Shown here: piece after piece, positions 1 through 64,000 of the stretch
How positions within the stretch are numbered: the stretch's first letter is position 1
How the letters are laid out: every line of letters starts with the position of its first letter
DNA from: Bacteroidia bacterium
GTDB lineage: Bacteria > Bacteroidota > Bacteroidia > B-17B0 > Aurantibacillaceae
Length of the DNA: 64,000 nucleotides
Assembly (NCBI GenBank): GCA_018000995.1
Contig: JAGNIU010000002.1
Location: 68,483 to 132,482, forward strand
Direction of reading: 5' to 3'
The notes under the pieces: generated by a model
What the model saw: only the letters and a program-made list of their open reading frames with translations
Database searches by the model: none
What the model was told of the DNA's origin: nothing
Position numbers and translations under genes: made by a program

Positions 1-171
1 TAGTTTCAGGAACAGGCGTAATTACAAACTCATTATTACCAACTACAACAATTACAGGACTAGCAATTGGTACAAATGTTTTTGCTTGGACTATTTCTAA
101 CGCACCTTGTTTAGCCTCTACTGCAACAGTTGCTATTATTGTAAACGATGTTCCAACTATTGCAAATGCGG
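1..171 (+). repeat. Recent intragenic duplication, copy 1 (partner 511-681)
   Basis: Bases 1-171 match 511-681 with one substitution that I can see (position 128, a versus t). The offset is 510 bp, exactly two 255-bp repeat units of the adhesin. Other units of the gene differ at many synonymous sites, so this pair reflects a recent duplication or conversion. The duplication may extend left of the window. Confidence 0.85.
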
Positions 172-3100
172 GAACTTCTCAAACACTTTGTATTTCATCT
201 CCAACAACTGTAATGACCGCTAACACTGCAACAGTTGGTACGGGAGTTTGGACATTAGTTTCAGGTAGTGGAACAATTACGAATTCACTTTCACCAACAA
301 CTTCAATTACAGGTTTAGCTTTAGGCGCAAATGTTTTTGCGTGGACTATATCAAACGCGCCTTGTTTAGCTTCGGTTTCAACTGTAACATTATTAGTCAA
401 TGATATTCCAACAGTTGCGAATGCAGGCACAACTCAAACACTTTGCATTTCTTCACCTACAACTTCAATGAATGCTAACTTCCCAAGTGTGGGTACGGGC
501 GTTTGGACATTAGTTTCAGGAACAGGCGTAATTACAAACTCATTATTACCAACTACAACAATTACAGGACTAGCAATTGGTACAAATGTTTTTGCTTGGA
601 CTATTTCTAACGCACCTTGTTTAGCCTCTACTGCAACTGTTGCTATTATTGTAAACGATGTTCCAACTATTGCAAATGCGGGGATTTCGCAAACACTTTG
701 TATTTCTTCACCAAACGGAACATTATCTGCTAATACTCCAACCGTTGGTACAGGATTATGGACTTTAGTGTCTGGAACCGGCGCAATTACTAACCCAACT
801 TCACCAATTACAACTGTTACCGGTTTAGGATTAGGTATAAATATTTTTGCGTGGACAATTTCTAATCCGCCTTGCGCTTCATCAACTTCTACAGTTGCGA
901 TGAGAATAAATGATGTGCCAACTATTTCAAATGCGGGACCAACTCAAACACTTTGTATTTCTTCTCCAACAACAGTAATGACTGCTAATACAGCAACCGT
1001 TGGTACAGGTGTTTGGACTTTAGTTTCCGGTTCGGGAACTATTACTAATTCATTATCACCTACAACTTCTATTACAGGTTTAGCACTGGGTACAAATGTT
1101 TTTGAATGGACAATTTCAAATGCACCTTGTTTAGCTTCATCTTCAACTATGACCATTGAAGTTAAAGATGTGCCTACTATTGCTAATGCAGGATTTAGTC
1201 AAACTGTTTGTATTACAAGTCCGAATGCATTTATGAATGCGAACACAGCTACAGTAGGTGTTGGTACTTGGTCATTAATTTCAGGTTCAGGAACCATTAC
1301 GAATTCGCTTTCACCTTCAACTTCTATCACCGGTTTAGGTTTGGGATTAAATGTTTTTGAATGGACTATCTCAAATAATCCATGTGCTGCAAGTTCATCA
1401 ACAGTTTCAATACTTGTAAATGATCTTCCAACACCATCGAATGCCGGAACAACGCAAACACTTTGTATTTCTTCACCTACCACAACAATGACAGCGAATA
1501 CCCCAACAATTGGAACAGGTATGTGGACATTAATTTCAGGCAGTGGAACAATTACAAGTCCTACATCACCCAATTCAACTATTACTGGTTTAGGTTTAGG
1601 AAACAATGTATTTGCTTGGACAATTTCAAATATGCCATGTTTATCTTCTGTTTCAAATGTAACACTGGTTGTAAATGATGTTCCAACTGTTTCAAATGCG
1701 GGTATAACACAAACGCTTTGTATTTCTTCACCTACAACAGTAATGACTGCTAACACTGCTACCGTTGGCGTTGGAACATGGTCGTTAGTTGCCGGCTCAG
1801 GAATAATTACAAATTCATTATCGCCAACAACTTCAATCACCGGCTTAGGATTAGGTGCAAATGTTTTCGAATGGACTATTTCAAATCCACCGTGTTTAGC
1901 TTCTGTGTCGAGTGTAACTTTATTTGTTGATGATGTACCAACAATTTCAACTACAGGACCTGACCAAAACCTCTGTGCTGCTACCTCTACATTAACAGGT
2001 AATGCGCCGATTGTTGGTACAGGATTGTGGACCGTTATTGCAGGAGGTTCTTCCGTTACAACTCCAACATTAAATATTTCAACTGTTAGCAGTTTGATTA
2101 CCGGAACTAATACTTTAGTTTGGACAATTTCTAACGGCGTGTGTGCATCATCTTCCAGTACCATAAATTTATTTGTTAACCCATTCCCTTCTCCGGCAGT
2201 TGCAGGAGCTGATCAAACAGTTTGTACATCTACTGCTAATTTATTCGGTATTAACCCGGCTATTGGTTTTGGAACTTGGTCAATATTGACTGGAACATCA
2301 GCAGTTACAACTCCAACTTCTGCAACATCCGGAGTTACTGGATTAAGCAATGGAGCCAATACATTTGTTTGGACTACCAGTTATGGCACCTGTCCTAATA
2401 ATAGCGACACTGTAACTATCTTCAGAGATTCTTTACCTACCATTTCTGTTGCCGGAACTAATCAAACACTTTGTTTACCAACTACAACACTTAATGCAAA
2501 TGCTCCTTTGGTTGGAATTGGAACTTGGTCGGTAATTAGTGGTGGATCTTCAATTACAACACCAACATTAAATACCTCAGGTGTAACTTCACTAGCAACG
2601 GGAACTAACATTTTTGAATGGTCGATTGTAAATGGCGTTTGTCCTGCTTCTACCAGTACAGTTTTAGTTTTTGTTGATTCATATCCTACTCCATCCAATG
2701 CAGGAACTGATTTCACTATCTGTGCTTCCACATCTACTTTAAATTCAAATATTCCAACAATTGGAACTGGTGTTTGGTCGGTAATTGTTGGAGGTTCTTC
2801 TGTTACAACACCAACATTAAATGCATCTCAAGTTACAGCATTAGCTAATGGAGTTAACTCATTTGTTTGGACAACATCAAACGGAACATGTCCTTCATCA
2901 ACAAGTACTGTTACTATCTTCAGAGATTCTTTACCTACGATTTCTGTTGCCGGAACTAATCAAACACTTTGTTTACCAACAACAACACTTACCGCAAATG
3001 CTCCTATAGTTGGAGTTGGAACTTGGTCGGTGATTAGCGGCGGCTCTTCTGTTACAACACCAACATTAAATACCTCAGGTGTAACATCACTAGCAACAGG

Positions 3101-4436
3101 AACTAATATTTTTGAATGGTCGATTGTGAATGGTGTTTGTCCGGCTTCTACCAGTACAGTTTTAGTTTTTGTTGATTCATATCCTACTCCATCCAATGCA
3201 GGAACTGATTTCACTATCTGTGCTTCCACATCTACGTTAAATTCAAATATTCCTTCAATTGGAACAGGTGTTTGGTCGGTAATTGTTGGAGGTTCTTCAG
3301 TTACAACACCAACATTAAATAATTCTCAGGTTACAGGATTAGCAACGGGAATTAACTCATTGGTTTGGACAACATCTAATGGAACTTGTCCTTCTTCAAC
3401 AAGTACCATAAATATTCAGGTAGATGATTTTGCTTCGCCGGTTAGTGCAGGACCAGATCAGGCATTTTGTTTAACAGCAACCAGTACAAATTTAAATGCC
3501 ACCAATCCAACAGTTGGTGTAGCTACTTGGTCGGTGATGGCGGGCGCAGGAACATTTGCAAATCCAAACTCCAACACATCAACAGTTAGCGGATTGGTAA
3601 CAGGAACTAATACTTTAGTTTGGACCAACACTAACGGCGTGTGCCCTACCACCTCAGATACTGTTGATATAGTTTTACTAATGTTCCCAACTGTTGCTAA
3701 TGCAGGGCCTGATCAAATTTTATGTCCGAACTCAACTATACTTGCCGGTAACTTACCTTCAATTGGAATTGGTACTTGGGCGAATGAAGCAGGGTTCGGA
3801 ACTATAACAACACCTACTTTAAATAATTCAGGTGTTACTTCATTATCAACCGGAACAAACGTTTTAGTTTGGACCACATCCAATGGCAATTGTCCAACAA
3901 GTTCTGATACCGTTTTATTAATTGTATTGCCTCCAGTTCAACAAGCTTTTGCAGGAAATGATACTACAGTTTATGTAACAAGTGCGCCAGTAAATGGTAA
4001 TATACCAACTAGTGGAACGGGTATGTGGCAATTTGTTGGTGGCAGTTATAACATTTCAAATTCAAGCTTAAGCTCTACTACTTTAACCAATTTAGTTCCG
4101 GGTGTAAATACAGTGAAGTGGGTTATCACTGAAATGTGTGGTTCAACAGAAGATGAGAAGAATATCACATTAGTTGTTCTTGAAATTCCAAATGCTATTT
4201 CTCCAAATGGTGATGGTATTAATGATTACCTGGAGGTTCCAATTGCTGATTACTATTCGCAAGTTGAATTAAAAGTAGTTAACCGTTGGGGAAGTGTTGT
4301 GTTTGAAGACCGTGATTACAAAAACACCTGGAATGGTGTGAATCAGGATAATCAACCTTTAGCTGAAGACACTTACTTCTACGTAATAAAATTAAATAAC
4401 GAAGTTAAAACAGGTTATATATTAATTAAACGATGA
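1..4436 (+). CDS. Giant repetitive adhesin with gliding-motility (CHU_C) C-terminal domain, 5' partial
   Basis: The reading frame is open from base 3, with no stop upstream, so the true start lies before the window. The visible part is a tandem array of about 15 immunoglobulin-like units, each with an 'NAGxxQTLC' opening, a 'GTGxWTL/SV' core and a 'VWTxSNGxCPxSxSTV' end. Units are 85 residues (255 bp) in the first half and about 83 residues (249 bp) in the second. The last 80 or so residues (nt 4188-4433) read 'ISPNGDGINDYLEVP...VNRWGSVVFE...W.G', the gliding motility-associated C-terminal domain used as a type B T9SS sorting signal. The product is therefore probably exported by T9SS as an SprB-like surface adhesin. 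Its stop overlaps the start of the PorP/SprF gene (ATGA), which supports translational coupling and a dedicated partnership. Ligand and total length are unknown. Confidence 0.9.
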   Translation, partial: VSGTGVITNSLLPTTTITGLAIGTNVFAWTISNAPCLASTATVAIIVNDVPTIANAGTSQTLCISSPTTVMTANTATVGTGVWTLVSGSGTITNSLSPTTSITGLALGANVFAWTISNAPCLASVSTVTLLVNDIPTVANAGTTQTLCISSPTTSMNANFPSVGTGVWTLVSGTGVITNSLLPTTTITGLAIGTNVFAWTISNAPCLASTATVAIIVNDVPTIANAGISQTLCISSPNGTLSANTPTVGTGLWTLVSGTGAITNPTSPITTVTGLGLGINIFAWTISNPPCASSTSTVAMRINDVPTISNAGPTQTLCISSPTTVMTANTATVGTGVWTLVSGSGTITNSLSPTTSITGLALGTNVFEWTISNAPCLASSSTMTIEVKDVPTIANAGFSQTVCITSPNAFMNANTATVGVGTWSLISGSGTITNSLSPSTSITGLGLGLNVFEWTISNNPCAASSSTVSILVNDLPTPSNAGTTQTLCISSPTTTMTANTPTIGTGMWTLISGSGTITSPTSPNSTITGLGLGNNVFAWTISNMPCLSSVSNVTLVVNDVPTVSNAGITQTLCISSPTTVMTANTATVGVGTWSLVAGSGIITNSLSPTTSITGLGLGANVFEWTISNPPCLASVSSVTLFVDDVPTISTTGPDQNLCAATSTLTGNAPIVGTGLWTVIAGGSSVTTPTLNISTVSSLITGTNTLVWTISNGVCASSSSTINLFVNPFPSPAVAGADQTVCTSTANLFGINPAIGFGTWSILTGTSAVTTPTSATSGVTGLSNGANTFVWTTSYGTCPNNSDTVTIFRDSLPTISVAGTNQTLCLPTTTLNANAPLVGIGTWSVISGGSSITTPTLNTSGVTSLATGTNIFEWSIVNGVCPASTSTVLVFVDSYPTPSNAGTDFTICASTSTLNSNIPTIGTGVWSVIVGGSSVTTPTLNASQVTALANGVNSFVWTTSNGTCPSSTSTVTIFRDSLPTISVAGTNQTLCLPTTTLTANAPIVGVGTWSVISGGSSVTTPTLNTSGVTSLATGTNIFEWSIVNGVCPASTSTVLVFVDSYPTPSNAGTDFTICASTSTLNSNIPSIGTGVWSVIVGGSSVTTPTLNNSQVTGLATGINSLVWTTSNGTCPSSTSTINIQVDDFASPVSAGPDQAFCLTATSTNLNATNPTVGVATWSVMAGAGTFANPNSNTSTVSGLVTGTNTLVWTNTNGVCPTTSDTVDIVLLMFPTVANAGPDQILCPNSTILAGNLPSIGIGTWANEAGFGTITTPTLNNSGVTSLSTGTNVLVWTTSNGNCPTSSDTVLLIVLPPVQQAFAGNDTTVYVTSAPVNGNIPTSGTGMWQFVGGSYNISNSSLSSTTLTNLVPGVNTVKWVITEMCGSTEDEKNITLVVLEIPNAISPNGDGINDYLEVPIADYYSQVELKVVNRWGSVVFEDRDYKNTWNGVNQDNQPLAEDTYFYVIKLNNEVKTGYILIKR
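2416..3438 (+). repeat. Two-unit tandem duplication within the adhesin gene
   Basis: The segment starting near 2416 is repeated from about 2914 with an offset of 498 bp (two 249-bp, 83-residue units). By eye the copies are about 93% identical, with mostly synonymous differences. The protein units alternate between an 'AGTNQTLCLPTTTL' type and an 'AGTDFTICASTSTL' type, so the duplicated block is a dimer of two unlike units. Confidence 0.8.
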
Positions 4437-5320
4437 GAGCTGTAAAATACATATTGGTTATGCTGTTTTTTGCAAGCACTTTGGTTGGGCAACACTCAAG
4501 CCTTAACTCTAATTATTTGTTTAATACATTTGCCATTAATCCTGCTTATGCCGGACAGAAAAAAGCCTTAGACATTACTTTAGTATATAGAAAGCAATGG
4601 GCTGGTTTTAATGGGTCGCCACAAAATATTAGTTTATTAGGTAGTATGGAAATTAAACCGAAAAATCTTTCGGTTGGTTTACAATATGAAAATGATAAAA
4701 TTGGTTTAACGAGCACTAACAGTATAAAGGTTGCCCTCGCCTATCGTGTTAAATTAAACCGCAAACACACAATTGCTTTTGGATTACAACCTATGTATAA
4801 ACGAATTTTTTACGACTTCAGTAAAATAATAACTACCAAAGAAGGCGACGCAACTTTTATTGCGAACTCCCCTGCTATTAATTTATTTAATTCCGGTGCG
4901 GGAGTTTATTATTATAGTAAGAAAATATTCTTTGGTGTATCAACACCCGAATTAGTAAAAACAAAAAGCGGGGCAAAGTATTACGAGTTTAATGCAATTG
5001 GTGGCGTAATAATTAAAGTGAAAGATAATGTTACACTGAAACCTTCGTTCCTTGTTCGACAAATAAAAAATTCGCCGGTGCAGTTTGATTTAAATTTAAC
5101 AGCCTACTTTAATGATGTTTTAGGTGTTGGATTTGCGTACCGTAACAAAGATGCTATTGTTGCTTATGCCGATTTCTCTGTCAATAAAAAATTCAAGTTT
5201 GGTTACGCTTACGATTATTCTATTGGCCCGCTAAGAAGATACAATTCGGGCACACACGAAATTATGCTTAATTATTTCTTTGGTAAATTTACTGACGCTC
5301 CAACCCCACGCTATTTCTAA
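4433..5320 (+). CDS. PorP/SprF family type IX secretion membrane protein
   Basis: A 295-residue protein with a signal peptide (cleavage near 'STLVGQ', residue 20) followed by the family opening 'NSNYLFNTFAINPAYAG'. The rest alternates short beta-strand-like segments ('SVGLQYENDKIG', 'HTIAFGLQPMYKR', 'VGFAYRNKDAIVAYADFSV'), as expected for an outer membrane barrel of the PorP/SprF family. Length is typical. In this family the partner is usually an adjacent CHU_C-tailed protein, and here the ATG overlaps the stop of the giant adhesin by four bases. The inferred role is to help export or anchor that adhesin at the cell surface. Which of the PorP or SprF subtypes it belongs to cannot be decided by eye. 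Confidence 0.9.
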   Translation: MRAVKYILVMLFFASTLVGQHSSLNSNYLFNTFAINPAYAGQKKALDITLVYRKQWAGFNGSPQNISLLGSMEIKPKNLSVGLQYENDKIGLTSTNSIKVALAYRVKLNRKHTIAFGLQPMYKRIFYDFSKIITTKEGDATFIANSPAINLFNSGAGVYYYSKKIFFGVSTPELVKTKSGAKYYEFNAIGGVIIKVKDNVTLKPSFLVRQIKNSPVQFDLNLTAYFNDVLGVGFAYRNKDAIVAYADFSVNKKFKFGYAYDYSIGPLRRYNSGTHEIMLNYFFGKFTDAPTPRYF

Positions 5321-5328
5321 TAAACTGT

Positions 5329-8300
5329 ATGTATAGAATACTTCTATCTTGTTTATTATTCCTAGTCAGCGTAAAAAGTTTTACTCAGGTTGATCCACTC
5401 TTCGACAAAACAAAGGTGGAAATAACGCCTATAAAACAAAATACGGATGAGTCGGAATTTGGTCCTTATGTTTCGGGTAGCACTTTTTATTATACATCAT
5501 CACAAGAACGTAAAGTTGGTGTTATCAATATGGAGGCGGCCACCTTGCATCAAATGCTTGATTTGTATTCCGGAAAATTAACTGATTCAATAAACGTAGG
5601 AAAAATAAAACCACTTCCTAACTCCATTAATACACCTTTAAATCAAGGAGGATGTTTCTTTGATAAAGCAACTTCTAAACTCTATTTTTCAACTAATATT
5701 CCTTGTGAAGGCTACTCTAAAAAATTAAAGCTTGCCATTTACTCTTCTATTTTACAAGGTGACGAATTCTTAGCTCCCATTGCCGAATTAGTATTACCCG
5801 ATACATTTATGGCAGCGCATCCTTATATCTACAACAACAAATTATATTTTTCATCAAACATGTTGGGCGGAAAAGGAAAAACTGATATTTACTTTGCCGA
5901 AAAACTAGCTGAGAGTTGGGGAAACCCGTCTAAATGGGGAAATTATAAGAATTGTGATTTTTTAAATACAGAAGAAAACGAATACTTCCCCTTTGTAATT
6001 AATGAAAATGAAATCTATTTTTCGAGTAACCGGCCCGGTGGTTTAGGAAAGCTCGATTTGTATAAATACACAACAGACGGAACTAATCCCATTATTCAAA
6101 ATGCGGGCGCGCCCATGAATTCAGAAGCGGATGATTTTTCTATTTATGTAGATTCATTGCAGGAAAAAGGTTATTTCGCTTCAAATCGTGAAGACAATCA
6201 AGATGACATTTATTTTTGGCGACAAACATGGCCAACGTTTAACAATTGTAAAGAAAGTGTAAAGGAAGATTATTGTTATAATTTAAGTGAAGAAAGTACA
6301 CTAGATAAAGCAGGAATTGGTGGTTTTTATTACGAATGGTTATTTGGAGACGGTACAAAACAAAAGGGATTAAGTGTTCGGCATTGTTTTCCTGCACCGG
6401 GTAATTACTTAATTAACTTAAACATTATCGACTCTTTAACCAAATCGGTTTTTATGAGTCAGGCCACATTTGATTTAAAAGTAGATTCTATTACCCAATT
6501 AAAAATAAATTGTTTAGATACTGTTTTGGTTGATAAATCGTTTGTCATTAATACCGATTGGACTTATTTACCCGATAATAAAATTGAAGGTTATTATTAT
6601 GAAATTGATAAAAAACGACTTCGCGACAAAGAGGTTAAGCATTCGTTCTCGAAAACCGGAATCTACAAAATAAAGTTAGGCGTAGTAACTCTCAATACAA
6701 AAACAAACAAGAAAGAATTACTTTGTACAACTAAAAACATTGTTTGTGTAAATCAGGATACATGGGCAGGGGTTGAAGAACGTAAATTTAATGAAGAGTT
6801 AACGAAATACGCTTACCGTTCGTTTAAAGCCGATTCAATTAATAAAATGAATTTGGTTTCGGATGATGATATAGAGATGTTCAACAAAATGGGATTGAAT
6901 GGTAAAAAATTAGTGGGTGAAATTAAAACCATGTTAGCTGCTACATCAAATAAGAAGCAAATTGTTGAAGAAGCCCTGCTACCCGGAGAAAGTAAATTTG
7001 CTTTCAATCGTTTAAAATTGGATACCGTAATGCGTTTACGTGAACAAGAAGACGTTACGTTTAAAGTGCATTTTGGAACCAGTAAAACTAAAAAAGATAC
7101 TACTTACTTAAGCTCTAAAGGTATTGTTGGTATTATGGAAGAAGTAATTAATAGCGAATTTCATTACACTTACGGAAACGAGAAAAAAATAAATGATATA
7201 GAAAAGTTCTACCAAAAATCATTACAGGCCGGCGTTAAAAATCCGGTAGTTATTGGTTATAAAAATGGTAAAATTATTTTCGACCAATCGGCAAATATAC
7301 GCCCTGCTACGTTTGAAGAAACAATACTTAATGCTATTAAAGATTCCATTTTAGCAGGCTCGCCACTAAATAATATTGAGAACAAAAATGACGACCCAAT
7401 TACCAATACAACTTCTGAAAATACAAAATCAAATCATTCAGAAACAAAGAGTACATCAACTGAAAAAACAGAAAACAACACTTCTGTTTCAACCAACGAA
7501 AAACAAACGTCCAATACAACTGAAAAATCAGAAAATAACACTTCAGTCACCACAGCAAAAAATAACACAAGTACAAAAAACGAACCCAAAACAAAAACAG
7601 AACCGACCGTAAGTACAAAAAATACTAAACAAGATAATATTTCAGAACCGAGTTCAAACGAAAAATATACAGCTACATCAGCTGAACCGGAAAATAATTC
7701 GGTGACGAATCTCCAAAAAAAGATGGAGTACTATTTACAAAAGTACGGCGATGTAGATGTGAAAGATTTAGAATTCAGAGTTCAGGTAGGCGCATTTAGA
7801 AAACGGAAAACTTACCGCTTCCCGAAATTAGCAGGCTTAGGAGAAATTAAAAATGAAGAACATCCTGATGGAATTACACGTATGACTATCGGTGGCACCT
7901 TCACAAAACTAAGCGAAGCACTTGGTTTTACTAAAAAAGTAATAAAGGCCGGTCATTCAGATGCATTTGTATCGGTTTATTATAAAGGCAAAAGAGTTTA
8001 CATTGAGAACTTAGAAAAACGAGGTGTGTTTTCAAAAGGCGGAGAAACCACTTCTACTGAGAATAACTCGGAAAATAATAATAAACAGACCAATTATTCA
8101 CCAACAGAAACAAATTCTATAACTGATATTTCTACATTTGAAGCGCGTACAAACATTCAGAAAAAAATTGTAATGTATGCTCAAAAATATGGCAACATTA
8201 GTGCTGATGGACTCGAATTTAAAGTTCAGATTGCTGTGTTTAAATACAGAAAAAATTACGACTTTCCTCAACTTAAACATTTAGGCGAAATTAATGTTGA

Positions 8301-8493
8301 AACACTTAAAGAAGGTTTAGTTCGCATAACAATTGGCGGTAGTTTTAAAACACTTGGTGAAGCCTTCGAACACAATAAAAAAGTGGTAATTGCAGGTCAA
8401 ACTGATGCATTTGTATCGGTATTCCTCAATGGAAAACGGATTTACATCGAAAATCTAGAGCATAAGGGCATTTTTGTTGTAAATAAAAATTAA
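5329..8493 (+). CDS. Envelope protein: PD40 propeller + PKD + two C-terminal SPOR-like domains
   Basis: A 1054-residue secreted protein (signal peptide to about residue 20, 'VKSFTQ'). Residues about 60-290 carry PD40/WD40-like beta-propeller motifs ('KLYFSSNMLGGKGKTDIYF', 'EIYFSSNRPGGLGKLDLY'). Residues about 320-385 are a PKD domain ('YEWLFGDGTKQKGLS...G'), and a second PKD-like stretch follows. A Ser/Thr/Asn/Lys/Glu-rich linker spans about 690-795. Two related modules end the protein (about 799-896 and 949-1047); each has 'LEF(R/K)VQ(V/I)', 'GEI', '(M/I)TIGG(T/S)F', 'A..SDAFVSV...GKR(V/I)YIENL'. These resemble SPOR peptidoglycan-binding domains. Related Bacteroidota proteins (PorE-like) normally end in OmpA. 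It sits 8 bases after PorP/SprF, so it is probably the periplasmic peptidoglycan-linked member of the same surface complex. No TPR was seen. Confidence 0.8.
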   Translation: MYRILLSCLLFLVSVKSFTQVDPLFDKTKVEITPIKQNTDESEFGPYVSGSTFYYTSSQERKVGVINMEAATLHQMLDLYSGKLTDSINVGKIKPLPNSINTPLNQGGCFFDKATSKLYFSTNIPCEGYSKKLKLAIYSSILQGDEFLAPIAELVLPDTFMAAHPYIYNNKLYFSSNMLGGKGKTDIYFAEKLAESWGNPSKWGNYKNCDFLNTEENEYFPFVINENEIYFSSNRPGGLGKLDLYKYTTDGTNPIIQNAGAPMNSEADDFSIYVDSLQEKGYFASNREDNQDDIYFWRQTWPTFNNCKESVKEDYCYNLSEESTLDKAGIGGFYYEWLFGDGTKQKGLSVRHCFPAPGNYLINLNIIDSLTKSVFMSQATFDLKVDSITQLKINCLDTVLVDKSFVINTDWTYLPDNKIEGYYYEIDKKRLRDKEVKHSFSKTGIYKIKLGVVTLNTKTNKKELLCTTKNIVCVNQDTWAGVEERKFNEELTKYAYRSFKADSINKMNLVSDDDIEMFNKMGLNGKKLVGEIKTMLAATSNKKQIVEEALLPGESKFAFNRLKLDTVMRLREQEDVTFKVHFGTSKTKKDTTYLSSKGIVGIMEEVINSEFHYTYGNEKKINDIEKFYQKSLQAGVKNPVVIGYKNGKIIFDQSANIRPATFEETILNAIKDSILAGSPLNNIENKNDDPITNTTSENTKSNHSETKSTSTEKTENNTSVSTNEKQTSNTTEKSENNTSVTTAKNNTSTKNEPKTKTEPTVSTKNTKQDNISEPSSNEKYTATSAEPENNSVTNLQKKMEYYLQKYGDVDVKDLEFRVQVGAFRKRKTYRFPKLAGLGEIKNEEHPDGITRMTIGGTFTKLSEALGFTKKVIKAGHSDAFVSVYYKGKRVYIENLEKRGVFSKGGETTSTENNSENNNKQTNYSPTETNSITDISTFEARTNIQKKIVMYAQKYGNISADGLEFKVQIAVFKYRKNYDFPQLKHLGEINVETLKEGLVRITIGGSFKTLGEAFEHNKKVVIAGQTDAFVSVFLNGKRIYIENLEHKGIFVVNKN

Positions 8494-8505
8494 TTATGTT
8501 ATAAT

Positions 8506-8524
8506 TACGGTAAATTGTACCGTA
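8506..8524. promoter_or_regulatory. 7-bp inverted repeat in the gap before the 8528 gene
   Basis: TACGGTA-AATTG-TACCGTA forms a perfect 7-bp inverted repeat with a 5-base spacer, lying 3 bases ahead of the next ATG. There is no T-run, so it is a poor terminator. It could be an operator or a small hairpin affecting translation. Function is unknown. Confidence 0.35.
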
Positions 8525-8527
8525 TTT

Positions 8528-9481
8528 ATGAGAAAATTCATCCCAGTTCTTGTTCTTCTTCTCACCTTCAATTCTTTATTTTCTCAAATAATGCCGTCAA
8601 CCGACGAAAACATTCCCTATTTAGTAACATTTAGTAAGGGTGCTGATAAAACCTGGGGGGATGACGACAACATTCAAATCTATTTCTTCACCATACCACA
8701 AGATATAAAAACACCATTTTTCATTCGGGTTTTCGATCCTGAAAATGGAGGGAAGTTAGATGAAAACAGAGGAGGATTTAATTCTAAAACCAAATTTAGT
8801 TTATATGGTGGTAAAGGCGCGCACAGTGGTGCAGATGCAAAAAAAACAGACCCAAAAGGCAATTACAATAGCGGCTCTTTATTACATACCAAAACATTTG
8901 GCAACGAAACCACTTACGATGAAAAGTGGCTTAGCTTTGGTCCTATAAACCCATTGGAAGGGGAATTACAGCCTGAATTAAACGGTTATGTTTTTAAATT
9001 AGTTGTAGAAGGTTTAGAAGGTGATGATGGAAATTTATATCGCTTGAGTTTATCCACTTCAAAAGACGATAATATTAAAGTAGAAGGTGGTAATATTTTC
9101 ACTTACGAATATTGCATCCGCTCGTCGGATAAAGAATTTACAGTTTGTCACCTCTACCCTTTTGTTTCGAAAGGAATAACATCCATTAACGTTAATGTTT
9201 ACGATTATGACGATGAAGGAATCATTAGAATCATTTCAGTTGCAAAAAAAGGCGAAGAAAGTTCTATTAGCAAAGCTCCCAATTGGGAATCGTCATCTCA
9301 CAAAATTGTACCTGAAGAATTAAACACATCTTTAGATGTTCAGTTTATTAAGAAAAAGCCTGTGAAGAACAACAACATTACTGTTTTCATCGTCAACCAA
9401 TATGGCGAAAACTTAGCTTTTTATGCCGTACCTATTGGTGGCGTACCAAAGTATAATTATAAAATTAAAGTTACCAAGTAA
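8528..9481 (+). CDS. Secreted protein of unknown function in the adhesin operon
   Basis: A 317-residue protein with a clear signal peptide (residues 1-19, ending 'NSLFSQ'). I recognise no domain family. The mature part is acidic and beta-rich, with Asp/Gly clusters ('KGADKTWGDDDN', 'VEGLEGDDGNLYRL', 'VYDYDDEGIIRI') that could bind calcium, and a possible Ig-like fold. It begins 34 bases after the SPOR protein and ends 11 bases before the next gene, so it is very probably co-transcribed with both. The context suggests an extracytoplasmic accessory of the SprB/SprF-like surface system or an input for the downstream sensor phosphatase. That is inference only. Confidence 0.75.
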   Translation: MRKFIPVLVLLLTFNSLFSQIMPSTDENIPYLVTFSKGADKTWGDDDNIQIYFFTIPQDIKTPFFIRVFDPENGGKLDENRGGFNSKTKFSLYGGKGAHSGADAKKTDPKGNYNSGSLLHTKTFGNETTYDEKWLSFGPINPLEGELQPELNGYVFKLVVEGLEGDDGNLYRLSLSTSKDDNIKVEGGNIFTYEYCIRSSDKEFTVCHLYPFVSKGITSINVNVYDYDDEGIIRIISVAKKGEESSISKAPNWESSSHKIVPEELNTSLDVQFIKKKPVKNNNITVFIVNQYGENLAFYAVPIGGVPKYNYKIKVTK

Positions 9482-9492
9482 GAGTACCGGAG

Positions 9493-12400
9493 ATGAAAAA
9501 CAAACTTCTATACGTATTGTGTTTCGTTTCTTTTTCTGCCCTCTCTCAAATATTTTCGTTTAAAACATTTACAGAAGATGACGGATTAACACAATCCTTT
9601 ATTTACGACATTAAGCAAGATCAGCGTGGCTTTCTATTTATTGCTACCGGAAACGGCTTAACTCGCTATGGCGGTAGCAAATTTGAAGTTTATAAAAGAG
9701 AAGATAGTTTAGCCAATAATTTTATTACCAGTATTTATTGCGATCACGAAAACAAAACCTGGCTAGGCCATTTGGAAGGCGGAGTCACAGTTCTTCATCC
9801 CAATGGTAAAAACGAAATTGTAAAATTTAAAGAAGAAATAACCTCCAAAATAATTCAGATTGTTGAAATTTCAACTAACAACTATCTTTTCTTAAAAAAC
9901 AATACCGGCATCATTTTATACAATGAAGGAACCAAAAACTCTATTAATATTGAGCACGAAAGTTTTAATGAAGTGCTAAACACTGCTGTTTTAAAAGACG
10001 AGCTTCTTCTTTTAAAAGCTGACGGCATCTACTCTATTAAGATAAAAGCACTCCTAAGTAAAAATTACACCCTAACCAAAAAGCAAACACTAAGAGAAGG
10101 TGTAAGAATGAAGTTAAATGTTACTGGAGATAAATTATTTATTGCAGATAATTATGATGGCGTTTTACAATTCAGTACCGACGCAAAAATGAATTGCATA
10201 GACACTTTTAAAATTGAAAAAAGTGATGGCTCAACCTATACCAGATTAATAACAGATAGATTTTCGAACATTTATTTAGCAACAACAGATAATGGCATTT
10301 ATAAAATTAACACAGTTACAAAATCCATTTTTAATTACACCATCAAAAACGGATTAAGCTCAAATGCCGTTCAAAGTGTTTTTGTTGACCGCGAAGATAA
10401 TTTATGGATAGGAACAATTGGTAATGGATTGCAGCAATTATGTAATGAGCTTTACAGCTATAGTTACATTAGCGAGCTAGGCCAGAAACTAACCATAAAT
10501 GGCGTAGTTAAGTTTAACAATAAAATAGTATTGGCCAGTAATATTGGCATTGGGTATTACGATCATGATAAAATAAATTTTATAAATCATACTGCTACAA
10601 AAAATAAAAACATTAACGGCTTAATGAAATATAAATCCAATTTCATTTTTTCTAATACAGCCGGCGAGTTATTCCAATCCGATACCTTATTCAAAAAAAT
10701 AACCCGCATTCCGTTAAAAACGGTTAATCAACAACTCATCATTAACTCACTTGCCTCCGATCCCGAACATTTACTCATTTGTACAACATCAGGATTATAT
10801 GTCGTTAATCCCGATGATTTTAGCTACACTTTACTCAATACAGAAACAGGTTTACTGCATAACAATGTAAAATTTGCATTTAGCGATTCTAAAAAACATT
10901 TATGGATTTGCTCACCGGGAACTCTTATCTATTATTTAGATAATTTTAAAGACATCATAAGATTTAACGATGTTCCCGGACTTAAAAACTTTAACACCAA
11001 TGGTGTTTGCGAAGACAAGAAGAATAATATTTGGATTTCGAGTGTGGGTGATGGTGTTTTTAAATACAATGGTAAATATTTTGAGAATTATACTGTTGCT
11101 AATGGACTAAAATCAAATTTTTGCTACGATATCGTTTCTGACTATAAAAACGGTATTTGGGTAACTCACTCCAATGGTATTTCTTATAAAAACGCTAATA
11201 AAAAGAATTTTAATAAACTTGAAGGAAGCACTGAACTATTTCAAAGTTCGTTTATTGAAAATGCAATGTATTATGATGACAACGAGAATGAAATTATTTT
11301 CGGAAGAGCAGATGGCATTGCACGTATCAACACCGGCAAACAACGCTTTAATGAAGTTGAGCCTATTGTGAATTTGATACGTATTTCGCTTAACGATTCA
11401 GATATTCCACTTTATAGAGATACTATATTGAGTTATAAACCTTATGATTTAACCATTGACTTTATTGGCATTTGTTTGCAAGACCCTTCCAAATTAAAAT
11501 ACAAATTTAAACTGGAAGGCTTAACTGATGAATGGGAAGAAGTAACATATGAAACACAAAAAAGAAACTTTCCGAAATTAAAAGACGGGGAATACACTTT
11601 TGTTTTAATGGCCAGTAACAACGATGGTTTATGGAGCTCCAACCCTATCAAATTTAAAATTACCATTAAAAAACCCTTTTGGAAAGAGTATATTTTTTAC
11701 ATCCTTCTCTTTGTATCACTTGTTGTTGTGTTTATTTTCCTTATTCGTAAGCGTACGAAAGCCTTAGTTAGAAAACAGAAAATATTACAAGATATTATTG
11801 CTCAAAAAACCATTGAGATTAGCAACGAAAAAGAACTCATAGCTAAAGTAAATGAAAACTTAAATGTGGTTTTAAAAGATTTAAAAGATAGTATCAACTA
11901 TGCCAAAAAAATTCAAGCTTACATACTTCCCGATTTACAGCACGTACAGAAAAATTTAAAAACCTTCTTATACTTTCAACCAAAAGATGTGGTGAGTGGT
12001 GATTATTACGGATTTTATAATGTTAGTAAAGACAAAACCATTATTTTCTTAATTGATTGTACAGGTCACGGTGTGCCGGGAGCTTTCTTAACAGTTATTT
12101 CGAAAGCCTTTATGAATAAAATTATTATTGATAAAGAGATACATGAACCGGATGCCATTATTGAGAATCTTAATTTAGAACTCCGTGCATTTTTCTCGGC
12201 AAATTTTGATGAAGAACATAAGAGTTACGAAGGACTCGTGATGTCGATTTGCGTTATTGATTACCCGTCAAAAACAGTTTCTTATTGCGGAGCCGGCCGC
12301 CCTTTCATTTACAAAATTGAAAACAAATTAGTGATGCAAAGAGGAAATGTGTACTCTGTCGGTTATGATGAAGATTTACCTTCTTTAGAAGTAGTGACTA

Positions 12401-12642
12401 TTCCGTTTAACAAAGGACTTAGAATTTATTTAGTATCCGACGGTATGCAAGATCAATTTGGAGGACCAAACCTAAAAAAATATTCCTCTAAACGCCTTAC
12501 TGACGCGCTGGAAAAAAATAATGATTTGCCATTTGAAAAAGAGTGTGAAGGTGTAATTTCAGATTTTACGGCTTGGAAAGATGTTACACCGCAGGTAGAT
12601 GATATTTGCTTCTTTGCTTTTGAATTGTTCTCCGGTTCTTAA
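9493..12642 (+). CDS. Two-component propeller sensor fused to a SpoIIE-type PP2C phosphatase
   Basis: A 1049-residue membrane protein. After a signal peptide (to about 'ALSQ', residue 19) come repeated two-component propeller motifs ('LTQSFIYDIKQDQRGFLFIAT', 'FVDREDNLWIGTIGNGLQQL', 'CEDKKNNIWISSVGDG'). A Y_Y_Y domain follows at about 660-725, then one transmembrane helix at about 731-755 and a coiled coil. The C-terminal 250 residues form a SpoIIE phosphatase with metal-binding motifs 'DCTGHGVPGAF' (about 855) and 'VSDGMQDQFGG' (about 981). The extracytoplasmic propeller presumably senses a ligand and controls dephosphorylation of a cytoplasmic partner such as a STAS-type anti-anti-sigma factor; none is seen in the window. 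Its stop shares the bases TTAA with the convergent Nramp gene stop. Confidence 0.88.
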   Translation: MKNKLLYVLCFVSFSALSQIFSFKTFTEDDGLTQSFIYDIKQDQRGFLFIATGNGLTRYGGSKFEVYKREDSLANNFITSIYCDHENKTWLGHLEGGVTVLHPNGKNEIVKFKEEITSKIIQIVEISTNNYLFLKNNTGIILYNEGTKNSINIEHESFNEVLNTAVLKDELLLLKADGIYSIKIKALLSKNYTLTKKQTLREGVRMKLNVTGDKLFIADNYDGVLQFSTDAKMNCIDTFKIEKSDGSTYTRLITDRFSNIYLATTDNGIYKINTVTKSIFNYTIKNGLSSNAVQSVFVDREDNLWIGTIGNGLQQLCNELYSYSYISELGQKLTINGVVKFNNKIVLASNIGIGYYDHDKINFINHTATKNKNINGLMKYKSNFIFSNTAGELFQSDTLFKKITRIPLKTVNQQLIINSLASDPEHLLICTTSGLYVVNPDDFSYTLLNTETGLLHNNVKFAFSDSKKHLWICSPGTLIYYLDNFKDIIRFNDVPGLKNFNTNGVCEDKKNNIWISSVGDGVFKYNGKYFENYTVANGLKSNFCYDIVSDYKNGIWVTHSNGISYKNANKKNFNKLEGSTELFQSSFIENAMYYDDNENEIIFGRADGIARINTGKQRFNEVEPIVNLIRISLNDSDIPLYRDTILSYKPYDLTIDFIGICLQDPSKLKYKFKLEGLTDEWEEVTYETQKRNFPKLKDGEYTFVLMASNNDGLWSSNPIKFKITIKKPFWKEYIFYILLFVSLVVVFIFLIRKRTKALVRKQKILQDIIAQKTIEISNEKELIAKVNENLNVVLKDLKDSINYAKKIQAYILPDLQHVQKNLKTFLYFQPKDVVSGDYYGFYNVSKDKTIIFLIDCTGHGVPGAFLTVISKAFMNKIIIDKEIHEPDAIIENLNLELRAFFSANFDEEHKSYEGLVMSICVIDYPSKTVSYCGAGRPFIYKIENKLVMQRGNVYSVGYDEDLPSLEVVTIPFNKGLRIYLVSDGMQDQFGGPNLKKYSSKRLTDALEKNNDLPFEKECEGVISDFTAWKDVTPQVDDICFFAFELFSGS

Positions 12643-14513
12643 ACCAACACAAGCGGAACTTTAATATTGTGTCTTACCCCTTCTATTGTTGTACCTAATA
12701 AAATATCCTTAAAGGTTTTATGTCCGTGCGTACCCATTACTAAAATATCGCAATTGTTTTTTCCGACTAATTCAGGAATGGCAGTTTTTGGATTACCATA
12801 CCCTAAAGCAATGGCACATTTAAAACCTTTAGAACTTAATTGCTCGGCGTGCTGTTTTAAGAACTGATAATCTTGTTCTCGTTCCATATCAAATGAATCC
12901 TCACCGTAAACAACCGCATTGGTACTTTCTAAAACGTGAACTAATAAATATTCAGCATCTGTTCCACCTAACGCTATAGCCTTATTAATAGCTTTATTAT
13001 CACTCGTGCTAAAATCAACAGAGATAGCTACTTTTTTATATTTGTTGCTTTCAGAAAATACAATTGGAATATATTCACCATGAAATTTAGAATGTAATAC
13101 AGAATCTCGTTTGCGGATAAAAGGAACTACAATAATATAAAGCAATACTAAAACACAAAGCAAACATATTGGAACAATGGTGAAACTGATTAAAATGGGA
13201 TGCTCAGATGACATAATCCAATCTGATAATTCGTTAAACACCATTTTAATGTTTAAACCAATAATGACAATCGCAGCAATCCATGATAATACTTTTTGCC
13301 AAATAGGAATGACGAATTCCCTCATTTTATTTTTATCACTCACAAAATGTATTAAAGGAATAATTGCAAAACCTAATTGCAGACTTAAAATCACCTGACT
13401 AAGAATTAATAATTTCCCGGTACTTTCTTCTCCTAAAATCCAAATGGTCAATAACGCCGGAACAATTGCAATTAAACGTGTGAGTAATCTTCTTATCCAA
13501 GGTTGTAAACGTAAATTCAAATAACCTTCCATGACGACTTGTCCCGCTAATGTTCCTGTAACTGTTGAGCTTTGTCCCGCTGCAATTAAAGCCACTGCAA
13601 ATAAGATGGGTGCTAATGTACTTCCTAACATGGGTTCTAATAGACGATGTGCATCTTGTATTTCAGTCACATCATTAACACCATTATTATAAAAGGAAGC
13701 GGCGGCCAAAATTAAAATAGCAGCATTCACAAACAAAGCCAAATTCAACGCGATGGTGCTATCTATTACATTATAACGAATAGCTTTTTTAATATCAACC
13801 GAATTACGGTTGAACTTACGGGTTTGTACCAGCGAACTGTGTAAATACAAATTATGCGGCATTACGGTTGCACCAATAATACCAATAGCAATATATAAAG
13901 CATCTTCATTAGCAATCCCTGGAATTAATCCTTTCGCAATTTCACCAACATCAGGTTTTGCAATGGTTAGCTGAATAAAAAAAGAAACACCAATTAATGC
14001 CACCAACGAAATAATAAAGGCTTCCAATTTCCGTATTCCTTTATTCAATAAAAACAACAGAACAAAACTATCCAACACCGTTATACAAACACCTGTTAAT
14101 AAGGAAACATTAGGGAATAATAAATGAATACCAATAGCCATACCAATTACTTCTGCTAAATCACAAGCAGCAATGGCAATCTCAGCTAAAAAATATAAAA
14201 AATAATTGACAAGCGGCGGATAACTTTCTCTACTCGCCTGTGCCAAATCTTTTCCGCTAACAATACCTAAACGCACGCAATGACTTTGCAATAACAAGGC
14301 AGTTAAATTACTCATCACTAACACCCAAATTAAACTGTAACCAAATTTACTTCCGCCGGCAATATCAGTGGCCCAGTTACCCGGATCCATATATCCAACG
14401 CTAATCATATAGGCAGGGCCAAGAAATGCTAACAAGCTTTTCCAATTGCTTTTGCCGGAAGTATTCACCGAGGCGTGTACTTCTTCTAATGATTTATTTG
14501 GCGGCTTGTTCAT
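12639..14513 (-). CDS. mntH: Nramp divalent metal transporter with C-terminal universal stress (USP) domain
   Basis: A 624-residue protein. The first 460 or so residues form a multi-helix Nramp transporter with the diagnostic 'MDPGNWATDIAGG' motif (TM1) and 'MPHNLYLHSS' (TM6), the residues that bind Mn2+/Fe2+ in this family. Residues about 495-624 form a UspA-like domain ending in 'GTHGHKTFKDILLGTT', which fits the ATP-binding G-2x-G-9x-G(S/T) signature. The start ATG overlaps the stop of the DtxR/MntR-like regulator by one base (TAATG), so the two are one operon. The role is proton-coupled Mn(II) and/or Fe(II) uptake in the inner membrane, with the stress domain probably regulating it. mntH is given for the transporter part. 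Confidence 0.9.
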   Translation of the reverse strand: MNKPPNKSLEEVHASVNTSGKSNWKSLLAFLGPAYMISVGYMDPGNWATDIAGGSKFGYSLIWVLVMSNLTALLLQSHCVRLGIVSGKDLAQASRESYPPLVNYFLYFLAEIAIAACDLAEVIGMAIGIHLLFPNVSLLTGVCITVLDSFVLLFLLNKGIRKLEAFIISLVALIGVSFFIQLTIAKPDVGEIAKGLIPGIANEDALYIAIGIIGATVMPHNLYLHSSLVQTRKFNRNSVDIKKAIRYNVIDSTIALNLALFVNAAILILAAASFYNNGVNDVTEIQDAHRLLEPMLGSTLAPILFAVALIAAGQSSTVTGTLAGQVVMEGYLNLRLQPWIRRLLTRLIAIVPALLTIWILGEESTGKLLILSQVILSLQLGFAIIPLIHFVSDKNKMREFVIPIWQKVLSWIAAIVIIGLNIKMVFNELSDWIMSSEHPILISFTIVPICLLCVLVLLYIIVVPFIRKRDSVLHSKFHGEYIPIVFSESNKYKKVAISVDFSTSDNKAINKAIALGGTDAEYLLVHVLESTNAVVYGEDSFDMEREQDYQFLKQHAEQLSSKGFKCAIALGYGNPKTAIPELVGKNNCDILVMGTHGHKTFKDILLGTTIEGVRHNIKVPLVLV

Positions 14514-15178
14514 TATTTCGTTTCAACTAAAATATTTTCGGCGACTTTGTGACTTAAAAACAAAGAGCGTTTGTTGTTTACTTTTATTTTCAATGACTTA
14601 TCATAAGCATTTGCTTCTTCAATTTTTAAATGGTCACCTAATCCGATTCCTGAACTTGATAAAAATTTCAAAAACTCACTGCTGTGATCATTTACACCTG
14701 TAACTATTAAAACGTTTTTTGGTTGAGCAACGGAAAGCGCAATGGATTTCTGAACACCAAATTTCCCACTTGCATCAGGAATTGGATCGCCATGCGGATC
14801 AGCTTTTGGTTTTCCTAAAAAATTATCGAGTTTCTCAATTAATTTATCGCTGTCAATGTGTTCTAACTGTTCAGCAATATCGTGTACTTCATCCCACTTA
14901 AAATTTAATTTCTCAACTAAAAACACTTCCCACAAACGATGCTTACGGATTACTTTAACAGCGGTCTTTTTTCCTTTATCCGTTAACTTAACACCTTTGT
15001 AAGGTTTGTAATCGATTAGTTTTTTATCTGCTAAACGCTTCAACATATCAGTCACCGAAGCGGCCTTATTCTTTAAATGGTCAGAAATTTGGTTAGTACT
15101 TACCTCCTGCTCATTATACAAACGACTCAGGGCAAAAATGGCTTTCAGGTAATTTTCTTCTGTATAAGACACTAACAT
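14513..15178 (-). CDS. mntR: DtxR/MntR family metal-dependent transcriptional regulator
   Basis: A 221-residue protein with three parts: an N-terminal winged HTH ('YTEENYLKAIFALS', 'VSTNQISDHLKNKAASVTDMLKRLADKKLI'), a metal-binding/dimerisation domain about 70-140 ('IRKHRLWEVFLVEKL', 'WDEVHDIAEQLEHI') and a C-terminal FeoA/SH3-like domain (about 150-221). The His and Glu residues in 'KHRLWE' and 'AEQLEH' match metal ligands known in DtxR/MntR. It is co-transcribed with and overlaps the Nramp gene, so Mn(II)- or Fe(II)-dependent repression of uptake is likely. The -7 box (TACATTTG) ends only 4 bases before the ATG, so the mRNA may be leaderless; the next Met (about residue 44) would remove the HTH. 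The mntR name rests on context and family. Confidence 0.88.
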   Translation of the reverse strand: MLVSYTEENYLKAIFALSRLYNEQEVSTNQISDHLKNKAASVTDMLKRLADKKLIDYKPYKGVKLTDKGKKTAVKVIRKHRLWEVFLVEKLNFKWDEVHDIAEQLEHIDSDKLIEKLDNFLGKPKADPHGDPIPDASGKFGVQKSIALSVAQPKNVLIVTGVNDHSSEFLKFLSSSGIGLGDHLKIEEANAYDKSLKIKVNNKRSLFLSHKVAENILVETK

Positions 15179-15182
15179 GGTA

Positions 15183-15213
15183 CAAATGTATTAATTTATA
15201 TCGACCTAAACAA
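15183..15213 (-). promoter_or_regulatory. Bacteroidota promoter for the mntR-mntH operon
   Basis: On the minus strand, TTG (15213-15211), a 20-base spacer and TACATTTG (15190-15183) fit the Bacteroidota consensus. Transcription should begin at about 15179-15177, right at the mntR ATG. Confidence 0.6.
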
Positions 15214-15275
15214 ATTTTTAGGGCAGTCTAAATTATAAGCTAAATACCCCCCATTTCTCCCCCAAATTGGGGGCT

Positions 15276-15305
15276 TTGGCACTTTCCCCAAAAATGTTAG
15301 ATTTG
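15276..15305 (+). promoter_or_regulatory. Bacteroidota promoter for the BNR-repeat gene
   Basis: TTG (15276-15278), a 19-base spacer and TAGATTTG (15298-15305) match the TTG-N19-TAnnTTTG consensus exactly. The predicted start, near 15310, gives a leader of about 15 bases before the ATG at 15325. Confidence 0.65.
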
Positions 15306-15324
15306 TATACATTCAAAAATCCCT

Positions 15325-18300
15325 ATGAAAAAACTCAATTTATTATTCGTTACCGGAGCCTTATTAATCTCCAATTTCTCGAACGCGCAAGATAAAAAAC
15401 CTGCAGGTTCAAGCGACCCTTTATTAAAAGCAGAAACCTTCTCTTCTTTAGCATTCAGAAGTATTGGTCCTGCTGTTACTTCAGGTCGTATTATTGATAT
15501 TGCAGTAAATCCTAAAAACAGAAACGAGTGGTATATTGCCGCTGCTGCCGGTGGTGTATGGAAAACTTCAAATGCAGGTGTTACGTTTAGTCCGATTTTC
15601 GACGGGCAAGGCGCCTACTCTATTGGTTGTGTTTCTATCGATCCTTCTAATCCAAATGTTATTTGGGTAGGAACAGGTGAAAACAATAATCAGCGCGCTG
15701 TTGGTTATGGTGATGGTTTATATAAAAGTGAAGATGGCGGTAAAACATGGAAGAATGTTGGCCTGGCAAAATCTGAACACATTGGTAATATCGCCATTGA
15801 TGAAGATAACGGAGATATAGTTTATGTAGCTGCATACGGACCGTTATGGAGTGCCGGCGGAGAACGCGGTATTTATAAAACAACTGATGGCGGTAAAACA
15901 TGGAAACAAGTTTTAAATGTAAGTGAGAATACTGGTTTTAACGAAGTACACATCGATCCAAAACATAATAATATTTTATACGCTGCCGCGCATCAACGTC
16001 GCCGCCATGAGTGGACTTATATTAGTGGTGGTCCGGAAAGTGCAGTTTACAAAAGTACTGACAGCGGTTTAACCTGGAACAAATTAACGAATGGGTTACC
16101 TGCAAATGATATGGGTAGAATTTCATTGGCGATTTCTCCTGTAAATACAGATGTTGTTTATGCAATTGTTGAAGCAACAGAAGGAAAAGGATTTTATAAA
16201 AGTACCGACCGCGGCGCAAGCTGGAGCAAACAAAGTGATTGGGCTACTGCCGGAAATTATTATCAGGAAATTTATTGCGACCCAAAAAATGTAGATAAAG
16301 TTTACTCTATGGATACGTGGTTACAAGTAACAACTGATGGCGGAAAAACATTTAAAGGATTAGGAGAGAAAAATAAACACGTAGATAATCACGCTATTTA
16401 TATTGACCCAAAAAACACTTCTCACATGTTAGTGGGTTGTGATGGTGGTTTATATGAAACATTTGATAATGCTGCGACTTGGGATTTCAAAAACAATTTA
16501 CCGATAACACAATTTTACCGTGTGTGTACAGATAATGCAAAACCATTTTATAATATTTATGGCGGAACTCAAGACAATAATACTTTAGGTGGTCCGAGTC
16601 GCAACATTAGTGCTTCCGGAATTATTAATGCTGATTGGTTTGTTACAGTTGGTGGAGATGGTTTTCAAGCACGTGTTGATCCAACAGAACCAAACATTGT
16701 TTATTCTGAATGGCAATACGGAGGTTTAGTTCGTTTTGATAGAAAATCAGGAGAAGCTATTGATATTCGTCCACAAGAAAAACCCGGTGAGCCTGCTTAC
16801 CGTTTTAATTGGGATGCACCTTTATTAATCAGTAATTTCGATAACAAACGTATTTATTTTGCGGCTAATAAAGTTTTCCGCAGCGACGACCGCGGGAATA
16901 CTTGGAAAGTAATTAGTCCGGATTTATCACGTCAGGTAGATAGAAACAAATTCCCTATTATGGGAAAAGTTTGGAGCATGGATGCCGTTGCTAAAAACCA
17001 ATCGACTTCACTTTACGGAAACATTACTGCATTAGGAGAGTCTCCAAAAAATGAAAACATTATTTATGCAGGAACAGATGACGGTTTAATTCAAACTACA
17101 ACTGATGGCGGAAAAACATGGAACAAAGTTTCTCAATCACCTGCCACAACTGTTGCAGGAGTTACTTTAGGTCCGCTGGTAAATTTCATCATGGCATCAC
17201 AACATGATGAGAATGTTGCTTACGCTGTATTAAACAATCACCGTAACGGCGATTTTAAACCGTATTTAGTAAAAACATCTGACAAAGGAAAAACTTGGGT
17301 GAGCATTACAGGAAATTTACCTGAGAAAGGTTCTACTTATAGTATGGCAGAAGATCATGTAAACAAAAACTTACTATTCTGCGGAACAGAGTTTGGTTTT
17401 TATTTTAGTAATGATGGCGGTAAAAACTGGATCGAATTAAAGAATGGTTTACCTGAAGCTATTTGTATTAAAGACATAGCGATTCAAAAACGCGAGAATG
17501 ATATTGTCATCGCCACTTTCGGTCGCGGCTTTTATGTGATTGATGATTATAGTTTATTACAAAACCTAAAGAAAGAAGACTTAGATAAGAAAGCATTTAT
17601 TTTCCCTGTAAAGGATGGTTTAGTTTATAACGAATCAACACCATACGGACATAAAGGCAAATCGTTTCAAGGCGCTTCAATGTTTACAGCAAGTAATCCG
17701 CCTTTAGGTGCAACAATTACTTACAATCAAAAAGAATCTTACAAAAGCTTAAAAGATAAACGTAAGGAAAGTGAGAAAGAAAAAATAAAAGCAAATAAAG
17801 ATGTGTTTTATCCAGTTGCTGATAGCATCCGTGCTGAAGACTTCGAAGAAGCTGCTTATACATTAGTAATTATTACAGATGAGCAAGGCAATGAAATCCG
17901 TAAACTAAAACAAGACGCAAACAAAGGCATGAAAAAAATTACTTGGGATGGACGTTTAGAAGTTACTACTCCTGTTAATTTCTACACGCCTAATCCTGAT
18001 AACCCTTATGAAAGTCCGGATTTTGGTCCTGCCGCTATACCGGGAAAATATTTTGCTCAGGTTGTAAAAGTTTATAACGGACAAGTTGAAGCATTAAGCG
18101 AGAAGGTTGCATTTAATTTAACTACGCTTCAAAATTCTACATTACCTGTGCCTGACCAAAAAGAAATGATGGACTTTAATAAATCGCTCAATGAATTCAG
18201 AAGAGTTGTAATGGGAAGTGATGCCTATATAAACAACATGTACGAGCGTTTAAAATATTTAAAAGCCGGTTTACAAAAAGGTCCGAGCAATAGCATGAGT

Positions 18301-18621
18301 TTAATGGTGGATTTAAAAGACATCGAAAATCAATTAAAGAACATCCGTTTAGTTATGCACGGCGATGGTAGTTTAGGTGCGCGTGAATTTGAAACTTTAC
18401 CGGGCTTAATTGGTTCGTTAGAGAATATGGTTTATGGCACTTGGAGCAATTCCTTAGGTGCAACTAATACTTATAAAGAAAAATTGACTGAGATTAAAGA
18501 TAAATTTAAAATTCAGCATGCTATGATCAGTGAAGCCTCTAAAAAATTAGCAGATTTAGAAGCTAAAGCTGAAAACATGAAGTTGCCTTCAACTCCGGGT
18601 AGATTACCTAAATTTGAATAA
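15325..18621 (+). CDS. Secreted BNR/sortilin-like (VPS10-type) beta-propeller protein
   Basis: A 1098-residue secreted protein (signal peptide to about 'SNAQ', residue 22) of the family often annotated as glycosyl hydrolase or 'WD40/YVTN/BNR-like repeat' protein. Asp-box motifs (S/T-x-D-x-G-x-T/S-W/F) recur at least nine times: 'SEDGGKTW', 'TTDGGKTW', 'STDSGLTW', 'STDRGASW', 'TTDGGKTF', 'SDDRGNTW', 'TSDKGKTW', 'SNDGGKNW'. They indicate two beta-propellers over about residues 40-750, followed by an Ig-like part and a helical C-terminal region (about 960-1090). No glycosidase catalytic residues can be assigned by eye, so enzyme activity is not claimed. It has its own promoter and a downstream hairpin terminator, so it is probably monocistronic. 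Confidence 0.85.
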   Translation: MKKLNLLFVTGALLISNFSNAQDKKPAGSSDPLLKAETFSSLAFRSIGPAVTSGRIIDIAVNPKNRNEWYIAAAAGGVWKTSNAGVTFSPIFDGQGAYSIGCVSIDPSNPNVIWVGTGENNNQRAVGYGDGLYKSEDGGKTWKNVGLAKSEHIGNIAIDEDNGDIVYVAAYGPLWSAGGERGIYKTTDGGKTWKQVLNVSENTGFNEVHIDPKHNNILYAAAHQRRRHEWTYISGGPESAVYKSTDSGLTWNKLTNGLPANDMGRISLAISPVNTDVVYAIVEATEGKGFYKSTDRGASWSKQSDWATAGNYYQEIYCDPKNVDKVYSMDTWLQVTTDGGKTFKGLGEKNKHVDNHAIYIDPKNTSHMLVGCDGGLYETFDNAATWDFKNNLPITQFYRVCTDNAKPFYNIYGGTQDNNTLGGPSRNISASGIINADWFVTVGGDGFQARVDPTEPNIVYSEWQYGGLVRFDRKSGEAIDIRPQEKPGEPAYRFNWDAPLLISNFDNKRIYFAANKVFRSDDRGNTWKVISPDLSRQVDRNKFPIMGKVWSMDAVAKNQSTSLYGNITALGESPKNENIIYAGTDDGLIQTTTDGGKTWNKVSQSPATTVAGVTLGPLVNFIMASQHDENVAYAVLNNHRNGDFKPYLVKTSDKGKTWVSITGNLPEKGSTYSMAEDHVNKNLLFCGTEFGFYFSNDGGKNWIELKNGLPEAICIKDIAIQKRENDIVIATFGRGFYVIDDYSLLQNLKKEDLDKKAFIFPVKDGLVYNESTPYGHKGKSFQGASMFTASNPPLGATITYNQKESYKSLKDKRKESEKEKIKANKDVFYPVADSIRAEDFEEAAYTLVIITDEQGNEIRKLKQDANKGMKKITWDGRLEVTTPVNFYTPNPDNPYESPDFGPAAIPGKYFAQVVKVYNGQVEALSEKVAFNLTTLQNSTLPVPDQKEMMDFNKSLNEFRRVVMGSDAYINNMYERLKYLKAGLQKGPSNSMSLMVDLKDIENQLKNIRLVMHGDGSLGAREFETLPGLIGSLENMVYGTWSNSLGATNTYKEKLTEIKDKFKIQHAMISEASKKLADLEAKAENMKLPSTPGRLPKFE

Positions 18622-18642
18622 GTCTTAAAAGCTCATTTATAT

Positions 18643-18671
18643 AAACCCCGGACCAAGGTTCGGGGTTTTTT
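18643..18671 (+). terminator. Rho-independent terminator after the BNR gene
   Basis: AACCCCGGACC pairs with GGTTCGGGGTT (one G-U), with a short central loop, and is followed by a run of T. It lies 22 bases after the stop codon. Confidence 0.8.
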
Positions 18672-18746
18672 ATTAGAGAACGTGTGAACCTTTTGTACAA
18701 TTTGAAAACTTAATTTTTGTTGTATCTTGTGTTACAAATTAAACCT

Positions 18747-19175
18747 ATGAAAAAATTGATCCTGTTCTTATGTCTTTTTGTTGCAACAACATTAAGCGCA
18801 CAAAACAAAGCCGGAGATATTATCGGCACTTATATGAATCCGGATGCCGATGCGGTTTTAAAAATTTATGAAACCAATGGCAAATACTTTGGTAAATTAA
18901 TTTGGACAAAAAATCCTAATAATCTCGACAGTAACAATCCTGACATATCGAAACGTACTCAGAAAAGATTGGGTTTAGTCATTATGAATAATTTTAAGTT
19001 TGATGGCGATGATACTTGGGAAGACGGAACAATTTACGACCCTAAAAACGGAAAAACTTACGATTGCAAAGTAACACGCGATGCCAAAGGTAATTTAGAT
19101 ATCCGTGGCTACATTGGTATTTCATTATTAGGAAGAACTTCACATTTTACTAAAGTAGATTTTAAAGAACAATAA
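18747..19175 (+). CDS. DUF2147 secreted protein, tandem copy 1
   Basis: A 142-residue protein. The ATG at 18747 is chosen because it gives a clean signal peptide (to about 'TTLSAQ', residue 19); an in-frame upstream TTG at 18717 would only add residues with no signal-like character. The mature part matches the DUF2147 pattern: 'GDIIGTYMNPDADAVLKIYE', 'YFGKLIW', 'DPKNGKTYDCKVTRD', 'LDIRGYIGISLLGR'. Function is unknown; the family is small, exported and beta-rich. It is the first of three tandem paralogues, with its stop (TAA) directly abutting the next ATG. Confidence 0.9.
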   Translation: MKKLILFLCLFVATTLSAQNKAGDIIGTYMNPDADAVLKIYETNGKYFGKLIWTKNPNNLDSNNPDISKRTQKRLGLVIMNNFKFDGDDTWEDGTIYDPKNGKTYDCKVTRDAKGNLDIRGYIGISLLGRTSHFTKVDFKEQ

Positions 19176-19613
19176 ATGCGCCTAAAGTTAGTTTATCTTT
19201 TTTGTGTTTTATTTTTTTCTCTGACCTTATCAGCGCAAAATAAAGCCAGTGATATTTTGGGAACTTATATGAACCCAAGCGGAGAAGGCATTCTTAAAAT
19301 TTATCAGGAAGGAACAAAATACTACGGTAAACTCGTTTGGATGAAACAACCCGAAAAATTAGACACAAAGAACCCCGACAAAACCAAGCAGACTCAAAAA
19401 ATATTGGGCTCTACTGTTCTTAAAAATTTTGTATTTGATGGTGACGACACTTGGGCCAACGGAACTGCTTACGATCCTAAGAATGGCAAAACCTACTCTT
19501 GCAAAATAACAAGAGATGCAAGAGGAAATTTGAATATCAGAGGTTATATCGGCATTTCTTTGCTTGGACGAACCGATTACTTTGTGAAAATAGATTTTAA
19601 AGAGCCTTCTTAA
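19176..19613 (+). CDS. DUF2147 secreted protein, tandem copy 2
   Basis: A 145-residue protein with a signal peptide (to about 'LTLSAQ', residue 21). It keeps the same core as copy 1 ('SDILGTYMNPSGEGILKIYQ', 'YYGKLVWMKQPEKLD', 'NIRGYIGISLLGR') and is clearly its paralogue. Its ATG follows the copy 1 stop with no gap, so the two are translated from one mRNA and probably coupled. Function is unknown. Confidence 0.9.
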   Translation: MRLKLVYLFCVLFFSLTLSAQNKASDILGTYMNPSGEGILKIYQEGTKYYGKLVWMKQPEKLDTKNPDKTKQTQKILGSTVLKNFVFDGDDTWANGTAYDPKNGKTYSCKITRDARGNLNIRGYIGISLLGRTDYFVKIDFKEPS

Positions 19614-19631
19614 TGCGTATCTTTAAAGTAA

Positions 19632-20063
19632 ATGTTCATTAGATTAATTTTCATCTCAAGTATCCTTATTTCTTCATTTTCATTATTCTCGCAAGAAAAT
19701 AAGGAAGAACTCTTGGGCTATTATTCTGCGCCCGGAGGAGAAAGCATTTTTAAATTTTATAAAGACGGGAATAACTATTTTGCCAAACCGATCTGGATGA
19801 AACGCCCCGAACGTTTGGACGAACTCAATCCTGATAAATCAAAACGCACACGAAAAATTCTTGGCTCAGTATTGTTATGGGATTTTGAATATGATGGAAA
19901 GAATACTTGGTCGAAAGGTCATATTTACGATGCCAACAAAGGGAAAACTTATAAAGCAAAAATTACACGTGATAAAAATGGCAATTTAGTTTTAAGAGGT
20001 TATATCGGCGTGTCGCTCATCGGAAAATCAGAATACTTTACAAAAGTAGAATACAAAGAGTAA
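19632..20063 (+). CDS. DUF2147 secreted protein, tandem copy 3
   Basis: A 143-residue protein with a signal peptide (to about 'FSLFSQ', residue 20). It is the most divergent of the triplet but keeps the family landmarks ('LGYYSAPGGESIFKFYKDG', 'WMKRPERLDELNPDKSKR', 'LRGYIGVSLIGKSEYF'). It begins 18 bases after copy 2, so all three form one operon. A family A repeat hairpin follows the stop and could act as the 3' end. Confidence 0.9.
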   Translation: MFIRLIFISSILISSFSLFSQENKEELLGYYSAPGGESIFKFYKDGNNYFAKPIWMKRPERLDELNPDKSKRTRKILGSVLLWDFEYDGKNTWSKGHIYDANKGKTYKAKITRDKNGNLVLRGYIGVSLIGKSEYFTKVEYKE

Positions 20064-20070
20064 AAAAATT

Positions 20071-20120
20071 TCCCTTCTCCTCATAGGAGAAGGTGTCAGC
20101 CTTTGGCTGACGGATGAGGT
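20071..20120. repeat. Family A palindromic repeat, single half-unit
   Basis: Two consecutive hairpins: CCTTCTCCT-cat-AGGAGAAGG (20073-20093) and GTCAGCC-ttt-GGCTGAC (20095-20111), then GGATGAGGT. The order 'purine/pyrimidine-run hairpin then GTCA...TGAC hairpin' recurs in the other family A elements in this window. It separates the convergent DUF2147 operon and TonB receptor gene. Confidence 0.75.
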
Positions 20121-20128
20121 TTGCTCTC

Positions 20129-22546
20129 CTACTTCCCTCCCTTTATTCCACCATCACCATCATTGCCCATTCTTTGCTGAATCTGCATTTTACCAAAGCG
20201 GTAACTGATTCTTATACGGAATCTGCGGGTATCCATACGGTCGTACCAATATGAACTTTGGTCGGAGTATGTTGTAGTGTATGAAAAATAATCTTTATAC
20301 AATACATCATGCAATGCTAAAGTAACATTCAGTTTTTTATTAAAGAAAGCTTTATCTATACTAATGTGAATTGCACTACGGGCATGATAGGTTTGCGGAC
20401 CGTGCTGAAACGCCGAACCCATTCCTGCCCAAATGGCAATTTTAAAATCTTTAGGTAAATGAAATTCATTATTCATGTTTACATAATAATTATAAGTCTC
20501 AGATGTTACGTCTTCGTTTTTTAGTTGTCCGTAAAAAGCTTGATACATACCAACCAAATACGTTTGGAAACTCCACCACTTTATTCTATGTTGTGCTGAT
20601 AAACTAACGTAGCCATTATTAAACTTTGGTAAGTTAGCAAGCGTATCTATACTTACTCTCGAAGAATCGGGCGTATACTGATAATAGAAAGTGAAATCTT
20701 TTGTTTTATCATAACCCACACTTAAAGTTACAACCTGACTCCAATTATAATCCAGATTCATGTGATGAGTGAACTGCGGACGTATTTCAGAGTTCCCTAC
20801 TCCGTAATTTAATTGGTCGTTAAACTGTCGAACCGGATTCAGCATGCTTGAATGTGGGCGACGTAAACGATAACTGTATGCTAAGGTTAGAGTATTTTTC
20901 TTATTCAAATTAAAATCTAAACTTCCACTAGGAAATAAAGTAATGTAATTCCGTTTATAAAAATAATTTGAACTCTTAAAATTAATATTCACATCGGTTT
21001 CTTCGGCGCGTAAACCAATACTGAAACCAAATTTATCCCAGCTTCTTGATAAAGTGGTGTACGCTGCTAAAATGCGTTCCTTGTAATTATAATTTATATT
21101 AAAAGTAGTATCACCCACAAAAAAGCCGGTTGATAAATTAGATAAATTCCATTTTGTATTATCATTATTGTCTTCAAAACTGGCTTTTAATCCCGACTCC
21201 AACGTAAGTTTATTTTTAAATGTTTTATTTAAATCTAATTTTCCGTTGTACACATTGTAACTTCTGTTTGAAAACGCTGTATACTTACTCGCGGGCGCCA
21301 CTTCAATATCATTATTGTCGAAAAATTCGTAATTCATTGTCTTATCAACTTTCTCCGTATAATTATTATAACCTGCGCTGAATCTTATTTGTCCGCCTGT
21401 TGAATCAATTTTCTGCAATAAACTCAGATTGTAATTTGGAGAAGACGTATTGTATTTTTCCTCAACAGAAGAATTTGTTTTTCCATAATTAAAAAAAGTA
21501 CTGTTACCGATTCCTGTTTTATAAGTAACAAGCCAGCGGTCGTCGTTTTTACTTCCGTTTACGTACAATCCAATCAACATGTTTTTTGTAACATCATATT
21601 CAATACCACCACTTCCTGAAAAAATATTTTGCCAGCCCTCATTTGTTCCGTAAGAATTAATAGTTTCCGTATTTCCATTGGCAATTATTTTGCGCTCGAG
21701 TTTTTGGTTATTGATATGATTGAAATTTTGGTAATTGAAACTGGAGAAAATACTTAATTTTTTAGATTTATAATTAAACGAAGCACTTGGTCCCCAACGC
21801 ATTTTTTCTCCATGACTTGCACCAAAAGCCACATTTCCATTATAGCCATTAACTTTTGCACGTTTAGTAACGATATTAATTAATCCACCTGTTCCTGCGG
21901 CATCATAACGTGCGGGCGGATTTTTTATTAATTCGATTTTCGAAACATTATCTGCGCTCATGCCTGCGAGCATATCTATCACTTGCGGGGTTGCCATTTG
22001 TTGCAAACGTTCATCAATCATAAAACGCGCATCGCCTGCGCCGTTAATGGTAATGTTGTTTTGTGCATCTACCATTACACCTGGAAGTCGGCGCAATAAA
22101 TCGAGAACAGTATTTCCTTTCGCGATGATATCATCCTCTACATTCATTACAATCATACCTTTTTTAAATTCAATAGCAGGTTTGTAAACAGCAACTGAGA
22201 CTTCTTTTAAGTTTACACCTTCCGTTTTTAAAGTTTGTGTGGGGATTGTTATTTGAGAAAGAGAATCAACACTAAAAGTTGTTGTATTCGCTGCTTTAAA
22301 ACCAACGGCTGTGAATTTTATAAAATAATCGCCCGCTTTTACTTTTTCGAAAATATAGAAACCGGCGCTATCGCTGATATTACCTTTTACCTGCGAACTA
22401 TCTTTAGCACTTAATAATGCCATCGAGCAATACGAGACGGGCGCTTGCGTGGAATCGGTTATTACACCTTTAATAAAATTTTGAGAATAAGAGAAAGTAC
22501 TAGAACAAATAAGTACAGCGAGGGCTAAGGCTTTTATCATCTTCAT
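20129..22546 (-). CDS. TonB-dependent receptor-like outer membrane beta-barrel protein
   Basis: An 805-residue protein with a signal peptide (to about 'STFSYSQ', residue 22) and a carboxypeptidase-regulatory-like N-terminal domain (about 23-105: 'KGVITDSTQAPVSYCSMALLSAKDS'). A plug domain follows (about 125-220: 'GNTVLDLLRRLPGVMVDAQNNI', 'IELIKNPPARYDAAGTGGLINI'). The rest is a long series of beta-barrel strands typical of the outer membrane beta-barrel (OMP_b-brl_3) family. There is no SusD partner next to it, so it is probably a stand-alone transporter or surface protein rather than a polysaccharide utilisation pair. The ligand cannot be inferred. A family A element lies upstream. Confidence 0.88.
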   Translation of the reverse strand: MKMIKALALAVLICSSTFSYSQNFIKGVITDSTQAPVSYCSMALLSAKDSSQVKGNISDSAGFYIFEKVKAGDYFIKFTAVGFKAANTTTFSVDSLSQITIPTQTLKTEGVNLKEVSVAVYKPAIEFKKGMIVMNVEDDIIAKGNTVLDLLRRLPGVMVDAQNNITINGAGDARFMIDERLQQMATPQVIDMLAGMSADNVSKIELIKNPPARYDAAGTGGLINIVTKRAKVNGYNGNVAFGASHGEKMRWGPSASFNYKSKKLSIFSSFNYQNFNHINNQKLERKIIANGNTETINSYGTNEGWQNIFSGSGGIEYDVTKNMLIGLYVNGSKNDDRWLVTYKTGIGNSTFFNYGKTNSSVEEKYNTSSPNYNLSLLQKIDSTGGQIRFSAGYNNYTEKVDKTMNYEFFDNNDIEVAPASKYTAFSNRSYNVYNGKLDLNKTFKNKLTLESGLKASFEDNNDNTKWNLSNLSTGFFVGDTTFNINYNYKERILAAYTTLSRSWDKFGFSIGLRAEETDVNINFKSSNYFYKRNYITLFPSGSLDFNLNKKNTLTLAYSYRLRRPHSSMLNPVRQFNDQLNYGVGNSEIRPQFTHHMNLDYNWSQVVTLSVGYDKTKDFTFYYQYTPDSSRVSIDTLANLPKFNNGYVSLSAQHRIKWWSFQTYLVGMYQAFYGQLKNEDVTSETYNYYVNMNNEFHLPKDFKIAIWAGMGSAFQHGPQTYHARSAIHISIDKAFFNKKLNVTLALHDVLYKDYFSYTTTYSDQSSYWYDRMDTRRFRIRISYRFGKMQIQQRMGNDGDGGIKGGK

Positions 22547-22716
22547 ATATAATGCGGCAAAGTAGGAATAGTTACAACTCCATTTGAAACTTTAACTTTT
22601 AATTAACTTTATTTATAGTTGATACACGTTTGATAGTTTAAAGTTCAATGTTTAAAGTTTTGTGGGTTTATATTAACTACGATATAATTAGTAAAGGTTG
22701 CATGATCACCAAGTAA

Positions 22717-22858
22717 AACATCCCCCGTCGGCGACTTCGTCGGACGTCCCCTTCGAAGGGGAAATGATTACGTTAGTTTGTACTGTGCTATCTCTCGAAA
22801 GAGGAACATTATCCCTTCGAAGGGGTCGTTCCGCCTAAAGGCGGAATGGGGGATGTTA
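22717..22858. repeat. Family A composite repeat (inverted ends ACATCCCCC...GGGGGATGT)
   Basis: The 308-bp gap before the TonB receptor gene holds this element. Left half: ACATCCCCC, a GTCGGCGACTTCGTCGGAC hairpin, then CCCCTTCGAAGGGG. Right half: CCCTTCGAAGGGG, CCGCCTAAAGGCGG, then GGGGGATGTT. The two halves face each other across about 47 bases of unrelated sequence. The right end (GATGTTA) includes the stop codon of the 22856 gene. Nothing else gene-like is seen in the gap. Confidence 0.8.
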
Positions 22859-23905
22859 CTTCTCCACCACCACCGTCTCTACAAAATCATCTATCACTAA
22901 CCTATCACCTACCCTAGCGTTTTCAAAAACAAAATAAAAATCAATATGATCTCCAAAACGATAAGTAGCATCTTTTGTTTTAAATTTATTACTGAGATAG
23001 GTCCACTCTTTTTCTCGCCATTGCGGACCATCAATACCAATCGCTATTGGATGCAGAACCGTTACTTTAGAACCTTCTATTCTAATCAAGGAAATATTTT
23101 TTAAACCCGTTTCTATTTGGAATTTTACTTTTTTATCCTTGGTCACACGCATCCACACCCCTTTGTAATTTTTATTATCAAGTTGGGAGCCGCTTATGTA
23201 ATCAAATTCACAAACATTACAATTTAATTTAAAATCACCGCTTGCTTCATCAACATTATGATTAAATGAGGCCGGGTTCCATAAATATGATTTTGCATTC
23301 GGACTTAAATTCAAAGGCGGCATAGAAGTAATACTCTTTTCTTCTGTCATTCCGTTCGGAACCATATCACCTTCTTTTCTGCAAGCTAATTGTTGAGGCA
23401 TTATTACCATTTGAGCAGGAGTTGTAATTGTTGTTGCCGACTTAATCTCTGCTAATGCATTTAACGAATCTACATTCACCATTGGAGCATAAGAGTTGTT
23501 TCTCGTCATATGACTGCTGGTAGGCTCGCTGTGGTTTGTGCCGCCGGGTTGACAAGCCGCATTTGGCAAGGCATTATTGTACCTATTGCTTTTCGGAGGA
23601 ATGGTTTCGATGACCATTAGTGGACCTTTTCCTTTTCTCATAATAATGTGCTCACCGGAATTTAATTCCACTTCACTTAACACTCCATCATCATAAGCAA
23701 CATAATTCTTATACACAGCCATACCGCCAACAACAATAAGCACAGCTAAAAATCCTTTCGACATAAATTCTATTCCGAAAGATTTTCCGGAAGCGTCTGA
23801 CGATGCAGAAGCTGCTCCTGCAACTATCGCCGAGAAATTCATTCCACCTAACACTTGTGCGGTAGTTAGTTCAGCTCTGTTTTCTAAAATAATGTAATTA
23901 TTCAT
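22856..23905 (-). CDS. Single-pass membrane protein of unknown function downstream of an ECF sigma factor
   Basis: A 349-residue protein I do not recognise. Residues about 1-45 are cytoplasmic and Ala/Ser-rich. A helix at about 50-67 ('GFLAVLIVVGGMAVY') crosses the membrane, and the rest is probably periplasmic. The C-terminal 130 residues look beta-rich with a jelly-roll or carbohydrate-binding flavour ('WNPASFNHNVDEASGDFKL', 'GVWMRVTKDKKVKFQIETGLKNISLIRI'). It lies 90 bases after the sigma factor gene, an arrangement usual for anti-sigma or sigma-controlled membrane proteins, but there is no recognisable zinc-binding anti-sigma motif. Its stop codon sits at the boundary of a family A repeat, so the 3' end may have been shaped by the insertion. 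Confidence 0.75.
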   Translation of the reverse strand: MNNYIILENRAELTTAQVLGGMNFSAIVAGAASASSDASGKSFGIEFMSKGFLAVLIVVGGMAVYKNYVAYDDGVLSEVELNSGEHIIMRKGKGPLMVIETIPPKSNRYNNALPNAACQPGGTNHSEPTSSHMTRNNSYAPMVNVDSLNALAEIKSATTITTPAQMVIMPQQLACRKEGDMVPNGMTEEKSITSMPPLNLSPNAKSYLWNPASFNHNVDEASGDFKLNCNVCEFDYISGSQLDNKNYKGVWMRVTKDKKVKFQIETGLKNISLIRIEGSKVTVLHPIAIGIDGPQWREKEWTYLSNKFKTKDATYRFGDHIDFYFVFENARVGDRLVIDDFVETVVVEK

Positions 23906-23995
23906 ACTCTTATTTTTTTTAATTCTTTATTTCACTTTTTAAATTCCTAATTCTAAATTCTCAACTCGTCAATCGTACTTCGTAAGTCGTACTTC

Positions 23996-24532
23996 CTAAG
24001 CGACTTTTGCGTAAATACTTCTTAATTTATCTAATGCTCTGTAAGTTCTTATTTTTGCATTTGCTTCTGTGATGTCTAATATTACTCCCATTTCAGCGAA
24101 GGCTTTATTTTCAAAGAAGCGGAGTTCTATTAAATTCAATTCATCGGGTGATAAATGCAATAATGATTTTTTTAATGTCATTAATGTTTCAGGATCTACA
24201 TCACTCGATTCATTAGCTAAATTTTTTAATCCGTATTCGTTTAAACTGATAACGCGTGCTTTTTTCGATTTCCTGTAAAACATGTTTATCTCGTTAATCG
24301 CAATTCTATACAACCAACTTGAAAACGGAAAGCCCATGTCTTTGTACTTTGAAATATTACTCAATGCTTTTATAAAAACAGTTGATGTAATATCTCTGGT
24401 ATCATCTAAACTTTCTACACGCTTGTAAACGAACTTTAAAATTTGCTCATAATATTTTATGTACAGTCGCTCGAAGGCCTGCGGGTCTGCTTTACTTTGT
24501 TCTATTAATTTTTGTTCTATTTCAAGTTCCAT
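23996..24532 (-). CDS. ECF-type RNA polymerase sigma factor
   Basis: A 178-residue sigma-70 family protein. Region 2 covers about residues 10-90 ('DPQAFERLYIKYYEQILKFVYKR', 'DITSTVFIKALSNI', 'FSSWLYRIAINEINMFYRK'). Region 4 covers about 115-170 ('LHLSPDELNLIELRFFENKAFAEMG', 'EANAKIRTYRALDKLR'). The length and lack of regions 1 and 3 place it in the ECF group. It is the first gene of a probable operon with the downstream single-pass membrane protein. A family A half-unit lies immediately upstream and may separate it from the 24607 gene. Its target promoters are unknown. Confidence 0.92.
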   Translation of the reverse strand: MELEIEQKLIEQSKADPQAFERLYIKYYEQILKFVYKRVESLDDTRDITSTVFIKALSNISKYKDMGFPFSSWLYRIAINEINMFYRKSKKARVISLNEYGLKNLANESSDVDPETLMTLKKSLLHLSPDELNLIELRFFENKAFAEMGVILDITEANAKIRTYRALDKLRSIYAKVA

Positions 24533-24546
24533 AGTACTAATTTGTT

Positions 24547-24609
24547 TTCTCCCCTTTTTTAAAGGGAGACAGCCATCATCCGCCTGAGGCGGATTGGCAG
24601 AGGGGTCTA
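24547..24609. repeat. Family A palindromic repeat, single half-unit
   Basis: CTCCCCTTTTTTAAAGGGAG forms a hairpin, followed by CCGCC-TGA-GGCGG and then GGCAGAGGGGTC. It fills the gap between the ECF sigma gene and the next gene upstream, whose TAG stop lies at the right edge of the repeat. Confidence 0.7.
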
Positions 24610-25191
24610 CTTTTTACATTTAAAATCGTTACAAGCTTTATCCAAACTCTTCCAAACCTCATGTGTGTAAAGCTGAGGCGATAATTTAAAAAAGACAAAC
24701 GTTTTATCTTCACCCTTACAAGTGGTTAAACGAATTTTGTAATTCAGCGTCATTGGTTTTTGTGACATATAATCTAACATGTAAACTGTACCTTCAAAAC
24801 AAGCTTCGTAATCGCTAAACGTTTTTTCTACTTTATTTTTTACGACTACAGGAATTAATTTTTCTCTTGGCACAGATTTAGTGGCGGCGGCGAGACCTTC
24901 GTAATAAATTTTCAAATGACTTTCGAGGGTTTTAGCATCTATTTTTTGTTTGCCGTCTAAATACCATAAAAAAGTATAGCTCCAATAAGCATCACTAGTT
25001 GCTTTCGACCAACCCGGCACGAAACGAATTTCTTCAATACCCTTGTAAGGAATTTCAGGCGCAAAACTTATTGGGAAAGGAATTTTTTCTGTTCCCCAAC
25101 CTGTTGGAACCGGAAAATCGTAAGGCGTCTCCATTTCCTGTGCGGAAAGGGATAATGTAAACAAACTCAGTACTAGTATAAAAGTCTTCAT
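24607..25191 (-). CDS. Small secreted protein of unknown function
   Basis: A 194-residue protein starting at the ATG at 25191, which gives a signal peptide ending about 'TLSLSAQ'. The frame stays open upstream to 25356, but that part is translated family A repeat ('SPLTRGSGSEADEGV') and has no coding character. The mature protein contains 'IRFVPGWSKATSDAYWSYTF' and 'LESHLKIYYEGLAAATKS', and its pattern of alternating hydrophobics suggests a lipocalin-like or alpha/beta fold. I recognise no family. It is flanked by repeats on both sides, with the stop codon at the edge of one, and is not obviously in an operon. Confidence 0.75.
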   Translation of the reverse strand: MKTFILVLSLFTLSLSAQEMETPYDFPVPTGWGTEKIPFPISFAPEIPYKGIEEIRFVPGWSKATSDAYWSYTFLWYLDGKQKIDAKTLESHLKIYYEGLAAATKSVPREKLIPVVVKNKVEKTFSDYEACFEGTVYMLDYMSQKPMTLNYKIRLTTCKGEDKTFVFFKLSPQLYTHEVWKSLDKACNDFKCKK

Positions 25192-25285
25192 TCTTTTAAA
25201 ATCAGGTTCTTTCCCTATGCAATGCAGGATATGCTGGAAAGGTACAAAAGAAATGATGTTTTTTTTGGGTACGGGTGTTATTCGG

Positions 25286-25485
25286 CTGCACATACAAACC
25301 CCCTCGTCAGCTTCGCTGCCACTCCCCCTTGTTAAGGGGGAGAAATATTTATTCATACAAAAGAGATTTCTACTAAGATAATCAGAGCGTTTATGATTTC
25401 ATACCGAATAAACTCCTTATAACACGCGAAATATTTTCTCCCCTTACCAAGGGGAGATGTCACAAAGTGACAGAGGGGTTTGCGA
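25286..25485. repeat. Family A composite repeat, copy 1 of the CAAACCCC type
   Basis: Outer ends are inverted (CAAACCCCCTC ... GAGGGGTTTGC). The left half is GTCAGCTTCGCTGCCAC then CTCCCCCTTGTTAAGGGGGAG; the right half is CTCCCCTTACCAAGGGGAG then TGTCACAAAGTGACA. About 90 bases of AT-rich, unrelated sequence lie between the halves. The same two halves occur at 27668-27862 around a different spacer. Confidence 0.85.
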
Positions 25486-25585
25486 ATGTGTTTCCGGAAG
25501 AACGCTTTTAAAGGGTTTAAAGGTTCCAATTTGGCACCTTAAAGAAAATCGGATATCACAATTTGTGATACCCAGTTTTTGGGAT

Positions 25586-25675
25586 TAATGGGTTGGGATT
25601 CCTTTTGTTTTAATAGCCAGACAAACTATTACTAATGCCAAATTTAAAACCATGGGTAATGTTACTTTTTTCATA
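25586..25675 (-). CDS. Possible 29-residue membrane peptide
   Basis: In the 736-bp gap 25192-25933, otherwise holding only repeats, one short minus-strand frame looks plausible. It begins 'MKKVTLPMVLNLALVIVCL' and ends 'KTKGIPTH', so it has a basic start and a 14-residue hydrophobic helix. It could be a small membrane peptide or the remnant of a signal peptide. No strong promoter or conserved neighbour supports it. Treat as tentative. Confidence 0.25.
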
Positions 25676-25805
25676 TTGTTGTTTTTTTTGTAAAGTAACG
25701 CCATACCTAAGCGGAATTAAATCCTGAAATCGCTTTCTGATTACGGATGTAAGAAATAACACAAACTAGAGAAGATGTTTTTCGGGAAGTGTTGTTTAGG
25801 CACTA

Positions 25806-25862
25806 ACACATTCCCCCTTTTAAGGGGGACGTCCGACGAAGTCGCTGACGGGGGGATGTCCA
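25806..25862. repeat. Family A half-unit left of the DUF559 gene
   Basis: CCCCCTTTTAAGGGGG hairpin, then GTCCGACGAAGTCGCTGAC, then GGGGGGATGTCC. It is an inverted relative of the left part of 22717-22858. With the element at 26300-26426 it brackets the DUF559 gene. Confidence 0.8.
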
Positions 25863-25920
25863 TTTTGTACCAACAAGCGAAATGCTACGAAATATAGCAA
25901 GGAAATTTTTCCTCGTAATA

Positions 25921-25928
25921 TAATTTTG
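25921..25928 (+). promoter_or_regulatory. -7 promoter box before the DUF559 gene
   Basis: TAATTTTG fits the Bacteroidota -7 consensus TAnnTTTG and ends 5 bases before the ATG at 25934, implying a leaderless or very short-leader mRNA. No TTG is seen at -33. Confidence 0.4.
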
Positions 25929-25933
25929 TGTTT

Positions 25934-26320
25934 ATGAAAAACAAACTCATTCCTTACAACCCACACTTGAAAGAATACGCCAGAAAACTACGGAAAGCCG
26001 GTGTTTTATCGGAAGTGCTTTTATGGAAAGCAATAAGAAGAAAAAGTTTAGGCATTGAGTTTCACCGTCAAGTTCCTATTGATAATTACATTGTTGATTT
26101 TTATTGTCACGAATTAATGTTGGTGATTGAAGTGGATGGAAGTATTCACGAATTGGAGGATGTGAAACTGAATGACATTAAAAGACAGAAAAGATTGGAA
26201 TCGTTTGGAATAAAATTTATTCGTTTCGAGGATTTTGATGTGAAACATAATTTGGAGTTTGTTCTCCGTGATTTGCGGGCGTTGGTGGAGGAGCTCAAGG
26301 ACATCCCCCGCTCCACCTAA
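25934..26320 (+). CDS. DUF559 domain nuclease-like protein, bracketed by family A repeats
   Basis: A 128-residue protein of the DUF559 family, which has a Vsr/PD-(D/E)XK endonuclease-like fold. The core is visible: 'EVLLWKAIRRKSLGIEFHRQ', 'PIDNYIVDFYC', 'LVIEVDGSIHE' (acidic residues of the putative active site) and 'RLESFGIKFIRFEDFDV'. The ATG at 25934 is preferred to an in-frame GTG at 25928 because the GTG overlaps the -7 box. The last residues ('DIPRST') and the TAA stop are encoded by the downstream family A element, and the stop lies in the loop of a CCACC-TAAA-GGTGG hairpin. A repeat half also lies 70 bases upstream. DNA cleavage is predicted from the family, and a role in repeat mobilisation is inference. 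Confidence 0.85.
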   Translation: MKNKLIPYNPHLKEYARKLRKAGVLSEVLLWKAIRRKSLGIEFHRQVPIDNYIVDFYCHELMLVIEVDGSIHELEDVKLNDIKRQKRLESFGIKFIRFEDFDVKHNLEFVLRDLRALVEELKDIPRST

Positions 26321-26426
26321 AGGTGGACCGACCCCTTCGAAGGGGTAATGTTCCTATCCGTAACGAACGCAAAAATTGCCCCGCCTTAGGCGGGGCCGTC
26401 CGACGAAGTCGCTGACGGGGGATGTT
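26300..26426. repeat. Family A composite repeat at the 3' end of the DUF559 gene
   Basis: Inverted ends ACATCCCCCG ... CGGGGGATGT. The left half has CCACC-TAAA-GGTGG and CCCCTTCGAAGGGG. The right half has GCCCCGCCTTAGGCGGGGC and GTCCGACGAAGTCGCTGAC. About 25 bases of unrelated sequence lie between. The left half contains the DUF559 stop codon, and the right half ends just before the convergent propeller gene stop. Confidence 0.85.
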
Positions 26427-26439
26427 TTTGAAACGTAAG

Positions 26440-27561
26440 TCACCTCTTCCTAAACTCCGTAAACTCCTTCGTGGAAGGATTATATTTCACCGGACCACTC
26501 ATTGTTCCAAACCAAATATTTCCTTCTTTGTCTTCTGTTGATTCAAATACTTGACCAGGAGATATTTTTTTTATTTCGGTGAATGGACCTTCCTTTTCAC
26601 CATATACTGCAGAAGGAGTGTATTTATAAAGTGCCATTCCATTTTCAATTCCGCAACTAATCCATAAGTTGCCGGCTTTGTCTTCCATTATGTAGCCGAT
26701 AAAATTATTCATGTGTTTAGTTAGAGTGTCGCTTTTTATGGCGGGGTTGTAACTATAAAGTCCGTCTCCTCCGCCAATCCAAATAATACCTTTTTTATCT
26801 TGTATCACAATGCGTGCGTTGGTGAAGGGAACTCCCGGTTTAATATAAAATTGCTCGAAAGGTTTCTTCACTTTGTTTTGGGCGACCAATTCTTTGTCCA
26901 CTTTATTATTGGCGATAGAAGGATCACAAATGCTAATACCGCCACGGGTGTATATCCATACTTTTCCTGTTTTGTCTAACATCGATCCCCAGGTGCGATC
27001 GAAACACAAACCATCTGTTGTATTATAATTGGTGAATCCTTTTTTGGAACTGATGCTTGCACCTGCGGGTGTAATTACGCCTGCTCTTGCGCCGGGAGTA
27101 ATTGATACGGTTGGATCATAAATACTAATACCTCCGTCGGTGGAGATCCATACTTTTCCGTTCTTGTCTTCCATGAAATCAGAAATCAAATCATCAGCGA
27201 GACCGTTCTCTGTTGTGTAGAGTGTCCATGTTTTTCCATCAAATCTGTAGGCTCCTCCGCGCACAGTGCCGAACCAGAGATCGCCGTTCTTCATTTCGCG
27301 GACGCAAAATGTATGAAAGGGAATGAGACTTTCTTTGAGCATGTAATTAGTGAAAACCTTCCCATCATACTTTACAATGCCCGTCCAACTACCAAACCAC
27401 ATGTTGCCGTTCTTATCTTGCTGAATAAAACGGACGATTGTACTTGGATGATAAGGTGAAACAGTATCAGTAGGCTGAACATAATAAGGATCTGTTTTTT
27501 GTGTTTGAGAAAATGATATCGTGCAAATTAATACCAGATAAAGAAGAAACTGTTTTTTCAT
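26440..27561 (-). CDS. Stand-alone secreted two-component propeller protein
   Basis: A 373-residue protein with a signal peptide (to about 'TISFSQ', residue 19) and a full set of two-component propeller motifs: 'RFIQQDKNGNMWFGSWTGI', 'VREMKNGDLWFGTVRGG', 'DFMEDKNGKVWISTDGG', 'DKTGKVWIYTRGG', 'QDKKGIIWIGGGDG', 'MEDKAGNLWISCG', 'TEDKEGNIWFGTMSG'. This indicates one seven-bladed propeller and nothing else. Relatives normally continue into Y_Y_Y, a TM helix and a kinase or phosphatase domain, as at 9493-12642. Here the protein stops after the propeller, so it is either a periplasmic sensor working with a separate partner or an unrelated binding protein. Confidence 0.85.
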   Translation of the reverse strand: MKKQFLLYLVLICTISFSQTQKTDPYYVQPTDTVSPYHPSTIVRFIQQDKNGNMWFGSWTGIVKYDGKVFTNYMLKESLIPFHTFCVREMKNGDLWFGTVRGGAYRFDGKTWTLYTTENGLADDLISDFMEDKNGKVWISTDGGISIYDPTVSITPGARAGVITPAGASISSKKGFTNYNTTDGLCFDRTWGSMLDKTGKVWIYTRGGISICDPSIANNKVDKELVAQNKVKKPFEQFYIKPGVPFTNARIVIQDKKGIIWIGGGDGLYSYNPAIKSDTLTKHMNNFIGYIMEDKAGNLWISCGIENGMALYKYTPSAVYGEKEGPFTEIKKISPGQVFESTEDKEGNIWFGTMSGPVKYNPSTKEFTEFRKR

Positions 27562-27667
27562 TTGAGAATTGCTTTTGCTGTGGAATGCAGAATGTGGCGG
27601 AAAGGTACAAAAATTAGGAGTTAGGATTTAGGAGGTTAGGATATAGAGGGTTATTGTTGTGTGTGAT

Positions 27668-27863
27668 TACCCCCTCGTCAGCTTCGCTGCCACTCCCCCT
27701 TGTTAAGGGGGAGAAATATAGCGTGTCTTTAACTAAATTTTGGGCAAAACGATTTTTTCTTTGTTAAGAGAGGGTACTAATGCCTCCTGAACTAAATTTG
27801 GAGCCCGTAAAATTTTCTCCCCTTACCAAGGGGAGATGTCACAAAGTGACAGAGGGGTTTTAC
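27668..27863. repeat. Family A composite repeat, copy 2 of the CAAACCCC type
   Basis: The halves match 25286-25485 almost base for base (CCCCTCGTCAGCTTCGCTGC..., CTCCCCCTTGTTAAGGGGGAG; CTCCCCTTACCAAGGGGAG, TGTCACAAAGTGACA), but the central ~95 bases are unrelated. It occupies most of the 446-bp gap 27562-28007 between divergent genes. Apart from this, the gap shows no feature I can support. Confidence 0.85.
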
Positions 27864-28007
27864 GAATGTTCTTTCAACACCCCCTCTCACCATTTTTGTA
27901 CTCGGAAGCATCTCTTAAGGTGCTACTTTTTATAGAGATGGAGTTTAGCTGATTGAATGTATTTTACCTCAATTATTCTCTATCTTTATAAAGTAATAAA
28001 ACAAGCT

Positions 28008-29690
28008 ATGAAAAAACTATTTATCTCCCTCCTATTTGCTTTGTTAAGCAATTGTATATTCTCACAATCTAAACCCGAATTTAGCGAAGCTTTTAAAGAA
28101 CCTGAAGGCTGGACAAAACTAATTCAAATCCGTAATGGAAACACAGCACTTATAGAAATTACAAAACGTAAAGGAATGAACTTTACTTTATATGGTCCGG
28201 ACCGGAAAGTGATTGTTACAAAATTACTTCCTTTAACTAAAGTAAGTGTAAAAATGGGTGGCCCATCAAGTGTACCTGCTATTTATGATATTGATGGAAA
28301 TGTAGTGCTGTTTGTTTTATTCTTTGCTGATAGCGAAAAAGGTTTGGTGCCTACTTTATTCAGAGTTGTTGTTGACGGCAAAACCGGCAATCTTATTGAA
28401 GAGAGCAGCGTACTCGCGCTAAAAGAATTCACCATGGAAGATAATAACGAACTTGCCTATGGTGAAAAAGATTATCCGGCAATACATGTAGAAAAAGACC
28501 CGGAGAGTGATAACTATGCCGTAATTGGATATAATGTTTATCTCAACGATTTAAACAAAGTATTAAACGTTTTGCATTTTGATGGTAGTCATAAATTAAT
28601 CAGCAACAATTTTGTTACTGTACCAAAAGGTAATTACAAATACATTAACTATTTAGGTGCTTATGTACATAAAGATGAATATGTAATTACAGCAGCCTAT
28701 GTTTACAATGCCGGTAAAGGATCAGCCAAAGAAATAAAATACTTTTCTTCTAAACTTACAAAAGATAATGCTGCAGCTGTTTTACAAGAATTAAAATACC
28801 AGGATTATTCGAGAGATGCAAAAGGCAAGTTTATTTATAATAAAAACAAACTTACTTTAATTATTACTGCACTTAATAAATTAGAAGGTGATGATATGGG
28901 TTACGATATATCTTTTCAAACTATTAATCCTGCAACGCTTGCAGTTGAGAATTTATACAAAGATGATTTAACCAAAGTAAACGAATATTACAAAACCAAA
29001 ATGAATGGCAGTAAAGATATTTGGGGTTATGTTGGCGGAACATCTGTTACTTCTGATGGTAATTTATTAATGCTTTATCAAAATATTGCTAAACGAACTA
29101 TTAGCCCAACTGTTGGCGCTTCAAGAGACGTGCATAATAATTATGACTATACAAATATTATTGTTCCTGTTAGTAAATGGACGGTTAGAGAATCTTTTCT
29201 TGGTGATCTTGGAATTTCTGTAATGTCGCCGGAGGGAAAGGTTATAGAGTCTAAAGCAATAAATTTTGCGATGTTAAGATCAGGGAACCTTCATGAGTTT
29301 GGATATGACGACCGTAAGAAAGGAAGAAAAGGCAGATTTGAATTACAAGACCCCGGCTTGGGAGCGCCTTGGTATTTTGGTGCCGACGTTGTAAGTACAG
29401 AAAGCGGTAATTATATTTTCTGTAATGCCTCGGCCGAGAATTTTGAAAAACCCGACACAGAAAGACACGGCAGAGTAAAAGCCATATCTACTACCAATGC
29501 CGTTAAATACGTTTATAAAAACGGAACTATTAGCAAAGGTTATTTATTTGACGCGCCAAAAGATAAAAAAGAAAATAAATTTTGTAATTTTTCTGCTTCC
29601 GATTACAACCCGGTTACTAAAACATATAGTACCATTATGGTGGATGTAAAAGCAGAGAAAAGCTCTGTTGTTTGGTTTAAACTGGATTGA
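28008..29690 (+). CDS. Secreted protein of unknown function (probable beta-propeller)
   Basis: A 560-residue protein. The ATG at 28008 is chosen because it starts a standard signal peptide ('MKKLFISLLFALLSNCIFSQ'); the frame is open to 27957 but adds nothing signal-like. The mature protein shows repeated beta-rich segments with Asp/Gly turns ('VPAIYDIDGNVVLFVLFF', 'VTSDGNLLMLYQN', 'GYDISFQTINPATL') consistent with a propeller-like fold, but I recognise no named family. A conserved-looking segment near the C-terminus reads 'GAPWYFGADVVSTESGNYIF'. It appears monocistronic. No catalytic residues can be proposed. Confidence 0.8.
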   Translation: MKKLFISLLFALLSNCIFSQSKPEFSEAFKEPEGWTKLIQIRNGNTALIEITKRKGMNFTLYGPDRKVIVTKLLPLTKVSVKMGGPSSVPAIYDIDGNVVLFVLFFADSEKGLVPTLFRVVVDGKTGNLIEESSVLALKEFTMEDNNELAYGEKDYPAIHVEKDPESDNYAVIGYNVYLNDLNKVLNVLHFDGSHKLISNNFVTVPKGNYKYINYLGAYVHKDEYVITAAYVYNAGKGSAKEIKYFSSKLTKDNAAAVLQELKYQDYSRDAKGKFIYNKNKLTLIITALNKLEGDDMGYDISFQTINPATLAVENLYKDDLTKVNEYYKTKMNGSKDIWGYVGGTSVTSDGNLLMLYQNIAKRTISPTVGASRDVHNNYDYTNIIVPVSKWTVRESFLGDLGISVMSPEGKVIESKAINFAMLRSGNLHEFGYDDRKKGRKGRFELQDPGLGAPWYFGADVVSTESGNYIFCNASAENFEKPDTERHGRVKAISTTNAVKYVYKNGTISKGYLFDAPKDKKENKFCNFSASDYNPVTKTYSTIMVDVKAEKSSVVWFKLD

Positions 29691-29724
29691 TTAGGTTGGA
29701 TAAAAGTTTAGATTCTTGAAACTC

Positions 29725-30393
29725 CTACTTGCCTTTTGTATTTGAAATATGTTTTACTTCAGTAATTGAAACATCATCAATATAGTAATGTGCTTTTTTG
29801 GGATAGCCTTTTGGATAATCGTAATTGAAATAACCTAGGATGAAAGCTTTCTCGAAACCTTCGGCGGTGTAGGTGGCGGAGAGTTTTACCCAATCTTTAT
29901 TATTCTTGTAGCCTTTTTTTAAATAAAAGTTTACCGGTGGTTTATTGGGTATGCCTCTTTTAGCATAACTGAAACGAACTTTATCTAAAAACATTAAACC
30001 AAACTCTTTTACTTTGGCGAGACGGAAATCGGCTTGACTGATGTAAAACTCTATGAGGTATTCTTTATCTTTCTCGAGGGCTTGCGTGAGGGGACTCTCA
30101 ATATATTCTATAAAATTTTCTTCTATGCAAATGCCGGCGTAGGCTTTGCCGCTGTGGGCTTCTTGTTTACCGAAACGGTTTAAGGGAACACTTACTGCTC
30201 CGTCTTCAGCATCTTGGTGATAATAATCGGCGTTGGTGGCGTTGGGGGTGACCCAATTTTTGGTGCAGAAAATATGATTGCTTTCTTTGGTAGGTAAACG
30301 TTGTACATTCTCGAAACCACCATCGGGTACCAGCTCCTGCGCTTTTGAAATTGTAAATAAAACAAGGAAGGTAAGAGAGAAAATGTGTTTCAT
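29725..30393 (-). CDS. Secreted protein with 'LVPDGGFE' N-terminal carbohydrate-binding-like domain
   Basis: A 222-residue protein starting at the ATG at 30393, which opens a signal peptide ('MKHIFSLTFLVLFTISKAQ'). The mature N-terminus 'ELVPDGGFENVQRLP' followed by 'W', 'AHSGKAYAGI', 'YIESPLTQALEKDKEYLIEFYIS' and a terminal 'AHYYIDDVSITEV' is the layout of the jelly-roll domain found in many Bacteroidota proteins, often ahead of an OmpA domain. Here no OmpA follows, so it is the domain alone. Probable role: secreted or surface binding. It is convergent with the 28008 gene. Confidence 0.8.
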   Translation of the reverse strand: MKHIFSLTFLVLFTISKAQELVPDGGFENVQRLPTKESNHIFCTKNWVTPNATNADYYHQDAEDGAVSVPLNRFGKQEAHSGKAYAGICIEENFIEYIESPLTQALEKDKEYLIEFYISQADFRLAKVKEFGLMFLDKVRFSYAKRGIPNKPPVNFYLKKGYKNNKDWVKLSATYTAEGFEKAFILGYFNYDYPKGYPKKAHYYIDDVSITEVKHISNTKGK

Positions 30394-30546
30394 AGAATAA
30401 GAGTTGAACCTATAATGCAATTAGTGCTGAAGGTTACAAGCTCGGACTGCAAATCCGCGCGAACAGAGGAAAAGGAACAGTTGATTTGCTATAATTTGTA
30501 GCATGATTTAATTATTAACAATCGCCATTAACGCTTGTTTTTAGAA

Positions 30547-30554
30547 TAATTTTG
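30547..30554 (+). promoter_or_regulatory. -7 promoter box before the PIN-domain gene
   Basis: TAATTTTG matches TAnnTTTG and ends 17 bases before the ATG at 30572. A matching -33 TTG at the usual distance is not visible. Confidence 0.4.
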
Positions 30555-30571
30555 CTTTAAATATAATTATA

Positions 30572-31849
30572 ATGCACTACATATTTTTGGACACAAACAT
30601 CTTTCTTCACTTTAAGGCTTATACCGAAATTCCTTGGGGTGAAATAATCAATTCAAACGAATACACCTTAGTAATTGATATGGTAGTTCTCCAAGAATTA
30701 GATAAACATAAAAATCATCAAAATAAGAAAATTGCCAGAAAGGCAAAAGAGACTATAGCAAGGTTCGAAAAGATAGTTGACAACTCTCCTACTGATATAA
30801 AAATCACTATTCACAGATCAGCCCAAAACAACGAAACATTTGAAAAAAACATCTTGTCTAAACTCAATCCAGATGATTGTATAATTGCATCAATGATAGA
30901 TTTTGAAATAAATAATACTGATTCAAAGACTATAATTACAAATGACCTTAGTATTAAAACAAAAGCCAAATTGATTGGCTTAAATTCTATTCGATTAAAT
31001 GATAAGTATCGACTTGAGGAAGAATTAAGTGAAGAAGAAAAAATAATAAAGGATTTGCAAAATGAACTAAAAGAGTTTAAGCATAGGTCACCCAAAGTAA
31101 ATCTATCATTTAAAGGCGGAACAAACGTGTTGAATCACAAAATCGATATTCCTAATTTAGATAGGTCTGAATTTATTGAAAAGGAATTGAAAATAATAAA
31201 ACGGCGTTATAGTTACTGGAAGAAAAAAGAGGAATCAAAAAAAACACTCGGCGCTATATCAGCTTTAACAGGGATAAGTGATAAACAAATAGAAGATTAC
31301 AATAAAGAGCTTGATAAGTTCTATTTCGAGTATCAAAGTTTTTTAGCACGAAAATATAATTATAAGGAATACTTAACTACATGTATTAAAATTGACCTTT
31401 ACTTAGAAAATATTGGGACTTTACCAGCGGAAGATATGGATGTTTATTTTCACTTTCCAGATGGTTTTGAGTTGGTAGAAGACCTAGAGAAGGAACCTCA
31501 AGAACCGATGCCTCCATATCAACCTAAATCGTTATGGGATCTCGGTCCAGGATTATCCTTGAATCCTGATATTTTTAAAAGTATTAATCAATATGAAAGA
31601 TTAAAAAACATTCCTTATACTGGCCCAAGTTTAACTGGTCTTAAAAAAACTAATAGTTATGATGTTACCTTTACGCTCCCAAATTTAAAACATAATGAAA
31701 ATGTATTATTAGGAAGATTATATGCTTGTTACGATACTACTGAATCAATGAAAAATTTTGAAGTTGATTATAGTATTACAATTGCAAATTTTCCAAAAAA
31801 AGTGGAAGGTAAGCTTCATGTTATAATTGAAAACAAACAACCTAAATAA
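30572..31849 (+). CDS. PIN-domain nuclease-like protein with coiled coil and C-terminal Ig-like region
   Basis: A 425-residue cytoplasmic protein. Residues 1-140 form a PIN domain whose acidic active-site set is intact: D7 ('FLDTNIFLHF'), E42 ('VVLQELDKHK'), D101/D102 ('LNPDDCIIASM') and D125 ('IITNDLSIK'). A charged coiled coil follows (about 145-245). The C-terminal 160 residues look Ig-like, with 'IDLYLENIGTLPAEDMDVYF' resembling CARDB-type domains. PIN domains cut single-stranded RNA, as in VapC toxins; this protein is three times longer than VapC and has no small antitoxin gene beside it. It is followed 38 bases later by a coiled-coil membrane protein, suggesting a two-gene unit. A defence or stress role is possible but not shown. 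Confidence 0.82.
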   Translation: MHYIFLDTNIFLHFKAYTEIPWGEIINSNEYTLVIDMVVLQELDKHKNHQNKKIARKAKETIARFEKIVDNSPTDIKITIHRSAQNNETFEKNILSKLNPDDCIIASMIDFEINNTDSKTIITNDLSIKTKAKLIGLNSIRLNDKYRLEEELSEEEKIIKDLQNELKEFKHRSPKVNLSFKGGTNVLNHKIDIPNLDRSEFIEKELKIIKRRYSYWKKKEESKKTLGAISALTGISDKQIEDYNKELDKFYFEYQSFLARKYNYKEYLTTCIKIDLYLENIGTLPAEDMDVYFHFPDGFELVEDLEKEPQEPMPPYQPKSLWDLGPGLSLNPDIFKSINQYERLKNIPYTGPSLTGLKKTNSYDVTFTLPNLKHNENVLLGRLYACYDTTESMKNFEVDYSITIANFPKKVEGKLHVIIENKQPK

Positions 31850-31887
31850 TACTAAAATGGGAAAAAAATCATATACGTACTTTCTTT

Positions 31888-32724
31888 ATGCCTAAGAAAA
31901 TAATGAATACAATTTGGATTTTTCTTCACGATCTTTTTTGGGATAAAAACCATAATCTAAGGAAGTGGTTTGTCTTTGGTACAACTTTACTCATCCCTAT
32001 TTGGGGTATTATTTTAACCTATCAGGGCAACGACAATTCAGAACAAATAGGGGTTTTGAATAAAATTTTAATCACATCGGACAGTACTTACAAATCAACT
32101 AGAAACTTAAACGAGTTACCTGTAAAATTATCTCAATTAAGTTCTGTTTTAGATACATTATCTTCTACCCTTCTTAAAGAAACAAAAAAACTTGAGAAAA
32201 GTTATGGAACACTTGACTCAAGCTCCGCATTAATGTTTGTACAACAAAAAAAATATTTAGAAAAAATATCCGAAATAGTAACATTAAGCAATACCCAAAT
32301 TAAAGAACTTGGTAAAAACAACGAGTTAGTAAATAAACATTTTTCAAGAAGATCTAAAATTAGTATAGTCGGAGATTTAAGAAAAGAAAATAAGAAGTAC
32401 TATTTAGACAATATACTTATACGGAATGCCGGCAATGTTGAAAGCGAGATATCAAGCCTACAATTATTTTTCTTAGATGAATTAATATGCCCTGATACAA
32501 TTTCTAATCACGTACCTTTTTTTACAAGAGCATCAAAAGGACATTATGTGTTAAATACGCAAGATTTATACCCCAAAAAAGTTGATGCTGATTTCGGTCT
32601 TAGTATTCCAATGAAAGGGGCTTGTTATTTTAAAGAAAAACCTACTATCGTATGTTTGTTAAAATACATTAACCAGTTTGAAAGCGGAACCTTTAATGAT
32701 ACCATAAATTTAAGGGTGCCTTAA
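31888..32724 (+). CDS. Membrane-anchored coiled-coil protein paired with the PIN gene
   Basis: A 278-residue protein that I cannot assign to a family. It has a basic N-terminus, one transmembrane helix at about 28-45 ('FVFGTTLLIPIWGIILTY'), a coiled-coil region (about 50-160, many Leu/Lys/Ser heptads) and a beta-rich C-terminal part. That part contains 'YLDNILIRNAGNVESEISSL', an NxG-type turn like the one in the Ig-like end of the PIN protein upstream. The gap of 38 bases indicates co-transcription. Start may be the ATG at 31888 or the one 15 bases later. It converges on priA with a 13-base gap. Confidence 0.7.
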   Translation: MPKKIMNTIWIFLHDLFWDKNHNLRKWFVFGTTLLIPIWGIILTYQGNDNSEQIGVLNKILITSDSTYKSTRNLNELPVKLSQLSSVLDTLSSTLLKETKKLEKSYGTLDSSSALMFVQQKKYLEKISEIVTLSNTQIKELGKNNELVNKHFSRRSKISIVGDLRKENKKYYLDNILIRNAGNVESEISSLQLFFLDELICPDTISNHVPFFTRASKGHYVLNTQDLYPKKVDADFGLSIPMKGACYFKEKPTIVCLLKYINQFESGTFNDTINLRVP

Positions 32725-32737
32725 TTGCTTCTATATT

Positions 32738-35359
32738 CTAATAAGGATCTACGTCAATTTGAACACGGAAGTTTTCATCACGGTAGTTTTGATGTAAGTT
32801 GTTTATTTCTGAAGTTAAAATGTGCCTCACATTCTGCGGGCCTAAAGATTTATCAATCTTTAAAATAATGCGTTTGTAGTAGTTGTTTTTTATTTTGCTT
32901 ACTAAGGGGAATTGCGGACCTAATAAATCTTTTGCAAAGGTGCCTCTTAAGCGTTTGGCTAATTCTTCGCTCATGTTGTTTACCAGGTTTACATCTTTGG
33001 CTACTACACTTAACTGTATGAGGCGCGAGTAAGGCGGGTAATGGTATTGCTTGCGCTCTTGTAATTGGTTGTTGTAAAACAATTTTAAATCGTCATTTAT
33101 TACATATTGTATTACCGGGTGCGTGGGCTGCAAGGTTTGTATAAATACTTTTCCTTGCTTGTGTTTACGTCCTGCCCTTCCACTCACCTGCGTTATTAAC
33201 TGGTAACCCCTCTCGTGCGAGCGGAAATCAGGAAAGGAAAATAAAGAATCAGCATTTAAAATTCCTACCACACTTACATGGTCAAAATCCAAACCTTTCG
33301 TCACCATTTGCGTGCCAATTAAAATATCGATGTTCTGTTCTTCAAAATCATCTATAATTTGTTTGTAGGCATATTTACTCCGCGTAGTATCCAAATCCAT
33401 ACGCGCAATTTTAGCATCGGGAAATAAAATTTCAATTTCTTCCTCTATCTTCTCTGTTCCCATGCCTTTGTAGCGTAAATCATTATGTCCACAAGCCGCA
33501 CAAGCACTCGGTGGCGGAATAGTATACCCGCAATAATGACAAGTTAACTTATTGGAATGCTTATGATAAATCAACGACACATCACATTGCGTACAATGCG
33601 GAATCCAACCGCAAGAAGAACATTCAGTATAAGGCGCAAAGCCTCGTCGGTTTTGGAATAAAATAATTTGTTCTTTGTTTTTGAGAGCGGTTTTTATGGC
33701 TTCGTGCAAAGGGTGCGTGAGGATGGATTTATTCTTCACGTAAGTGCCTTCGACAAGCTCAGGCACCGGGTTGTGTTGTTCAGACACCGGATGTTCTTGT
33801 GCTCCCGGATCTTCGGTGGCTGAGCTTGTCGAAGCCACCGACTGCTTAATATCGCAAATAACAGTTTCATTCGCCGCCCCATCGGTAAAACGTTTATTCA
33901 ATTCAATTAAACCATATTTACCGGTTGCAGCATTATTGTATGTCTCCAGGGAAGGTGTGGCAGAACCTAATAAAACTTTACAATTATGCAGCGTAGATAA
34001 ATAAATAGCAGCATCACGTGCGTGATAACGTGGTGCGGGGTCGTGTTGTTTGTAAGAGTAATCGTGTTCTTCGTCGATGATGATTAAACCCAAATTCGCA
34101 TAAGGCAAAAACAAAGCTGAGCGTGCGCCCATTACTATGCTGTAAGTATTTTCTCCGGTGTTATTTAAAACGTTGTTCCAAATTTCTACCCGTTCGTTCT
34201 CGCTGAATTTAGAATGGTATACTCCTACTTTATCGCCGAAGTAAGTCCGCATTCGGGTGATGAGTTGCGTCGTTAAAGCAATTTCAGGAAGAAGAAATAA
34301 AACTTGTTGTCCGTTAGCAATAGTTTCCTCAATCAGTTTCGCATAAATTTCCGTCTTACCCGAACCTGTAACCCCATGCAACAAACTAACCGAATGTTTT
34401 TCGAAGGCCGTTTTAATTTCGGTGTAGGCTGCTTTTTGTTCTTTGGTAAGATTCTTTTTATGGGTTTCAGAATTCGTGAATTGTAAACGCCCTATTTCAA
34501 ATTTCTCTTCTGTGAAAATCCCTTTCTTTACAAGAGCATTAATTGCAGCGGCATCACATTTCTTTGTAATCTCTCCCTTTGGAACCCAATTGTCACCATT
34601 CGAAGACGCGCTGTCATCCTGACGGTCCGAAGGACCCTTATCAGGATCTCTTTTATTCGTTTTTGCCAAATGCAAAAACAATAAAAGCGCCTCCGCTTGT
34701 TTGAAAGCCTTCGTCTCCAATTTATCCAACAGCTCTTTTAATTTCGTTTCGTTTTTATATTCTGTGTTTAGTTTCACAAACGAAAGCAATTTCGGCTTGT
34801 ACTTATCCTTCACCTCCTCATAAACAAGAATCGCGCCCTTCTTAATTAAATCATTCACCGTTTTGTGAATGGATTTTATTTTTAGAATTTTGCTGACGTC
34901 TTCAAAACTCAACGTATCATTATGATGCAGCGCATCAATAATTAAATGTTCTTTCTCAGAAAACAAACTGTGGTCACTCTCCTCGAAATTAAAATCAGGA
35001 TTCAATTGAATATTAGCAACAGAACTTAATTTGAGTGCAGAAGGCAAAGCCGCATTCATTACTTCACCCGGACCGCACATATAATAATACGCCATCCAAT
35101 CCCAAAACGTTAATTGCTTTTCGAGAACGATAGGTTTATCATCAATCACTGAATCGATGTACTTCGCCACATATTCCGTCGGCGCTTTATCATGAACTTT
35201 AGAAACTATTGCCGAATAAAATTTCGATTTCCCGAATTGAACTAGAACACGTTTTCCTAAATCCACCTCATCGTTCAATTCCACAGGCACACGATAGGTG
35301 TACTTTTGCGGTACAGCCAAAGGCACTATGACATCAACAAATAAAGTGGTGCGCTCCAT
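32738..35359 (-). CDS. priA: Primosomal replication-restart helicase PriA, with two repeat-derived insertions
   Basis: An 873-residue PriA. Walker A 'GVTGSGKTEIY' lies at about 329-338, with the DEAH-type box 'IIIDEEHDYSYKQHD', the helicase motif 'GTQMVTKGLDF', and eight zinc-binding cysteines ('CSSCGWIPHCTQC', 'CHYCG', 'CAACG'). The N-terminal 3'-DNA-binding domain begins 'VDVIVPLAVPQKYTYRVP'. It restarts collapsed replication forks by loading the replicative helicase. Two segments do not look like PriA: about 236-252 ('RDPDKGPSDRQDD') and about 507-539 ('VASTSSATEDPG', 'NPVPELVEGT'). Both are translated palindromic repeats, placed in linkers outside the catalytic motifs. The downstream end is convergent with the membrane protein gene, and the methyltransferase gene ends 1 base upstream. 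Confidence 0.95.
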   Translation of the reverse strand: MERTTLFVDVIVPLAVPQKYTYRVPVELNDEVDLGKRVLVQFGKSKFYSAIVSKVHDKAPTEYVAKYIDSVIDDKPIVLEKQLTFWDWMAYYYMCGPGEVMNAALPSALKLSSVANIQLNPDFNFEESDHSLFSEKEHLIIDALHHNDTLSFEDVSKILKIKSIHKTVNDLIKKGAILVYEEVKDKYKPKLLSFVKLNTEYKNETKLKELLDKLETKAFKQAEALLLFLHLAKTNKRDPDKGPSDRQDDSASSNGDNWVPKGEITKKCDAAAINALVKKGIFTEEKFEIGRLQFTNSETHKKNLTKEQKAAYTEIKTAFEKHSVSLLHGVTGSGKTEIYAKLIEETIANGQQVLFLLPEIALTTQLITRMRTYFGDKVGVYHSKFSENERVEIWNNVLNNTGENTYSIVMGARSALFLPYANLGLIIIDEEHDYSYKQHDPAPRYHARDAAIYLSTLHNCKVLLGSATPSLETYNNAATGKYGLIELNKRFTDGAANETVICDIKQSVASTSSATEDPGAQEHPVSEQHNPVPELVEGTYVKNKSILTHPLHEAIKTALKNKEQIILFQNRRGFAPYTECSSCGWIPHCTQCDVSLIYHKHSNKLTCHYCGYTIPPPSACAACGHNDLRYKGMGTEKIEEEIEILFPDAKIARMDLDTTRSKYAYKQIIDDFEEQNIDILIGTQMVTKGLDFDHVSVVGILNADSLFSFPDFRSHERGYQLITQVSGRAGRKHKQGKVFIQTLQPTHPVIQYVINDDLKLFYNNQLQERKQYHYPPYSRLIQLSVVAKDVNLVNNMSEELAKRLRGTFAKDLLGPQFPLVSKIKNNYYKRIILKIDKSLGPQNVRHILTSEINNLHQNYRDENFRVQIDVDPY
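33744..33840. repeat. Family B inverted repeat pair inside priA
   Basis: GTGCCTTCGACAAGCTCAGG... (33744-33769) and its inverted partner ...CTGAGCTTGTCGAAGCCACC (33814-33840) flank a 44-base spacer. Same unit as the copies near 36.1-36.8 kb. It is read in frame as part of PriA residues about 507-539. Confidence 0.9.
34612..34650. repeat. Family C palindromic repeat inside priA
   Basis: ATCCTGA ... TCAGGAT outer stem encloses GGTCC-gaa-GGACC. It encodes the 'RDPDKGPSDRQDD' segment of PriA. Only one copy is seen in this window. Confidence 0.7.
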
Positions 35360-35360
35360 T

Positions 35361-36089
35361 TTACTTTTTAAATATTAAAATTAAGCGATCGGATTTTTTT
35401 TCATCGAAGGGGTTCAATTGATAATCGCCAAACACGTTATCCAATTTAAAACCCGCAGCAGCGGCCATACTCTCGAAAGTTAATTTATTCAGTAGAGAAA
35501 CTTTCTCTTCGAAATAATAATTTTTGCCTTTATCCGAGAACTCAATACGTTTGATGATTTTATTATTCTCAATTTTTTTTAAGATGTGGAATTCTATTCC
35601 TTCAACACTCATTTTTTTATCGGCAATCATGCAAGTTGTTACATCAATCACATTAAAAAAATCGATAACAAAAACTCCACCGGGTTTTAAAGCCTGATGA
35701 ACATTTTTAAACACTTTCAAATTATCGCGTTCATCTTCGAAATAACCAATACTCGTAAATAAATTAACTACATGCGTAAAATAATTCATACGAAACGGCG
35801 TGCGCATGTCGTGTTTATAAAACTCCAAAGTCTCGTTAGAACTCTTTAAAGCTTCGGCAATACTATTATCAGATAAATCCGTTCCAATAACATTGCAACC
35901 TTTTGAATTCAAATAAATGGAGTGTCGCCCTTTGCCGCAAGCTAAATCCCACACTTTATGATTTGGGTTTAATTGTAGATGCTGACACAAAGCATCCATA
36001 AAGGATTGCGCTTCTTTATCATCTCTTTTTTTATAAAGAATATGATAATAAGGCGAGTTAAACCAATCTTTGAACCAGGTGTGCGACAT
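35361..36089 (-). CDS. Class I SAM-dependent methyltransferase
   Basis: A 242-residue protein with the Rossmann-type methyltransferase signature: motif I 'VWDLACGKGRHSIYL' (about 42-56), the acidic residue of motif II ('VIGTDLSDNSI') and 'LKPGGVFVIDFFNV'. The opening 'WFKDWFNSPYYHILYKKRD' is typical of a Bacteroidota cytosolic subfamily with unknown substrate. The gene ends one base before priA, so the two are probably one operon, a common bacterial housekeeping arrangement that does not fix function. A family B repeat array begins 25 bases upstream of its ATG. Confidence 0.85.
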   Translation of the reverse strand: MSHTWFKDWFNSPYYHILYKKRDDKEAQSFMDALCQHLQLNPNHKVWDLACGKGRHSIYLNSKGCNVIGTDLSDNSIAEALKSSNETLEFYKHDMRTPFRMNYFTHVVNLFTSIGYFEDERDNLKVFKNVHQALKPGGVFVIDFFNVIDVTTCMIADKKMSVEGIEFHILKKIENNKIIKRIEFSDKGKNYYFEEKVSLLNKLTFESMAAAAGFKLDNVFGDYQLNPFDEKKSDRLILIFKK

Positions 36090-36114
36090 AGGGTAAAGTT
36101 AAGAAAATAATATA

Positions 36115-36345
36115 GTCGGTGGCTTCGACAAGCTCAGCCACCGACCTGTTTTTAAAAGAGTTTTGCTCCTTTCCGGATGGTTTCGACAAGCTCAACCACC
36201 GGCATCCGCGTGCTCAACCACCGGCTACATGGAAGTGGCTTCGGCTGCTCTGGAAGCGTTGGTTTCGACAAGCTCAACCACCGCCTGTTTCAAATCATCT
36301 CTTTTTTTAAGTACGTGATTCGGTGCCTGAGCTTGTCGAAGGCAC
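36115..36345. repeat. Family B repeat array upstream of the methyltransferase, running into the GIY-YIG gene
   Basis: Copies at about 36115-36145 (GGTGGCTTCGACAAGCTCAG...), 36177-36201, a partial at 36209-36224, 36260-36285, and an inverted copy at 36320-36345 (CGGTGCCTGAGCTTGTCGAA...). The stems vary (GGTGGCT/AGCCACC, GGTT/AACC, GTGCCT/AGGCAC) around a constant TCGACAAGCTC core. The inverted copy encodes the tail of the GIY-YIG protein. No other gene is seen at 36090-36306. Confidence 0.85.
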
Positions 36346-36654
36346 TGCTTGAAAGCGAGATGTCAAAGGATATTGAGTCCGGTTTTTAGAAAGCAATGGA
36401 AGACCGTCATTACATCCATTTATCAACGCCTCTTTCTTGCTCCTACTCCATCCTTGAACTTGTTTTTCCCTGTAAAAAGCTTCATCAATTCTATCGAATT
36501 TTTTATAGTAAACTAATTCCACCGGCAATCTTTTTCTGGTGTGATTCGCGCCTTCTCCGTTATTATGCTGTTGCATACGAAGATCAAGATCATTCGTGCT
36601 TCCGGTATAATAACTACCGTCACAACATTCTAGTATGTACATATAGCCTTTCAT
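36307..36654 (-). CDS. GIY-YIG family endonuclease (URI type), tail encoded by a family B repeat
   Basis: A 115-residue protein. Residues 1-95 form a complete GIY-YIG domain: 'YMYILECCDGSYYTGST' (the YIL...YTG motif), R26 in 'LDLRMQQHNNG', 'HTRKRLPVELVYYKKF' and catalytic-type E63 in 'AFYREKQVQGWSRSKKEALI'. Proteins of this short URI subfamily are single-domain nucleases of mostly unknown biological role. The last 14 residues ('AVPSTSSGTESRT') are translated family B repeat and lie outside the domain. Further repeat copies lie beyond both ends (36115-36285 and 36725-36800). Nuclease activity is predicted from the family, and a link to the repeats is inference. Confidence 0.88.
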   Translation of the reverse strand: MKGYMYILECCDGSYYTGSTNDLDLRMQQHNNGEGANHTRKRLPVELVYYKKFDRIDEAFYREKQVQGWSRSKKEALINGCNDGLPLLSKNRTQYPLTSRFQAVPSTSSGTESRT

Positions 36655-36724
36655 AAATACAAAACTATAACCGAAAATGAGGAATGCTTGCTATGAATTG
36701 TAGCATTTTTAAAGAACTCATGGG

Positions 36725-36805
36725 AGTGGCTTCGACAAGCTCAGCCACCGATAAATCGAAGACATAAAAAAAACGGTGCCTGAGCTTGTCGAAGGCACCG
36801 TTTTA
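36725..36805 (-). terminator. Family B inverted repeat pair; its second hairpin serves as terminator of the OmpA/TPR gene
   Basis: A direct copy (36726-36750) and an inverted copy (36774-36800) are separated by 23 bases. The inverted copy forms AAACGGTGCCT ... AGGCACCGTTT. Read on the minus strand it is followed by eight T, so it has the form of an intrinsic terminator 18 bases after the stop of the 36823 gene. Confidence 0.75.
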
Positions 36806-36822
36806 AAGAAATCGTTTAAATC

Positions 36823-39396
36823 TTAATTCGCACTCACCTTCACGTACTGATACTTCTCAAATACCTCACGGCGTTCTAAGTGATCATTGTGCCAAGCCGG
36901 ACCTTGAACTATTGAACGTTTACTGAATTTTAATTTAGAAACATCGCCACCTTTTGCAGCAACTGCATCTTTAATTTTATTCATTGTAATTGTTGCGCGG
37001 GCTGCTGCTAATTCGTTATTGTTTTTAAATACAATCATACAAGGAACTTTAGAAGCACTTGCTTCGATAGAAACGTTGATTGATTTTTTCTTACTGATTT
37101 CAACTAAACGATCGATAAATGCTGTCCAAGTATCTTGAACTGAATCTACGCGGTGTTTGTTATACTTAAAGTAGAATTCATATTTAGTAGCAGGTAATTT
37201 AGCAACACCTGAAGTTTCAACATATAAAACTTTTTTGTAAACCTTGTTTACTTTAGTGTTGTTGGTGCTTAAATATGTTTTCTCAGAGGATACATCACCG
37301 CTTGAAGCTGATAAATCATAATTCACATCAGAATCTAAAGCAATGTTATTTAAAACACCTTTAGCATCTGTTGTTCCTGTGTAATTACTTCCATCGTTAC
37401 CAATTAAAGCAATACTTGCATCTGCAACAGGCTTCTTTTGTTTAGGATTATTGTAAACAACAACATTTAAACTTAATTTATATAAGCTCGTTGGTTTCTG
37501 ACCATCTAAAAATAATAACTGTGTGTAATTTTTACTGCCTTTAATGCCGGTTGTGTTAATAGTTGCAACAGCGCTTTTCTTACCGCCGTTTTCAGCAATT
37601 ACAGTGTAAATATTATCAGCCACTAAAACAATTGCATCTTTTCTGCCTTTTTCATCAGCATCAAAAGTTTGTACTGCATTTGCCTTATCAGTTACAGTGA
37701 TTTTTGCACCCGGTACAGGTTTTTTATCTTTTGTATTGTTAAGTACAATTGCATTTAAAGTAATGCCGGTGTCTTTTACTTTTACTTTACCTAATAATTT
37801 AACAGGCTCTAAAGAAATCTCTTTGCGAATCTCCTGGTAACTTAAATCGTTAGTTACATAAACATCTTCGTTAAAGAATTCGTTACCTTCTGATTGGTAA
37901 GAGAAGTTATACTCTTTGCCGGGAGGTAAAATAGTAGAGAACGTTCCGTTTACAATTTTCGGACGGTAAGTACCTACAATTTCTCCTGTTTGTTTATCTC
38001 TTACTATGATAGTAATATCTTCAGGTAAACTCTCCCCTTCAGCTGCAATAATTTGTCCTCTGAATAATGCTAAAGGTTTTTCGGTTTGACCAGGAATTGA
38101 AATCATGTAAATGTCTTTCTCACCATAACCACCGTCTTTTGCTGATGAGTAGTAAGCACGTTTTCCGTCAGGTGATGTTGAATAGAATACATCATCATCT
38201 GTTGTGTTAATTGGATGCCATAAGTTAAACGGCTCAGTAAATTTATTGTCTTCATCTAAAATCGAAAACATTAAATCGAAACCTCCCATGGTTTTGTGAC
38301 CTTTAGAAGCAAAGAAGAATGTTTTTCCATCAGGATGCATAAACGCACCGTCTTCATCGTATTCTGTATTAATAACCGGACCGACGTTTAAAGCTTTACT
38401 CCATTTTCCGTTTGGTAATTTCACACAACGGTAAATATCACGTCCACCAAAACCACCTTCGCGGTCTGAAACAAAATAAATGGTGTTACCATCATTACTT
38501 AAACAAGCGTGAGATTCCCAAGCTTTAGTGTTGATGTCAGAACCGAACTCTTGTAATGAAGTCCAAGTTTTTCCATCCCAAGTTGAGTAATAAATATTTC
38601 CATTACCTCCGTCGTCACGGAATACAATTAAAGTTTGTCCATCAGGACTTAAATTAATTGACGCTTCGTGTCCGTTAGTATTTACGTTTGAACTTAAAGC
38701 AACAGGCTTTGTCCATTTTCCTTTATCGTCTTTGTATGACACAACGATATCTTCAAAGAAAGCGCCATCCGGGGTTTTTTCTCCACCGGTACTTGAAGAG
38801 CGGCGTGTTGTGTAAATGATTGTTCTCTCATCCGAACTTAATACCGGACTATATTCAGGATACTCGCTGTTAATGCTATCACCAAGATTAGAAATTTGAA
38901 CATTGATTGGAGCGGCTACAACTTCTTTAGCAAATGCACTTTGCTTTTTGTAATACTCTAAATCTTTTTTCCAGGTTTTGTCAGTTCCAATAAACGATGC
39001 GAATTTATCATACTGTACAATGGCCTCGTCAAATTTATAGTTAATGTGTAGTGATTGTCCGTAATAGTAATGTGCTAATGGAGGAGCTGCCTTTTCGTTA
39101 GGGTCGTCCATTTTATAATTCTTATCAATTTTTGTAACAGCTTTTGTAAGGAAAGATTCGGCTTTAGCTTTCTCGTTAGATGATTTTAAATAACACACAC
39201 CAACGTTGTAGTTGATGTTGGCGGATGAAGAATCCATTTCATACGCTCTTAAAAAATTGCGTAATGCCAATTCATAATTTTCTTCGAGCATCAAAAATGA
39301 GCCTTCCTTAAAATAATCTTTGTAAGATCCTGTTGGAAGCTGCGCTTGAGCTGTTAGTAAAATAAGAGAGAAAACCAGTAATAAAAACTTCTTCAT
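36823..39396 (-). CDS. PorE-like envelope protein: TPR + PD40 propeller + carboxypeptidase-like repeats + OmpA
   Basis: An 857-residue secreted protein (signal peptide to 'LTAQAQ', residue 19). Residues about 25-150 are TPR-like ('YFKEGSFLMLEENYELALRNFLRAYEMD'). About 165-440 is a PD40 propeller ('PDGQTLIVFRDDGGNGNIYYS', 'DGNTIYFVSDREGGFGGRDIYR', 'PDGKRAYYSSAKDGGYGEKDIY'). Ig/carboxypeptidase-regulatory-like units cover about 450-735. The C-terminal 110 residues carry OmpA-like peptidoglycan-binding features ('YFKYNKHRVDS', 'NNELAAARATITMNKI'). This is the PorE architecture of the T9SS periplasmic scaffold, although many paralogues share it, so the exact role is not fixed. It tethers an outer membrane machine to peptidoglycan. 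A -7 box lies upstream and a repeat-derived terminator lies downstream. Confidence 0.85.
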   Translation of the reverse strand: MKKFLLLVFSLILLTAQAQLPTGSYKDYFKEGSFLMLEENYELALRNFLRAYEMDSSSANINYNVGVCYLKSSNEKAKAESFLTKAVTKIDKNYKMDDPNEKAAPPLAHYYYGQSLHINYKFDEAIVQYDKFASFIGTDKTWKKDLEYYKKQSAFAKEVVAAPINVQISNLGDSINSEYPEYSPVLSSDERTIIYTTRRSSSTGGEKTPDGAFFEDIVVSYKDDKGKWTKPVALSSNVNTNGHEASINLSPDGQTLIVFRDDGGNGNIYYSTWDGKTWTSLQEFGSDINTKAWESHACLSNDGNTIYFVSDREGGFGGRDIYRCVKLPNGKWSKALNVGPVINTEYDEDGAFMHPDGKTFFFASKGHKTMGGFDLMFSILDEDNKFTEPFNLWHPINTTDDDVFYSTSPDGKRAYYSSAKDGGYGEKDIYMISIPGQTEKPLALFRGQIIAAEGESLPEDITIIVRDKQTGEIVGTYRPKIVNGTFSTILPPGKEYNFSYQSEGNEFFNEDVYVTNDLSYQEIRKEISLEPVKLLGKVKVKDTGITLNAIVLNNTKDKKPVPGAKITVTDKANAVQTFDADEKGRKDAIVLVADNIYTVIAENGGKKSAVATINTTGIKGSKNYTQLLFLDGQKPTSLYKLSLNVVVYNNPKQKKPVADASIALIGNDGSNYTGTTDAKGVLNNIALDSDVNYDLSASSGDVSSEKTYLSTNNTKVNKVYKKVLYVETSGVAKLPATKYEFYFKYNKHRVDSVQDTWTAFIDRLVEISKKKSINVSIEASASKVPCMIVFKNNNELAAARATITMNKIKDAVAAKGGDVSKLKFSKRSIVQGPAWHNDHLERREVFEKYQYVKVSAN

Positions 39397-39418
39397 TTTT
39401 CCTTTTTTTATAAGGAAA

Positions 39419-39426
39419 CAAATATA
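39419..39426 (-). promoter_or_regulatory. -7 promoter box of the PorE-like gene
   Basis: On the minus strand TATATTTG matches TAnnTTTG, 22 bases before the ATG at 39396. The -33 region is only GTTT, so the match is partial. Confidence 0.4.
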
Positions 39427-39509
39427 TGTAAATATTAGATAAAAACTATGTTTTAACCGTTGTATTAATCGTTTTAGGGAGACTAAAAACGAACAATAAA
39501 GGAAGAGTT

Positions 39510-40844
39510 TTAAACAGTTCTGTTAATATCCCATCCCTCGAGATAATCGGCCACTTTACGAAGGAAAGTACCTCCTAAAGAGCCATCTACCACTCGGTGA
39601 TCGTAAGATAAAGACAAGAACATCATGTGACGAATACCGATTAAATCACCCTGTGGGGTTTCAATAACAGCCGGTTTTTTCTTAATAGTTCCTACTGCCA
39701 TAATTGCTACTTGAGGCTGAAGAATGATAGGAGTTCCCATTACATTCCCGAAATTACCAACGTTGGTAAGAGTAAATGTTCCGCCGGAAATCTCATCAGG
39801 CGTTAATTTATTAGCTCTTGCACGTGATGCTAAATCGTTAACAGCTTTTGTAATTCCAATAAGATTTTTCTCGTCAGCATTACGAATAACAGGCACAATT
39901 AAATTACCACTTGGTAAAGCTGCTGCCATACCGATGTTAATGTTTTTACGCTTAATAATTTTTGTTCCGGTTTGGTCAACAGAAACATTTATCATTGGGA
40001 AATCTTTAATTGCTTTTGCAACTGCTTCAATAAACAAAGGAGTAAATGTTAATTTTTCACCTTCACGTTTTTCAAATTCTTTCTTCGCTTTTTCTCTCCA
40101 CAACACTAAATTAGTTACATCTGCTTCAACATAAGATGTAACGTGTGGCGATACATGTTTACTCATTACCATGTTATCGGCAATGATTTTACGCATGCGA
40201 TCCATTTCAATAATTTCATCACCAGCACCTACAGAAACCGCGGGACGATTAATTGTCATAGCACCGTCACCCGAACTTTGTGTTTTTGCGGCTCCATTAC
40301 TTTGTGTAGAAGTAGAGGTAGAAGTGGAAACACTTTTATTTCTATTGGGCAAATAAGCTAAAATATCTGCTTTAGTAACGCGTCCTGTTTGTCCGCTACC
40401 TTTAATATTTTCTAATTCTTCAATACTAACACCTTCTTCTTTGGCAATATTTTTTACCAATGGTGAATAGAATTTATCAGATTTACTGAAATCAACATTT
40501 GCTGTTGCAGTTACAGGTGTAGTTTTAGTTTCTGCTCCTGTGATTACAGTTTTATTGGTTTCAGGGGCTGTTGTTTTTGGAGTTTCAGTTACTTTTGCCC
40601 CGGCCTCCGAAGAGATTTGTGCAATTACTGCTCCTACTTGAACAACATCACCTTCTTTAAATAATTTTTTAATTAAAGTACCTTCAAATGGCGAGGGAAT
40701 TTCGCTATCCACTTTATCGGTTGCAATTTCTAAAACTGTTTCGTCAATTTTAATTGCGTCACCTTCGTTTTTTGTCCATTTAATGATCGTCGCTTCCGCA
40801 ACACTCTCGCCCATCTTAGGCATTATTAAATCAAACTGAGCCAT
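39510..40844 (-). CDS. Dihydrolipoamide acyltransferase (E2) of a 2-oxo acid dehydrogenase complex
   Basis: A 444-residue E2. An N-terminal lipoyl domain (1-77) carries the lipoylated Lys in 'EIATDKVDSE' (K44). A Thr/Pro/Ala-rich linker leads to a peripheral-subunit-binding domain (about 128-170, 'SPLVKNIAKEEGVSIEELENIKGSG', 'ADILAYL') and then a second flexible Ser/Thr linker. The catalytic domain (about 205-444) has the active-site 'SYDHRVVDG' (His about 416) and 'GTFTLTNVGNFG'. It transfers the acyl group to CoA. The motif pattern suits a branched-chain type E2 (bkdB-like), but E1 and E3 genes are not adjacent, so the substrate is open and no symbol is given. It has its own clear promoter. 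Confidence 0.92.
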   Translation of the reverse strand: MAQFDLIMPKMGESVAEATIIKWTKNEGDAIKIDETVLEIATDKVDSEIPSPFEGTLIKKLFKEGDVVQVGAVIAQISSEAGAKVTETPKTTAPETNKTVITGAETKTTPVTATANVDFSKSDKFYSPLVKNIAKEEGVSIEELENIKGSGQTGRVTKADILAYLPNRNKSVSTSTSTSTQSNGAAKTQSSGDGAMTINRPAVSVGAGDEIIEMDRMRKIIADNMVMSKHVSPHVTSYVEADVTNLVLWREKAKKEFEKREGEKLTFTPLFIEAVAKAIKDFPMINVSVDQTGTKIIKRKNINIGMAAALPSGNLIVPVIRNADEKNLIGITKAVNDLASRARANKLTPDEISGGTFTLTNVGNFGNVMGTPIILQPQVAIMAVGTIKKKPAVIETPQGDLIGIRHMMFLSLSYDHRVVDGSLGGTFLRKVADYLEGWDINRTV

Positions 40845-40865
40845 TTTCTAGTGTTATAAGAGCCG

Positions 40866-40895
40866 CAAAAATAACTTAAATCTTTATTTATGCAA
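40866..40895 (-). promoter_or_regulatory. Bacteroidota promoter of the E2 gene
   Basis: On the minus strand: TTG (40895-40893), a 19-base spacer and TATTTTTG (40873-40866). This matches the consensus and places the start about 17 bases ahead of the ATG. Confidence 0.65.
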
Positions 40896-40913
40896 TTTAT
40901 TTGCGACTTGTTT

Positions 40914-42695
40914 TTATATTTTAATTCCAATAATTAATATGTCATCTACCTGCTCTAATCCGCCTCTCCAGCTTTCAATGGTTTCATTTAGTTTATGGCG
41001 CTGTTCGTTAGCCGGTAATTTACTTGCATCTAACAATAAGTTTCTAAAGTTTCCGGCCATAAATTTCTTTCCTTTTGGTCCGCCAAACTGATCGGCATAT
41101 CCGTCAGAGAAAATATAAACCATATCGCCTTTCTTAAGCTCGATTACATTATTCGTAAACTTTCTCTTCTCGCCAATAAACGCACCAACAGGAAACTTAT
41201 CTGCTTTATGTTGTATCAATTCTCCATCACGAATGATATACAATGGATTAAATGCTGCTGCAAATTGCAATTTTAATTTTTTCAAATCCAAAGCGCAAAG
41301 GGTCATGTCCATTCCGTCTTTGGTTTGCTTTTCAGTAATTCCAACGTGTAATGTGGAGGCTACACCCTCGTTCAATTTATCCATGATTTCGGCAGGCTCA
41401 TACAAATCTGTATTGTTTACCGCATCCTTTAATAAATTGGATCCTACAATACTCATAAAGGCTCCGGGCACACCATGACCGGTACAATCTACTGCTGCGA
41501 AATAAACGCTGTCGCCTTTTTTATCTAACCAATAAAAATCGCCGCTTACAATATCTTTCGGTTTGTATAATACAAATGAGTTTGGTAATAATTGTTGGAA
41601 TAAAGCCGGTGGCGGTAAAATCGCTTCCTGAATACGCTTTGCGTAATGGATACTATCTGTAACTTGCTTGTAAAGAATTTCTAACTCACCGTTTTTATTC
41701 TGAATTTCTTCTTTCTGACGAACAACTTCTTCGGTACGTTCAACCACTTTTTGCTCGAGGAAACGTTCGTTCTCGGCTAAGTCGTCACGCATTTTTACCA
41801 AGGCTAAACCAAGACTATCCTGATCGCTTAATGGTTTGTAAGATGCATCGAAATTACCCGAACCGGTTTGTTTTGCGAATTCGGTTGTGCTTTCCATCGA
41901 CTCTATCAAACTATTGAGGGCTCCGCCCATCTCACCAATTTCATCCCTACGATAATCGATACGTTCTTTTGGCAATACACCCAATCCCATCGACAATAAC
42001 ATTTTCTTTAGTTCCTGTACCGGTTTCACAATTGAACGTGCTGTGAAGAAGGCAACAAAAATACCACCTACCACTAATATAATTCCTAAATATTTTACAA
42101 AACGTTCAAGAAAATTAAATGACGAGAACATTTCATCGCGTACCGTTTCTGCAGTTTTTTGTTTCGAATCAATTAATTTTCCAAGATGAGCATAAATACT
42201 TTTCAAACTTTCCTCCGAATTATCTAAAGCATCTTTCGCCAAAAAATAAATCGAAACATCTTCGTAAGATTCTAAGGAATTAAGCGGTGTCATGATTTCC
42301 TGCTGATAAATCATGAACAACTCATCGGTTTTTCTAACGATAAATTTCCAAGCTTTTAACTCATCATTGCTTTTCCAACTCTTCGATAATTCACGGATAT
42401 CTTTACACTTGGCAGGATAATCCGTTTGAATTAATTTTAATAATTCTTCGCGACCATTATCGTTAACGTTTTTACTGTAATACCATTTGGAAATTAAAGT
42501 TTGAGAACGCTGTAATAAAAAGTTGTACTCTTTTAATGCGGCCACACTCGGCGCCACTTGATCTACCACCTCTTCTGTTTTCTTTTTACTTTCATATACA
42601 GTGGAAAGCGTTAATACAAATGCTACGATTGTCAACCCAATTAAGGTGCTGAAACCTGTACCAATTCGTCTTCCAATTGTAAATCTGATTGCCAT
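40914..42695 (-). CDS. Membrane sensor with HAMP domain and SpoIIE-type PP2C phosphatase
   Basis: A 593-residue protein. TM1 is at about 12-32 ('FSTLIGLTIVAFVLTLSTVY'), a helical periplasmic sensor domain spans about 33-190 and TM2 about 197-217 ('YLGIILVVGGIFVAFFTA'). A HAMP-like linker follows ('RSIVKPVQELKKMLLSMGLG', with a second copy near 270), then a coiled coil (about 305-355). The SpoIIE phosphatase spans about 365-593, with 'DCTGHGVPGAFM' and 'FSDGYADQFGG' metal-binding motifs. It is the last gene of the yfiR-TPR-phosphatase operon (15-base gap to the TPR gene). By family knowledge it dephosphorylates a cytoplasmic regulator, probably a STAS protein. In YfiBNR systems the HAMP protein is a diguanylate cyclase; here it is a phosphatase. 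Confidence 0.9.
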   Translation of the reverse strand: MAIRFTIGRRIGTGFSTLIGLTIVAFVLTLSTVYESKKKTEEVVDQVAPSVAALKEYNFLLQRSQTLISKWYYSKNVNDNGREELLKLIQTDYPAKCKDIRELSKSWKSNDELKAWKFIVRKTDELFMIYQQEIMTPLNSLESYEDVSIYFLAKDALDNSEESLKSIYAHLGKLIDSKQKTAETVRDEMFSSFNFLERFVKYLGIILVVGGIFVAFFTARSIVKPVQELKKMLLSMGLGVLPKERIDYRRDEIGEMGGALNSLIESMESTTEFAKQTGSGNFDASYKPLSDQDSLGLALVKMRDDLAENERFLEQKVVERTEEVVRQKEEIQNKNGELEILYKQVTDSIHYAKRIQEAILPPPALFQQLLPNSFVLYKPKDIVSGDFYWLDKKGDSVYFAAVDCTGHGVPGAFMSIVGSNLLKDAVNNTDLYEPAEIMDKLNEGVASTLHVGITEKQTKDGMDMTLCALDLKKLKLQFAAAFNPLYIIRDGELIQHKADKFPVGAFIGEKRKFTNNVIELKKGDMVYIFSDGYADQFGGPKGKKFMAGNFRNLLLDASKLPANEQRHKLNETIESWRGGLEQVDDILIIGIKI

Positions 42696-42710
42696 ACTTC
42701 TTTAATCCTA

Positions 42711-43601
42711 CTAATTACCTTTTTTAGCGTCTTCCAACTTCTTGTTAAACTCAAGCGATTTTTCGGTATCGTTTAATGCTTGGTAAATCTGACGTAAACC
42801 TTCGAGTGCTTTTTGGTTTTTAGGATCGAGTTGATATACTTTACTCATGAATGGTAACGACTGTTTAAATAATTTTGTTGAGTTATCCTGAATCACTTCT
42901 AATTTATCTAAAGGTGTATCCAAATCCATCGAGTTAATTAAATTAACACCTTGGTTATAATAAATGATACCTAAGTTAAATGTGGCGCTAATGTTTTTCG
43001 GATCTAAATCTAAAACCTTCATCAGTGCTAATTTTCCATATTCACCATATTCAGATTTTGCAGTATTTTGACCAAATAATTCCGAATAGTGAGCGCCTAC
43101 ACCATTGTAATATTCAATATCCTTTGCTTTAAAATCCATTGTTGAATCAACAGAAGAGTAATGCTCTTTGTATTTCTTATATGCCGAATTACTTCTTTCG
43201 TAGTTTAATGAATCATACAAATATTTAATACACATATTGTAATAGGTTTCTGCATGTTTTTTTATAATTTGATTATTAGCATCCAATACAGTTTGTTCAG
43301 GTTTTAAAGTATTTGAAATAAGTATAGAGTTTATAGACGTATCGCGGTAAGCTGAATTTAAATTGAATTTATCTTTTTTAGCAAGTTCATAATATACAAA
43401 TGCACGGTAGTACCAAGCCTGAGGGTCTTTACGAACTTCAGCCGACATGAATGCTGAATCTACAGCACTCTTAGCACAATTCACATCTTTTGCTTTTATG
43501 CACTCCATTACGCGCTCTAATTTTTCAATTTGAGCAAACGAAACCGTGCTAAGCATGATGCTTATTGCGACTAACAAATATGTTACGTTTCTATTTCGCA
43601 T
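42711..43601 (-). CDS. Secreted TPR-repeat protein in the yfiR operon
   Basis: A 296-residue protein with a signal peptide (to 'STVSFAQ', residue 24). Helical repeats follow with TPR spacing: 'AWYYRAFVYYELAKKDKFN', 'AETYYNMCIKYLYDS', 'YYNGVGAHYSELFGQ', 'ISATFNLGIIYYNQGVNL', 'KALEGLRQIYQALND'. TPR units bind protein partners. It lies between the YfiR-like gene (1-base gap) and the HAMP-SpoIIE gene (15-base gap), so it is probably a periplasmic adaptor in that signalling operon. No catalytic function is expected. Confidence 0.85.
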   Translation of the reverse strand: MRNRNVTYLLVAISIMLSTVSFAQIEKLERVMECIKAKDVNCAKSAVDSAFMSAEVRKDPQAWYYRAFVYYELAKKDKFNLNSAYRDTSINSILISNTLKPEQTVLDANNQIIKKHAETYYNMCIKYLYDSLNYERSNSAYKKYKEHYSSVDSTMDFKAKDIEYYNGVGAHYSELFGQNTAKSEYGEYGKLALMKVLDLDPKNISATFNLGIIYYNQGVNLINSMDLDTPLDKLEVIQDNSTKLFKQSLPFMSKVYQLDPKNQKALEGLRQIYQALNDTEKSLEFNKKLEDAKKGN

Positions 43602-43602
43602 T

Positions 43603-44127
43603 TTAATCTATTGCTATTGCTAAAGCTTTAAAATCCTCACTTGTTTTTAGTCCGGCTTTTACCGCACTGTTTTTGCTGTATTCAAATTTTTGTTTATTCT
43701 CAATAACTACAAAGTTGATAGCAGCACCACCTTTTGCAGCACCTGCATTTTCGGCAATAATTAAAGCACCTTTACCTTTTAATTTTGAAGTTGCATCTCC
43801 TAAAGATTTACTTACATCCGGTAATAAAAATAACATGTGAGGTTTTGCCTTAGGATCGAAAGCGGGAGTATTTATTACTTCCATTTTTTGATTACCTACA
43901 GTTTTACTCTCTGCCATTTTGGTAAGCTCTTTCATTAAAGCTTCATTCTTACCAACAACATGAATAATAAAATTGCCTGTTTTTTTAGCACTAGGCCACT
44001 CGAAATAACGGGTAAAATTGTAAAGGAATACAGCTTTAATTTTAGCATTGGTATCGAAGGTTTGGACAAAGCCAAAACTGCTGGTTATTACCACGATAAC
44101 TACTAAATATTTTATAAAGCGTTTCAA
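43603..44127 (-). CDS. YfiR family (DUF4154) periplasmic regulator
   Basis: A 174-residue protein of the YfiR/DUF4154 family. After the signal peptide comes the family opening 'NAKIKAVFLYNFTRYFEWP', then 'FIIHVVGKNEALMKEL' and 'KGALIIAENAGAAKGGAAIN'. In YfiBNR systems YfiR inhibits a HAMP-containing membrane enzyme from the periplasm. Start choice: a longer frame begins at an ATG at 44178, but a strong promoter (44167-44197) puts transcription downstream of that ATG. The TTG at 44127 begins a normal signal peptide ('KRFIKYLVVIVVITSSFG') and is preferred. It is the first gene of an operon with the TPR protein and HAMP-SpoIIE phosphatase. There is no cysteine pair of the P. aeruginosa type. Confidence 0.85.
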   Translation of the reverse strand: MKRFIKYLVVIVVITSSFGFVQTFDTNAKIKAVFLYNFTRYFEWPSAKKTGNFIIHVVGKNEALMKELTKMAESKTVGNQKMEVINTPAFDPKAKPHMLFLLPDVSKSLGDATSKLKGKGALIIAENAGAAKGGAAINFVVIENKQKFEYSKNSAVKAGLKTSEDFKALAIAID

Positions 44128-44166
44128 ATACAAAATCAGTGGCAAAATTCGGGCCACAATAACCAA

Positions 44167-44197
44167 CAAATATAACATTTGCCTATGGTGTATCCAA
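44167..44197 (-). promoter_or_regulatory. Bacteroidota promoter of the YfiR-TPR-SpoIIE operon
   Basis: On the minus strand: TTG (44197-44195), a 20-base spacer and TATATTTG (44174-44167). This is a full match to the consensus. Transcription would start near 44160, downstream of the ATG at 44178, which decides the start of the first gene. Confidence 0.65.
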
Positions 44198-44260
44198 TTT
44201 AATAATAATTAACCGTTGGATATGTTAATTTGTTCATAAAATGCCTAATTTTAGGTTTAA

Positions 44261-44857
44261 ATGCTGTATAACGCCGAATATAATAACCTCACTGATAACG
44301 AGCTCATTAGCCGTTATTCTGAGAATGGGGATTCGGTATTTTTAGGCCTCCTTTTTAAGCGCTATTCGCACCTGGTTTTAGGTTTATGCATAAAATACCT
44401 TAAAAATGAAGATGATGCACAGGATGTGGTGATGCAGATTTTCGAAAAACTAACCGTCGACCTTAAAAAACATAAAATCGAATTTTTTAAAAGTTGGCTT
44501 TATACCTACTCCAAAAATATGTGCTTGATGGAGCTCAGGAAGAAGTCGGTTCAGTTAAAGAAAGACATTGAATTTCAGGATAGTAATGTTGTTTTTATGG
44601 ATTCCGGACAAGATTATCATCTAAATACAAAAGCAGACGAAAAGGAAAATGCTATTTTGCAATTAGAAAGTGCATTAAGTAGTTTAAGTAAAGAACAGAA
44701 ACAATGTGTGATTTTGTTTTATTATAAAAACAAATCATACAACGAAATAGTGGATATAACAGGTTACGATACAAATGCCGTAAAGAGTTATATCCAAAAT
44801 GGAAAACGGAACTTGAAATTAAAAATAGAGGAACTACAAAATGGCCAAAGGGCTTAA
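44261..44857 (+). CDS. ECF-type RNA polymerase sigma factor
   Basis: A 198-residue sigma-70 family protein. Region 2 covers about 15-85 ('DSVFLGLLFKRYSHLVLGLC', 'DDAQDVVMQIFEKLTVDL', 'FFKSWLYTYSKNMCLMELRK'). Region 4 covers about 125-190 ('LSSLSKEQKQCVILFYYKNKS', 'YNEIVDITGYDTNAVKSYIQNGKRNLKLKI'). Its 3' end overlaps the next gene by 17 bases, which is a strong sign of translational coupling with a membrane partner, as for ECF/anti-sigma pairs. Confidence 0.92.
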   Translation: MLYNAEYNNLTDNELISRYSENGDSVFLGLLFKRYSHLVLGLCIKYLKNEDDAQDVVMQIFEKLTVDLKKHKIEFFKSWLYTYSKNMCLMELRKKSVQLKKDIEFQDSNVVFMDSGQDYHLNTKADEKENAILQLESALSSLSKEQKQCVILFYYKNKSYNEIVDITGYDTNAVKSYIQNGKRNLKLKIEELQNGQRA

Positions 44858-46067
44858 TAAACATACCCCGAATAGTGATGAACTATTAAAGCGACTTGAA
44901 ACCAACGATTCGAGCGGACTGGATGACTTTGAAAAAGAAGCACTGGAAGGTTTTGATAGTTTGGAGAATGTTGAATTGGCTAAAAATTTGACTGACTCGT
45001 TAAATAAAAAAATTGACGAGAAATATTTAAATAAAGAAGGCGGGAATAAAAAAGGAATGATGTATTTAAGTATGGCTGCCGGATTAGTTTTGGTAGTTGG
45101 CTTAAGTATTTTCTTTATGAATATAATGGGCGACAAAAAAGAAATGGCTATGGAAAGCGCGCCTACTACCGAACAAATTGCCAATGAAGTGACCCCTCCA
45201 TCAGATATCGCTCCGACTGAAGAAGAATCTAAAGCAGAAGGAAAAGGCGGAGAAGTAAATACCATAACTACAACAGATGCATTAGCAGAAAAATCAGCAA
45301 CAGGTGGTGGAAAAGATATTCCGGATACAGATAGTCGTAAGAAAACTGAAGATGATAAAGGTGACGGATTAACTTCCCGCAGGGTGGTTAAAGAAACAAA
45401 ACCCGGACAATCAGTTGCAGATAATGAAGCAGAAAAAGATTTTAAGCAACAACCGGAAACAAAAACTACAAGTGGTCCGCCTGCAGGAAATATACCTGCT
45501 TCTTCTCCTGTTGTAATGGAAGATAAGAAAGCAGAAGACAGAAAAGAGGAAGCAAATGAGAAAAATAATTTAGATGCCAATAAACAAACAGAAAACGAAA
45601 AAGTAAGTGGTGTAAAAAAACGTGCAGCTCCTAAAAAAGAAAAAGCAAAGAGCGGTGAAGCTTTAGCTTCTGATGATATTGCTGCCAACGATGAAAGCAC
45701 TGTGAATTCCCCTGCTAATATTAGTCAGCAAACTGTAGTTGGCGGTGTTGCAAGTGGAACAGGAACGAAACGTGATGAAAGTGGTTATGTACATAATGTT
45801 GAGTATGGAAATCACGCTTATTACAAGCCGCAGGATTATTTGAAAGTAGAAATTAATAAAAGTGAAATGCTTAAGACAAATGTAAAAGCATTTAAAGCTG
45901 AATTAACTATTAACGAAAAAGGGACTGTTACCGCTGTAAAATTCTTAACCACATTTGAGAATTGTACAGGTTGTAAAAAAGAATTAGAAAAAATTCTACT
46001 AAACATGCCGGGCTGGAAACCTAAATCAAAATCGGCAATTGAGACGGTGAGTTATATTGATCAGTAA
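44841..46067 (+). CDS. Membrane protein with TonB-like C-terminal domain, probable anti-sigma partner
   Basis: A 408-residue protein. Residues 1-70 are cytoplasmic and charged, and a TM helix lies at about 73-94 ('MMYLSMAAGLVLVVGLSIFFM'). A long Lys/Glu/Thr/Pro-rich low-complexity periplasmic region covers about 95-330. The C-terminal 65 residues resemble a TonB C-terminal or energy-transducer fold ('KAELTINEKGTVTAVKFL', 'CTGCKKELEKILLNMPGWKP'). The gene overlaps the ECF sigma gene by 17 bases, so an anti-sigma role with the N-terminal part binding the sigma factor is likely, although no ZAS motif is visible. TonB-like tails on anti-sigma-type proteins would link envelope contact to transcription. 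The two Cys in 'ENCTGCKK' could form a disulphide. Confidence 0.8.
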   Translation: MAKGLNKHTPNSDELLKRLETNDSSGLDDFEKEALEGFDSLENVELAKNLTDSLNKKIDEKYLNKEGGNKKGMMYLSMAAGLVLVVGLSIFFMNIMGDKKEMAMESAPTTEQIANEVTPPSDIAPTEEESKAEGKGGEVNTITTTDALAEKSATGGGKDIPDTDSRKKTEDDKGDGLTSRRVVKETKPGQSVADNEAEKDFKQQPETKTTSGPPAGNIPASSPVVMEDKKAEDRKEEANEKNNLDANKQTENEKVSGVKKRAAPKKEKAKSGEALASDDIAANDESTVNSPANISQQTVVGGVASGTGTKRDESGYVHNVEYGNHAYYKPQDYLKVEINKSEMLKTNVKAFKAELTINEKGTVTAVKFLTTFENCTGCKKELEKILLNMPGWKPKSKSAIETVSYIDQ

Positions 46068-46069
46068 TA

Positions 46070-46097
46070 TTTCTCGCAAAGACGCAGAGACGCTAAG
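46070..46097. repeat. Family D short repeat
   Basis: TTTCTCGCAAAGACGCAGAG followed by ACGCTAAG. A near-identical copy lies at 48105-48132. It separates the 44841 gene from the convergent T9SS protein gene. Confidence 0.7.
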
Positions 46098-46099
46098 CT

Positions 46100-47176
46100 T
46101 TATTCCTTTATGAAATTAGAATATAGAATTTGCCCAGACTTCTGTTTTATTCTCAGACTATAAACTCCTTGCGCAAGACTTGAAACATTAATATTATTGC
46201 TGAATGTTTCTGATAAAACTACTTGTCCTATTGAATTGTATACTTCAAGCTTCGCATCTTCTAAATCGTATCTTTCATTATCAATTATAAACAAAATTTC
46301 ATTTGTAGGATTGGGATAAATGCCGATTTTAATTATTGGGTTTTCTTTTTCAATTATTTCGGTTGAGTAAAAATTACAAAGCTCTCCTTCTGTTTGACAA
46401 AAAGTAATACTACTTAATGTTCCAGTATTGATATCAGGTTCTCCTGAACCAATGTTTGTAAAATCACAAAAATCGAAACCCAACATTAAACCAGAGTTGT
46501 TACTGATTCCTGAAACCTTCATATAAGAGTATAGAGGCGGATTGTTACCCATGCTGATTGTTCCTTTATTTATTAAACAAGAGTCAACACAAATAAAACC
46601 AACACCATGGACAGTAGCTGAGCTATCGATTTGTAATAATTTTTTAATTTCCGCCCTACCGTACTGAACCAAAAATCTTGTATCATTTCCTTTCAAAACC
46701 ATGTAATCCGATTTCACTAATCCCAATGAGCTAAACCAGCTCCAAGATTCAACTGTAATCCTTTTCGCTTCCATGAAATAATAATTATCAGCGCTAGCGG
46801 TATATCCCATTTGAAAATGATTGCAAATCAAGGAATCATTATTATGAAGATGACCAAGGCTATCCAGTATTAATGAATCACATTTAATATAATTACTATT
46901 CTGAATTGTATACTGATGATTGAATAAGCTTTGCTTCATTACAATTTTGCTTGATAGGATAATGCCGCAATTATATAATGAGGAGTTGTTTAAATATATG
47001 TTTCCAGTTACGGTTGCAGAAGGTGCGATATAAATAATACTTGCAGGAGGTAAATTAATATCGGAAGTATATAATCCCGTTATTGTTGCCGTTGTATTAG
47101 GAGGAGGCGGGAAACACTGGCAATAGATTTTTGGACTAAAAAGAATAAGAATAAATACCTTGAAAATTACTTTCAT
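46100..47176 (-). CDS. T9SS type A sorting domain-containing secreted protein
   Basis: A 358-residue protein with a signal peptide (to about 'PKIYCQ', residue 20). A beta-helix-like mid-section lists ordered structural units ('ITGLYTSDINLPPASIIY', 'LILDSLGHLHNNDSL'). The C-terminal 80 residues match the type A T9SS tail: 'IGIYPNPTNEILFII', 'LEVYNSIGQVVLSETF', 'INVSSLAQGVYSLRI' and 'YSNFIKE'. It is therefore exported across the outer membrane by T9SS. The function of the passenger is unknown. The gene follows folD in the same direction with a 36-base gap and may be co-transcribed with it, although no functional link is apparent. Confidence 0.88.
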   Translation of the reverse strand: MKVIFKVFILILFSPKIYCQCFPPPPNTTATITGLYTSDINLPPASIIYIAPSATVTGNIYLNNSSLYNCGIILSSKIVMKQSLFNHQYTIQNSNYIKCDSLILDSLGHLHNNDSLICNHFQMGYTASADNYYFMEAKRITVESWSWFSSLGLVKSDYMVLKGNDTRFLVQYGRAEIKKLLQIDSSATVHGVGFICVDSCLINKGTISMGNNPPLYSYMKVSGISNNSGLMLGFDFCDFTNIGSGEPDINTGTLSSITFCQTEGELCNFYSTEIIEKENPIIKIGIYPNPTNEILFIIDNERYDLEDAKLEVYNSIGQVVLSETFSNNINVSSLAQGVYSLRIKQKSGQILYSNFIKE

Positions 47177-47212
47177 TAGGTATTGAACGGACTTTTTTGA
47201 AATTTATTGCAA

Positions 47213-48100
47213 CTACTTATAAATCTCCTTCTTCGCGGCAAGCAAAGTGTTTTTTAAGAGAGAAGCGATAGTCATTGGTCCTACTCCGCCGGGAACGGGA
47301 GTTATGTAAGAACATTTTGGTGCGCAATTATCAAAATCAACATCACCAACTAATTTATAACCTTTTGGAAGAGATGCGTCATCAACACGATTAATTCCAA
47401 CATCAATAATAACACAACCTTGTTTTACCATATCAGCGGTAACAAAATTTGGTTTACCAATGGCGGCGATGATGATATCTGCATTTAAACAATGTGCTTT
47501 TAAATCTTTTGTTCTGCTATGACAAAGTGTTACAGTGCAATTTGCGAATTTTGAATTCTTCGCCATTAAAATACTCATGGGCGAACCTACAATATGACTT
47601 CTTCCAATCACCACGCAATTTTTTCCTGAAGTTTCAATATTGTAACGCTCTAATAATTGAGTGATGCCATAAGGCGTTGCACTAACGTAAGTCGGTAAAT
47701 CTAAAACCAAACGACCAACATTTATAGGATGAAAACCATCTACATCTTTACTTGGTTTTACAGCTTCAATAATTTTATGCTCCGCAATATGTTTTGGTAA
47801 TGGTAACTGTACAATATAACCATCAATATCCTTATCGTTATTTAAGTCTTCTAACTTATTTAATAATTCTTGCTCAGTAATTGTCGCCGGAAATTTTACG
47901 AGTGTAGATTTGAATCCAACTTTCTCACAAGTCTTAACTTTTGAACCCACATAAGCCTGAGAAGCCGGATCATCACCCACTAAAATAGCAGCTAAATGAG
48001 GAACCTTTCCTCCGCTTTCAACAAATGCTTTTACTTCTGCAGCAATTTCTTCCTGCATTTGCAATGATATTTTTTTTCCGTCGATTAATTCGTAGCTCAT
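47213..48100 (-). CDS. folD: Bifunctional methylenetetrahydrofolate dehydrogenase/cyclohydrolase
   Basis: A 295-residue FolD of typical length. Signature 1 is '[17 protein letters not shown]' with the catalytic Lys (about 56) and Tyr, then '[13 protein letters not shown]', '[13 protein letters not shown]' (NADP-binding) and signature 2 '[16 protein letters not shown]'. It interconverts 5,10-methylene-, methenyl- and 10-formyl-tetrahydrofolate in the cytoplasm for purine and one-carbon metabolism. It lies 33 bases after ffh on the same strand, with a family D repeat in the gap, so the two may be one transcript. Confidence 0.96.
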
Positions 48101-48104
48101 AATT

Positions 48105-48132
48105 TTTCTCGCAAAGGCGCAAAGACGCTAAG
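48105..48132. repeat. Family D short repeat between ffh and folD
   Basis: TTTCTCGCAAAGGCGCAAAG followed by ACGCTAAG. It differs from 46070-46097 by a few bases. Its place between two same-strand genes means it would be part of their shared mRNA. Confidence 0.7.
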
Positions 48133-48133
48133 G

Positions 48134-49471
48134 TTATTGTCCGGGCATTTTAGGCATGTTACGCATCATTTTTGCCATGGCGTTTTTATCGTTCATCATG
48201 CGCATCATTTTGCGGGTATCTTCAAACTGTTTTAATAATTTATTTACTTCTGTAATATTTAATCCGCTGCCTTTTGCTATACGCTGACGACGAGCGCCAT
48301 TGATAACTTCCGGTTTACTGCGTTCAACAGGTGTCATCGAATAAATAATAGCTTCAATGTGTTTGAAAGCATCATCCTTTATATCTGCATCCTTAATCGC
48401 CTTTCCAACACCGGGAATCATACCAACTAAATCCTTAATGTTACCCATTTTTTTAATCTGCTGCAGCTGACTTAAAAAGTCATTCAAATCAAATTTATTA
48501 GTCGCAATCTTCTTCGATAACTTTCTTGCTTCTTCCTCGTTATATTGTTCCTGTGCACGCTCAACTAAAGTAACAACGTCACCCATTCCTAAAATACGAT
48601 CGCTCATACGTTCAGGATAGAACACATCCAACGCTTCCATTTTCTCACCTGTACCAACAAACTTAATTGGTTTGTTTACTACCGATTTAATTGAAAGAGC
48701 TGCACCACCACGTGTATCACCATCTAATTTGGTTAATATAACACCATCAAAATCTAATTTATCATTGAAGGCTTTTGCAGTATTCACCGCATCTTGCCCG
48801 GTCATTGCATCTACTACAAATAAAATTTCGTTTGGCTTGATCGCTTTTTTCAAGTCCGAAATTTCATTCATCATCATCTCATCAATCGCTAAACGACCCG
48901 CGGTATCTATTAACACCACTGAGTTTCCGTTTTCTTTTGCTTGTTTTAAAGCAGCTTCAGCAATTTTGATCGGACTTTTTTCTTCTCTGTTCGAGAACAC
49001 ATCTACTCCAATTTGCTCTCCTAAAACATGTAACTGATCAATCGCAGCCGGACGGTAAACGTCGCAAGCTACCATTAAAGGATTTTTTCCTTTTTTCGTT
49101 TTTAAATAATTCGCGAGTTTTCCTGTAAAAGTTGTTTTACCAGAACCTTGCAAACCACTCATTAAAATAATGGTTGGATTTCCGCCTAAGAAAATATCTT
49201 CTTTCTGACCACCCATTAAGGTCGTCAATTCATCATGTGTAATTTTAATTAAGAGTTGCCCCGGAGAAACAGAGGTTAATACATTTTGTCCTAAAGCTTT
49301 TTCTTTAATTGTATCCGTAAATTGCTTAGCAACTTTAAAGTTAACGTCGGCATCGAGTAATGCTTTACGAACTTCTTTCAACGTTTCAGCAACGTTAATT
49401 TCTGTAATCTTTCCGTGACCCTTTAAAACTTTAAAGGCGCGGTCGAGTTTATCACTTAAATTATCAAACAT
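48134..49471 (-). CDS. ffh: Signal recognition particle GTPase Ffh
   Basis: A 445-residue SRP54-type protein of typical length. The N domain is followed by G1 'LMSGLQGSGKTTFTGKLA', G3 'LIDTAGRLAIDE' and G4 'ILTKLDGDTRGGAA'. The Met-rich M domain ends 'KAMAKMMRNMPKMPGQ'-like (seen as 'NDKNAMAKMMRNMPKMPGQ'). It binds signal peptides emerging from ribosomes and targets them to FtsY/SecYEG. The -7 box of its promoter lies only 7 bases from the ATG. folD follows on the same strand. Confidence 0.96.
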   Translation of the reverse strand: MFDNLSDKLDRAFKVLKGHGKITEINVAETLKEVRKALLDADVNFKVAKQFTDTIKEKALGQNVLTSVSPGQLLIKITHDELTTLMGGQKEDIFLGGNPTIILMSGLQGSGKTTFTGKLANYLKTKKGKNPLMVACDVYRPAAIDQLHVLGEQIGVDVFSNREEKSPIKIAEAALKQAKENGNSVVLIDTAGRLAIDEMMMNEISDLKKAIKPNEILFVVDAMTGQDAVNTAKAFNDKLDFDGVILTKLDGDTRGGAALSIKSVVNKPIKFVGTGEKMEALDVFYPERMSDRILGMGDVVTLVERAQEQYNEEEARKLSKKIATNKFDLNDFLSQLQQIKKMGNIKDLVGMIPGVGKAIKDADIKDDAFKHIEAIIYSMTPVERSKPEVINGARRQRIAKGSGLNITEVNKLLKQFEDTRKMMRMMNDKNAMAKMMRNMPKMPGQ

Positions 49472-49478
49472 GGCGGTA

Positions 49479-49486
49479 CAAAATTA
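49479..49486 (-). promoter_or_regulatory. -7 promoter box of ffh
   Basis: On the minus strand TAATTTTG followed by TACC, ending 7 bases before the ffh ATG. The same TTTGTACC string occurs before mntR. No -33 TTG is seen at the expected distance. Confidence 0.4.
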
Positions 49487-49563
49487 TTCAGGTAAAATTA
49501 CTAATTTGTTCGAGATAAAAAATGGCTAAATATTACAAAGATTTGCAATAAATTTACCCTGAA

Positions 49564-50610
49564 ATGAAGCCCAACGAACACTATATGAAACGCTGCTTTG
49601 AGCTGGCCCTAAAGGGACTGGGACAAGTGGCGCCTAACCCATTGGTGGGTTGTGTTATTGTGAAAGACGGGGAAATAATTGCTGAGGGTTATCATAAAGA
49701 ATACGGAAAAGCCCATGCCGAAGTTAACGCCATTAATGTATTAGGTCCCGGTTTTGATTTTAGCCACTGTACTTTATATGTGAATTTAGAACCTTGCTCG
49801 CATCAGGGAAAAACTCCGCCATGCTCTGATTTATTGGTGAGGAAAAAATTTAAAAAGGTGGTGATTTGTAATACAGATACAAATCCTTTGGTGGGTGGAA
49901 AAGGAATTGAACGATTAAAGAAAGCAGGAATTGAAGTTGAATCTGGAGTTTTAGAAGCTGAAGGTCGCGAATTAAATAAACGATTTTTTACATTTCATGA
50001 AAAGAAAAGACCTTACATTATTTTAAAATGGGCGCAAACTAATGATGGATTCGTTAGTAAAAATCCAATGCCTCAAAATAAAAGTGAGAATTGGATTACG
50101 GGAGAAGAAAGTAAAAAATTAGTCCATGAATGGCGGGCACAAGAACAAGCTATAATGGTGGGAACAAACACAGTTTTAAATGATAATCCTGAATTAACAG
50201 TTCGTTTAGCAGAAGGGAAAAATCCATTACGTATTGTTTTAGATAAAGAATTAAAATTAAAATCAGATTCAGCCATTTTTAATACTAACGCCGAAACCCT
50301 TGTGTTTACAGGGTTAGAGAGAGCCTCAACAAATACTATAAACTATTTCAAAATTGATTTTAGCACAAAAGTATTAGAACAGGTTTTGAATACACTTTGT
50401 ACTTTAAATATTTCGAGTTTAATTATTGAAGGCGGCACTACCCTACTCCAAAGTTTTATCAATGAAAATTTATGGGATGAAGCGCGTGTATTTATTAACC
50501 CTGATAAAAATTTTGGAAGTGGTATTAAAGCGCCTGCATTCGATTTAAATAAAGCGCATCAACAAAAATCAGGAGCAGATAATTTATTCACCATAAATAA
50601 TTTAGTTTAA
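49564..50610 (+). CDS. ribD: Riboflavin biosynthesis deaminase/reductase RibD
   Basis: A 348-residue bifunctional protein. The N-terminal deaminase (1-145) has the zinc motifs 'HAEVNAI' and 'PCSHQGKTPPCSD' and 'APNPLVGCVIVKDG'. The C-terminal reductase (about 150-348) has 'PYIILKWAQTNDGFVS', 'GTNTVLNDNPELTVR' and 'IIEGGTTLLQSF'. It converts 2,5-diamino-6-ribosylamino-pyrimidinone phosphate to the ribitylamino product in two steps of riboflavin synthesis, in the cytoplasm. It is followed after one base by an EamA/DMT-type transporter gene on the same strand, so both are probably co-transcribed. Confidence 0.95.
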   Translation: MKPNEHYMKRCFELALKGLGQVAPNPLVGCVIVKDGEIIAEGYHKEYGKAHAEVNAINVLGPGFDFSHCTLYVNLEPCSHQGKTPPCSDLLVRKKFKKVVICNTDTNPLVGGKGIERLKKAGIEVESGVLEAEGRELNKRFFTFHEKKRPYIILKWAQTNDGFVSKNPMPQNKSENWITGEESKKLVHEWRAQEQAIMVGTNTVLNDNPELTVRLAEGKNPLRIVLDKELKLKSDSAIFNTNAETLVFTGLERASTNTINYFKIDFSTKVLEQVLNTLCTLNISSLIIEGGTTLLQSFINENLWDEARVFINPDKNFGSGIKAPAFDLNKAHQQKSGADNLFTINNLV

Positions 50611-50611
50611 G

Positions 50612-51487
50612 ATGATTTATATTGTCTTAGCTATTCTCACCAGCATTTTTTTATTGAGTGTTTTTAAACTCTTTGAAAAGTACAAGGTCAATACCTTTCA
50701 CGCTATCATTACCAATTATATTACGGCTGCTTTGACCGGTTTTTTCTTCTCGCAACATAAAATAGATTTTAATTTAATCAGCGAAACATCCTGGCTGTAT
50801 GTTTGTCTACCCTTGGGATTTCTATTCATCTCTGTGTTTTATTTAATTTCATTAACCGCTCAAAAAATTAGTATTGCCGCTGCTTCGGTGGCGAACAAAA
50901 TGAGTGTGGTTATACCAGTTTTATTTTCTATCATTTTTATTGGAGAACCATTTAATACGATGAAAGTCATTGGTATTATTTTGGCTTTAATAGCAGTGTA
51001 TTTCACCAACAAACGCAACAGAACAGAACATCACACTTCTAAAACCTTATTATGGCTCCCTGCTTTAGTTTTTATTGGGAGCGGCTTGATTGATACCGGC
51101 ATTAACGCTGCTAAAACTTACTTATTTACTTTGCCAGTGCATAGTGATTTATTTAGCATAGGTATTTTTGCCAGTGCGTTTGTTATTGGGATGTGTGTTT
51201 TAGCATTTCAGTTTTTTAAACAACCAAAAGGAAGTACAAAATTTGAATTAAAAAGTTTGATTGGCGGAATTGTTTTAGGGATACCAAATTACTTTAGTAT
51301 TTTTTTTATTCTAAAATCATTGGAAGCAAATATTTTTAGCAGCGCGCAATTATTTCCGGTACTTAATATTTCGAATGTAGTATTAACAGCTTTAGTCGGC
51401 TTTTTAATATTTAAAGAAAAGCTAAGTACTCAAAATCTACTGGGAGTTCTCCTTGCTGTTATTTCTATTCTTCTTATTACCTATTAA
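50612..51487 (+). CDS. DMT/EamA family transporter
   Basis: A 291-residue integral membrane protein with about ten hydrophobic helices, including 'MIYIVLAILTSIFLLSVF' at the start and 'VVLTALVGFLIFKEKLS' near the end. The two-fold repeat of five helices with the conserved 'IFIGEPF' and 'LIFKEKLS' ends of the halves fits the drug/metabolite transporter (EamA) superfamily. The substrate is unknown; the one-base gap to ribD makes riboflavin or a related compound a weak guess only. It converges on the next gene with a 2-base gap. Confidence 0.85.
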   Translation: MIYIVLAILTSIFLLSVFKLFEKYKVNTFHAIITNYITAALTGFFFSQHKIDFNLISETSWLYVCLPLGFLFISVFYLISLTAQKISIAAASVANKMSVVIPVLFSIIFIGEPFNTMKVIGIILALIAVYFTNKRNRTEHHTSKTLLWLPALVFIGSGLIDTGINAAKTYLFTLPVHSDLFSIGIFASAFVIGMCVLAFQFFKQPKGSTKFELKSLIGGIVLGIPNYFSIFFILKSLEANIFSSAQLFPVLNISNVVLTALVGFLIFKEKLSTQNLLGVLLAVISILLITY

Positions 51488-51489
51488 GT

Positions 51490-53337
51490 TTATTCCTTAA
51501 TAATTCTTGTTCTATAAACCTGATTCTCATTCTGAATAATCCTCAGATAATAAACCCCGTCAGGCTGGTCGTCTATAGAGATCTTATTTGTAGTTTCTTT
51601 TACAATTTGTTTTTTAACTAATTGTCCAATACCATTATAAATTTCAACCACATTAGTTTCACTTAAATTAGTAAGACTCAAAACAAACTCTCCTTTGTTT
51701 GGATTTGGATACACTCCGAATAGAAGCGAATTTAGTGGTGATTGGGAAATGCCCGTACAAGCCGAAACACTTTGGGTAATTAAAGCAAAGCCTTCGCACG
51801 AACCATTACTTCCTAACACTGTATAAGTAACACTTGATGTTGGATTTAAAGCAATTGGATTTCCGGTAATTCCTCCCGGATTATAGGTATAAGAAACAGC
51901 ACCTGTAGCCGAAAGCGTAACCGTTTGTCCGGCACAAATAAAACTGTTACTGGTGGTGGCATTTACTACCGGAGCAGTACTAACAGTTATTGAAACTGTT
52001 TTAGTATCTGTACACGGACCGTTAGCTCCTGTAATTGTATAAATTGTTGTTGCTGTTGGAGAAACTACAATTTGTGAAGTTGTTGCGCCTGTACTCCATG
52101 AATATGTTGTTGCGCCCGTTGCTAAAAGTGTGGTGGTACTTCCTGAACAAATTGTATTATTTGAAACAGCAACAGTTGGTGAAGCAGAAATAGCAATGGT
52201 TGCAGTTCCTACCGAACACGAAGCATCTTTTACTGTTACTGTATAAATTCCGGTTGCTGCACCTGTAATAGTAGATGCGTTTCCACCTGTTGGGCTCCAT
52301 GTATAAGTATACGGGCCCGTTCCACCTGTAGGAGTTGCAGTTGCAGAACCTACAGTGCACGATGAAGAAACTGCTGTTGAAATTGATAATGAAGGTGCTA
52401 TACAAATATTACAACTTGTGCGATAATACATTCCGGCTGCCACAAAACTATAACAATCACTTGTGGTGTTTATACCGTAAACAGCAGAGGTTTGTCCGGA
52501 TACCGCAGCTGCTCCCGGTGCTTGAATAAAATCCCAAATGTTTTGGCTGGCTGCAGGATAAGAAAAATTATAGGCCGATGAGTTTAACTGAATTGACGAT
52601 GCATTGTTTCTTTGCAAATCGCCAACAAGCATAAAATTTGTAGTTAACGATGGTGTACTGCACACGTTAAATCCGGAAATTGTTGCAGAAACCGGCGAGC
52701 CGATTGAAACATAACAGCCGTCAGCAATTACAATACTTCCTGTATAATTTTGTGTTGGATCACTGTATATAACAAACAAAGTCGCACCATCAGCATCATT
52801 TCCAGGACCAACTGGAATACCACTAATAACATAATTTCCATTGCCGGAAATTATAGATGTAACATCTGCCCTATAAGAATAAGTGCCGGCATAACCCCAA
52901 CATTTATCAATATGAGCGCCAATAATTGACATAGGGAATACAGATGTGGTACTTACAGGGTTTGTTACAGAAGCGCCAAATCCGCTACCCACACCTGAAA
53001 CGCCAACGTATAAAAATGCTTTTACAATTACTGCACAAGAAGGTATGCCGGAAATACTATATGTTGCAGGTTGAACAACACCAGTTGCAGGACTAATAGA
53101 AAACACACGCTGATTTAAACGCACCGATGCTTGAGTAAAATTTAAACCGCATGCTGATGTTGTGTAACTGGTAGTGATGGTTCCGTTACCGTTTGCAATT
53201 TGTGCGGGCTGCAATTTATAATTGAAATGCGAAATATTATTAGATGTTCCCGGGATACGATTTTCGTATTGAGAGAATACTGAGCCTGAAATAAAAATCA
53301 GAAAAAATAATGTAACTGAATGGTAAAATTTTATCAT
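51490..53337 (-). CDS. Secreted protein: shared N-terminal domain + SprB-like repeats + T9SS type A tail
   Basis: A 615-residue protein. The ATG at 53337 starts the signal peptide ('MIKFYHSVTLFFLIFISGSV'); an in-frame ATG 42 bases earlier adds no signal character. Residues about 45-300 hold the domain shared with the next two upstream genes ('NGNGTITTSYTTSACGLNF', 'RLNQRVFS', 'FLYVGVSG', 'DGATLFVIYSDP', 'GMYYRTSCNICI'). A 'GGTGPYTYTWSPTGGNAS' SprB-type repeat and Ig-like repeats follow. The tail ('FGVYPNPNKGEFVLSL', 'VVEIYNGIGQLVKKQIV', 'LRIIQNENQVYRTRIIKE') is type A T9SS, unlike the two paralogues. Probably displayed or released at the surface. Function is unknown. Confidence 0.88.
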   Translation of the reverse strand: MIKFYHSVTLFFLIFISGSVFSQYENRIPGTSNNISHFNYKLQPAQIANGNGTITTSYTTSACGLNFTQASVRLNQRVFSISPATGVVQPATYSISGIPSCAVIVKAFLYVGVSGVGSGFGASVTNPVSTTSVFPMSIIGAHIDKCWGYAGTYSYRADVTSIISGNGNYVISGIPVGPGNDADGATLFVIYSDPTQNYTGSIVIADGCYVSIGSPVSATISGFNVCSTPSLTTNFMLVGDLQRNNASSIQLNSSAYNFSYPAASQNIWDFIQAPGAAAVSGQTSAVYGINTTSDCYSFVAAGMYYRTSCNICIAPSLSISTAVSSSCTVGSATATPTGGTGPYTYTWSPTGGNASTITGAATGIYTVTVKDASCSVGTATIAISASPTVAVSNNTICSGSTTTLLATGATTYSWSTGATTSQIVVSPTATTIYTITGANGPCTDTKTVSITVSTAPVVNATTSNSFICAGQTVTLSATGAVSYTYNPGGITGNPIALNPTSSVTYTVLGSNGSCEGFALITQSVSACTGISQSPLNSLLFGVYPNPNKGEFVLSLTNLSETNVVEIYNGIGQLVKKQIVKETTNKISIDDQPDGVYYLRIIQNENQVYRTRIIKE

Positions 53338-53363
53338 GCAATATTTGTTTTTAAGTATAAAAA

Positions 53364-53387
53364 AAAGGGAAGTGTGCACTTCCCTTT
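53364..53387 (-). terminator. Rho-independent terminator of the 53402-58123 gene
   Basis: A perfect 10-bp inverted repeat, AAAGGGAAGT-gtgc-ACTTCCCTTT, is followed on the minus strand by a run of T. It lies 14 bases after the stop codon. Confidence 0.85.
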
Positions 53388-53401
53388 AACTTGTTATTTT
53401 T

Positions 53402-56400
53402 TTATCGAATCAAAGTCACGTGTCCCTTAAGTTCATGTGATTTTCCGAATACACTAGTGGCATTAATTAACCAAGTATAAGAGGCTTCTTCAATACCATT
53501 TTTTCCACGACCTTGGAATGAACCATCCCAACCTTCTTCGAAAGTTGTGGTGTGGAATACTCTTTCACCCCAGCGGTCAAAAATATTTAATTCATACTTA
53601 ACAACACCAAATCCTTTTGGTTGGAAGATATCATTCATGCCATCACCATTTGGCGTAAACGCATTTGGAACATAAATTCCAAAGTCTTCACCAACTACTA
53701 ACGGACGAACTAAAGTATCTGTACATCCCATATCACTCTTCACAACTAAAACAACTGGATAAGTTCCCGGTTCTGTATATGGGAAAGTTGGGTTTTGTAA
53801 AATAGATGTGTATTGAGCAGTATTCATAAAGTACCAATTCCAACTTACAATTGGTGCGCCATATGATGCATCTGTAAATGTTACAAATGGATCTTGATTA
53901 ACAATCGGTTTAATTGGTGCGTGATTAAAATCTGCCACCGGTTGAGGATAAATATCAATTGTTACTGGCACAACGGTACCGGTACAACCATTAGCATCCA
54001 TCACTGTTAATCCAAGAGTATAAGAAGCGGCTTCATCAAAACAATATGCTCCGTTTACTGAGCCGGTAATTCCTGCTCCATTTAATATCCAACCATAACT
54101 TGTAATGTTAGAAGCGCCACCTGCACTAAATGTTACACATGTTGGAACACAACCTTTAGCGTTACCAACTGTTATGTTTGTATTTGGAGTTGGATTAACC
54201 ATAATGGCTGTATTCGCAGAACTACTACAGCCATTAGATGTTCCTACCACAGTTACGTTTACTGAAGTATTTCCACTGTATGGATAAGTTGATCCGGTAA
54301 CATTACCAGGCTGCCAAACATAAGTAGTTGCTCCGCTTGCTACCAATTGCGCGTTTGTTTGACCCGCACATAAAGTTGCGCTTGTTGCAGTTACTGTAGG
54401 TTGAGGATTGAAGGTTAAATTAATATTAGCAGTAGCAGGACAATTAAATGCATCCACCGCATTTACAGTATAAATATAATTTCCTGCAATTGTTTCATTA
54501 ACTGAATATGGTGCTACAGCCGGACCTGAAACCCAATTGTAAGTGTATGGTCCGGTTCCACCTGCTCCTATTGCGTTAATATTAATTGGTGTATTTGCAC
54601 AAGCTGAGAATGTAGCTGTGTTGATAGAAACACTAAACTGAGTTGGTTGAGTAATTTGTGTAGAAGCAACACTTGTACAATTGTTAGCGTCAGTTATCAC
54701 ACAAGAATAGGTTCCTGCAACTAAATTCGTAGCTACCTGAGTGTTTTGCGTTGGGATTGTACTCCAGTTATAATTAAATGGCCCTGTTCCAACAGTTACA
54801 TTTACAGTTGAAGTTCCGTTGCTTTGTCCGTTACATAATACATTACTTCCTGCAAAACTAAATACAGGAACCGGATTAATAACTACAGTGAAAGTTGTAC
54901 TGGCTGTACAAGTTCCTGAAGAAACTAATAAAGTATAAACTCCATTTGCAACAGCAGTTACATTATTGATAACAGGATTTTGAGCAGCACCTACATAACC
55001 CGGTCCGCTCCAAGCATAAACAGCCCCACCTGTTCCAAATAAATTTAAAGTACCGCCAGCACAAACAGGAGAGTTGCTAGTAATATTTGGATTTGGTAAC
55101 GGTAATACTGATACGTTAGCGTTTGCAGTATTTATACAACCATTTGCATCTGTAACGGTCACCACATATACTCCCGACATAGTTAATTGCGCACCTGTAA
55201 TATTTGGATTCTGAGCTGCTGAAGTAAATCCACCCGGACCAGTCCAAGCATAAGTAACACCACCATTAGCTGTTAAGTTAATTGTTGTGTTTACACAAGT
55301 AGTTGGATTTGTTACTGCAATTGTAGGTAATGCATTTACCACAACAATTGTATTTGCAGTGTTAGTACAGCCGTTAGCATCAGTAACAGTTAAAATATAA
55401 TTACCACCATTTACAACTGAAGCTGTAGGAATAGAAGGTGTTGCAGAGTTAGAGCTAAAAGAACCAGGACCTGTCCAAGTATAAGTTGTTCCACCAGCTC
55501 CTGTCAAGTTAATAGTTTGTCCTGCACAAAGCGGACTGTTACTATTAGCAGTTGGAACAGGTAGAGCATTTACAATAACATTTGTAGTAGCGCTTGCTGT
55601 ACAAGTACCAATTGAAACAATTACACTATACGTTCCTGACATAGCAGGTGTAGAAGAAGGTTGTGTTGCATTTTGTGAATTGGATGTATATCCGCCCGGG
55701 CCGCTCCAAGTATATGAAGTTGCAGCAGGCGCACTTAAATTAATTGTTGTTCCTGCGCAATAAGGGCCTGTATTAGATGCAGAAGTTGTAGGCGTAGTTA
55801 CAATAACATTAACTGAAGCTGTACTTGTACAACCTAAAGTAGTAACTGTTACATTATAAACACCTGCATTAACAACACTTGCTGCAGGAATTGTTGGATT
55901 TTGTAGTGCTGATGTAAATGCATTTGGACCTGTCCAAGAATAAGTTCCGCCACCTGTAGAAGTCAAATTGATTGAAGTATTAATACAAACCGGACTATTA
56001 CTTCCAATTACAATAACAGGAGAAGGATTTACAACTACCATAGTTGTTCCACTGTTTACACATCCTTGAGCACTTGTTAAACTAACGGTGTAAACACCTC
56101 CGTTTGTTGTTTGCGCATTGGTTTGTGTTGGATTTTGCGAGTTAGAACTAAATGCACTCGGTCCAGTCCAAGTATAAGAAGTAGATGAACCAACATTTAA
56201 TTGAATGGTATTACCAGGACAATACGGCCCTGTATTTGTTGGCGCAACTACAGGTAATGCATTAACAGTTACTAAAGTTGTAGCAGTAGAAATACAACCA
56301 CCTGTAGATGCTGTAACAGAATACACACCTGTCATAGCTGCTGTTGAAGCAGGAATGGTTGGGTTTTGTAAAGCTGAAGTAAATGCACTAGGCCCAGTCC

Positions 56401-58123
56401 ATGTAAATGAAGTAGCTGCCGGTGTATTTAATTGAATGGTTTGTCCGGCGCAATATGGCCCGGTATTACTTGCAGAACTTGTTGGTGTATTTACAACTAC
56501 GTTTACAGTTCCAACACCTGTACAACCTAAAGTTGTAACGGTAACAGTATAAATACCCGCATTAGCAGATGTTACTGAAGGCACTGTTGGATTTTGTAAT
56601 GCTGATGAAAATGCGCTCGGTCCGGTCCAAGAATAAGTTCCCCCACCGGTAGATGTTAAATTTAAAGTTTGTCCGGCACACAATGGACTATTACTTCCTA
56701 CAACAGGAACAGGAAGAGGATTAACCACCACTTGCATGGTTCGTGTAGAAACACAACCCGCAGTACTTGTACCACTAATAGAATACGTTGTTGTAGTTGG
56801 CGGGGTGGCGACGACAACGTTACCAATTGTTGTATTTAACGAAGCGCCCGGCGACCATGTATATGTACTAGCCCCACTGACCGTTAGAGTTGTTGATTGA
56901 CCTGCGCATATAGTAGTGTTACCAGTTATAGCGAGTGTTGGTGCAGAAGCAGATGTAATGGCAACAACAGCAGTTCCTGTTTTGCAACCTGTAGCATCTC
57001 TTACAGTAACTGTATAATTTCCTGTAGCAGCACCTGTAATAGTAGCAGTATTACCACCTGTTGGAGTCCATGTATAAGTATAAGGGCCGGTACCACCGGA
57101 CACAGTTGCAGTAGCAGAACCAGCAGCACATGATGAAGAGGTTACAGCAGTAACAGTTAAATTAGAGGCAACAGTACAAACATTACATGCGGTGCGGTAA
57201 TACATACCCGCCGCTACGAAGTTGTAACAATCACTTGAATTACTAAAACCATAAGTGGCAGAAGTTTGTCCCGCTGTTGCAGGAGCTCCTGGTTGTTGAA
57301 TGTAATCCCATACGTTATTACTTGCACTTGCCCATGTATAATTAGAAACTGCTGAATTAAAGTTAATAGGTGTATTGGCAATTTGTTGCAAATCGGAAAC
57401 AATAACAAAGTTTTGAGTTGAATTTGTTGCGCCGCAAACATTAAATCCTGTAATATTATTTGTGATTGTGCCACCTGAAACTTCACGACAACCATCACCA
57501 ATAACCATATGTCCAGTGAAAGTTTGAGTAGGATCGGTGTACATAATAATTAAAGTAGCGCCATCCATATCATTTGGTGTAGTTCCTAAACATGGAATTC
57601 CACTTAATACATAAGTTCCGTTTCCTGTAATAGCAGCTGTAACATCTGCTCGGTAATTGTAAGTACCTGAATAACCCCAACACTTATCAGTATGCGTTCC
57701 AATCATTGTCATTGGGTAAGCACCTGCTACTAATAAAGGATTTGTAATATTTGCAGTGATAGCAACTCCGTTACCCGAACCACCAACATATAAAAAAGCT
57801 TTTACTATTGTGAAACACGAAGGGATACCACTCACAACCATGTTTGCCGGTTGAAGAACACCGAGAGGCACAGTCATACCACCAAAGGAACGTCTGTTTA
57901 AACGTACAGAAGCAGTTGTAAATCCTAAACCACAAGCTGTAGTTGTATAGCTGGTTGCTATTGTACCATTACCATTTTGTACTTGATTAGGATTGCCTTT
58001 TTGATTAGACTGAGGATTAACACAATCATCGCAAGGAACACCTTTCCACTGGCTCTGGGCATTCAATAGATTGAAGAAACAAATTGCTAAAAAAAACAGG
58101 CTGGTTGTGATTAATTTTTTCAT
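53402..58123 (-). CDS. Giant secreted Ig-repeat protein with CHU_C (type B) sorting domain
   Basis: A 1573-residue protein with a signal peptide (to 'LLNAQ', residue 22). Residues about 45-330 are the shared N-terminal domain ('NGNGTIATSYTTTACGLGF', 'CFTIVKAFLYVGG', 'MVIGDGCREVSGG', 'AAGMYYRTACNVC'). An SprB-type repeat ('GGTGPYTYTWTPTGGNTAT') and about ten Ig-like repeats of about 80 residues follow ('YCAGQTIQLNTPAATSFTWTGP' and similar). The end has a PKD domain ('NHAPIKPIVNQDPFVTFTD') and the CHU_C sorting domain ('NAFTPNGDGMNDIFQPKG', 'FDRWGERVF'). It should be exported by T9SS as a type B cargo. The next gene is a paralogue. Confidence 0.9.
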   Translation of the reverse strand: MKKLITTSLFFLAICFFNLLNAQSQWKGVPCDDCVNPQSNQKGNPNQVQNGNGTIATSYTTTACGLGFTTASVRLNRRSFGGMTVPLGVLQPANMVVSGIPSCFTIVKAFLYVGGSGNGVAITANITNPLLVAGAYPMTMIGTHTDKCWGYSGTYNYRADVTAAITGNGTYVLSGIPCLGTTPNDMDGATLIIMYTDPTQTFTGHMVIGDGCREVSGGTITNNITGFNVCGATNSTQNFVIVSDLQQIANTPINFNSAVSNYTWASASNNVWDYIQQPGAPATAGQTSATYGFSNSSDCYNFVAAGMYYRTACNVCTVASNLTVTAVTSSSCAAGSATATVSGGTGPYTYTWTPTGGNTATITGAATGNYTVTVRDATGCKTGTAVVAITSASAPTLAITGNTTICAGQSTTLTVSGASTYTWSPGASLNTTIGNVVVATPPTTTTYSISGTSTAGCVSTRTMQVVVNPLPVPVVGSNSPLCAGQTLNLTSTGGGTYSWTGPSAFSSALQNPTVPSVTSANAGIYTVTVTTLGCTGVGTVNVVVNTPTSSASNTGPYCAGQTIQLNTPAATSFTWTGPSAFTSALQNPTIPASTAAMTGVYSVTASTGGCISTATTLVTVNALPVVAPTNTGPYCPGNTIQLNVGSSTSYTWTGPSAFSSNSQNPTQTNAQTTNGGVYTVSLTSAQGCVNSGTTMVVVNPSPVIVIGSNSPVCINTSINLTSTGGGTYSWTGPNAFTSALQNPTIPAASVVNAGVYNVTVTTLGCTSTASVNVIVTTPTTSASNTGPYCAGTTINLSAPAATSYTWSGPGGYTSNSQNATQPSSTPAMSGTYSVIVSIGTCTASATTNVIVNALPVPTANSNSPLCAGQTINLTGAGGTTYTWTGPGSFSSNSATPSIPTASVVNGGNYILTVTDANGCTNTANTIVVVNALPTIAVTNPTTCVNTTINLTANGGVTYAWTGPGGFTSAAQNPNITGAQLTMSGVYVVTVTDANGCINTANANVSVLPLPNPNITSNSPVCAGGTLNLFGTGGAVYAWSGPGYVGAAQNPVINNVTAVANGVYTLLVSSGTCTASTTFTVVINPVPVFSFAGSNVLCNGQSNGTSTVNVTVGTGPFNYNWSTIPTQNTQVATNLVAGTYSCVITDANNCTSVASTQITQPTQFSVSINTATFSACANTPININAIGAGGTGPYTYNWVSGPAVAPYSVNETIAGNYIYTVNAVDAFNCPATANINLTFNPQPTVTATSATLCAGQTNAQLVASGATTYVWQPGNVTGSTYPYSGNTSVNVTVVGTSNGCSSSANTAIMVNPTPNTNITVGNAKGCVPTCVTFSAGGASNITSYGWILNGAGITGSVNGAYCFDEAASYTLGLTVMDANGCTGTVVPVTIDIYPQPVADFNHAPIKPIVNQDPFVTFTDASYGAPIVSWNWYFMNTAQYTSILQNPTFPYTEPGTYPVVLVVKSDMGCTDTLVRPLVVGEDFGIYVPNAFTPNGDGMNDIFQPKGFGVVKYELNIFDRWGERVFHTTTFEEGWDGSFQGRGKNGIEEASYTWLINATSVFGKSHELKGHVTLIR

Positions 58124-58240
58124 GGAACAAGGGGCTATGTAAGTATCTGATTAAAAAGCTAATGCTATTCTTATAAATTTAACAAAAAGCTACCCGATTT
58201 TAAATAGCAATAACTAAAAATAACCTCTATTTCACTCAAA

Positions 58241-58268
58241 CAAACATAGGTTTGAACAATATTAACAA
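58241..58268 (-). promoter_or_regulatory. Bacteroidota promoter of the 53402-58123 gene
   Basis: On the minus strand: TTG (58268-58266), a 17-base spacer and TATGTTTG (58248-58241). It fits the consensus, with a leader of about 110 bases before the ATG at 58123. Confidence 0.6.
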
Positions 58269-58356
58269 GATATTAACCAGCAAAATTGACTAATTGAAGA
58301 ATATGATTTCTAATAAATTAACCTTCAGTTAAGGCCGTAATTAAATTTATTATCAC

Positions 58357-58388
58357 AAAAAAAGGGAACCATTTCTGATTCCCTTTTG
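58357..58388 (-). terminator. Rho-independent terminator of the 58407-61754 gene
   Basis: AAAAGGGAA pairs with TTCCCTTTT across a 10-base loop, with seven T on the minus-strand side. It lies about 20 bases after the stop codon. Confidence 0.8.
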
Positions 58389-58406
58389 ATTAAAATTATT
58401 TGAAAT

Positions 58407-61400
58407 TTATTTTATCAAAGTAACATGACCTTTTAATTCATGTGATTTTCCGAATACACTTGTACAATTTATTAACCAAGTATAAGTTCCTTCTTCAATA
58501 ATATCACCTTTACGTCCCATAAATTTCCCATCCCAACCTTCTTCAAACTTTTTTGTCGAGAATACTTTCTCACCCCAACGGTCATAAATATTTAATTCAT
58601 AATCAACAACACCAAAACCTTTTGGCTGGAAAATATCATTTAACCCATCTCCATTCGGCGTGAATGCATTTGGTGCATAAATTCCAAAATCTTCCATAAC
58701 AACTAAAGGACGAACCAAAGTATCAACACAACCAAAATCACTCTTCACAACTAATACAACAGGATAAGTTCCCGGCTCCAAATATCCAAATGTTGGATTT
58801 TGTTCAATTGAAGTATACTGCGCTGTATTCATAAAATACCAGTTCCAACTTACAATCGTTGCATTATAAGAAGCATCAGTAAATGTCACAAACGGATCTT
58901 GATTTACAATTGGTTTAATTGGCGCGTGGTTAAAGTCTGCAACCGGTATCGGATGAATTGTAATAGTAACTGGTGTAATCGTACTAGTACAACCATTTCC
59001 ATCAAAAATAGTTAATCCTAAAGTATAAGAAGCCGCTTCGTCAAAACAATATGCTCCGTTTACAGAACCTGTAATACCAGCTCCGTTTAATATCCAATTA
59101 TAACTTGCTATACCTGCTGATGAATTTGCGGCATTAAACTCAACACAAGTAGGCACGCAACCGTTAGCTGTACCAGTATTAATATTTGCAGTTGGATTTG
59201 GATTTACATTTACACTCGCTGTTGCAGTATTACTACAACCATTAGCTGTACCAACTACGCTTACGTTAACGGATGTACTTCCACTAAACGGATAAGAACT
59301 TCCTGTTATATTACCCGGCTGCCATATATAACTTGTAGCTCCTGTTGCAATTAAAGAGGTAGTTTGACCAGCACAAATTGTAGCACTGCTCGCATTTACG
59401 TTTGGTAAGGGGAAGAATGTTAAGTTAATATTTGCAGTTGCAGGACAATTAAACGCATCAACCGCATTTACTACATACATGTAATTTCCTGAAAGCGCTT
59501 CGTTAACAGAATAAACTCCTGTTGACGGACCCGATACCCAGTTATAAGAATAAGGACCGGTACCACCTGCACCGATAGCATTAACAGTAATCGGTGTATT
59601 AGCACAAGCAGATTGTGTTGCGCTGCTAATTGCAACACTAAACTGTGTTGGCTCTGTAATTTGTGTTGAAGAAATACTTGAGCAATTATTAGCATCTGTT
59701 ACAGTACAAGAATAAGTTCCTGCAGGAATATTACTTGCAACTTGAGAAGTTTGCATTGGTGAAGTTGTCCATTGATAATTGAATGGGCTTGTACCAACTG
59801 TTACATTCACAGTTGAAGTTCCGTTGCTTTGTCCGTTACATAAAACATTACTTCCTGCAAAACTAAATACAGGAACCGGATTAATAACTACTGTGAAAGT
59901 AGTACTTGCAGTACAAGTTCCTGAAGAAACTAATAAAGTATAAACTCCATTTGCAACTGCAGTTACGTTATTGATAACAGGATTTTGTGCAGCACCAACA
60001 TAACCAGGACCACTCCAAGCATAAGTTGCACCACCTGTTCCAAATAAATTTAAAGTACCACCTGCACAAACAGGACTGTTACTTGTAATGTTTGGATTTG
60101 GCAGTGGGAATACGGTTACGTTAGAAACAGCAGACATTGTACAACCGGCAGCGCTTGTAACTAAAACAGTATACGCTCCTGACATTCCTGTAACGGCACT
60201 CGGTATATTAGGATTTTGTGCTGAAGAGGTAAACGCCATAGGACCAGTCCACGAATAAGTACCGCCACCTGTTGAAGTTAAATTAATGGTTTGATTTACG
60301 CATGTTCCAGGATTATTTACTGTAACTACAGGAATTGCATTTACTATAACTTGTGTAGTTATTGTAGAAACACAACCTGCCGCATTTGTACCACTAATAG
60401 AATAAACCTGAGTTGCAGGAGGAGTTGCTATAACGTTTGGTCCTGATGCTGTATTTAAAGTTGCGCTTGGCGACCAAGTATAAGTTAATGCACCGTTGGC
60501 TACTAAATTAGCTGAGCCACCTGTACAAACTGATGCATTGTTGGTTGCTGTAATTGTTGGTCCTGAAGCTGCATTGATAGCGATAGTTGCAGTTCCAACA
60601 TTACAACCTGTTGCATCCGCTACAGTAACTGTATAATTTCCTGTAGGAACAGAAGAAACCGATTGCGCATTACCACCTGTTGGGCTCCATGTATAATTAT
60701 ACGGACCAGTACCACCAACAACATTAGCTGTTGCTGAACCTGCAGAACAAGATGAAGTTGTAACCGGTGTAATTGTTAATGCAGGAGAAGAACAAACCTG
60801 ACAAGCAGTTCTGTAATACATACCGGCTGCAACAAAATTATAGCAATCACTTGCGTTACTAAAACCATAAACTGCCGAAGTTTGTCCGGCTGTTGCTGCA
60901 GCTCCGGGTTGTTGAATATAATCCCAAACGTTATTACTTGCTTGGGGATAAGTATAATTAACAACTGTAGAATTAAGATTAACTCCCGTATTTGCAATTC
61001 TTTGAAGGTCGGAAACAATCACAAAGTTTTGAGTTGAATTGGCTGCACCACAAACACTAAATCCTGTTAAAGTGTTAGTAATAGTACCACCGGATACTTC
61101 GCGACAACCATCACCAATAACCATATGTCCGGTAAAAGTTTGAGAAGGATCAGAATATATAATAATTAAAGTAGCGCCATCCATATCATTTGGTGTTGCA
61201 CCTAAACAAGGAATTCCACTAAGTACATAATTTCCGTTTCCGGTAATACATGAAGTAACATCCGCACGATAGTTATGAGTTCCTGAATATCCCCAGCATT
61301 TATCAACATGTGAACCGATCAAAGTCATAGGATAAGCATTTGTTGCTAAGGCAGGATTTACAATAGTTGCCGTAACAGCCACACCATTACCCGATCCACC

Positions 61401-61754
61401 AACATATAAAAAGGCTTTTACAATAGTACGACAAGGTGGGATACCACTAATTGTCATTGTAGCAGGCTGAAGAACACCTTGTGCAGGAGTAAATGAAAAA
61501 CTTCTGCGATTTAAACGAACTGAAGCAGTTGTAAAACCTAAACCACATTGAGAAACAGTATAAGACGTTGCAATCGTTCCGTTTCCGTTTTGAACCGTGT
61601 TTGATCCGCCTTTTTGGGTTGAACCTTGTGAAGGGGTAGCACAATCAGTACATGGAACTCCACTCCATTGATTTTGTCTTGTTACTTGAGCACTTAAATA
61701 ATTTAACGATAAAAGACTTAAGCAAACTAGAGCGATTTTAATTGATTTTCTCAT
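58407..61754 (-). CDS. Secreted Ig/PKD protein with CHU_C (type B) sorting domain, paralogue of the 53402 gene
   Basis: A 1115-residue protein. The ATG at 61754 starts the signal peptide ('MRKSIKIALVCLSLLSLNYL'); an in-frame ATG 39 bases earlier is not signal-like. Layout is that of the 53402 paralogue with fewer Ig repeats: shared N-terminal domain (about 45-330), 'GGTGPYNYTWSPTGGNAQ' SprB-like repeat, Ig-like repeats, PKD domain ('NHAPIKPIVNQDPFVTFTD') and CHU_C tail ('NAFTPNGDGLNDIFQPKG', 'YDRWGEKVFS'). A block of about 105 residues ('NPNITSNSPVCAGG' to 'NGTSTVNVTVGT') is nearly identical to the paralogue. Predicted T9SS export; binding target is unknown. Confidence 0.9.
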   Translation of the reverse strand: MRKSIKIALVCLSLLSLNYLSAQVTRQNQWSGVPCTDCATPSQGSTQKGGSNTVQNGNGTIATSYTVSQCGLGFTTASVRLNRRSFSFTPAQGVLQPATMTISGIPPCRTIVKAFLYVGGSGNGVAVTATIVNPALATNAYPMTLIGSHVDKCWGYSGTHNYRADVTSCITGNGNYVLSGIPCLGATPNDMDGATLIIIYSDPSQTFTGHMVIGDGCREVSGGTITNTLTGFSVCGAANSTQNFVIVSDLQRIANTGVNLNSTVVNYTYPQASNNVWDYIQQPGAAATAGQTSAVYGFSNASDCYNFVAAGMYYRTACQVCSSPALTITPVTTSSCSAGSATANVVGGTGPYNYTWSPTGGNAQSVSSVPTGNYTVTVADATGCNVGTATIAINAASGPTITATNNASVCTGGSANLVANGALTYTWSPSATLNTASGPNVIATPPATQVYSISGTNAAGCVSTITTQVIVNAIPVVTVNNPGTCVNQTINLTSTGGGTYSWTGPMAFTSSAQNPNIPSAVTGMSGAYTVLVTSAAGCTMSAVSNVTVFPLPNPNITSNSPVCAGGTLNLFGTGGATYAWSGPGYVGAAQNPVINNVTAVANGVYTLLVSSGTCTASTTFTVVINPVPVFSFAGSNVLCNGQSNGTSTVNVTVGTSPFNYQWTTSPMQTSQVASNIPAGTYSCTVTDANNCSSISSTQITEPTQFSVAISSATQSACANTPITVNAIGAGGTGPYSYNWVSGPSTGVYSVNEALSGNYMYVVNAVDAFNCPATANINLTFFPLPNVNASSATICAGQTTSLIATGATSYIWQPGNITGSSYPFSGSTSVNVSVVGTANGCSNTATASVNVNPNPTANINTGTANGCVPTCVEFNAANSSAGIASYNWILNGAGITGSVNGAYCFDEAASYTLGLTIFDGNGCTSTITPVTITIHPIPVADFNHAPIKPIVNQDPFVTFTDASYNATIVSWNWYFMNTAQYTSIEQNPTFGYLEPGTYPVVLVVKSDFGCVDTLVRPLVVMEDFGIYAPNAFTPNGDGLNDIFQPKGFGVVDYELNIYDRWGEKVFSTKKFEEGWDGKFMGRKGDIIEEGTYTWLINCTSVFGKSHELKGHVTLIK

Positions 61755-61806
61755 GGGTTGTTGTATGTGAGGTAAAATATTGATTTTTAACATAAATTCT
61801 TCGATT

Positions 61807-61814
61807 CAAAGATA
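61807..61814 (-). promoter_or_regulatory. -7 promoter box of the 58407-61754 gene
   Basis: On the minus strand TATCTTTG matches TAnnTTTG, 52 bases before the ATG at 61754. No convincing TTG lies at -33. Confidence 0.4.
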
Positions 61815-61944
61815 TGGGAATCAGCATCATTTGCCTTAAAAACGCCTAATAATAAGGTAGACTTTACTCAAAATTAAGGCGGTTCCACCAAATACCGAAA
61901 ATGAGTGAATGAAATAAATGCTTTTAATAGAATATTGCATGAGT

Positions 61945-61976
61945 TTGGCTAATTAGATTAATTGCCTTTATCTTAG
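61945..61976 (+). promoter_or_regulatory. Probable promoter of the 61995 peptidase gene
   Basis: TTG (61945-61947), a 21-base spacer and TATCTTAG (61969-61976), with one mismatch to TAnnTTTG. The predicted leader before the ATG at 61995 is short. Confidence 0.4.
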
Positions 61977-61994
61977 TGCTTATATATCCTATTT

Positions 61995-62942
61995 ATGTCA
62001 AAATCCACCACTTCAGAATTCCAACTTTTAAAAAATATGTGCTCTATTCATGCCCCATCCGGAAATGAATTACCCATGAAAGATTTTGTTTTAAACTACA
62101 TTCAAAAGCATAAAAAAAATTGGAAACATAAACCAAAAATTATTCATGGTAAAGGTTTTCAGGATTGTATTATTTTGATTTTTGGAAAGCCACGAACTGC
62201 AGTTTTTGCACATTTAGATAGTATTGGTTTTACCGTTCGCTATGGAAAACAATTAGTAAAAATTGGCGGGCCTGTTACAGATAATGGAATTTCTTTAGTT
62301 GGTATAGATAGTAAAGGAAAAGCTGAAGTAAAATTAAAATCAACTAAAGACAAGCAGGGTTATTTGAAATTAGAATACACTTACAAACGCGATCTTGAAA
62401 CAGGAACAGAACTCACCTTCAAACCTAATTGGCGTGAGGATAAAGATTACGTTCAATGTTGCTATATGGATAACCGTTTGGGAGTTTACAATGCTTTAAA
62501 ATTAGCAGAGACTTTAAAAGACGGCGCCATTGTTTTTAGTTGTTGGGAAGAACACGGCGGGGGAAGTGTTTCTTATTTACAAAAATATTTAGCTGAGAAG
62601 CATAAAATTTCTCAAGCTTTAATTTCTGATATTTCTTGGATTTCCGATGGTGTTCACCCGGGAAAAGGGGCTGTAATTTCGATGCGTGATAGTTTAGTGC
62701 CAAGAAGAAGTTTCGTGAACAAAATCATAAAAATTGCTTCTAAAAATAAATTACTGTATCAATTAGAAGTTGAAGGAAGTGGCGGAAGCGATGCTAAAGA
62801 ATTACAAATGGCAGAATATCCCTGGGACTGGTGTTTTATTGGCGCCGGCGAACAACACGTTCATTCTCCCAATGAAAAAGTTCACAAAAAAGATATTGAA
62901 AGCATGATGACGCTTTACAAAACATTAATGAAAGAATTGTAA
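61995..62942 (+). CDS. M42/M20-like zinc aminopeptidase
   Basis: A 315-residue protein with the layout of M42/M28-clan peptidases: 'SIHAPSGNE' near the start, 'FAHLDSIGF' (His about 73 and Asp), 'YMDNRLGVYNALKLAE' (bridging Asp), 'SCWEEHGGGS' (catalytic Glu pair), 'ISDISW' and 'HVHSPNEKVHKKDI' (last zinc His). The full di-zinc ligand set is present, so it should be active in the cytoplasm (no signal peptide) in peptide turnover. It is shorter than typical M42 proteins (about 350), perhaps lacking part of the dimerisation domain. It converges on the TPR lipoprotein gene with no intergenic bases. Confidence 0.85.
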   Translation: MSKSTTSEFQLLKNMCSIHAPSGNELPMKDFVLNYIQKHKKNWKHKPKIIHGKGFQDCIILIFGKPRTAVFAHLDSIGFTVRYGKQLVKIGGPVTDNGISLVGIDSKGKAEVKLKSTKDKQGYLKLEYTYKRDLETGTELTFKPNWREDKDYVQCCYMDNRLGVYNALKLAETLKDGAIVFSCWEEHGGGSVSYLQKYLAEKHKISQALISDISWISDGVHPGKGAVISMRDSLVPRRSFVNKIIKIASKNKLLYQLEVEGSGGSDAKELQMAEYPWDWCFIGAGEQHVHSPNEKVHKKDIESMMTLYKTLMKEL

Positions 62943-63977
62943 TTATTTTTTGGGTAAACTATTTAACGCAGCAATTGCCGGTTCATAATTTTTGATGATT
63001 TGCAAACACATGTTATAATCAGCCTTTGCATTATTAAAATCTTTCAGCTCTTCAAAACAAACACCTCTTGCAAAATAAGCTTCAACATATTCAGGATTAA
63101 CAGCAATGGCTTTAGAAAAATAATCAATGGCTTCGCTTGTCTTTTTTAGCTTACCAAAACTTATAGCTCCTAAATTATACAAGGCGCCATCATTACTTTT
63201 ATTAAGGGTAAGAATTTCTTTGTAAGCCGCGATTGCTTCATTTGTTTTATTTAAATCCTGTAATAATCTTGCCCTTGCAAACAATACGTTTTCGTTATTT
63301 GGCCTCAAACGTAAAGCGTTATCGTAATACTCAAATGCCAAAGGATTTCTTCTTGACGCATACAAAATTCCCGCATCTAAAAAAGCATCGAAAAATTTCG
63401 GATCCTGTTCAATTGCTGTTTGCAGACTTGAAATAGCTTTTGCAGTATCACCCATCTCTTTAAATACAGAACCTTTTAAATAATAAGCATTCGCCATATT
63501 TTCATCAACCTTTAATGCTTTATTGATGTGGGTAATCGCATTTTCGTACTGACGAACCAAATAAAATAACTCAGCTAATTTTAAAAGTGCTTCCGTGCTC
63601 TCCGGAAATTTTTTCACGGCCGCTTCTAAAGTTTCCTTCGAAAATCTGGTTTTGTTAGTTGCAAAATAAACATCGGCCAATCTAACATAGTTTCTTGCCT
63701 TTGTACTATCTAACTTAATTGCGCGTGCTGCATCACCCAAAGCTTCATCAAATTGTTTTAAGCTAATGTAAATACGAGCTCTCTCGTTATACAATGAATC
63801 ATTATTAGAATCCTTTAATAAAGCTTCATTAATCGCTTTTAATTCAGGAGAATTAAGCTTGTCAAGAATAGAATCATTTTTCGTTACAACAACTTCTTCA
63901 GTAGTTTCTTTTGGAGAACACGAAACCAGAATAGAAATTACGCTAATAAAAAATATGAATTTGAATTTCATCATCAA
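62943..63977 (-). CDS. TPR-repeat lipoprotein
   Basis: A 344-residue protein. A hydrophobic N-terminus ending in a lipobox ('SILVSC', Cys 20) marks it as a lipoprotein. From about residue 50 to the end there are about eight TPR units ('LYNERARIYISLKQFDEALGDAARAIKLD', 'ARNYVRLADVYFA', 'ANAYYLKGSVFKEMGDTAKAI', 'VEAYFARGVCFEELKDFNNAKADY'). TPR repeats mediate protein-protein contacts. The start may be any of three successive Met codons (63977, 63974, 63971). Only 23 bases lie beyond it in the window. Confidence 0.88.
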   Translation of the reverse strand: MMMKFKFIFFISVISILVSCSPKETTEEVVVTKNDSILDKLNSPELKAINEALLKDSNNDSLYNERARIYISLKQFDEALGDAARAIKLDSTKARNYVRLADVYFATNKTRFSKETLEAAVKKFPESTEALLKLAELFYLVRQYENAITHINKALKVDENMANAYYLKGSVFKEMGDTAKAISSLQTAIEQDPKFFDAFLDAGILYASRRNPLAFEYYDNALRLRPNNENVLFARARLLQDLNKTNEAIAAYKEILTLNKSNDGALYNLGAISFGKLKKTSEAIDYFSKAIAVNPEYVEAYFARGVCFEELKDFNNAKADYNMCLQIIKNYEPAIAALNSLPKK

Positions 63978-64000
63978 TTTATAAATCGTTTGCCGAAGCT

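Follow-up and report, generated by a model that had tools for sequence, protein, structure and literature searches.

A DUF559 nuclease gene bracketed by cognate palindromic repeats in a Bacteroidota genome: a candidate nuclease-associated repeat system

Y1 transposases are the enzymes of the REP/RAYT and IS200 systems. In REPIN/RAYT, the gene of the Y1 HUH enzyme (PF01797) is flanked by repeats, which occur mainly as inverted pairs and carry a GTAG or CGTC tag by the hairpin. Palindromic repeats like those described below are common in bacterial genomes and, to our knowledge, mostly have no assigned mover. The RAYT enzyme genes within one genome are distinct from each other (PMC3116915). Rickettsia palindromic elements (RPE), of about 150 bp, are in-frame palindromes found in unrelated conserved genes (PMC10969869). 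Members of the DUF559/Vsr-like nucleases (V.NgoAXIII/XIV, Caulobacter VsrA, 3HRL) have been treated as repair or methylation-linked enzymes, and the gonococcal Vsr enzymes nick T:G mismatches (PMC6116569).

We analysed a window of 64 kb from a Bacteroidota assembly (G000, 3.6 Mb, 77 contigs), in which a sequence-only reading had described a half-repeat, a promoter box, a DUF559 gene and a composite repeat as one block. The coordinates and hairpins of this layout were found as described (Table 1). The downstream element includes the final codons and the stop of the gene, so that the 3' end does lie within a repeat with the TAA in a hairpin loop, and the 'promoter box' exists as an 18-bp palindrome. 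In the upstream half-unit, the hairpin TCCCCCTTTTAAGGGGGA is followed by a variable hairpin and then by the tail GGGGGATGT. An alternative GTG start at 25928 is possible for the gene, and its neighbours are housekeeping genes or genes of no known function. The gene had also been described as embedded in a pair of inverted repeats: inverted bracketing is indeed far above chance (see below), but the block is made of a half-unit, the gene and a complete element, and the gene is not inside one element.

Table 1. Positions, in the window, of the nuclease genes, repeats and operator described in the text
Feature	Position	Strand	Details
DUF559 (PF04480) Vsr/EDxHD-fold nuclease gene	25934..26320	+	128 aa from ATG 25934; Pfam E=8e-27
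Family A right half-unit, upstream of the DUF559 gene	25806..25859	+	Hairpin 25812-25829, variable hairpin, tail GGGGGATGT
18-bp palindromic operator TGCTACGAAATATAGCAA	25883..25900	+	SOS/LexA-type by comparison with recA, ruvB, dinB, radA
Complete family A element (L-mid-R), downstream of the DUF559 gene	26301..26425	.	ACATCCCCC ... GGGGGATGT
Hairpin TCCACC-TAAA-GGTGGA	26312..26327	.	DUF559 stop TAA 26318-26320 in loop
Complete family A miniature element, without nuclease	22718..22856	.	139 nt
Complete family B miniature element	25297..25481	.	185 nt
Complete family B miniature element	27668..27860	.	193 nt
GIY-YIG nuclease domain	36433..36651	-	Between GAGCTTGTCGAA-type palindromes (36124-36794)
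Inverted GAGCTTGTCGAA repeat pair in priA reading frame (32738-35359, -)	33744..33833	-	Read as ...NPVPELVEG...

Two repeat families lie near the window DUF559 gene. Family A (ACATCCCCC...GGGGGATGT) brackets this gene; family B ((A)CCCCCTC...GAGGGGT) does so for the second DUF559 gene of G000, which lies on contig C45 (L002). The 'six more copies of the same family' reported nearby are six half-units forming three complete elements; only the element at 22718-22856 is of family A, the other two being of family B. The window contains three L-mid-R elements and the element that overlaps the gene end, and further copies are dispersed in the genome; the miniature elements without a gene measure 126-193 nt in the window. 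Eight of the nine CCCC-armed palindromes with a stem of at least 7 present in the 64 kb fall at 22.7-27.9 kb. Genome-wide, about six family A cores and, at two mismatches or fewer, 23 family B hairpins were counted. No Rfam match at the gathering threshold was obtained for the repeats within the 64 kb window. For the window copy, neither an insertion event nor a target-site duplication nor an empty site could be resolved, the neighbour gene not being syntenic in the genus.

Two local features of the family B elements were recorded. Both elements are adjoined by 41-nt segments (25209-25249 and 27572-27612, 80% identical), located upstream of two minus-strand genes (GGAAAGGTACAAAA) and representing either a common promoter or a duplicated context. 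The longest start of the ORF at 24607-25356 extends backwards through a family B element (SPLTRGSGSEADEGV); translation probably begins further inside, at the ATG of MKTFILVL.

Bracketing was measured in 100 related genomes and at 80 named-genome loci. For each DUF559 domain, the 250-nt flanks on either side were compared with each other for inverted similarity at a score threshold of 30, random intervals of the same loci serving as controls. Flank-to-flank inverted repeats were observed for 28 of 50 stand-alone copies and 17 of 26 in-frame copies, compared with 0.6% of 2280 random intervals; the stand-alone rate is slightly underestimated, as three of the 50 entries (L001, L004, L005) are the window copy, each time below the threshold. 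The independent named-genome set gave 50 of 83, compared with 0.5% of 2490 random intervals. Overall, 50-60% of DUF559 genes were bracketed by an inverted pair (random about 0.5%), and CCCC/GGGG hairpin repeats were present within 300 nt of about 75% of DUF559 genes and of 4% of random sites. Flanking by type A repeats was above background (126 of 167 DUF559 domains, compared with 30 of 816 random sites, within 300 nt), a comparison of the kind that the sequence-only reading had proposed, and the contrary case that it had named, DUF559 without type A repeats at that distance, occurred as a minority of about 25% of domains. Four of ten plasmid loci (L228, L229, L231, L235) had no bracketing and a fifth (L227) was weak, below the threshold. 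Flanking repeats extend beyond Bacteroidota to Scalindua, Hydrogenedentota, cyanobacteria, Deinococcus and some alphaproteobacteria, and a near-identical half-unit, TCCCCTCTAAAAAGAGGGGATTAAGGGGTGTGT, was found in Scalindua (L217) and in a Bacteroidota locus (L038).

The bracketing repeats have a defined orientation. With a half-unit taken as a hairpin plus a C- or G-run tail, 35 stand-alone DUF559 copies were R-gene-L and two were L-gene-R, against 0 of 1117 random intervals and 0 of 19 Y1 genes. The two halves of one unit match each other, with a median score of 51 compared with 20.5 for pairs swapped between copies. The tail tag GGGG(A)TGT was present in 61 of the 87 half-units of R-gene-L copies, compared with 6.8% of all G-runs in the loci.

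The window holds a second nuclease/repeat pairing, that of the GIY-YIG gene at 36433-36651. GIY-YIG genes of relatives were bracketed by a third, GAGCTTGTCGAA-related repeat type in 14 of 27 cases, compared with 0 of 79 controls. When repeat types were tabulated against nucleases, type A repeats were near 0 of 27 GIY-YIG and 2 of 19 Y1 genes (DUF559 and random counts as above), and type B repeats were near 7 DUF559, 10 GIY-YIG and one Y1 gene and 59 of 816 random sites. The pairing with repeat types differed between DUF559 and GIY-YIG (Fisher p=3e-11). It follows that every nuclease family is paired with a repeat of its own. In this as in the other comparisons, sequences of one genus are not independent of each other. 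The window GIY-YIG gene lies among GGTGGCTTCGACAAGCTCAGCCACC-type palindromes (36120-36800), with the box found upstream of DUF559 also upstream of it, and this repeat pair recurs in the priA reading frame.

The number of repeats followed the number of DUF559 genes. A single exact hairpin pattern could not serve across genera because the repeats diverge too fast; it was replaced by a generic half-unit pattern with a reversed-pattern control. Over 100 genomes, half-units minus the control correlated with the DUF559 count (rho 0.58, p=2e-10), whereas the control itself did not (rho -0.03); the median was one repeat in genomes without DUF559 and 21 in those with three or more. Part of the correlation is due to the genes' own flanks, since subtracting two repeats per DUF559 gene lowered rho to 0.36 (p=2e-4). 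DUF559 copies within one genome were divergent (median identity 0.41, maximum 0.73), and 59 of 64 had a closer relative in another genome. No recent amplification of the gene within a genome is therefore visible; it seems that the short elements multiply, the gene itself being acquired by transfer. The proposal of an autonomous master copy with non-autonomous derivatives was not supported in its simple form, given this divergence and the order of parts, R-gene-L for the intergenic genes and L-mid-R for the miniatures; a simple model of an element with a gene inside does not account for R-gene-L.

The same divergence is compatible with another explanation, in which DUF559 is a free-standing gene for a homing-type endonuclease and lands safely in palindromic repeats that already exist, their spread being due to an unrelated mechanism. 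The homing-endonuclease-like fold (see below) and the location of the genes between repeats, not in mid-element, fit this explanation as well. Nevertheless, landing within an L-mid-R element would give L-gene-R, the order of two stand-alone copies against 35; bracketing halves match each other far better than they match the halves of other copies; repeat number increases with nuclease number; and the repeat type differs from one nuclease family to the next. We consider this explanation unlikely.

A less probable alternative still, and a very unlikely one, is that a Y1 transposase of the RAYT/IS200 type owns the palindromes as ordinary REPs, DUF559 being a passenger or having inserted into them later. 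G000 does have Y1 genes (three matches), and repeats correlated weakly with the Y1 count (rho 0.33). Genomes with Y1 and without DUF559 had a median of five repeats, and in G041, G062 and G096 repeats accompanied Y1 genes without DUF559, the second contrary case that had been foreseen, which is again a minority; G030 had repeats with neither gene. However, the partial correlation of repeats with Y1 given DUF559 was 0.19 (p=0.05), compared with 0.52 for DUF559 (controlling for Y1 and genome size; p=4e-8 given Y1), and the 13 genomes with DUF559 and without Y1 had a median of eight repeats, which points against Y1 ownership. In addition, the palindromes around Y1 genes are different ones, e.g. 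CCACGACCTTCAGGTCGTGG and AGCTCCGAAGGATT..., and type A repeats are rare near them. On these grounds, Y1/RAYT is disfavoured as the owner of the repeats. Y1 genes with their own bracketing palindromes (CCACGACCTTCAGGTCGTGG and similar) were observed at loci L239, L241, L249-L252 and L255, so that these genomes contain a distinct REP system as well.

About 42 of the 146 DUF559 domains in the 100 genomes (29%) lie in open frames 400 codons or more in length. The frames that were read are mostly in-frame insertions into conserved genes, namely LeuRS (two sites), MetH (two sites), HutU, RecJ, RecG, HsdR, SpoIIE-domain sensors and a CoA-transferase; terminal fusions were found with HisF (Pedobacter) and with a PALP enzyme (Winogradskyella), the model of the HisF-DUF559 fusion being unusable (pLDDT 46). 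The insert ends are palindromic repeats, translated as linkers such as LIPSPSPREKG...SPLLGRGVGGEA. Unlike the intergenic copies, typable internal insertions are mostly L-gene-R, with the exception of HsdR of L201. The host frame stays open through the inserts, whose ends are repeat-coded. Pfam searches of eight in-frame hosts gave no intein model, and no Rfam match at the gathering threshold was obtained in the 64 kb, where no copy is in frame.

The genomes searched each have a single LeuRS copy. Within one genus, its site 1 has no insert in G000, G003, G005 and G007 but has one in G001, G004 and G006. Mapped on a poorly resolved host tree, occupancy of this site takes 11 changes, compared with 11.3 for shuffled labels, and the starred branches force only four; such scattered occupancy is what repeated invasion of a single site would be expected to leave. 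In-frame inserts made of repeats only were found in LeuRS and MetH, and a third LeuRS position, before YDAKEGK, contains several unrelated palindrome families (L167, LeuRS of G017; L170, G004; L028, MetH of G036). The G017 LeuRS carries the repeat-only insert at site 1 and the nuclease form at site 2. The repeat-only inserts and the variety at the third position suggest tolerated insertion loops that are repeatedly used.

In-frame and stand-alone contexts were clustered on the DUF559 tree. The dN/dS ratio was 0.117 for in-frame and 0.110 for stand-alone DUF559, and among in-frame copies the catalytic D, D and H were unchanged in 55 of 55 and the E in 54 of 55. The in-frame nucleases are under purifying selection.

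The AF2 model of the window DUF559 protein had a pLDDT of 92. In Foldseek searches the closest structure was 3HRL, a DUF559 protein of Neisseria (E=2e-6), followed by the catalytic domain of the homing endonuclease I-Bth0305I (3R3P, E=1e-3); the match to Vsr was weaker (1vsr, prob 0.91). The predicted fold is Vsr/EDxHD-homing-endonuclease-like. The conserved residues of the window protein are D55, E66, D68 and H72; D, E, D and H are invariant in the 45-row alignment A2 and kept in nearly all of 169 domains. An identity as a defence nuclease was rejected, as PADLOC gave only weak partial matches to anti-phage defence families (E about 1e-5) and the neighbours are as described above. That DUF559 is a domesticated Vsr-like repair nuclease under SOS control, with the palindromes as substrates or regulatory hairpins without mobility, is most improbable: an operator in common with recA and ruvB, the T:G nicking by gonococcal Vsr enzymes (PMC6116569) and the strong purifying selection would fit, but inverted bracketing, dispersed miniatures and scattered in-frame insertion in essential genes would be left unexplained, and most DUF559 copies have their nearest relatives in other genomes.

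The box TGCTA-N7-TAGCAA is located upstream of both DUF559 genes in G000, and also at 36688-36705, by the window GIY-YIG gene. Genome-wide, 23+18 matches were counted, compared with 5+6 for a reversed control pattern. The box also precedes recA, ruvB, dinB, radA, a YifB/ComM-type gene, a radical SAM gene (PA0069) and three GIY-YIG genes, and one S24-type repressor candidate (G000 C5) is present in the genome. Because the box is common to recA, ruvB, dinB and radA, the DUF559 gene is probably SOS-controlled, through a LexA-type operator. Of 114 stand-alone DUF559 domains, only 5 have the exact pattern upstream; the box is probably specific to a lineage, and SOS control is therefore claimed for G000 and its close relatives only. 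In the Bacteroidota lineage of G000 (e.g. L297, L292, L323, L325), TGCTACAAWTTGTAGCAA is the apparent SOS box, including at RhuM/ORF6N genes and mobile nucleases.

In common with REPIN/RAYT, the DUF559 system has multi-copy palindromes that occur as inverted pairs, an enzyme gene bracketed by cognate repeats and elements clustered beside it, distinct enzyme copies in one genome, as reported for RAYT genes (PMC3116915), and a separate repeat family for each enzyme. It differs first by the enzyme, which is of the PD-(D/E)XK/Vsr fold (PF04480) and not HUH Y1 (PF01797); second by the hairpin and tag, CCCC..GGGG and GGGG(A)TGT instead of GTAG or CGTC; and third by the many copies in frame inside essential genes and by the SOS-type operator. 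Of the claim that the locus is REPIN/RAYT-like with a Vsr-fold nuclease, the anatomy has stood (inverted cognate bracketing, copy-number tracking, the fold, Y1 genes with other palindromes); that DUF559 mobilises the repeats is what we infer from it. I-Bth0305I-type (EDxHD) homing endonucleases have the fold in common with DUF559 (3r3p, E=1e-3), as well as scattered occupancy of one conserved site. In contrast to them, no intron or intein was seen in the window by Rfam or in eight in-frame hosts by Pfam, the DUF559 block stays in frame with repeat-coded linkers, its ends are palindromic repeats, and repeat-only miniatures exist. As for RPE, palindromes in frame in conserved genes are found here too, in the repeat-only insert at site 1 of the G017 LeuRS and in many nuclease-bearing inserts; that source does not describe RPE with a nuclease of their own (PMC10969869), whereas the in-frame inserts here include the intact nuclease. 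The DUF559/Vsr-like repair nucleases have in common with this system the fold family and a link to DNA damage, known members being treated as repair or methylation-linked enzymes. By the tests made, the system appears to belong neither to REPIN/RAYT, which its logic resembles, nor to the homing endonucleases, which its chemistry would resemble.

We think it likely that the window contains one unit of a nuclease-associated palindromic-repeat system, an SOS-regulated DUF559 gene bracketed by cognate half-units, with miniatures that are presumably moved in trans. In such a system, a small DUF559 endonuclease would be made upon DNA damage and would nick or cut at its own repeat or at a target, and RecA-dependent repair would copy the repeat element into the break. 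For the intragenic lineage, what is copied into the break would be the entire block of repeat, nuclease and repeat, in frame and unspliced. Short two-ended elements lacking the gene lie dispersed in the genome, presumably moved in trans, and a circular or tandem intermediate would yield both the R-gene-L and the L-mid-R orders.

A wider proposal is possible, although we hold it only tentatively: DUF559 and, independently, GIY-YIG nucleases may propagate their own repeats in trans as a general class of SOS-induced selfish systems apart from Y1/RAYT, some lineages of which would home into fixed loops of essential genes, as in-frame insertions that are translated and not spliced. No link of DUF559 to repeats or mobility was found in the open-access part of the literature naming DUF559 (subscription journals lay outside the search), and the novelty of the system is judged on that text alone. 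Palindromic repeats served by a dedicated enzyme are known, and there is a substantial chance that the DUF559 system is a separate class. The enzyme and its repeats, lodged together and still readable in essential genes, point to a selfish genetic element of a widespread kind that has apparently not been described. If DUF559 and GIY-YIG nucleases do move or maintain their repeats, a large class of orphan repeats would gain a testable engine, and an uncharacterised domain family, DUF559, would gain a role; essential enzymes such as leucyl-tRNA synthetase would be recurrent hosts of translated nuclease insertions, and the SOS-type operator would offer a direct experimental handle.
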